Shown piece after piece: positions 1-32,082 of a stretch of DNA of 32,082 nucleotides. Location: assembly GCA_030917685.1 (NCBI GenBank), contig JAUPUG010000016.1, positions 1 through 32,082 on the forward strand, read 5' to 3'. Numbering within the stretch: position 1 is the stretch's first letter; every line of letters starts with the position of its first letter. The position numbers and the translations under genes were made by a program. This DNA comes from Patescibacteria group bacterium (GTDB taxonomy: Bacteria > Patescibacteriota > Minisyncoccia > Phycocordibacterales > CAIZLB01). A model generated the notes under the pieces. It was not told where the DNA came from and made no database searches. It worked only from the letters and a program-made list of their open reading frames with translations.

Positions 1-806
1 AGTCGGTTTGAATATTTCTTTGGTCGTCGTGACTTCTGTCCCTTACCTGTTGGTTTACCGTAGATAGAGATAGCTCGTCTTCGTCCTCGTCCTTGTCGGC
101 CTTCACCTCCTCCGTGTGGGTGATCCACAGGGTTCATGGCTGTACCTCGAACTGTAGGTCGAATACCTCGCCATCGGCTCTTTCCGGCCTTTCCAAGGTT
201 CTGGAGCCAGTTTTCATCATTTGATACCTCTCCGACTGTTGCCCAAGCTGTATCGATGATTTTTCGAACTTCTGTTGAAGGAAGTTTGATCTGTGTATAT
301 CCACCGTCCTGTCCGATTACTTCTGCGTAGTTTCCAGCTGATCGTACAAGCTTTGAACCTCCCTTTGGTTTGATTTCAATATTGTACACGAATGTACCTA
401 CTGGAATGTTTGAAAGAGGAAGTCGGTTAGCAGGTTTGATTTCAGCCTTTTCACCTACGAGGAATGAATCTCCAGCTTTGATAGATTTTGGAACTACTAC
501 GTATCGCTTTTCACCGTCTGCATATACTGCAAGACCAATGAAAGCTGTTCGGTTAGGATCGTACTCAACAGTAGTGATTTTCGCAGGAATTTCCTTCTTG
601 TCGTAGAAAAAGTCTACGTCTCGGAACATTCGCTTGTTTCCACCACCTTTGTGTCGAGTAGTAATCCGACCTCGGTTGTTTCGCCCCATAGATCGCTTGA
701 AGCCGTGTGTTAAGCCTTTGAAAGCCACATCAGTAGTAAGCACGCCACGGTGAGTAACCGTTGTCATGTTTCGTCGTGATGGTGTTGTTGGTTTATATCG
801 TTTCAT
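1..806 (-). CDS. rplB: 50S ribosomal protein L2, 3' end truncated by the window edge
   Basis: My translation from 806: MKRYKPTTPSRRNMTTVTHRGVLTT...; MNPVDHPHGGGEGR motif near the C-terminus; open to base 1; absent from the ORF track because no stop lies in the window. Confidence 0.95.
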   Translation of the reverse strand, partial: MKRYKPTTPSRRNMTTVTHRGVLTTDVAFKGLTHGFKRSMGRNNRGRITTRHKGGGNKRMFRDVDFFYDKKEIPAKITTVEYDPNRTAFIGLAVYADGEKRYVVVPKSIKAGDSFLVGEKAEIKPANRLPLSNIPVGTFVYNIEIKPKGGSKLVRSAGNYAEVIGQDGGYTQIKLPSTEVRKIIDTAWATVGEVSNDENWLQNLGKAGKSRWRGIRPTVRGTAMNPVDHPHGGGEGRQGRGRRRAISIYGKPTGKGQKSRRPKKYSNR

Positions 807-824
807 ATTTGTATTTTGAAATTA

Positions 825-1121
825 TTAAGCCAACTCAATAGTTTCTCCTTTCTTAAGAGTAACGTATGCTTTGATAACACCTTGCTTTACACCAGCCTTA
901 CCTCGCACCATAACTCGCTTTGCAGGAGTTCGTGCAATGTTTACTGAAACTGGAGTAACTTTGTATAGCTCTTTCACAGCAGCTGCAACAGAAGCCTTCG
1001 TAGCAGTTTTGAAAATTTCAAAAACGTACTTACCTTTTTCAGCAGAAACTGCTGCTTTTTCAGTAATTCGAGGTCTTTTGATTACATCTGATGGATGCTT
1101 TTTGATTGAAGTTGTAGTCAT
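825..1121 (-). CDS. rplW: 50S ribosomal protein L23
   Basis: 98 aa; IKRPRITEKAA...GKYVFEI motif; position between L4 and L2. Confidence 0.93.
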   Translation of the reverse strand: MTTTSIKKHPSDVIKRPRITEKAAVSAEKGKYVFEIFKTATKASVAAAVKELYKVTPVSVNIARTPAKRVMVRGKAGVKQGVIKAYVTLKKGETIELA

Positions 1122-1126
1122 GGCAG

Positions 1127-1867
1127 TTAGTTCATCTTAGAGCTAAGAGTTTTAACAATTTCTTCAGGAGCAGTCATAACAACATACTTGTACTGAAGAA
1201 GCGCGAGTGGGTTGATGTTTCGAACCTCCATCACCTCCAAGTTACCCATATTTTGGAATCCAAGCTTAACGTTTGTATCAAGTGTTGGAACCGCAATAAG
1301 TGCAGCATTGTTTCGTCGCTTTGAAAGCATTTCAAAACCTTCAATTGTTCCTAGTTTAGAAAGAGCTACTCGAGCATCTTTCGTCTTAGGTGTAGAAAGT
1401 GCAAGTGAATTCAAGAATAGTACTTCTCCATCTCGTAGTTTCTGAGAAAGAATAGTATAAATTGCCTTCACCTTCATTTTCTTGTTTACTTTTCGGTCGT
1501 AATTCTTGTCATTTCGAGGACCGTGTGCAACACCTCCACCAACCCAGATCGGAGATCGAGTTGATCCGTGTCGTGCACGACCAGTACCTTTTTGTGCCCA
1601 AGGTTTTTTACCTCCTCCGCTTACATCTGCTCTACTTTTTGTATGAGCAACAGATTGACGCGCAGAACTTCGCATAGATTGTACAACTTGGTGTACAAGG
1701 TCAGCGTTCCAGTTGAGTCCGAAGATTTCTCCCGGAGCTTCAAATGTAGATGTACTCTTACCATTTTGGTCGAATACCTTCACTTCTACATTTTTCAACT
1801 CAGACTTTTTGTCAGACTTCTTGCCGTCTTTTTTCTTTTCTATTTTTTTAGCAAAATCTTTAGCCAT
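1127..1867 (-). CDS. rplD: 50S ribosomal protein L4 with Lys-rich N-terminal extension
   Basis: 246 aa; RSSARQSVAHTKSRADVSGGGKKPWAQKGTGRARHGSTRSPIWVGGG is an L4 signature. Confidence 0.95.
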   Translation of the reverse strand: MAKDFAKKIEKKKDGKKSDKKSELKNVEVKVFDQNGKSTSTFEAPGEIFGLNWNADLVHQVVQSMRSSARQSVAHTKSRADVSGGGKKPWAQKGTGRARHGSTRSPIWVGGGVAHGPRNDKNYDRKVNKKMKVKAIYTILSQKLRDGEVLFLNSLALSTPKTKDARVALSKLGTIEGFEMLSKRRNNAALIAVPTLDTNVKLGFQNMGNLEVMEVRNINPLALLQYKYVVMTAPEEIVKTLSSKMN

Positions 1868-1895
1868 AAATTTATTTGATGATTAGTGAAGTATA

Positions 1896-2495
1896 TTATC
1901 CCTGTATTTCAACAAGAGTACCGCGTCGACCTGGAACTGCACCACGGATGTAAACTTCTTTTGTATCTTTGTCGTAAGCCATAACAACGAGATTTTTAAC
2001 AGTTACTCGATCACCACCCATTCGGCCTGGCATTCGTGTTCCTTTGAAAACTCGCTGATATCCACCGGCACCAATAGAACCTGGTTCTCGCTCAGAGTGT
2101 TTCTGACCGTGAGACCGTGGTCCACCATGGAACCCATGTCGCTTTACTACACCTTGGAAACCTTTTCCTTTTGATATAGCAGATACCACAACAACGTCAC
2201 CAGCTTCTAAAGTAGATTCTACTTTATCACCGAGAGCTCCTTCAGTAACACCAGCAATCTCTTTGAGATGTCGGAAATTACCAAGATCCTTCATATGACC
2301 TTTTTGCGCTTTGTTAATGTTTTTTTCTTTTTTTGTTCCAAAACCAACCTGGATAGCCTCGTACCCATCCTTGAGTTTTGTCTTTACCTGAGTAACAACC
2401 AAGTCCTCTGCCTTTACGACAGTAACTGGATGTACTTTGCCCTCCTCATCGAAGAGCTGTGTCATATTCTGTTTTGTTCCAAGAATGAATTTCAT
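1896..2495 (-). CDS. rplC: 50S ribosomal protein L3
   Basis: 199 aa; GKGFQGVVKRHGFHGGPRSHGQKHSEREPGSIGAGGYQRVFKGTRMPGRMGG. Confidence 0.96.
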   Translation of the reverse strand: MKFILGTKQNMTQLFDEEGKVHPVTVVKAEDLVVTQVKTKLKDGYEAIQVGFGTKKEKNINKAQKGHMKDLGNFRHLKEIAGVTEGALGDKVESTLEAGDVVVVSAISKGKGFQGVVKRHGFHGGPRSHGQKHSEREPGSIGAGGYQRVFKGTRMPGRMGGDRVTVKNLVVMAYDKDTKEVYIRGAVPGRRGTLVEIQG

Positions 2496-2549
2496 AGTAG
2501 TTGGCTTAATATCACTGAGTGGTACTAATGTTTAATAATTTTTAAATTA

Positions 2550-2909
2550 TTAAAGCATTTTTACATCAATGTTGACTCCTGAAGGAAGACTGAGGTTCGT
2601 AAGAGCTTCAATCACTTTTGCAGAAGGACTAACAATGTCGAGGAGTCGCTTGTGAACTCGCATTTCGAATTGTTCTCGCGCATTCTTGTATACGAATGAT
2701 GATCGGTTAACTGTGTAGATTCTCTTTTCTGTTGGGAGAGGCACAGGACCGAGTACAATCGCATCGTATCGAAGCGCAGTATCCATAATCTGCTTGATTG
2801 ATGCATCTATAATCTTTGATTCGTATGCTCGCACACGAATTCGAAGTTTTGAAACACCGTCTTCTTTTCCGGCTGTCTTCTTTTTAGTTGTTTCTTTAGT
2901 TGCAGCCAT
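2550..2909 (-). CDS. rpsJ: 30S ribosomal protein S10
   Basis: 119 aa; LRIRVRAYESKIIDASIKQIMDTALR...GPVPLPTEKRIYTVNRS. Confidence 0.95.
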   Translation of the reverse strand: MAATKETTKKKTAGKEDGVSKLRIRVRAYESKIIDASIKQIMDTALRYDAIVLGPVPLPTEKRIYTVNRSSFVYKNAREQFEMRVHKRLLDIVSPSAKVIEALTNLSLPSGVNIDVKML

Positions 2910-2936
2910 GTGATGTTTTGTTAGTTGCCAGACACA

Positions 2937-3012
2937 GACTGATTCTACGGTCTACAATATTGTTAAATCTTGCGACTTATATATTGCAGATCCGCATGAA
3001 TCAGTCCGTAGA
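2937..3012 (-). other. Interleaved inverted repeats in the tuf-rpsJ intergenic leader
   Basis: Plus strand GACTGATTC (2937-2945)/GAATCAGTC (2998-3006) and TCTACGG (2944-2950)/CCGTAGA (3006-3012), in crossed order. Confidence 0.7.
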
Positions 3013-3026
3013 CTAGCTAAGATTTA

Positions 3027-4220
3027 CTACGCAACAATCTTTGTTACAACACCCGCACCTACAGTTTTACCACCTTCTCGGATAGCAAATCGCTGTTTGT
3101 CTTCAAGAGCAATAGGAGCGATGAGTTTAACTTTGAATGTAACTGTATCTCCAGGCATAACCATTTCTACTCCTGCAGCAAGAGTTACTTCTCCAGTAAC
3201 GTCTGTTGTTCGTACGTAGAACTGTGGCTTGTAACCTGTGAAGAATGGAGAGTGTCGACCACCTTCTTCCTTCTTGAGAATATACACTTCAGCTTCAAAC
3301 TCTGTATGAGGTTTAACTGAACCTGGCTTACAGATAACCTGTCCTCGTGTGAGGTCTTCTTTCTTTGCAGATCGGAGTAGGATACCCGCGTTGTCTCCAG
3401 CCATACCTTCGTTAAGTTGCTTATTGAACATTTCAATACCTGTAACAGTAGTTGAAGTTGTATCTTTAAGACCTACGATTTCGATAGTTTCACCAACTTT
3501 GATGATACCTCGTTCGATTTTACCTGTAACTACAGTTCCTCGTCCTTCGATAGAGAAGATGTCTTCAATAGGCATAAGGAAAGGTTTGTCAGTTTCTCGA
3601 ACAGGAACTGGGATGTAAGTATCAAGAGCGTCAGCAAGTTCTAGAACTTTCTTTGACCACTCATCATCATTACTTGTTGCTTCGAGAGCCTTTAGAGCTG
3701 AACCTCGAATAACTGGAGCGTTTTCATCGAAACCGTTCTTCGCAAGGAGTTCTCGGATTTCTGCTTCTACGAGGTCGAGCATATCTGCATCGTCCACCAT
3801 ATCGCATTTGTTAAGGAAAACTACAATCTTTGGCACACCTACCTGCTTAGCCAAGAGAACGTGTTCTCGTGTCTGTGGCATAGCTCCATCAGTTGCTGCT
3901 ACTACGAGTACAGCACCATCCATCTGAGCTGCACCAGTAATCATGTTCTTGATATAGTCGGCGTGACCTGGTGCGTCAATGTGAGCATAGTGTCGCGCGT
4001 CTGTAGCGTACTCTGAGTGAGAAAGAGAGATAGTAATACCTCGAGCTTTTTCTTCAGGAGCCTTGTCGATGTCTCCAACAGCCTTAAGTGTAACTTGCTT
4101 ACCCGCTCGGTGAAGAACGTTAAGAATAGCTGCTGTAAGAGTTGTCTTTCCGTGGTCTACGTGACCAATTGTACCTACGTTTAAGTGAGGTTTTGACCGG
4201 TCAAAAACTTCTTGTGCCAT
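3027..4220 (-). CDS. tuf: Elongation factor Tu
   Basis: 397 aa; [47 protein letters not shown]. Confidence 0.98.
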
Positions 4221-4513
4221 ATGTTTGTTGTGTAATTGCTATCTCAAGCCGGTGTGAATGAAGCGATATTTTGCTCATCTCTACAGACTCAAGTTCCCAA
4301 TTACGATTTGGTTATTTTTTATTAAACTTTATCTACAGTGCTTTAATGGCTTAGAATAAGGATGATTTGCAAACTTCCGTTTATTTCGAAAATAATCCCT
4401 ACTCGACTCATCAAAGATTCCAGATAAAAAAAGCGCCAATGCGCGATGTAAAGATAGTATCAAATAAGTGTAGGATGTCAATGAAATTACTAGGTAAAAG
4501 TATAAAACTAAAA

Positions 4514-4609
4514 CTCGCCACACTCACAAATTTTCGGTTTGTTCTCTATGTAGGGCACTTGGGGTGCACATAGAGACGCTATTCCGAAAGATTTGCAAGA
4601 TGTGGCGAG
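4514..4609 (-). other. Nested stem-loop structure, possible terminator or structured RNA
   Basis: CTCGCCACA 4514-4522/TGTGGCGAG 4601-4609; CAAAT 4527-4531/ATTTG 4591-4595; TTTCGG 4532-4537/CCGAAA 4584-4589; CTCTATGT..GCAC/GTGC..ACATAGAG 4544-4575; minus-strand 3' flank TTTTAGTTTTATACTTTT. Confidence 0.75.
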
Positions 4610-4628
4610 ATGACTGACACAGGGTTTC

Positions 4629-5078
4629 TCAGGTCATTTCTTGGACCTGACCAGCGGCAGCTTTGGAGACGCCGGGGTTATCCGGTGCTGGCATGTGCCA
4701 GGCCGGGCGCGCCGTGTTCTTGACGAAGCCTACTGAAGCAGGGTTGTCCGGACCAGGCGGGGCTGTCGGCGGCTGAGATGCGACGGCGCAAATGAGAGAG
4801 GTCTCGACGACCTGCACTCGATAGGCGGCGGCTTTCCAGTGGGCCGGGGAACCATCAGCGACCTTGGTCACAGCAATCGCTCGGGCGTCACGTGGGACGT
4901 CGAGCAGGCTGAAGGATGGGGCCGCGTTGAAGTCGGCGACTTCGATGTTGATTTGAGGAGCCGTGATTTGCACGACTTTCTCAATACCGTCAGCTTGGGA
5001 GCTGACAGTTCGTTCCGGGGCGGCTTGGAGGCACGCGACGGACACAGCGACTAGCATGAGCGCGAGGATGCGTTTCAT
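4629..5078 (-). CDS. Small putative secreted protein in a GC-rich segment
   Basis: 149 aa; N-terminal MKRILALMLVAVSVACLQAAPE resembles a signal peptide; Pro/Ala-rich C-terminus; much higher GC than flanks; no family recognised. Confidence 0.5.
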   Translation of the reverse strand: MKRILALMLVAVSVACLQAAPERTVSSQADGIEKVVQITAPQINIEVADFNAAPSFSLLDVPRDARAIAVTKVADGSPAHWKAAAYRVQVVETSLICAVASQPPTAPPGPDNPASVGFVKNTARPAWHMPAPDNPGVSKAAAGQVQEMT

Positions 5079-5156
5079 AGTATGCGGGTGTGTTTGTTGG
5101 GTGTGGGTTTGCCAGATCGATTAGACCATGTGGTTTCCTCGACTTGGACATTTGTG

Positions 5157-5197
5157 CGCTGAGTGTCTACCCAGCGAAATTTTTGCGGTTACGCAAA
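5157..5197. other. Pair of short hairpins at the right edge of the GC-rich segment
   Basis: CGCTGAGT-GTCT-ACCCAGCG (5157-5176, one G-U equivalent) and TTTGCG-GTTA-CGCAAA (5182-5197). Confidence 0.6.
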
Positions 5198-5325
5198 GAA
5201 TCACTAAGACTCATTAGATACTAATTGTATACCCGCTAAATTAAAAATCAATAGTTTTCCACAGGTAAACAGTGCAAAACTTCAAAGGGAATTGAGCCCA
5301 ATCAAAAAAAGCTTTTAGAATATAT

Positions 5326-6921
5326 TTAACTCAAAGCTTCGAGCACCGCAATCAACTTTTCATGAATTCCATCGAATGATCCATTACTCATAATTACTAG
5401 TACATCACCAGGTACAGCTTTAGCAGCAATTTTTTCAATAGCCTCATGACCGTTTTTAACACAAACAGCATAAAAGTCTTTATTTAAAGCCGTATTCTTT
5501 GAAGTCTCTACTACCACATTTCCATCAATAAAGTCTGCTGGATTATCATTATGACGAAGTTCTGGCATCGAAAGCACCAAACCATCTACTTTTTCAAAAG
5601 CTGTTCCGTAGTCAGACTCAAACATTTTCTTTCGACTTGTATTTGATCTCGGCTCAAATATTGCAAAAATTCTATTATTAGGAAAATGTTCCCGAATACC
5701 ACCTAAAGTCTCTCGAACTGCAGTTGGATGATGTGCAAAATCATCTATAACAGTTATTCCATTCACAACAGCACGAACTTCTTGTCGGCGTTTCATTCCA
5801 TTAAAAGTAGCTAGACCCTTTTTTATTTCATCAAATGATAAACCTTGGTGAAGTGACACCGCAACCACAGCAAGAGTGTTTGCTAAATTATATTTTCCAA
5901 AAAGTTGTATATTCATTTCACCTAGAGTCTCCCCTTTGTACATGAGACTAAAAGTCTGTCCTTTAGTATCTACAACAATGTCCTTTGCTGTAACATCATT
6001 CCCCTCCTCAAATCCATAATATAGGACAACAGCCGATGTGTGAGTCGCCAAACTTCGGACCTCGTCTGAGTCTCCATTAAGGACAAGTAGTCCACCATTT
6101 TCTGAAGAGACCACTTCCTCAGCCAAAAAGACAAATGATTTCTTGTACTCATCAAAGTCAGAGTATATGTCCGCATGATCAAACTCGAGAGAAGTCACAA
6201 CAGAAACCTTTGGCTTATAGTGTAGAAATTTTGGCGCTTTATCGAAGTAGGCAGTATCGTATTCGTCTCCCTCTATAATAAAATGTTTTGATTCAGATAA
6301 AGTTCCATTTTTGTCTTTTACCCCTGCGCTAAAGCTTGTCTCTGTGATTCCGTTGGATGTCGGCACAGCAACACCCCCAACCAAAAACCCTGGATTACGT
6401 CCCGCGCTCAAAAAGACATGTGCACATAAACCTGTAGTAGTTGTTTTTCCATGAGTACCACAAATTACTATTGATGTTTTGTCTTTTATAAAAAATTCAG
6501 ATATCGCTTCAGACATTGAAAGTTGTGGAAGATTTTCTTCTCGGACATATGAAACTTCAGGATTACTATCTGGACCAAACATATTTGCAACAATTGTGAG
6601 ATCTTTATCTTTTACATTATCTTCAGAAAAACCTTCGTAAAATTTTATATTCAATCTTTCTATCAAATCACTTGCTGGTGGATAACATCCTGTATCTGAA
6701 CCAGAGACGTCATACCCTTCTTCAGCAAAGAGTCCTGCAAGCGAAGATGTTGCCTTTCCACACACACCTGTGATGTGTACTTTTTTTATTTCACCACTAG
6801 CGACTTTTTTAGAAATAGAATCTAAGTAAGGACGTGAGAATGTACGTTTCTCGAGAGTGTTTGTTTCCTTACCCACTCTTTCGGTTTTTAATTTAAAAAA
6901 GTTTTGTGCGTCTGTTTTCAT
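5326..6921 (-). CDS. mpl: Mur ligase family, Mpl-like (UDP-MurNAc-tripeptide ligase type)
   Basis: 531 aa; HITGVCGKATSSLAGLFAEEGYDVSGSDTGCYPPASDLIE, GTHGKTTTTGL, DDFAHHPTAVRETL (Mpl-type rather than MurC-type). Confidence 0.78.
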   Translation of the reverse strand: MKTDAQNFFKLKTERVGKETNTLEKRTFSRPYLDSISKKVASGEIKKVHITGVCGKATSSLAGLFAEEGYDVSGSDTGCYPPASDLIERLNIKFYEGFSEDNVKDKDLTIVANMFGPDSNPEVSYVREENLPQLSMSEAISEFFIKDKTSIVICGTHGKTTTTGLCAHVFLSAGRNPGFLVGGVAVPTSNGITETSFSAGVKDKNGTLSESKHFIIEGDEYDTAYFDKAPKFLHYKPKVSVVTSLEFDHADIYSDFDEYKKSFVFLAEEVVSSENGGLLVLNGDSDEVRSLATHTSAVVLYYGFEEGNDVTAKDIVVDTKGQTFSLMYKGETLGEMNIQLFGKYNLANTLAVVAVSLHQGLSFDEIKKGLATFNGMKRRQEVRAVVNGITVIDDFAHHPTAVRETLGGIREHFPNNRIFAIFEPRSNTSRKKMFESDYGTAFEKVDGLVLSMPELRHNDNPADFIDGNVVVETSKNTALNKDFYAVCVKNGHEAIEKIAAKAVPGDVLVIMSNGSFDGIHEKLIAVLEALS

Positions 6922-7021
6922 ATTTTATACATTAGCATTTTTATTGAAAAATAAGAACGCTTAAGGTGCCAATTCAGAAGGTATTGCTTTTATATCTATA
7001 CTGTGGTTTCATATGTGAGCA

Positions 7022-7056
7022 TTTCGATAGCACACGTCTGTGCAAAGACATCGAAA
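7022..7056. other. Nested hairpin upstream of the plus-strand ORF
   Basis: TTTCGAT 7022-7028/ATCGAAA 7050-7056 enclosing GCACA-CGTC-TGTGC 7030-7043. Confidence 0.55.
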
Positions 7057-7093
7057 CTATGAGGCGATTCCACTCGCATCCTAGGAAAATGCA

Positions 7094-7459
7094 TTGTGTA
7101 AAGAAAAAATAATCAAAGCAGCCAACAACAACACTCTCAGAGCACTTAAGCGACCGGGGTGGAAACTGGTTGCACAGTTCTTTGAGAACGAGGATACGGT
7201 CATGCCAAAGAAAAGCAGCCAAACATCAAGCTCAGTAAGCGTAGCCCCACTCATCAGATCACAGAGCCACGGGTGTTACTGGGACAGAGACAGTCACTCC
7301 TACCTCCCTACTGGTGGAAGTGTGTGGTTTAAAAGTCGATACTTCCAACCAAACTCAGCGGGAGGACTTCTTCCCATTGAGCCAGCATCACCAACAACCC
7401 TGTCTCCAGGTTCGCAGGGGCGCACCAAAAATCGTGCGCCAACGGTAATCTACAGTTAG
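7094..7459 (+). CDS. Hypothetical protein, TTG start proposed
   Basis: 121-aa open frame in a fusA-mpl gap; AGGAA upstream of TTG; followed by a strong plus-strand terminator; no family recognised, non-coding RNA not excluded. Confidence 0.4.
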   Translation: MCKEKIIKAANNNTLRALKRPGWKLVAQFFENEDTVMPKKSSQTSSSVSVAPLIRSQSHGCYWDRDSHSYLPTGGSVWFKSRYFQPNSAGGLLPIEPASPTTLSPGSQGRTKNRAPTVIYS

Positions 7460-7488
7460 GCAACACTGTCTGACTCAAAAAAACTCAC

Positions 7489-7522
7489 GCCTCACCGGGT
7501 TCCCCTGGTGAGGCATTTTTTT
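7489..7522 (+). terminator. Intrinsic terminator
   Basis: GCCTCACC GGGTTCCCCT GGTGAGGC followed by A and T7. Confidence 0.88.
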
Positions 7523-7584
7523 ATAAAATTGCATGACTAAAAAATATTACTTATTTATATATCTCCAGAAGAAGGCATGCAAAG

Positions 7585-7618
7585 AAAAAACCACCTTAAT
7601 TTCTTCAAGTGGTTTTTT
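7585..7618. terminator. Bidirectional terminator between the plus-strand ORF and fusA
   Basis: AAAAAACCAC(C)TT ... AAGTGGTTTTTT. Confidence 0.8.
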
Positions 7619-7663
7619 CTTTTAGATCTTTTATGCAATGTTTCGCATGCAAGATTTTATTAA

Positions 7664-9811
7664 TTACTTCCGACTTTCTACAATTTCCTTTTCAACGTTT
7701 GGTGGAACCACATCGTAGTGATCGAATTCCATAGTCATTGAACCTCGTCCTTGTGTCATAGATCGGAGATCAGTTGTATAACCGAACATTTCTGAAAGTG
7801 GAACCATAGCTCGGATAACTTTATTGAGACCTCGGTCGTCCATACCTTCGATTTGACCTCGCTTTGATGAGAGTGAACCAGTACAGTCTCCCATGAATTG
7901 TTCTGGAGTTACAACTTCTACTTTCATGATTGGCTCAAGGATAACTGGCTTAGCTTTCTTAGCAGCTGCCTGGAATGCTTGTGATGCAGCAATCTTGTAT
8001 GCAATTTCAGATGAGTCCACATCGTGAGATGAACCGAATGTAAGTTCACAAGATACGTCTGTCATTGGGAAACCAGCAACGATACCTCGATCCATAGCTT
8101 CTTTCACACCCTTTTCAACTGCAGGAATAAATTCTGTTGGAATAACACCTCCCTTGATTGAATCGATGAATTCGAAACCAGTTTCTCGGTGAACGTTCTT
8201 TGGAATCTTCGCACCTTCTTCGATAGCTTCGAGAGGCTTGATTGTGATTCGAACGTGACCGTACTGACCTTTACCTCCAGACTGCTTAACGTATTTGAAG
8301 TCTTCGTCAACGCAAGTTCCTTTGATAGTTTCTCGGTATGATACCTGTGGCTTACCTACGTTTGCTTCTACGTTGAATTCTCGCTTCATTCGATCAACCA
8401 TAATTTCGAGGTGGAGTTCACCCATACCCGCAATGATAGTTTCACCAGTTTCCTGGTTTGATGAAATTCGGAAAGTTGGATCTTCATCTCCAAGTTTCTT
8501 AAGAGCAACACCCATTTTTTCCTGATCAGCTTTTGTCTTTGGTTCGATTCGAAGTGACACTACAGGTTCTGCGAACTTGATAGGGTCAAGAACGATAGGA
8601 TGAGCTTCATCACAGAAAGTGTGAGAAGTTTTTGCATCTTTAAGTCCTACAGCTGCTGCAATTTCTCCAGCGTACACCTTCTTTACTTCTTCTCGCTTGT
8701 TAGCCTGAAGTCGTACGATTCGTCCAAGTCGCTCTTTCTGACCTGTTGTTGAGTTGTAAATATATGAACCAGCTTCGATAGTTCCTGAATACACTCGGAA
8801 GAATGTAAGCTGACCTACGAATGGATCTGTCTGAAGTTTGAATGCAAGAGCAGAAAACGGTTCAGAATCTGAAGCAGCTCGTGTGATTTCTTCACCTGAC
8901 TCAGGATCAAGACCGTGTACTGGTGGTACATCAAGTGGAGATGGAAGATAATCAACAACGGCGTCGAGAATAAGCTGTGTACCTTTATTCTTCAAAGCTG
9001 AACCTGTAAATACTGGGAAAATCTTTCCAGCAATAACTCCCTTTCGAAGAGCTTTCTTCAAATCAGCGATATCGAAATCAGTTTTACCTTCGAGGTACTG
9101 ATTCATCATAGTGTCATCGAGTTCAACAATCTTTTCTACAAACTCTGCTCGTCGCTTTGTAGCTTCAGCAAGCATATCTGCTGGAATTTCATATTCAATA
9201 ACCTGATTACCCATTTCTCCTTCGAACTTGTAAGCTTTCATCTTTAGAAGATCAACTACTCCGTTGAAATCACCTTCGTTTCCAATTGGAAGCTGTGCTC
9301 GAACTGCGTTTTTGTTGAGTCGCTCAAGAATAGAAGCGAATGATCGTTCAAATGAAGCACCTGTTCGATCGAGTTTGTTAATAAAACAAATTCGTGGAAC
9401 GTTATACTTGTCAGCTTGTCGCCATACAGTTTCAGACTGTGGTTCTACACCAGCTACTCCGTCGAATACCACTACTCCTCCATCGAGTACCTTGAGCGAT
9501 CGTTCTACTTCTACTGTGAAGTCTACGTGACCTGGTGTGTCAATAATGTTGAATCGGTGCATGAGAGATTTGTCCGTACCCATGTATGAAGGGTTCCAAA
9601 AACAAGTGATGGCAGCGGCAGTAATTGTGATACCTCGCTCTTTTTCTTGTTCCATCCAGTCAGTCACAGCTTCACCTTCGTGAACTTCACCAATCTTATG
9701 TGACATACCTGTGTAATAAAGAATTCGTTCAGATGTCGTAGTTTTACCTGCATCAATGTGAGCGATAATACCGAAGTTTCTTGTTTTCTCTAATGGATAA
9801 TCTCTGTTCAT
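7664..9811 (-). CDS. fusA: Elongation factor G
   Basis: 715 aa; [56 protein letters not shown]. Confidence 0.98.
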
Positions 9812-9822
9812 AAATTAAATTT

Positions 9823-9836
9823 AAAAAGGCCTTTTT
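9823..9836. repeat. Perfect 14-bp palindrome just upstream of fusA
   Basis: AAAAAGGCCTTTTT. Confidence 0.6.
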
Positions 9837-9995
9837 GAAATGTATGGCCAAACGTTTAGTAATAAGCACCGACTTTTTAGAAACAAATCTAGATGTAAGT
9901 CGTGGGGATAAAATAGCATTATTTTAGTGTGTTTGCAATATAACCCCTAGGTAAATATCATTATAAACAACACCGTTCGCCAACATATTGGACTC

Positions 9996-10004
9996 TGATA
10001 TACT
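9996..10004 (+). promoter_or_regulatory. Extended -10 promoter element for the nucleotidyltransferase
   Basis: TGATATACT ending 8 nt before the ATG at 10013. Confidence 0.6.
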
Positions 10005-10012
10005 ACCTTTCT

Positions 10013-10732
10013 ATGAAACTCGTAATACTTGCAGCCGGTAAAGGAAAAAGAATGGGTGAATCTTCAAATCATACTCCCAAACCAATACTTAAGTACAAAG
10101 GTAAGACTCTCATTCACCACAAATTAGAGCAACTTCCCGCTGATATCGATGAAATTATCATTGTTATTGGCCATTTGGGAGAAAAAATAGTGGAAGCTAT
10201 TGGTCACTCGTATGATAATAGCCAGAACGGCGGGTCAATTATCCCTATTACATATATTGAGCAAAAGGAACAACTTGGCAGTGCTCATTCTCTATGGCAA
10301 GCAAAAGACATTATCGGAAACAATCCTTTTCTAGTGATTATGGGAGACGATCTATACTCAAAAGAGGATTTGGAAGAAATGGTGGCTAAACATAAGGATA
10401 ATAATGAGTCTTGGGTGGCACTCGTCGAAAAGCGAGAAAAACACATCCCTTACGGCAAATGTATTCTTGATGAAGAAGGCTACTTGATAGATTTCAGAGA
10501 CGACCCACACTTTAATATTTCTGAGAACTTGATGTATACAGGTGCATGTATACTGACGCCAGAAGTGTTTGATTTACCTATGGTAAAAGTAAACCCCACT
10601 GAATATGGCTTACCTCATACCTTTATTCAAGAACAGCGACATAATTTGTCAAACACGGACAGAAAAAATGTTCATGTCGTATATACTCGATACTGGAAAC
10701 GCATCACTACTCCAGAGGATTTATTAAATTAA
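10013..10732 (+). CDS. NTP-transferase (sugar nucleotidyltransferase) family protein
   Basis: 239 aa; MKLVILAAGKGKRMGESSNHTPKPILKYKGKTLIHHKLE, IMGDDLYS. Confidence 0.85.
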   Translation: MKLVILAAGKGKRMGESSNHTPKPILKYKGKTLIHHKLEQLPADIDEIIIVIGHLGEKIVEAIGHSYDNSQNGGSIIPITYIEQKEQLGSAHSLWQAKDIIGNNPFLVIMGDDLYSKEDLEEMVAKHKDNNESWVALVEKREKHIPYGKCILDEEGYLIDFRDDPHFNISENLMYTGACILTPEVFDLPMVKVNPTEYGLPHTFIQEQRHNLSNTDRKNVHVVYTRYWKRITTPEDLLN

Positions 10733-10734
10733 TT

Positions 10735-11112
10735 CTACTCTTCCGTTTGCCAAGCGTCTCTTGGAATTGTTCCAGGATTTTTCCTCATACTATTTACGAG
10801 TTCATCAAGAGGCTTCTCGCCTCGACTGTTTCCTGACCCCTTTACAGGTCTGTCACTATTAGACCAACATCTTGAGGCTCCTGCTTCATACCATGTACTT
10901 GATTGACCAGACGCAATCTGATCGTGAATATGGGCCTTTTGCTTAGTCCAACCCTGTGTATATTGCTCTAAGTCTTCTCCTCGTCCAGAATCCAACAAAA
11001 CTTGGGGTACGAGCATACCTTCGTATTCAACTAGCTTGAAAGGGTTTCTTTCTAGATTAGTAGATTCTGGTTCTTGTCCTACTGGGTCTAATGATGGGGC
11101 AGATTCACTCAT
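10735..11112 (-). CDS. Hypothetical protein; start moved from 11127 to the ATG at 11112
   Basis: MSESAPSLDPVGQEPES...; TATAAT lies 6 nt upstream of this ATG, so the 11127 start would overlap the promoter. Confidence 0.5.
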   Translation of the reverse strand: MSESAPSLDPVGQEPESTNLERNPFKLVEYEGMLVPQVLLDSGRGEDLEQYTQGWTKQKAHIHDQIASGQSSTWYEAGASRCWSNSDRPVKGSGNSRGEKPLDELVNSMRKNPGTIPRDAWQTEE

Positions 11113-11166
11113 GACTTTATTATACATCTAACTAGATTTATCGTGCAAATAGTATATTGTCAGGTC

Positions 11167-11994
11167 TTATTTTTCTAGAATGAGGAGGTGATGTGTATCC
11201 TTTATGACTTCTTGGTCAACACCCAGATTGATACTTTCCACCACTTTCCATCCATATCTACTAAATCTATCTTCCCATCCCTTTGGTGTCTCATACGTAC
11301 CAGGCACAGGAACATTATCACCATAATGGAATAGTCTATTGTACAAATAGTCGTTCATAAAGGTCCTTTCATGATCTGTCTTTAGTTCGGATTCACTCAT
11401 ACCTACAGGTACAGTCTCTATAATAATGAGCTTTCTACTTACTATTCTGGAAATTTCCTCTAAAATTTGCTCATTTTGTGCCTCGTGGTGAATAACGTTG
11501 ATCAATAAGCCAGTATCGAATCTATTATCTTCTACTGGTACATGCTTTCCATTGTAGGTATGCATTGGAACAGTCACTCCTTTCGCAGGATAAATCACCA
11601 CATCGTAGCCTTCTATATTCAAGCCACTTTTATCATGAATAAGTTGGGCGATTTTACCATCGCCGGTACCATAATCTACGATTTTACCTTTAATGTCCCC
11701 CAAATACCTTTGAATTTGACCATATATTACATCTGACCTTTTTGAAACCTTGTCATTCAGCACCTGACGGATGCTTATCTCTGTGAAGATAGTGTTAATT
11801 TCAGCCTCAATATCGCCCAAATCCCTGTCTTGTCCAAGTAGGGTCAACACCTTCAGGGCCAAAGCGGTAGATTCTTCAACACTAAGTCCAGTACAAAGAA
11901 ATGTATCTTTAAAGTCTGCTGTTACTGCATTGTATATTTCAGTACTAGCTAAAGCATTTCTTATTCTCTCACCCATAATTTGTATTGTATTCAT
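11167..11994 (-). CDS. Class I SAM-dependent methyltransferase-like protein (alternative TTG start at 12054)
   Basis: IVDYGTGDGKIAQLIHDKSGLNIEGYDVVIYP resembles motif I; RFDTGLLINVIHH; conserved-looking region starts at MNTIQIMGERIR. Confidence 0.72.
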   Translation of the reverse strand: MNTIQIMGERIRNALASTEIYNAVTADFKDTFLCTGLSVEESTALALKVLTLLGQDRDLGDIEAEINTIFTEISIRQVLNDKVSKRSDVIYGQIQRYLGDIKGKIVDYGTGDGKIAQLIHDKSGLNIEGYDVVIYPAKGVTVPMHTYNGKHVPVEDNRFDTGLLINVIHHEAQNEQILEEISRIVSRKLIIIETVPVGMSESELKTDHERTFMNDYLYNRLFHYGDNVPVPGTYETPKGWEDRFSRYGWKVVESINLGVDQEVIKDTHHLLILEK

Positions 11995-12037
11995 ATTAAA
12001 CAGCAGGATATCAGCATTTTTTTGTAATTTACGGATG

Positions 12038-12054
12038 TTGTCGAAATTCGACAA
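12038..12054. promoter_or_regulatory. Operator-like palindrome in the divergent methyltransferase/TrmB region
   Basis: TTGTCGAA-A-TTCGACAA, perfect 8-bp arms; overlaps a candidate -35 (TTCGAC 12047-12052). Confidence 0.65.
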
Positions 12055-12069
12055 ATTCGATATGTAGCC

Positions 12070-12075
12070 TATAAT
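12070..12075 (+). promoter_or_regulatory. -10 box of the TrmB-like regulator gene
   Basis: TATAAT, 17 nt after TTCGAC and 6 nt before the ATG at 12082. Confidence 0.65.
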
Positions 12076-12081
12076 AAGGAT

Positions 12082-12921
12082 ATGACATCAAATGACCCTA
12101 ATGAACAGTTGGAAGAGGTATTGTCTTCACTCGACCTTTCACCCATCTCCAGGAAAATTTATATGAGACTTTTGGGCAACAAAAGTCTGACCGCTCGGAT
12201 GCTAGCCGAGGCACTAGACGTTCCTCGTCCATCTATATACGACCATATCAAGCTACTTCAGAATAAAAATCTTATAATTCCAAAAAAGCAGGATGGAAAG
12301 CTGTTTTTTGGTGCCAATGACCCTCATCACATACAGAGTTTAATAGATCTGCAGGAAACAAAGTATAAAGAAATGAAAAAGATATTCGGGAATCTCTTAC
12401 CAAGACTCCAAACAGGCACAGGATCTATCGAACCTAAAATGCAGTTTTTCAGTGGGGTAGAAGGAGTAAAGAGTGTCCAAAACGATATACTCTGGTGTAG
12501 AGACACAGAGACGTACACAATGTGGCCAACTCAAAAGATGGTTGACCTCCTTGGAAGTGAATACTTAGCTTGGCACAATAGACGAAGAGTAGAGCAAAAC
12601 ATTTCAGTAAAAGTGATTAGACAAGGACCAAAAATAGACGGGTTGATTCATACATTTTTACAGGAAGGAGTTGAAACACTTAGAACTGTAAAATATCTTC
12701 CAGACAATTTGTCAGTAGGACAAAATGCAGTCCAGACTAGTGAACCTTCACCTCAGACATCTATAATTGAATCAAATATAAGTATGAGCTATTGGATTTA
12801 TGGAGACAAAGTAGCTTTCTTTGATTCATCCGATGAGCTCTATGGCTTTATTGTTCACTCAAAGTCATTCTCAGAGCTAATAAAAATGCAGTTTGATATT
12901 TTGTGGGGGATATTGGGATAA
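12082..12921 (+). CDS. TrmB-like/winged-HTH transcriptional regulator
   Basis: 279 aa; SLDLSPISRKIYMRLLGNKSLTARMLAEALDVPRPSIYDHIKLLQNKNLI wHTH followed by a linker helix and C-terminal domain. Confidence 0.78.
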   Translation: MTSNDPNEQLEEVLSSLDLSPISRKIYMRLLGNKSLTARMLAEALDVPRPSIYDHIKLLQNKNLIIPKKQDGKLFFGANDPHHIQSLIDLQETKYKEMKKIFGNLLPRLQTGTGSIEPKMQFFSGVEGVKSVQNDILWCRDTETYTMWPTQKMVDLLGSEYLAWHNRRRVEQNISVKVIRQGPKIDGLIHTFLQEGVETLRTVKYLPDNLSVGQNAVQTSEPSPQTSIIESNISMSYWIYGDKVAFFDSSDELYGFIVHSKSFSELIKMQFDILWGILG

Positions 12922-12962
12922 ACGAGCAACTAAGACAATCTCCTTGTCTAATTATCTCTAAT

Positions 12963-13032
12963 GAAACACAAAAGAAAAGAGGCTCTGTATAGATGTAATC
13001 TCGGATACAGAGCCTCTTTTCTTTTGTGTTTC
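12963..13032. terminator. Bidirectional terminator with a perfect 28-bp stem
   Basis: GAAACACAAAAGAAAAGAGGCTCTGTAT (12963-12990), 14-nt loop, ATACAGAGCCTCTTTTCTTTTGTGTTTC (13005-13032); convergent TrmB-like gene and rpsG. Confidence 0.88.
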
Positions 13033-13038
13033 TGGATA

Positions 13039-13509
13039 TTACCAAGCAAAGTGAGCAAACGCCTTGTTGGCTTCTGCCATTTTGTGTGTGTTTTCCTTCT
13101 TTCGAACTGCTTCACCTTCGTTCTTTGAAGCTGCAATGAGTTCATCTGCAAGTTTTTCATGCATAGGAGCTCCTTTCTTTGATCGAGCAGCGTCGATGAT
13201 CCACTTCATTGAGAGGTAGAGTCGTCGTTCTGGTCGAACTTCTCGAGGAACCTGGTAGTTTGCACCACCAACTCGTCGTGATCGAACTTCAACTGCAGGT
13301 GCAGTGTTCTTGAGAGCTGTATTGAAGATTTCAATAGGATTCTCAGTTTTCATCTTTTCAGCGATTGTGTCGAATGATCGGTACACAATTGCGATAGCTG
13401 TAGTCTTTTTACCTGACCACATACAGTAGTTGATGAATTTACCAACTTCTGCTGAATCATATTTAAGATCAGCTTTTGCTATATTACGATTTTTTACTTT
13501 TCGTCGCAT
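13039..13509 (-). CDS. rpsG: 30S ribosomal protein S7
   Basis: 156 aa; MRRKVKNRNIAKADLKYDSAEVGKFINYCMWSGKK, GGANYQVPREVRPERR. Confidence 0.96.
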   Translation of the reverse strand: MRRKVKNRNIAKADLKYDSAEVGKFINYCMWSGKKTTAIAIVYRSFDTIAEKMKTENPIEIFNTALKNTAPAVEVRSRRVGGANYQVPREVRPERRLYLSMKWIIDAARSKKGAPMHEKLADELIAASKNEGEAVRKKENTHKMAEANKAFAHFAW

Positions 13510-13557
13510 TTTTTTGGAAAATGTTAGGGGAAATTGTCTAATAATTCGCAGATTTTA

Positions 13558-13643
13558 TTCAGTTTGACGCTTCATTGCGCTGACTTACTCTGCTTCTTGT
13601 ACGATGTATTTCTCATCGCGACCCTTGCGGGTATGAAACTGAA
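13558..13643 (-). promoter_or_regulatory. Structured rpsL-rpsG intercistronic leader, candidate S7 autoregulatory element
   Basis: TTCAGTTT 13558-13565/AAACTGAA 13636-13643 closing helix; minus strand ACCC-GCAA-GGGT (13621-13632) and CGATG..CATCG (13602-13618). Confidence 0.55.
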
Positions 13644-13667
13644 CTTAGCTTCCTTTAGTGCTTAAAA

Positions 13668-14087
13668 TTACTTCTTAGCTACTTTTGGTCGCTTTGTACC
13701 GTATCCTGATCGTCCTTTTCGTCGCTTTTCAACGCCTGCACAGTCGAGAACTCCTCGAACTACTGTATATCTGATACCAACATCCTTTACTCGTCCACCT
13801 CGTAGAAGTACTACTGAGTGCTCTTGTAGGTTGTGTCCCATACCTCCGATATACGCTGTAACTTCAAGACCGTTTGTAAGTCGTACTCGGCAAATCTTTC
13901 GAATCGCTGAGTTAGGCTTCTTTGGAGTCTTTGTTGTTACCTTTGTACAAACGCCTTTCTTAAACGGTGAATTGTAGAAGACAGGTCGGTTCTGAAGCAC
14001 GTTGAAACCTCGAGTAAGTGCAATAGCCTTACTCTTCTTTCGTGACTTTGATCGACTTTTCTTTACTAATTGATTAAGTGTAGGCAT
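13668..14087 (-). CDS. rpsL: 30S ribosomal protein S12
   Basis: 139 aa; [46 protein letters not shown]. Confidence 0.96.
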
Positions 14088-14134
14088 GTGCCTTTGGTTT
14101 AATTAATTTGTTAATAATGACCTAGAAACAAAAA

Positions 14135-14154
14135 ATTTTGGAAATTTCCAAAAT
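14135..14154. terminator. Palindromic hairpin with a T-tract on the minus strand, terminator or attenuator before rpsL
   Basis: ATTTTGGAAATTTCCAAAAT, followed on the minus strand by T-rich sequence. Confidence 0.55.
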
Positions 14155-14349
14155 AGTCTTATTTTAAGCCTATTGTTAGCCAAACAGCATGTTCCGCATG
14201 CCATAGGACTAGAAATAAAATGCTTCGAAAAAGCACTTGTTAGAAGATTACTATATATATGCACTGTAAGCAAGGTTAAACACTTGGCAGAAGCCAGGGT
14301 GAAAGGTTGTCCAATACGGGGGGGTACATCCAAGGTAAATTCCACACCA

Positions 14350-14841
14350 TTACGAATAAGACTCTTCCGCAAAGATCTCACCTTGTGCAACCACCTCACG
14401 GACAGTAAAGACTCCTTCATTTGATAATCTGAGCTTAAGTGAGTCAATTGTTGCAAGTGCATATCTAAGTGATGAGTTAGCCTGTATTTCTTGCTCAGAA
14501 ATGCCTGAAATACTCAAACTAAAAAATATCTCATCCTTTTTCGCCAGCGCAGCCTCTAGTCTACGGAACTCTGAATTAACAGGTATCAGTACATTTTCAA
14601 TAACTTTTATAAAATAATCAATCTTATCAGAACTGTTCAATTTTCTGAGACTATTTTGCATACTTTCACACCCGAGATGAAAATCACCTAATAATTTGGC
14701 AGCCTCCGGGTCAAGCGCTATCAATTTAAAATTTTTAGAATCTTCAATAATAGCCTGACAGTGCAACGCTAAGCGGTCCTTATATTGCAAGAATTCTCGC
14801 TGTTCCTTTCCAAACTCTATATTATATATTTCTTTGTTCAT
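14350..14841 (-). CDS. Hypothetical protein
   Basis: 163-aa ORF; predicted mostly helical by eye; no family recognised. Confidence 0.55.
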   Translation of the reverse strand: MNKEIYNIEFGKEQREFLQYKDRLALHCQAIIEDSKNFKLIALDPEAAKLLGDFHLGCESMQNSLRKLNSSDKIDYFIKVIENVLIPVNSEFRRLEAALAKKDEIFFSLSISGISEQEIQANSSLRYALATIDSLKLRLSNEGVFTVREVVAQGEIFAEESYS

Positions 14842-14883
14842 ATTATATGGTCGATATATTTTATTAAAATCTATCTTGATAGA

Positions 14884-15489
14884 CTAAACCCCAACAAAGA
14901 CCTTATACACCCACAAAATCACAGGCACAAAGTACTCCCACACAAAGAAAATGAAAAACAACGTAGCAAATAAGCCATATGTTACGTAAAACTGGTTAAG
15001 TTTGAGACTAGCTTGATATGGAAGAACATTGGCAAGGATTTTTGAGCCGTCGAGTGGTGGTAATGGGACAAGATTGAATAGTGCTAGGACAAGGTTTATA
15101 AGAATAGTGGCTTCGAGTATAGTCAAAGTAGCATCTGGAAATGATGATCCGAATGTACGGATTGTGAAAGCTCCCAAAAGCGCAATTAAGATATTTGATA
15201 GAGGACCAGCAAAAGCTACGAGAAACTCACTTGTACGGCCATTTCTGAGGTTGTACGGGTTGTATGGCACTGGTTTAGCCCAACCAAACATAAGACTCCC
15301 AGGAAGGAGTGCACAGAGAAGTGGTACTAGTATTGAGCCGACAGGATCTATATGCTTTATGGGGTTTAATGTAAGTCTCCCTTGATATTGAGCTGTCCTA
15401 TCACCCTGCCATAGTGCAGCTAGACCATGAGACACTTCATGAACGACGATAGAGATTACCAATATAGCTAGATTGAAGAGTGGAGACAT
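14884..15489 (-). CDS. Site-2 protease family (M50-like) membrane metalloprotease; start trimmed from 15645
   Basis: SIVVHEVSHGLAALWQGD zinc motif, NLVPLPPLDGSKIL; the longer start would overlap the divergent rpmB. Confidence 0.85.
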   Translation of the reverse strand: MSPLFNLAILVISIVVHEVSHGLAALWQGDRTAQYQGRLTLNPIKHIDPVGSILVPLLCALLPGSLMFGWAKPVPYNPYNLRNGRTSEFLVAFAGPLSNILIALLGAFTIRTFGSSFPDATLTILEATILINLVLALFNLVPLPPLDGSKILANVLPYQASLKLNQFYVTYGLFATLFFIFFVWEYFVPVILWVYKVFVGV

Positions 15490-15562
15490 AGTGTGATATA
15501 AGTGTTTATGTAGTGCTAAAACATTTGCTAAACGTAAAAAATATGATAGCATGCTCCTACAT

Positions 15563-15805
15563 ATGGCAAAAGTATGCGCAATAACTAAAAAAGGTTCTAT
15601 GGTAGCTGGAGGGTATTCAAACCGAACTCGAGCAACCAAATTCAACCCAACAGGGATGAAGAGAAAGTACCCAAACCTTCAGAAGAAGCGAATTTACATC
15701 CCTGAACTTCAGAAGTCTATGACTGTGACTATTTCAACAAAGGCACTCAAGACTATCCAGAAGAATGGAGCGTTCGCAACACTCAAGAAGGCAGGTCTTA
15801 TCTAA
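15563..15805 (+). CDS. rpmB: 50S ribosomal protein L28
   Basis: MAKVCAITKKGSMVAGGYSNRTRATKFNPT...YPNLQKKRIYIPELQKSMTVTISTKALKTI. Confidence 0.9.
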   Translation: MAKVCAITKKGSMVAGGYSNRTRATKFNPTGMKRKYPNLQKKRIYIPELQKSMTVTISTKALKTIQKNGAFATLKKAGLI

Positions 15806-15850
15806 ATCTTGTTGAACAGGCGGATTATAAATAAGCAGATAGACAGCTCC

Positions 15851-15878
15851 AAAAACCTCTCAGAAATGGGAGGTTTTT
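15851..15878. terminator. Bidirectional terminator after rpmB
   Basis: AAAAACCTC TCAGAAATGG GAGGTTTTT. Confidence 0.8.
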
Positions 15879-15894
15879 GTTTTTGAAAGGGAGA

Positions 15895-16677
15895 CTATAG
15901 GAGAATTCTCAATGCTGGTTCCTCAATGATTGCATGTCCCGACCCCATTACCACAAATACTGAATTTCCTTCGTCCCATATTTTAACAATCGTATCAATG
16001 ATCTGTACCTCGCGTAGATCATTCTGTTTTCTGGATATTTCATTAGTTATACTATGGAATTGAGAAGGGTCAGTCATCCTACTAAAAAAGTCTTTATCCT
16101 TCTGATCAAAAGGTTGACCAAACAAACTTTCATGAATGTTTTTGATATGCTCTAGCGTAAAATCAGTATCGTCCCAGTCTGTACCTTCCTTATCCCTCAT
16201 TAAAAATTTCTCAATAAATTGGTCAAATGGAGGTTTGTCTTCAAGCCGATTCCATTGTAGCGCAATCTGCAGAGCGTGATGGTATAGAATCATGTCTCGA
16301 CTGAAATATTCATCACAAATCTTCATCTGCTCTTGCTTTCCTAAGCCAGGAATTACAACTTCTATATTTTCCCTTTTTGCCAAATAGGATATGAGTCCTG
16401 ACTCGCCACGTGCTGTGACGGCATGATTCTCATCAAGGAATAGTCCTTCAGAATACACCTCAGCGACCACCTTTCTCCTTCCAGAAATAGTTTCTACCAA
16501 AAAGGATTCCCACTGCTCCTTTATTTGTTCATTCTGTTCATGTTTAGCGTCAAGCGAGTGTTTAGCACCAAAATAGATCAGGATATTTCCTTTGGCTCCA
16601 ATTCTATATATGTAAGGTTGAGGGTAGCTCCTCTTATTGAACTCATCCCAGGGTAAAAGTAGTTCTAAGATTTTCAC
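15895..16677 (-). CDS. Hypothetical protein with TIKI/TraB-like GxxH motifs; GTG start proposed
   Basis: Two GxxH motifs: YFGAKH near the N-terminus and MGSGH near the C-terminus, plus VVAEV; TATACT 6 nt upstream of GTG 16677. Confidence 0.45.
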   Translation of the reverse strand: MKILELLLPWDEFNKRSYPQPYIYRIGAKGNILIYFGAKHSLDAKHEQNEQIKEQWESFLVETISGRRKVVAEVYSEGLFLDENHAVTARGESGLISYLAKRENIEVVIPGLGKQEQMKICDEYFSRDMILYHHALQIALQWNRLEDKPPFDQFIEKFLMRDKEGTDWDDTDFTLEHIKNIHESLFGQPFDQKDKDFFSRMTDPSQFHSITNEISRKQNDLREVQIIDTIVKIWDEGNSVFVVMGSGHAIIEEPALRILL

Positions 16678-16713
16678 ACTTAAAGTATACAATCTATGCA
16701 CTAAACAGAGAAT

Positions 16714-17898
16714 CTATCTTCTTAGCAATAGACTATTTCCATCTGACTCAAATGAAATTGTTCCATCAACATCAGTTCTCAGAACTTTTTCAAATTTTGG
16801 TTGATGATTTTTAAACTCAGTAATTGTATCCAAGACTTTCTTATGCGGATGCCCGTATCTATTTTCTTTACCCGCAGACACAACAGCAAACCGTGGTCCA
16901 ACCTCCAAAAGGAATTCTGGCGATGTCGAAGTCTTTGATCCATGATGTCCAAGTTTTAAGACGTCTGCACGAATATCAGAGTATTTTTTAATAATAAATT
17001 TCTCAACTTCTGATGGCACATCACCGGTCAACATAAAAGAAGTGCTTCCATGTGAAAGTTTTCCGACTACAGAATTTAAATTCGTTTCAGTGCTCAAACT
17101 TTTTAGACAGACATTCTTTTGAGGTTTAAGTTTAGTCCCAGTTTTTTTAGATTTAGAATTTTTGCTATTTTTTACATTTTTATTTTCAGGCTTATACTTC
17201 TCCTTTTTCGTACACTCTTGATACGCCTCAATTTGATAATCGAAATCTGGAAACAACACATCAAACCGAATATTATTTTTCTCATCAAGCACTACACTCA
17301 TGCCAGCAGTTAGAGTAACTTTATTCGTACTTTTTGTATTCTTTGCATCAACCAAATTTTCGGCTGATAAATTTTGACTGGCACTGTCAGCGGCGTCATT
17401 AACGACACTCATCAAATCAGCAAATAATTTTGTATCAGAGCCTAAACCAGAATATGCAAAAACTTGATACTGAAATTTTTCAATTGCTTTTTTCATTGAG
17501 CCAATGTGATCTGCATCAGCATGAGTTGCAAGCAATACATTGATTCGTCGATCAAACATACTTTTAAACTTTTGGACTTCGGCTATGACTTTTTCATTTT
17601 GAGGACCGCTATCAATGAGCATAGAATTTTTGTTGGGTGCAACAATATAGATTGCGTCACCTTGCCCAATATTTAAAAAGTGGACTTGGAGCAAGTTCTC
17701 AGATTTGTGATCACCACTGGACAGCACATCCAGTAGTTTGATATTTGTCAGAGACATTAAAACATAGACTGAGAAACTGAATGTGGCACTGGAAAATAGC
17801 ACAGATAAAATCACCAACTTTTGAAAGAATTGCTTGTGGTATACTTTGCCCATTATTAGGGTTAATGCTTTATTATAAATTGCGCGCATTTTGGACAT
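16714..17898 (-). CDS. ComEC C-terminal-type MBL-fold hydrolase with N-terminal TM
   Basis: 394 aa; VHFLNIGQGDAIYIVAPNKNSMLIDSGP, ATHADADHIGS, LKLGHHGSKTSTSPEFL. Confidence 0.85.
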   Translation of the reverse strand: MSKMRAIYNKALTLIMGKVYHKQFFQKLVILSVLFSSATFSFSVYVLMSLTNIKLLDVLSSGDHKSENLLQVHFLNIGQGDAIYIVAPNKNSMLIDSGPQNEKVIAEVQKFKSMFDRRINVLLATHADADHIGSMKKAIEKFQYQVFAYSGLGSDTKLFADLMSVVNDAADSASQNLSAENLVDAKNTKSTNKVTLTAGMSVVLDEKNNIRFDVLFPDFDYQIEAYQECTKKEKYKPENKNVKNSKNSKSKKTGTKLKPQKNVCLKSLSTETNLNSVVGKLSHGSTSFMLTGDVPSEVEKFIIKKYSDIRADVLKLGHHGSKTSTSPEFLLEVGPRFAVVSAGKENRYGHPHKKVLDTITEFKNHQPKFEKVLRTDVDGTISFESDGNSLLLRR

Positions 17899-17931
17899 CT
17901 TTTAAATAAGTATTAGTAACAATTTACACAC

Positions 17932-18549
17932 ATGACATTTACAGAAAAAAAATTCAACATACAGAAACTTGTGGATATCTCGGAAAACTCAATAACTGAG
18001 CACTTAAAACTGTATGCGGGTTACGTTAAACATTCGAACCTAATCATTGATAAGATTAATAGTTTGTCTGCTGACATGGATACTAACTCATACACTATCG
18101 GAGAGCTTCAGCGACGATTTGGTTTTGAATTTGATGGCATGAGAAACCACGAATATTATTTCGAGCAACTTGAGGGTGATGTAACTAGCACTGATAGAGC
18201 AATCGATTTGAATAGTGAGTTTGCAACGAAGATTACTGAGACTTTTGGATCCTTCGAATCATGGCTTGCTCGTTTCAAAGCACTTGCCATGACCCGAGGA
18301 ATTGGATGGGCAATCCTGTACTATGATCCTGAAACAGACAAAATTTTGAATGCTTGGATTGACGAACAACATCTCGGACATCTTACTTCTCTAAAAGTCA
18401 TTCTTGCATTAGACATGTGGGAGCACTCATATATGCTCGATTATGTACCGTCCGAAAAGAAAAAATACGTTGAAGCATTCTTTGCAAATCTCAATTGGAA
18501 GTGTGTCACAGAGCGTTTTTCAAAGGCTGTTTCACAAAAAAGTCAGTAA
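17932..18549 (+). CDS. Fe/Mn-family superoxide dismutase
   Basis: 205 aa; RNHEYYFEQL, GIGWAILYYD, WIDEQHLGH, LALDMWEHSYMLDY. Confidence 0.85.
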   Translation: MTFTEKKFNIQKLVDISENSITEHLKLYAGYVKHSNLIIDKINSLSADMDTNSYTIGELQRRFGFEFDGMRNHEYYFEQLEGDVTSTDRAIDLNSEFATKITETFGSFESWLARFKALAMTRGIGWAILYYDPETDKILNAWIDEQHLGHLTSLKVILALDMWEHSYMLDYVPSEKKKYVEAFFANLNWKCVTERFSKAVSQKSQ

Positions 18550-18691
18550 CAAGGTTCGACTCTCTCGTGCTGATTACCGTGGTTCGACTTTAGAAAATGA
18601 ATTGAGAGAGAAGTGGTCAGAATCATTCAAATCGACATCAAAATCGAACCAAGGAGTACCATTTCAGGACATAAGCACTCTCCGGTTCATA

Positions 18692-18731
18692 AAATACAAC
18701 CCCTTTCACGTGTTACACAGGGGTTGTATTT
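18692..18731. terminator. Bidirectional terminator between sod and comEC
   Basis: AAATACAACCCCT ... AGGGGTTGTATTT, 13-bp stem. Confidence 0.85.
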
Positions 18732-20278
18732 ATTTTAAGTAAGCCTGCTTTTGTATCATCATCCGTGTACTTTTTACTCACACTACTATTCACATTCGCA
18801 ATAGTTACTAGGAGAAATATAACAAAATATAAAATAGTGAAGGTTGAGGTAGAAATATTTGGGACTGTAATTGCAGAAAAAGGTAGCGATGCAAAGTAAC
18901 CAACGATAAGCAATTCGATTTTTAAGAACACATATGAAACAAAGGCTGGTAAGTATGCAATGGTCGGACTTATGAAACTGACCACACCTGTTAGAAACAC
19001 GAACAACATAGTGAAGGGAATCAAAGGTAGGACAGCAGTATTAGTCGGTAGTGCTACCATTGAAACAACTCCTGAGAATCTAATGATGAATGGAAGTGTA
19101 AAAATTTGAGTCGCAATACAGGTTGATATCAATGAAACGAGTCCTGATGGAACTTTTATGTTTGTCTTTTTTATAATCTTAATATTTCTGATTGTCTTTT
19201 TCAAAAATTCCTCTATCGGACTTGAAAGAAAAATAAGTCCGAGAGTCGCCATAAAACTCAATTGGAATGATGGATCATGCAGTAGTAATTTTGGATTATG
19301 AATGAGCATACAGCTACCCGCAACCATCAATGAAATGAACCCAGAATTTGTTCGCCCAGAAAGACGTGTGTAGATTCCAATGATGGACATAATGACTGAG
19401 CGATACACTGTTGCTCCACCACCGGTCATCATGCCGAATAAAATAATTCCGATTGAACCAAAAATCCCTCCCCACAGTTTTGGCAGGAATGAAAAACACT
19501 TACTTATTGCTTCTCCAATTATTGAAACGTTTGAGCCCGACAGAACTACAATATGGATGAGTCCAACTTTCTGAAATTGCTCTTGAAGTTCTTTATCAAG
19601 TGAACCCTTTCCAGATATGACCAAACCTGTTGCAAGGAATGCATATGGTGCGGGTAACACGTCTTCGATATTTTGCATAAAATTTTTCTTAACTTTATAC
19701 AAAAAGTGAGTTAGTTGATTTGCCTGATTTGTTGCAATAATTTGAACCTGTTCTATGTCAGCTAAATAAAAGATGTCGTCTTTTTGTAAAAAATATTCAT
19801 AGTCAAAATCCCGTCCATCTTTACCCTCAATGAGTTTTGGCTTTGAAAGTTTTGCAATGAATCTGATGTGATCGCCGTATGTGGGGTATTCAGAGTCGTC
19901 GAGTTTGGCGAGTCGAGCAATATCTTTTGGTGCACCGCTTCTTTCTTTGACTAAAATCTTTGCGTTGATATTACTCGCATCAGTTTTACTTGAAGAATTT
20001 TTGATTAAAACTTCATACCTCCAATATGTCATTTTATTTTCAGGGTCTGAAATAATAATCCCCTCAAGCTCGACTTTTTCATTTCTAAGAAATAGTTCTT
20101 TTAAAAACTCATTATCGAAGTCTGCATTTTGGTATCGTACAAAAATGAGAATGCACGCCAAAGCTGACATACATATGTATGCAAAAATTCTCTGCTTGCG
20201 TGACAGAGATGAGTGAGCAGATGAATGCTCCGGCGACAAAGCGATAGAGCTCCGTAAATTGTTCGATACTTTTTCCAT
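18713..20278 (-). CDS. comEC: ComEC/Rec2 competence-domain membrane protein lacking the MBL domain
   Basis: 521 aa; GLVISGKGSLDKELQEQFQKVGLIHIVVLSGSNVSIIG, GGATVYRSVIMSIIG; multiple TM segments. Confidence 0.87.
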   Translation of the reverse strand: MEKVSNNLRSSIALSPEHSSAHSSLSRKQRIFAYICMSALACILIFVRYQNADFDNEFLKELFLRNEKVELEGIIISDPENKMTYWRYEVLIKNSSSKTDASNINAKILVKERSGAPKDIARLAKLDDSEYPTYGDHIRFIAKLSKPKLIEGKDGRDFDYEYFLQKDDIFYLADIEQVQIIATNQANQLTHFLYKVKKNFMQNIEDVLPAPYAFLATGLVISGKGSLDKELQEQFQKVGLIHIVVLSGSNVSIIGEAISKCFSFLPKLWGGIFGSIGIILFGMMTGGGATVYRSVIMSIIGIYTRLSGRTNSGFISLMVAGSCMLIHNPKLLLHDPSFQLSFMATLGLIFLSSPIEEFLKKTIRNIKIIKKTNIKVPSGLVSLISTCIATQIFTLPFIIRFSGVVSMVALPTNTAVLPLIPFTMLFVFLTGVVSFISPTIAYLPAFVSYVFLKIELLIVGYFASLPFSAITVPNISTSTFTILYFVIFLLVTIANVNSSVSKKYTDDDTKAGLLKINTTPV

Positions 20279-20380
20279 TCACCAATCCTACTTATAGGGG
20301 TGAAATTTTCTATCAATTTTTTCTAAAATTCGCACAGTCTTTTAAGTGTGCATGTAGGAGCTTTCCAGAACCTTTAAAAA

Positions 20381-21187
20381 CTACGACTTCTTAAACTCTA
20401 CCTTTATCATATCTTCATCACTTTTTGAGATTGCTTTTTTGAAGCGAGCTTTACTCTTTCCTTTTACTCGGGCTTCACATTCTTTCCATGTGGCGTGAGT
20501 TTGGATATCACCATCTACCATACTTACATATGAAAAAGCAGTAGCACTTGATCCTGACTTTTTTCGAGCTTTAAGCTTATCTTTTGCATCTTGATTTACC
20601 GCATCCAAATTTAAAATATCTCTACCCTCCTCTGTTGCTTGATATGCAGAAAGTGATCCAGTGTAGAGTTTGAAATTCTGCACCGCGTTTGTATCATCGG
20701 CATATGTAGTAGCTATCACATCGCATCTTTCATTACCAAAAATTCCAGCATGACCTTCTATGAGGTTCCACTTTGAACGAATCTTGTATGTCGTCATGAA
20801 TGCATCGAGTTCCTCCCATAAATCCCTATTTTTCACATCTTCTTTTCCGCCTGCTGTAGTCCAATTATTCTTCTTCCACCCATGAATCCAAGCTGTAGCA
20901 CCCTGAAGAACATACTTTGAATCAACATAGAAATTAAATGTATACTGCCCGATCTCAAGTGCACTATAGTATCCAACAAAGTTTTTGATACCCTCAATCA
21001 CCGCTTTGAGCTCCATTCTGTTGTTTGTTGTAAGGTCTTCTCGCCCGCCGAGTTCATCTACACAAATTTCTCCATGTGCATTTGGATATATAGCGACCAC
21101 ACCGTATCCCCCACGTCCTGGATTACCTCGTGATGAACCGTCTGTGAATATGATGATGTCTTTATCTTTTATTGAGAGGGGTTTCAT
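20381..21187 (-). CDS. rnhA: Ribonuclease HI with C-terminal viroplasmin-like (hybrid-binding) domain; start trimmed from 21238
   Basis: IIIFTDGSSRGNPGRGGYG, TTNNRMELKAVIEG, YVDSKYV, NERCDVIA; C-terminal FSYVSMVDGDIQTHATWKECEARVKGKSKARFKKA. Confidence 0.87.
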   Translation of the reverse strand: MKPLSIKDKDIIIFTDGSSRGNPGRGGYGVVAIYPNAHGEICVDELGGREDLTTNNRMELKAVIEGIKNFVGYYSALEIGQYTFNFYVDSKYVLQGATAWIHGWKKNNWTTAGGKEDVKNRDLWEELDAFMTTYKIRSKWNLIEGHAGIFGNERCDVIATTYADDTNAVQNFKLYTGSLSAYQATEEGRDILNLDAVNQDAKDKLKARKKSGSSATAFSYVSMVDGDIQTHATWKECEARVKGKSKARFKKAISKSDEDMIKVEFKKS

Positions 21188-21257
21188 TTGATTTGGTGTA
21201 TATAATAACATATGACGCATATACACTATGGGTAACACTAAATATTAATTGAATTTT

Positions 21258-21313
21258 AAAACAGAAAACCCGCCTTTCGACGAGCTTCTGTTTTAGTTGC
21301 TTGTTGAGGCGGG
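21258..21313 (-). terminator. Terminator/attenuator-like interleaved inverted repeats
   Basis: CCCGCCT 21269-21275/AGGCGGG 21307-21313 crossed with AAAACAGAA 21258-21266/TTCTGTTTT 21286-21294. Confidence 0.65.
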
Positions 21314-21325
21314 CTTTAGATATGA

Positions 21326-21739
21326 TTAATTGGGTTTTTCGGTCCCGATGATATTAATCATCCATTGGGGAATTCGACAGAGGCGTTGTGTTTCAACAGA
21401 TACAAGTGGCATTACCCAACTCATTTCTGTTGCAATTTTATCTTCTTTGTAAAAGATACAATGGAACTCAAGACTCGTAGGCCTAGAAATCCACATCGTG
21501 AGTCGAACGTCGAGTACATCTCCTAGCCGCAGTTGACTGCGGTAAAATACGTCTTTTACATTCTGCATTACAAAGAAAAGTTTATACTTCTCTTTCATTA
21601 CTTCTAACCCGATTCCGAGTTGATTTCTGAAAGCAAGATGAACTTCCTGTGCCATTGCAAGTTGAGCAAGCCAATTTGCATGATCCCCCTTATCAAGGTG
21701 CTTCGCCTCAACCCTGATCTGGGTTGAGTGTATTTTCAT
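21326..21739 (-). CDS. Hotdog-fold thioesterase-like protein (4HBT/YbgC type)
   Basis: 137 aa; DKGDHANWLAQLAMAQEVHLAF...QLRLGDVLDVRLTM. Confidence 0.65.
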   Translation of the reverse strand: MKIHSTQIRVEAKHLDKGDHANWLAQLAMAQEVHLAFRNQLGIGLEVMKEKYKLFFVMQNVKDVFYRSQLRLGDVLDVRLTMWISRPTSLEFHCIFYKEDKIATEMSWVMPLVSVETQRLCRIPQWMINIIGTEKPN

Positions 21740-21816
21740 AGAATCTTAAAGTAACACATATCCCGTTAAATACAAGGTTGGAGAAATCAACCCTATATCA
21801 AAGGCAAATTATATTT

Positions 21817-23607
21817 TTAAACCACATCAACAATCCGCAACCTATACTCTGGATAATTTTTAAACATCGACTTCTCCATATGCACCACCAAATCAGCTAA
21901 TTCACCTATCTTGAGCTTTTCTTCTATAGCTTTATCCTCCTTTGCAAAAAACTTAATAGCCTTTGTCTCATCCCCTGTCAAAGTATCTTGCAGGCGTAGC
22001 TCTACATGTTCTTTTGTCTTACCAAAAAATTTAATATCAAGCACCATCACACCTTGCATCATAAAAAGTGGCTTTGGATTTGATTCACCATATGGACCAA
22101 CTTTTTCTATAACAGACCAAATATTGCGACCCACCTCCCCAGCACTGAGAACTTTATCTACCAGTATCTCACCCAAAATCTGCTCTGCTGGATCACCACT
22201 AACATCTGACATATCGCTATTAGAAGAAACTTCTCCCAACCTCTTGTATGCTTCCAAAATCTTTTCTTCGAATGTATGGATTTTATCAGATGCTATAGAA
22301 TATCCGCCTGCCGCAACATGCCCTCCAAGATTTAAAAATAATCCATCAGTCTCTGGTACCTCTCGCATAATCTTCACCACATCAAATCCGTCCGGTGCAC
22401 GACATGAACCTTTGATGGTTTCATCTTCTCCTCTCCCCCATAAAAATACAGGCTTTCCATAATCACGCACAATGTTTGTAGCAACAAGACCAAGCACTGG
22501 TGGTTGCCAATCTGGATTACCAACAACGATAATATCTTTATCCTGCAGTCCTCGCTCCTCAATACTTTTCTTTATAGCTTTCACCAAATGTGCCACTCTT
22601 GTTTTTCGTTCTGTATTTAAATTATTGAGATGCTCAACAAGTCGATCCGCTTCCGCATCATCAGTAGTCGCCAACAAATGGAATGCATCCATTGGGCTTG
22701 CCATACGTGACGCTGCATTGATACGCGGAGTAATCATGAACGCTATATCCTCTTCGGTCATGTGTGCAGGATTCATTTTTAAAGATTTGAAAAGTTTGAT
22801 GAGGCCAAGGCGAGGCGTCTTCCTCAAAACCATGAGTCCAAAATATGCAAATATTCTATTTTCACCGCGAAGCGGTACCATATCAGAAAGTGTTGCAAGA
22901 CCAACCATATCAAGAAGCCATTTTTCCCAGCCTTCTTTTATTTCGGGAAAGTTCGCAAATTTTTCGTCACTATTTTTCTGCCCATCGCGAATTGTCTGAG
23001 ACAAAGCCTGCACAACTTTATATATCACCCCCGAACCACAAAGCATTTTCTCTGGATATTGGCAGTCTGATTGTTTTGGATTGATAATTGCAAAAGCATC
23101 TGGCAAAACCGCACCCGGTGTATGGTGGTCTGTGATAATGAGGTCGACGCCGAGACCCTCTGGTGTTTTCTGTGTCTTAATCCATGCCGAGTTTTCTATC
23201 TCCGCAATTCCACAATCTATTGAAATAATAAGAGTGGCGCCCTGAGCGATGATTTGTTCGAGAGCCGGTCTATGAATTCCAAACCCTTCTATATGCCTAT
23301 CAGGAATATAGTGGAATGTATTTGTATATGAAATTTTCTTAAAGAAATCATGAAGAACTACAGCTCCTGGAATACCATCAGCATCAAAGTCACTGTATAT
23401 GCAGATTTTTTCTCCATCAGCGACAGCACGCAAAATCCTCTCCACAACTTTCTGCATATCTTTGAGAAGAAATGGGGCATGAGTGCCAAGGTCATAGTTT
23501 GGAGATAGAAATGCAGTCTTTTCTGTCGGGTCTGTAATACCTCGAGAGTGGAGTAAATGATCGAGAAGAGAATCACCTTGAAGTGGTCGGAGTTTGTAGG
23601 TGGGCAT
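21817..23607 (-). CDS. recJ: Single-stranded-DNA exonuclease RecJ
   Basis: ICIYSDFDADGIPGAVVL, ISIDCGIAEIE, LIITDHHTPG, GHVAAGGYSI; start trimmed from 23661 to MPTYKLRPLQG. Confidence 0.93.
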   Translation of the reverse strand: MPTYKLRPLQGDSLLDHLLHSRGITDPTEKTAFLSPNYDLGTHAPFLLKDMQKVVERILRAVADGEKICIYSDFDADGIPGAVVLHDFFKKISYTNTFHYIPDRHIEGFGIHRPALEQIIAQGATLIISIDCGIAEIENSAWIKTQKTPEGLGVDLIITDHHTPGAVLPDAFAIINPKQSDCQYPEKMLCGSGVIYKVVQALSQTIRDGQKNSDEKFANFPEIKEGWEKWLLDMVGLATLSDMVPLRGENRIFAYFGLMVLRKTPRLGLIKLFKSLKMNPAHMTEEDIAFMITPRINAASRMASPMDAFHLLATTDDAEADRLVEHLNNLNTERKTRVAHLVKAIKKSIEERGLQDKDIIVVGNPDWQPPVLGLVATNIVRDYGKPVFLWGRGEDETIKGSCRAPDGFDVVKIMREVPETDGLFLNLGGHVAAGGYSIASDKIHTFEEKILEAYKRLGEVSSNSDMSDVSGDPAEQILGEILVDKVLSAGEVGRNIWSVIEKVGPYGESNPKPLFMMQGVMVLDIKFFGKTKEHVELRLQDTLTGDETKAIKFFAKEDKAIEEKLKIGELADLVVHMEKSMFKNYPEYRLRIVDVV

Positions 23608-23685
23608 ATGTATGGAAAGTGTAACAGAAATTAACCAATCAATCTGCTTTCTAACTTTCAAATTTTGTCATACAATACCAACCAT

Positions 23686-24144
23686 ATGACACACTCAACC
23701 AATACAGACCAAGAATCATGCATTTTTTGTAAAATAGTGGCGGGAGAAATCTCTGCAAACAAAGTATACGAAGACGATGAAACAATCGCCTTTCTCGATA
23801 TTCAACCAGTAAATCCTGGTCACACACTCGTTATCCCTAAAGATCATTTTGAAAATATCTATACAACTCCAGTTATGACTTGGATTCGTGTGCAAATGAC
23901 AGTACAAAAAATTGCTTTGGCTGTAAAAAACGCTACAGGTGCCGATGGTATAAACGTTCACATGAACAATGAATCAGCCGCTGGGCAAATAGTTCCACAT
24001 ACCCATATTCATATTATCCCTCGATACAATGACGATGGCTTTGTACACTGGCCTCACAATGTATACAAAGACGCTGAGGAAGCTACATCTATCGCGGACA
24101 AAATCTCAACTGAGCTAGAGATTGACGTTGAACCAGCGGTTTAG
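23686..24144 (+). CDS. HIT family protein
   Basis: CIFCKIVAGEISANKVYEDDETIAFLDIQPVNPGHTLVIPK; HTHIHIIPR catalytic triad. Confidence 0.93.
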   Translation: MTHSTNTDQESCIFCKIVAGEISANKVYEDDETIAFLDIQPVNPGHTLVIPKDHFENIYTTPVMTWIRVQMTVQKIALAVKNATGADGINVHMNNESAAGQIVPHTHIHIIPRYNDDGFVHWPHNVYKDAEEATSIADKISTELEIDVEPAV

Positions 24145-24177
24145 AAGACTTTTAACAAGATTATTTCTAATTGTCTC

Positions 24178-24211
24178 AAAAAAATAACCTCCGTCGTGGA
24201 GGCTATTTTTT
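24178..24211. terminator. Bidirectional terminator between hit and pgk
   Basis: AAAAAATAACCTCC-GTCGT-GGAGGCTATTTTTT. Confidence 0.82.
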
Positions 24212-24223
24212 ATCTATCTCTAT

Positions 24224-25444
24224 TTACTCCCTCAAAACCTCTACCCCTGGCAAACTTTCATTAAGTAGATATTCAAGCATTGCTCCTCCTCCAGTCGAGA
24301 TAAACATAGCATCGTTACCCTTATCTGACTGATCTTCAAGTCCAAGCTCTATCATTGCGGCCGTAGTGTCTCCTCCCCCGAGTACTGCTCGTACTGGTGC
24401 GTCAAGACGGCTGCAAGCCATAGACACAAGCTTTGCCATCTCTATAGTCTGGTCTTTAAAACCTTTTTCATAATTACCCATTGGTCCATTCCAAAGAATA
24501 AATTTTGCATTTTGAATCACTTCAGTCAACTTTGTATTCATTGAAGGTCCTACATCCATTATCATATCTTCATCACCAACTTCACTAATTAATTTAGTAG
24601 AAGTTCTAATAGTTCCATCTGGAAGAATTCCACTAACAATTACATCATCTGGAATTATAAGTTTTGGATTTTCGATAATTGGAGTGAAATCAATCTTTGC
24701 ACCTGCGGTATCTACACCACTAGAAACAAGAGATTTTCCAACATTGTATCCTTTTGCTTTGAGAATATCGTTAAGTAACGCTCCTCCAAGAAGAATTGAA
24801 TCAGCTTGTGCGAATTTTTGGATAAGAGGAAGCTTTGTTTCAAACTTCGCACCACCAAGGATAAATACAAATGGATGAGGTGCATTAAAAGTAACTTTAA
24901 GGTGATCTAATTCATTCATCAATTGAATACCTGCATACCGAGCATTAGGAAACAGTGCGGGTAGACCAACCACTGAGGCGTGCGCTCGGTGTGAGACAGC
25001 AAAAGCATCGTTTACATATATATCTGCGTAAGAAGCAAGCAACTTCGCGAATTCAATATCATTACTTTTTTCTCGTGCATCTATACGAAGGTTCTCAATC
25101 AAAGTAATTTCTCCATCTTTCATATTAGCTATAGTACTAGCTGCATCTTCAGATTGAAAATCACTTACAAATGTGACCACTCCACACTCTTTTGTATATG
25201 TTTCGTTGATGTATTCACATACCGGCTTCAATCCTGTACCGTCCTTACTCTCTATGTGAGAGATCAAAATAACCCGCGCTCCTGCATCACGCAGAAATTG
25301 GATAGTTGGAAGCGTTTTTCGCACTCGCAAATCATCCATTATTTTTCCTTCGAATACCTGTACATTAAAATCGCATCTTACAATTACTCTCTTCCCTTTC
25401 AATTCTGTTGTTGGCACACTTGTGATTGATTTGATTTCGCTCAT
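24224..25444 (-). CDS. pgk: Phosphoglycerate kinase
   Basis: GKRVIVRCDFNVQVFEGKIMDDLRVRKTLPTI, AVSHRAHASVVGL, GGGDTTAAM; likely start MSEIKS. Confidence 0.95.
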   Translation of the reverse strand: MSEIKSITSVPTTELKGKRVIVRCDFNVQVFEGKIMDDLRVRKTLPTIQFLRDAGARVILISHIESKDGTGLKPVCEYINETYTKECGVVTFVSDFQSEDAASTIANMKDGEITLIENLRIDAREKSNDIEFAKLLASYADIYVNDAFAVSHRAHASVVGLPALFPNARYAGIQLMNELDHLKVTFNAPHPFVFILGGAKFETKLPLIQKFAQADSILLGGALLNDILKAKGYNVGKSLVSSGVDTAGAKIDFTPIIENPKLIIPDDVIVSGILPDGTIRTSTKLISEVGDEDMIMDVGPSMNTKLTEVIQNAKFILWNGPMGNYEKGFKDQTIEMAKLVSMACSRLDAPVRAVLGGGDTTAAMIELGLEDQSDKGNDAMFISTGGGAMLEYLLNESLPGVEVLRE

Positions 25445-25485
25445 GGATTTTGGCACTTTATGCAATTTATTTGCTACGTATATAA

Positions 25486-26418
25486 TTATTTTCCTCGGAT
25501 AGTTCGAGTGCTCTTACTTTCTTTAGCTTTTTTTAATGTTTTCTTGAGCTCTTTTGTGTTATGTGTCTTCTCTGCTTTGTTGATAGCATAGAAAATATCC
25601 TTAAAACTAGCAGCCTCCCAACTTGCTCTACCAATAAGTAGTCCATCAACTTGGCCGTTTATGAGAATATCTTCAGCATTTTCACTTGTAACCGATCCTC
25701 CATACAATACCTTTGTCATAGAAGAGATGGTGTCACCCCAAGTCTCTTTGAGAAACTTCTTGATATACACAACCATTTGATGTAAATCGTGGGATGTAAT
25801 TGCAATATTATTCTTATTTCCAATAGCCCATACTGGTTCATACGCAATGATAACTTTATGAAAATCTGACCTCGATACATGCGTTAGGGCTTCTTTAAGC
25901 TGAGATTTAATGACCTCAAGGTATCCAGCATCAGCGTCTCGCTCTTTTTCTCCAACACATACAATAACCTGAGCGTGTGTCTTTAGTACCTGCTGAACTT
26001 TGAGAGCAATAGTTTGACCCGTATCACCGAGAGCTCTCCGCTCTGAATGACCTACTATAATATACTCCGCGCCACTACTAGTAAGCATCTTTGCACCAAC
26101 CTCACCTGTCTTTGATCCACCTTCTTCATATACCGAGACATCTTGTGCTCCAACGCTGACCAATCCAGCTTTTTTAGGCTTATTTGCAGCCGCAACTGAA
26201 AGCGTACCCATCGCTCGTGCACCCGTGAGAAATGATTTTCCAAAAGCAATCTCCGAGAGTGGAGCTATAAATGGAAATGGAGGACAAATAACAACGTCTA
26301 AATCCTTATATGAAAGGGCTGCTTTCTTGATTTCTGAGAACTTCTTTCGTGCTTCCCCTAGGGTGCTAGGTGTCATTTTCCAATTTCCAACGAGCAATGG
26401 TTTTTTATTTTTCTTCAT
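25486..26418 (-). CDS. tpiA: Triosephosphate isomerase
   Basis: LLVGNWKMTP, IIVGHSERRALGDT, IIAYEPVWAIG, LYGGSVTSENAEDIL; start trimmed from 26460 to MKKNKKPLL. Confidence 0.95.
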   Translation of the reverse strand: MKKNKKPLLVGNWKMTPSTLGEARKKFSEIKKAALSYKDLDVVICPPFPFIAPLSEIAFGKSFLTGARAMGTLSVAAANKPKKAGLVSVGAQDVSVYEEGGSKTGEVGAKMLTSSGAEYIIVGHSERRALGDTGQTIALKVQQVLKTHAQVIVCVGEKERDADAGYLEVIKSQLKEALTHVSRSDFHKVIIAYEPVWAIGNKNNIAITSHDLHQMVVYIKKFLKETWGDTISSMTKVLYGGSVTSENAEDILINGQVDGLLIGRASWEAASFKDIFYAINKAEKTHNTKELKKTLKKAKESKSTRTIRGK

Positions 26419-26425
26419 ACAGATG

Positions 26426-26434
26426 AGTATACCA
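26426..26434 (-). promoter_or_regulatory. Extended -10 promoter element for tpiA
   Basis: Minus strand TGGTATACT ending 7 nt before the ATG at 26418. Confidence 0.6.
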
Positions 26435-26509
26435 AAAATCACACAAACACACCCATTCACAAAATGAAAAACATATTCTTAAAATCGAACCTTCAAGTCT
26501 GCTTGTATT

Positions 26510-28306
26510 TTACTGATATATTTCTTTCCAGGTATCAGTAATCCAAGATGAACCTCCTACCGCGCCGTCGAAACTTATAGTAGATAACCCACTTTCGTAA
26601 TTCAAGGTAGTAGCGCCCGTCAATGACATCTTATATGCAACAACAGCCTTTGCAGAAGCACTTCCATTAAATGTAACCTGACCATTTGGAGCTAAAAGCA
26701 CCACTGCGCCAGCAGCGCCACTAATTGTCATAGCTGAAGTACCTCCACATGAAGTAAGCCCTCCACAGCCACTTGATGTTACAATAACCATATAACTTCC
26801 GGCGGTACCGTTTCCATTAACATTTGCCGCATTCCCAATATTTACAGTACCATCAACTACTACGACTACTGATTTTGAGCCCGCTGAGGCATTCAAAATC
26901 AAATCTGTATCGCCTTGGACACTTAAATTTCCTGTTACATACAAAGTACCGCCAATAGTCATTCTCGCTGCATCAGTTATTGTTAGATTACCATTAATTT
27001 TTAAGGCATTGGTTGAAGTAGCGTCAATGTTATCGAGAGTTAGATTGCCGGTATATACACCACCAGCAGTTGCCTCTGCTTTCCATCCATCAATGTCATT
27101 ATTTGAAAACGGAAAAAGTCTTGTTGTTGGAGTTGATGATGAAGTATTACATGACTTATTGTTTCCACTACCATTCTGACAAGATAATGTTCCTGAGACC
27201 GTCGAATTAGTGACAGTATACGCAGAAGCACTTCCATTTACCACAACCCCATTAATATTACTAACTCCGCCCAAATATATTTGAAAGAAAGCATCATTGT
27301 TCGCAGATTGAGCAACCCAACTGTTTGCAGTGTTATATCGCCCAAGCATTATAGAACCTGCAGTATATGAATTTGTATTACTAACACCCATTACATATGT
27401 CTTTGATGATGAGTTTGAAGGAACATCAAGCACTAACCAATATGTAGTTCCGGGAGTAAGAGATATATTTGAAGTGAACATTATTGGCACCCAGCCGTAT
27501 GCAGTAGAAACCTGACTTGCATTTAAAGTCCCCGAAATAAGTGTTGTATTTGTCGGCTTATTCGAGGAATCAGTTGTGATTCTTACTGTAATATTCGAAG
27601 GAGCTCCAGTTTTTTTAAGATACACCATCACTCGCGCCACAGCAGTAGTTGTAGAAACCGTAAAACTCTGTGCAAAATCTTGAGAAGCATTCACATTACC
27701 AAATGTTGTATTTACAGATGGGACACCCGATCCATTTTGTTGGTCAGTCGTCTGTACTGATGCAGTGGAAGCTATGGCAGAACCTGTAATCGTTGATACT
27801 CCTGAGCCGTTGATGTTTCCATTTGATATTACACTACCTACGATAGTTGGACTCCCCGACATAGTAAGACCTCCATCACCAACTTGAGCTCCATAGGATA
27901 TAGAAAGTCCTTCACCCTGTGTAAAAATACTTTTTGATAATCTTGTAAAAGCCCCTGAAATCCCAGTTGAGATAATCTGTTTTGACGTACCGACATCACT
28001 GATAAGTGCTGTAGAAGTTGAATCATTGAAAGATAAAACTAAACTACTCGGTAATGTACGCCCTTGATTTAATCGATACAAAGCTTCTTCATTTAACACA
28101 TCCGCAGAAATATATCCTTGCTTAGATTGCAAAAAGTCAGAAGCTGTACGAACTTGTATTGCTACAGGTGTTGCAATACCTACAAGCACAGTCACTGAAA
28201 TAGTTAAAAATAGGAGTAAGGCACCCATTATAACCATCCCATCTTCTTTCTGATTTTTATTTTGCATATTTTTTTTAAAATATTTTTGTAATATTTGAGC
28301 GTTCAT
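26510..28306 (-). CDS. Large pilus-associated/surface protein with N-terminal TM (PilX-like position)
   Basis: 598 aa; EDGMVIMGALLLFLTISVTVLVGIATPV near the N-terminus; Ser/Thr/Gly/Asn-rich beta regions; FAQSFTVSTTTAVARVMVYLKKTGAPSNITVRI domain; last gene of the T4P cluster. Confidence 0.65.
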   Translation of the reverse strand: MNAQILQKYFKKNMQNKNQKEDGMVIMGALLLFLTISVTVLVGIATPVAIQVRTASDFLQSKQGYISADVLNEEALYRLNQGRTLPSSLVLSFNDSTSTALISDVGTSKQIISTGISGAFTRLSKSIFTQGEGLSISYGAQVGDGGLTMSGSPTIVGSVISNGNINGSGVSTITGSAIASTASVQTTDQQNGSGVPSVNTTFGNVNASQDFAQSFTVSTTTAVARVMVYLKKTGAPSNITVRITTDSSNKPTNTTLISGTLNASQVSTAYGWVPIMFTSNISLTPGTTYWLVLDVPSNSSSKTYVMGVSNTNSYTAGSIMLGRYNTANSWVAQSANNDAFFQIYLGGVSNINGVVVNGSASAYTVTNSTVSGTLSCQNGSGNNKSCNTSSSTPTTRLFPFSNNDIDGWKAEATAGGVYTGNLTLDNIDATSTNALKINGNLTITDAARMTIGGTLYVTGNLSVQGDTDLILNASAGSKSVVVVVDGTVNIGNAANVNGNGTAGSYMVIVTSSGCGGLTSCGGTSAMTISGAAGAVVLLAPNGQVTFNGSASAKAVVAYKMSLTGATTLNYESGLSTISFDGAVGGSSWITDTWKEIYQ

Positions 28307-28315
28307 TTTTGTGTA

Positions 28316-28864
28316 TTAAGGTCTAAAATCATAAGATCCCCGCAGAATCGCTGATCCATAAAAACTCCTCGATGTAAGTGCGTGCGAAGTTGAACCACTA
28401 GTGAGTGTAAAATCAACCTTCAAAAGCACAGAACTTGTCGCAAATTGAACATTATATAAAGGGTATCTACTAAACACCATTGATTCCACAATCACATCTG
28501 AATCTGTTAATGGTGAGGTGTCTCCATCTTCAGTAACGACAGCTCGATTATCTTGTAATGCAAATGTAATATAAGGTGAAGTTGAACTCCCCGCTTCCAG
28601 AGTCACACTACCGTTTGGAACATCGAAGGCCCCAGCATTAATTCCAGTTGATCTCCTAGCCTCTCGGATGATTCTATCCATAAGAGTAATAGCAGATCTT
28701 TCTATTTTTCGTGCATTACTTACAGTTCTGTATGCATCAGTCAAGATAAGCATTGAATTTACAATACCTACAAGCAAAAAGGCACAAAGCGCTACGTATA
28801 TGAGCAGTTCAACTAATGTAAAACCCTGACTCTGACTTTTATATATTCTTAGATTTTTTTTCAT
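28316..28864 (-). CDS. Type IV prepilin-like protein (PulJ/PilW-like)
   Basis: 182 aa; QGFTLVELLIYVALCAFLLVGIVNS. Confidence 0.8.
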   Translation of the reverse strand: MKKNLRIYKSQSQGFTLVELLIYVALCAFLLVGIVNSMLILTDAYRTVSNARKIERSAITLMDRIIREARRSTGINAGAFDVPNGSVTLEAGSSTSPYITFALQDNRAVVTEDGDTSPLTDSDVIVESMVFSRYPLYNVQFATSSVLLKVDFTLTSGSTSHALTSRSFYGSAILRGSYDFRP

Positions 28865-28868
28865 ACTT

Positions 28869-29408
28869 TTATCTGTTGTATGTATTAAATAAATACATAA
28901 TTATCGACTTTGAAGTGGTTGCTACACCATCGTACCAAGATACAGTGATAGTGGCCTTTCTAGTGCCTGTATCCAGAGTCCCTCCTGAATTTACAATATT
29001 ATAAGTAGAAGCATCTCTATTCACTGAGGAAAGCACAAAAGTGCGATCAAATTGGTCATCTATCATATCTCGAGTTGTTGTAGCCCTCCACCCATAATTA
29101 GCGACGCTATAGTCCCAATATAGGGTATATGTTGTACCGTTGATAAGTGGATTTATATTTGTATTCCAACTAACATCTCTCATAAAGCGTAGTGCTTCTG
29201 CACCTTCATCAAGCAACATCCCCGCTTGAACCTTTGAAGTATTGCGTATTGCGATAGAAGTGAGACCTCCATAGACACCCATAATAGAGACGACGGAGGT
29301 CATAATAATTGCAGAGGCAATGAGAACTTCAACGATACTCACCCCGGCATTTTTTTTAAAATGTATTCTCATCCTTACTCTATTGTAACCCACACTACCG
29401 TGTTTCAA
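28869..29408 (-). CDS. Type IV prepilin-like protein (PilV-like)
   Basis: 179 aa; NAGVSIVEVLIASAIIMTSVVSIMGVYGG. Confidence 0.78.
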   Translation of the reverse strand: MKHGSVGYNRVRMRIHFKKNAGVSIVEVLIASAIIMTSVVSIMGVYGGLTSIAIRNTSKVQAGMLLDEGAEALRFMRDVSWNTNINPLINGTTYTLYWDYSVANYGWRATTTRDMIDDQFDRTFVLSSVNRDASTYNIVNSGGTLDTGTRKATITVSWYDGVATTSKSIIMYLFNTYNR

Positions 29409-29916
29409 CTAGACCAGTTTTGTACACCACCACTGTCGTTGAGGAATTTTGATTTGTTTTTAAACGAAACTGAACAGTACCTGTGGCACTCGATTTACCG
29501 GTAATAAGTTCAAACACGAGATTTGGAGTTCCTCCAGAAAGATTAATTGAAGATATTTCAACTTTTGGTGAAAAATTGAATACTGTATTTGTTGAAGAAC
29601 CAGCAACATATGATGAGCCTTGAAACAGAGTTACGGATGAAGAAGCAAATCGAACTCCAAACCGAGAATTATCTTTGGCATTCACGGTCTGCAATCGCGC
29701 TTTTTCAACAAGGGCAATTGCATAATTTACATCTTTCTCAAGAGACTGCTGTTCTGAAACACTGAAAAACGTAGTTATCGATATTGACGCAAGGATTGTG
29801 GTTATACTTATTACAATAATGAGTTCAATAAGACTAAAACCTTTTTTATTCAGCAAATTTAAGTGCGACTTGGGTTGTAAAATAGATATCACTGACATAA
29901 TTAATCTATTATACAT
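29395..29916 (-). CDS. Type IV prepilin-like protein (GspH/FimT-like)
   Basis: 173 aa; KKGFSLIELIIVISITTILASISITTFFSVSEQ. Confidence 0.82.
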   Translation of the reverse strand: MYNRLIMSVISILQPKSHLNLLNKKGFSLIELIIVISITTILASISITTFFSVSEQQSLEKDVNYAIALVEKARLQTVNAKDNSRFGVRFASSSVTLFQGSSYVAGSSTNTVFNFSPKVEISSINLSGGTPNLVFELITGKSSATGTVQFRLKTNQNSSTTVVVYKTGLVETR

Positions 29917-31120
29917 TATTCATGATTGAGTAGATTGGTTTAATCATTGAAATAGCAAAGAATCCTACAGATGCACCGATAAATACCATAAGCACCGGTT
30001 CAATAATCGTTGAAAGATCTTTTGTCTTCTGTTCCACTTCATTCTCATAAAAAGTAGCAACCCCTGCGAGCATTGGTGCCATTCGTCCAGTTTCTTCTCC
30101 CACACTCATCATTTCTCCAACGAATAGAGGGAAAAGTTTGTCTTCCTTCACAAAAGCTGTAGAAAGGGGCTCCCCTTTTTCAATGGTAGCCTGGCTTTGT
30201 AGGAGCACTGATTTATAGTATGAGTTTTGCAACACATCACTCGTGATTTTTACAGCGAGAAGCAAATCAACCCCAGATGTAAGGAGCGATGAAAGGGTTC
30301 TAGAAGTTTGTGCCGAGTTTCCTTCTTTCACAATTGTTCCAATTACTGGCAGATGAAGAGATACGAAGTCAAACACTCGTGAACCGATTTTAGTCTTACC
30401 TGCCATAAGTAGACCAATAACAGAACCTATGAAACCACCAAGGGTAATAATATAGTGATGAGAAACAAAATCACTCACCGCAATAATTATTTTAGTAGAA
30501 GTCGGAAGTGGCACCTTAAGTTCCTTAAAAGTATTTGTAAGTCCCGGTACCACATAGATCATCATAAGTATTGCAATAGTAATCATCACAAAGATGATAA
30601 TAGAAGGATACATCATGGCGCCCTTGATCTTCTTTGTGAGCATATAACTTTTTTCCATCTGGCTTCCCACTTGCCGTAGTGTCTCAGCAAGATTTCCTCC
30701 TTCTTCACCCACTTTTACCATTGCCACAAATAATGGTGGAAAGATTTTAGGATAGAGTTCAAGTGCTTCATGAAAACTTTTACCAGATGATATTGCATCA
30801 TTTAGGCCCTTGTATGCAGTCTTTAACTTCACTCCCTTTGTCTGTCTTTCCATCACACTTATAGCTCTCGATAATGAAAGTCCAGCTTCAAGCATGTTTC
30901 CCAGGTTTCGAGCAAAGATAATCTTATCCATTATCTTTATTCTTTCTAGAAATGTGATATTCGAATTAATGCTCAACTTTTTACTAGATTGTTCTTTCAC
31001 AGTTACCAGAGTATCCCCTGTCTTTTTAAATTCAGTATAAAAATCCCCCTTGGTTTGTGCATCCAGGTTGCCTGTATATTTTTGCCCATCTTTGTTTATA
31101 GCGGTGTATGAAAATTTCAT
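29909..31120 (-). CDS. pilC: Type II secretion/type IV pilus inner-membrane protein PilC/GspF
   Basis: 403 aa; FARNLGNMLEAGLSLSRAISVME, GEEGGNLAETLRQV, VGEETGRMAPML, three TM segments. Confidence 0.93.
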   Translation of the reverse strand: MKFSYTAINKDGQKYTGNLDAQTKGDFYTEFKKTGDTLVTVKEQSSKKLSINSNITFLERIKIMDKIIFARNLGNMLEAGLSLSRAISVMERQTKGVKLKTAYKGLNDAISSGKSFHEALELYPKIFPPLFVAMVKVGEEGGNLAETLRQVGSQMEKSYMLTKKIKGAMMYPSIIIFVMITIAILMMIYVVPGLTNTFKELKVPLPTSTKIIIAVSDFVSHHYIITLGGFIGSVIGLLMAGKTKIGSRVFDFVSLHLPVIGTIVKEGNSAQTSRTLSSLLTSGVDLLLAVKITSDVLQNSYYKSVLLQSQATIEKGEPLSTAFVKEDKLFPLFVGEMMSVGEETGRMAPMLAGVATFYENEVEQKTKDLSTIIEPVLMVFIGASVGFFAISMIKPIYSIMNNV

Positions 31121-31143
31121 ATTTTTTTGACCAAAACTTTATC

Positions 31144-32082
31144 CTATTCTGAAACTACTCGAAGAATTTCCTCAACACTCGTCAATCCCTGTACCGCCTT
31201 GAAAATACCATCCTCAATCATAGTCATCATACCTTCTTTTCGAGCTTGTATCTCAATAGCATCACTTGTTGCATCTTTCATCACTAAGTCTTTAATCGCT
31301 GCAGAAAACTTGAGTACTTCATGAATACCAACTCGCCCATGATATCCATCCTCAGTCTCTGAATTTGCTTTCGGTTTATAGAAAGGAATTGTTGTCCAAT
31401 CATCTTTTGGACCAACAATCTTTTCTTCCTTGAGGATTCGAAGCACATTATCCATATCGATTTTTTTAGAAATAGAAGCAAGCTCTTCTTTTGTGAGGAC
31501 ATACTTTTCTTTTGAATCTGCAAGTCGTCTAACGAGTCGCTGAGCAATAATAATTTTTAAAGTTGAAACGAGGAGAAACGGCTCACATTTCATATCTATA
31601 AGTCGAGGTACAGCACCAGCTGCAGAGTTGGTGTGGAGTGTTGAAAATACTAAGTGACCAGTAAGAGCGGCGTTAATACCAAGTGAGGCAGTTTCATTAT
31701 CTCGAATTTCTCCCACCATAATAATGTCAGGGTCTTGTCGAAGGAGTGAACGGAGTCCTGAAGCAAAAGTTAGACCAATTTCAGATTTAATCTGAGTTTG
31801 ATTCACACGCTTCATTTGATATTCAACAGGATCCTCTACTGTCGAAATATTTACATCAGGCTGATTTACAATGTCGAGCAATGTGTACAAAGTTGTAGTC
31901 TTACCAGAACCAGTTGGTCCTGTTGTTAGCACAAGCCCTTCTGACATAGTTGTTGCTTCATGAAGAATCTCAAGGTCTCGTCCATGAAACCCAAGTTTCT
32001 CAAGTGTAAAACCTGATACAGTTTCTCGAAGAAGTCGCATTACAATCTTTTCACCAAAATATGTTGGGAGAATAGACACACG
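31144..32082 (-). CDS. pilB: Type IV pilus assembly ATPase PilB/GspE, 5' end truncated by the window edge
   Basis: GLVLTTGPTGSGKTTTLYTLL Walker A, QDPDIIMVGEIRDNETA, HLVFSTLHTNSA; open frame continues to 32082 (RVSILPTYFGEK). Confidence 0.93.
   Translation of the reverse strand, partial: RVSILPTYFGEKIVMRLLRETVSGFTLEKLGFHGRDLEILHEATTMSEGLVLTTGPTGSGKTTTLYTLLDIVNQPDVNISTVEDPVEYQMKRVNQTQIKSEIGLTFASGLRSLLRQDPDIIMVGEIRDNETASLGINAALTGHLVFSTLHTNSAAGAVPRLIDMKCEPFLLVSTLKIIIAQRLVRRLADSKEKYVLTKEELASISKKIDMDNVLRILKEEKIVGPKDDWTTIPFYKPKANSETEDGYHGRVGIHEVLKFSAAIKDLVMKDATSDAIEIQARKEGMMTMIEDGIFKAVQGLTSVEEILRVVSE

Follow-up and report, generated by a model that had tools for sequence, protein, structure and literature searches.

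The window, i.e. the whole stretch of DNA analysed here, is a complete contig of 32,082 nt from a 728.7-kb MAG (79% complete, 86 contigs) with a genome GC content of about 38-40%; the named relatives closest to it are MAGs of Candidatus Paceibacterota and Candidatus Taylorbacteria. The segment under study is flanked on the left by tuf (3027-4220, minus strand), which belongs to the ribosomal cluster, and on the right by a Mur ligase gene (5326-6921, minus strand); judging from their translations, we take other genes nearby to be rplW, rplD, rplC, rpsJ, fusA, rpsG and rpsL. At positions 4610-5175 the GC content is 0.60, compared with about 30-45% in the surroundings, and in 300-nt sliding windows it peaks at 0.65 at 4651-4950, whereas adjacent windows show 0.34-0.41. 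The segment carries a 149-aa ORF (4629-5078, minus strand) with a GC of 0.62 and a GC3 of 0.67. As a baseline, the 96 ORFs longer than 900 nt in 310 kb sampled from this genome have a GC of 0.392 (sd 0.028) and a GC3 of 0.299 (sd 0.042), and the ORF 4629-5078 is the top composition outlier of this sample. Together with the codon usage described below, these values bear out the initial annotation, which had singled out a GC-rich segment between AT-rich flanks, with a codon style of its own and inside the ribosomal cluster, and had read from it a signal-peptide-like 149-aa product of no recognisable family. Indeed, the N-terminus of the product passes a simple signal-peptide rule, and no family match was found for it in Pfam, NCBIfam, PADLOC, PHROGs or the PDB sequences.

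No homologue was found among 60 relatives, and 397 genomes of the order gave only chance-level matches, the best of which has an E value of 0.0017 and spans 60 residues in a frame of 488 aa. Neither a homologue nor a donor was detected in 72,556 plasmids (searched as DNA and protein), 50,697 phages or the GTDB contigs. IMG/VR likewise contained no homologue, its one match, over 27 residues, covering nothing beyond the signal peptide of a protein (L012) that differs otherwise.

Read on the minus strand, the segment has the anatomy of a solo unit. A putative sigma-70 promoter (5224-5251), with TTGATT (5251-5246) and TACAAT (5229-5224) separated by 16 nt and 9/12 matches, is preceded by a GGTA motif, and a GGTATA-AATT -10 region aligns at the equivalent place in three sister species (G004, G005 and G002). 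It is followed by two 5'-UTR hairpins (5182-5197 and 5157-5176; jointly -16.6 kcal/mol, z -3.7 against dinucleotide shuffles), of which the second, 5157-5176 (CGCTGGGTAGACACTCAGCG), is almost identical in G005 though the ORF of that species is wholly different. The leader is A/C-rich and G-poor, with an A+C content of 0.86 in its last 35 nt (5079-5113), where no Shine-Dalgarno sequence was found, and it ends with GGCAAACCCACACCCAACAAACACACCCGCATACT directly ahead of the ATG. Downstream of the ORF, a nested 96-nt hairpin (4514-4609; -47.9 kcal/mol, z -9.2 against the same kind of shuffles) precedes a T-rich tract, TTTTAGTTTT, and has the features of an intrinsic-terminator-like end of the ORF's own unit; a consensus terminator scan omits it, the loop limit of the scan being 8 nt. 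The tuf promoter (4454-4481, minus strand; TTGACA at 4481-4476, 16 nt, TACTAT at 4459-4454) directly follows this predicted terminator and sets the left limit of the unit. It is kept in 6/6 members of the genus, and tuf has a similar TTGACA promoter in genomes of the sister genus g2.

The tuf leader itself contains, directly after the promoter, a short hairpin and then a T-run (4426-4444, minus strand; GCGCATTGGCGCTTTTTTTATC), which are also kept in 6/6 genus members and similar in the g2 genomes. By its position and form, this hairpin would be an attenuator-like element of tuf.

A repeat search, which misses imperfect stems, found no direct or inverted repeats at 4230-5340. No integrase-like ORF was recognised by eye among the listed ORFs of the window, and no recombinase or att-like ends were seen around the segment. 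The hairpins that the initial annotation had placed at the edges of a presumed cassette are real, but they correspond to a predicted terminator and to 5'-UTR elements, not to the ends of a cassette or mobile element.

The slot in sister species

To compare the slot within the genus, the window genome (G000) was set beside five others (G001-G005). The Mur ligase gene adjoins tuf in G004, G002 and G003, while the G005 contig stops inside the tuf leader and retains mur, the slot and the tuf promoter. Identity of the Mur ligase to that of the window is 85% in G005, 79% in G004, 68% in G002 and 66% in G003. In the same orientation as in the window, the slot holds an ORF of 133 aa in G004 (GC3 0.60), 119 aa in G005 (GC3 0.53) and 87 aa in G002 (GC3 0.64), each with a signal-peptide-like start and with a hairpin and T-run at the equivalent place, the sequences of which differ from those of the window. 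The signal-peptide unit is therefore found in 4/6 genus members, and the carriers are independent MAGs, including Gw_Eff_bin_316, Tobar12.5m-G42 and ZLKRG15. The G003 slot, of 540 nt, has hairpins and is without such an ORF. G001, in which the Mur ligase was not detected, has a 189-aa GC-rich, non-secreted ORF on the opposite strand between fusA and tuf. In the sister genus g2, the slots at tuf lacked a GC-rich signal-peptide ORF. As a separate observation, the G003 slot (L016) contains two strong hairpins, one of them a perfect stem of more than 25 bp starting with AATGCACACACGGTGTTTGGGAG.

The promoter region is alignable across the four carrier species. Between G000 and G005, DNA identity is 96% in the promoter and leader of tuf, 82% in mur and, counted on the longer length, 49% in the ORF, and similarity drops sharply at two points, the -35 box of tuf and the 5'-UTR hairpin. 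The ORFs were further compared in six pairs with a codon-shuffle null (200 shuffles per pair). For G000-G004, z reached 5.6 over the whole ORF and 2.9 past the signal peptide, and the protein alignment gave 5.2 and 2.0, respectively. The G000-G005 pair was weak (z 3.1 whole, 2.3 without the signal peptide), similarity in the pairs with G002 was not convincing, and homology of the mature part was significant for G000-G004 alone among the six pairs. The mature proteins align poorly or not at all, against an identity of 68-85% for the adjacent Mur ligase in the three other carriers. The initial annotation had proposed to look for an empty site in sister genomes: G003 does provide a slot without the ORF, but three sisters carry a related-looking, highly diverged gene that is also GC-rich. 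A horizontal cassette is one possible origin of the segment.

The N-terminus of the window ORF resembles a Sec signal peptide, MKRILALMLVAVSVACLQA/APE, with an alternative lipobox SVAC, and is followed by an Ala/Pro/Val-rich mature part of about 130 residues. All four slot ORFs (G000, G004, G005 and G002) pass the signal-peptide rule, which is passed by 9.5% of ORFs and, when the residues of the slot proteins are shuffled, in 2-4% of cases, figures that are somewhat favourable since the cleavage part of the rule was loosened after a stricter A-x-A version had passed only one of the four, that of G005. By eye, a lipobox-like motif is seen in G000 (SVAC) and G004 (AIAC), with none at that place in G005 and G002. 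An AlphaFold model built with the ORF and one alignable relative was uninformative (pLDDT 33). The ORF probably encodes a secreted protein.

Other GC-rich genes and variable slots

In sampled stretches of four species, about 730 kb in all (631 ORFs of at least 70 aa), elements of this layout were enriched among ORFs of high GC3, defined as at least 0.45. A strong hairpin with a T-run within 120 nt downstream was found for 23/44 high-GC3 ORFs and 88/587 others (p 5e-8), an A+C content of 0.7 or more in the leader for 12/44 and 40/587 (p 8e-5), and both jointly for 8/44 and 10/587 (p 8e-6), it being understood that thresholds were set after seeing the data, that the ORF list is mechanical and that the species are not independent. 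The window gene is not counted as a terminator match here, its hairpin being longer than the scan length. Since rank correlations across all ORFs were not significant, the enrichment is a property of the high-GC3 tail, and we regard a wider class of such units as a lead.

Several genes illustrate this layout. On contig C4 of G000 (L050), promoters close to the consensus, leaders rich in A/C and strong terminators accompany a cluster of GC-rich solo genes, which includes one for a signal-peptide L,D-transpeptidase with a YkuD domain (6116-6919, plus strand), one laid out as in the window unit (7121-7651, minus strand) and a lipoprotein-like orphan (14205-14630, minus strand), for which 15 genomes of the family gave no match. 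The YkuD gene has no plasmid match and only distant relatives within the Patescibacteria phylum, and hence no donor. In G004, two GC-rich ORFs with a like layout lie on L047, at 1587-2138 (minus strand) and 16451-17002 (plus strand). Furthermore, a slot whose flanks presumably are trpS and a histidine kinase, as read from their translations, holds a single alpha/beta-hydrolase gene of raised GC in both G000 (L070, 11970-12797, minus strand) and G004 (L101, 1372-2094, minus strand). The two hydrolases are 29% identical, while the flanks look well conserved; occurrence of the same fold family in this slot of both species speaks for in-place divergence rather than for separate imports.

Other gaps of the window vary as well. 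In the mur-fusA gap, a leader (CCAACAACAACACTC...CTGGTTGCA) is conserved between G000 and G005, with GC-rich small ORFs behind it, and the corresponding gap of G004 is about 170 nt long and nearly empty. In the window, this gap carries, at 7094-7459, a second GC-rich (0.50) small ORF (7202-7459, plus strand), with a terminator-like hairpin and T-run at 7489-7514; in G005, the leader is kept (CCAACAACAACACTC...GTGGAAACTGGTTGCA) and the 70-aa ORF is very different. Separately, the adjacent minus-strand ORFs 10735-11127 and 11167-12054 have no match in the corresponding slot of G005, where the flanking matches lie 52 nt apart, i.e. a clean empty site.

Tentatively, we propose that such solo genes could form a genome-wide class in Paceibacterota of this lineage, each composed of a consensus promoter, a C/A-rich, G-poor leader, a GC-elevated ORF and a strong terminator. 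In this class, the coding part would turn over or diverge among sister species while slot and regulatory frame stay, and the GC, mainly C, would be held high in spite of mutational drift towards AT; this is possible rather than probable at present, and the window gene would be the extreme member. No description of such a class was found in the open-licence literature on Patescibacteria, in which horizontal transfer is documented and functions within the hypothetical fraction are described as unknown (PMC12455944). Patescibacteria mostly make their living on other microbes, and few of the proteins at this interface are known; the proposed class may be a fast-changing interface with hosts. The anatomy of a solo unit with an A/C-rich leader, a GC-rich ORF and a terminator would then allow candidate fast-changing exported or accessory genes to be listed from sequence only.

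Origin of the unit and of its GC content

The GC excess of the ORF is mostly due to C at third positions (C 0.45, G 0.22). Valine is encoded by GTC in 13/18 cases and alanine by GCC in 13/28, compared with 0/39 and 1/39 in tuf, and both codons are almost absent in fusA too. Among two-fold codons, the C-ending fraction is 0.86 in the ORF, 0.69 in tuf and 0.60 in fusA. Since this dominance of GTC and GCC is unlike the usage of tuf and fusA, codon optimisation to the host does not explain the GC, and translational selection alone was rejected as its cause. Import or a GC-raising process acting on the coding strand would be its candidate sources. In passing, tuf and fusA (7664-9811) use CGA for 15/16 and 32/35 of their arginines, respectively, which is an unusual preferred codon.

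On balance, we lean towards a resident, moron-like single-gene unit for a fast-diverging, probably secreted protein, settled in one slot of the genus between the Mur ligase gene and tuf. As suggested by the signals described above, its own sigma-70 promoter would drive a transcript through the hairpin and A/C-rich leader into the ORF, and its own strong terminator would insulate the unit from the tuf promoter that follows, so that expression would be independent of the ribosomal operon. If promoter and terminator work and the protein is exported, a secreted or surface protein could meet a partner that varies, be it a host cell, a competitor or a phage, and be driven by it to change. The conserved promoter region and the weak homology of G000 and G004 speak for in-place descent and rapid divergence rather than for one recent acquisition. 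Against such residence, drift to a GC3 near 0.3 would be expected in a genome of 38-40% GC, whereas 0.53-0.67 is seen in four species, and the GTC and GCC choices look foreign beside tuf and fusA. Taken alone, the gene is an orphan; what is unusual is that the slot and the high GC have been kept while the identity of the protein has been lost. Indeed, genes diverged past recognition between sisters should soon gain the AT bias, yet they do not, which leaves either continual replacement from a GC-rich pool or a GC-raising process in place.

Replacement would mean that the promoter and leader are resident, while the ORF and terminator have been swapped repeatedly, by recombination, for foreign GC-rich genes of secreted proteins. 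The sharp loss of G000-G005 similarity at the tuf -35 box and 5'-UTR hairpin fits with such swaps, as do the alien codon choices and GC3, the presence in G001 of a GC-rich ORF of another kind, not secreted and on the opposite strand, upstream of tuf, and the mur-fusA slot, filled in G000 and G005 but nearly empty in G004. We nevertheless consider this scheme unlikely, though it deserves attention: the order genomes, plasmids, phages, IMG/VR and GTDB contigs yielded no donor or homologue, the occupants in G000 and G004 look homologous, the trpS slot holds one fold family in both species, which independent imports would hardly produce, and neither repeats, a recombinase nor att-like ends were seen.

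The segment could also encode a GC-rich structured or regulatory RNA, with the open frame being incidental. GC-rich DNA keeps frames open, and an ATG-ORF of this length arises in 1-2% of dinucleotide shuffles, which makes length weak coding evidence; moreover, conservation is higher in the 5'-UTR hairpin than in the ORF. However, the segment has no Rfam match, RNA structure inside the ORF does not exceed that of shuffles (z -1.2, -0.7), a signal-peptide-like N-terminus stands at the ORF start in four species, and an ORF of this length combined with the stricter signal-peptide rule, which among the four real ORFs only that of G005 passes, occurred in 0/8000 shuffles. An RNA function is accordingly improbable. 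A one-off recent horizontal acquisition in this species alone, to which the composition and the lack of a strong homologue anywhere searched could point, is largely refuted by the sister slots and must be judged very improbable, since like units of equal slot and orientation occur in three sister species and their promoter regions are related. Finally, an assembly join or contamination, which the initial annotation had named as the main alternative and which composition alone would suggest, is hardly credible, as independently assembled sister MAGs share the layout and the promoter region and hairpin recur in G005 in sequence contiguous with mur.

Comparison with known systems

Several known systems resemble the resident unit in part. 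Unlike an integron or mobile gene cassette, the window segment shows no end repeats in the searches made, and no integrase-like ORF was recognised. GC-biased gene conversion could raise the GC of a recombining, diversifying gene, but the excess in the window is mainly C on the coding strand, which plain GC-biased gene conversion does not predict. Fast-evolving secreted proteins and ORFans share with the window gene its restriction to a lineage, its short length, the absence of a family and a signal peptide. Young or orphan bacterial genes tend to be AT-richer, whereas the window gene is strongly GC-richer than its AT-rich genome and keeps a fixed slot and layout.

The closest parallel is given by phage morons, which are accessory units of one gene each that were gained by horizontal transfer and whose transcription does not depend on the phage genes around them (PMC6469090). 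Like a moron, the window unit consists of one gene of deviant GC with, as its sequence signals suggest, its own promoter and terminator, and it is accessory, variable among relatives and located between conserved genes. In contrast to morons, it resides in a chromosomal translation cluster, between mur and tuf, not in a prophage, and has no match in the phage databases; its slot and promoter region persist from one species to another with no sign of mobility, and its gene matches no known moron family. By this analogy, the window unit would work like a moron without being one.
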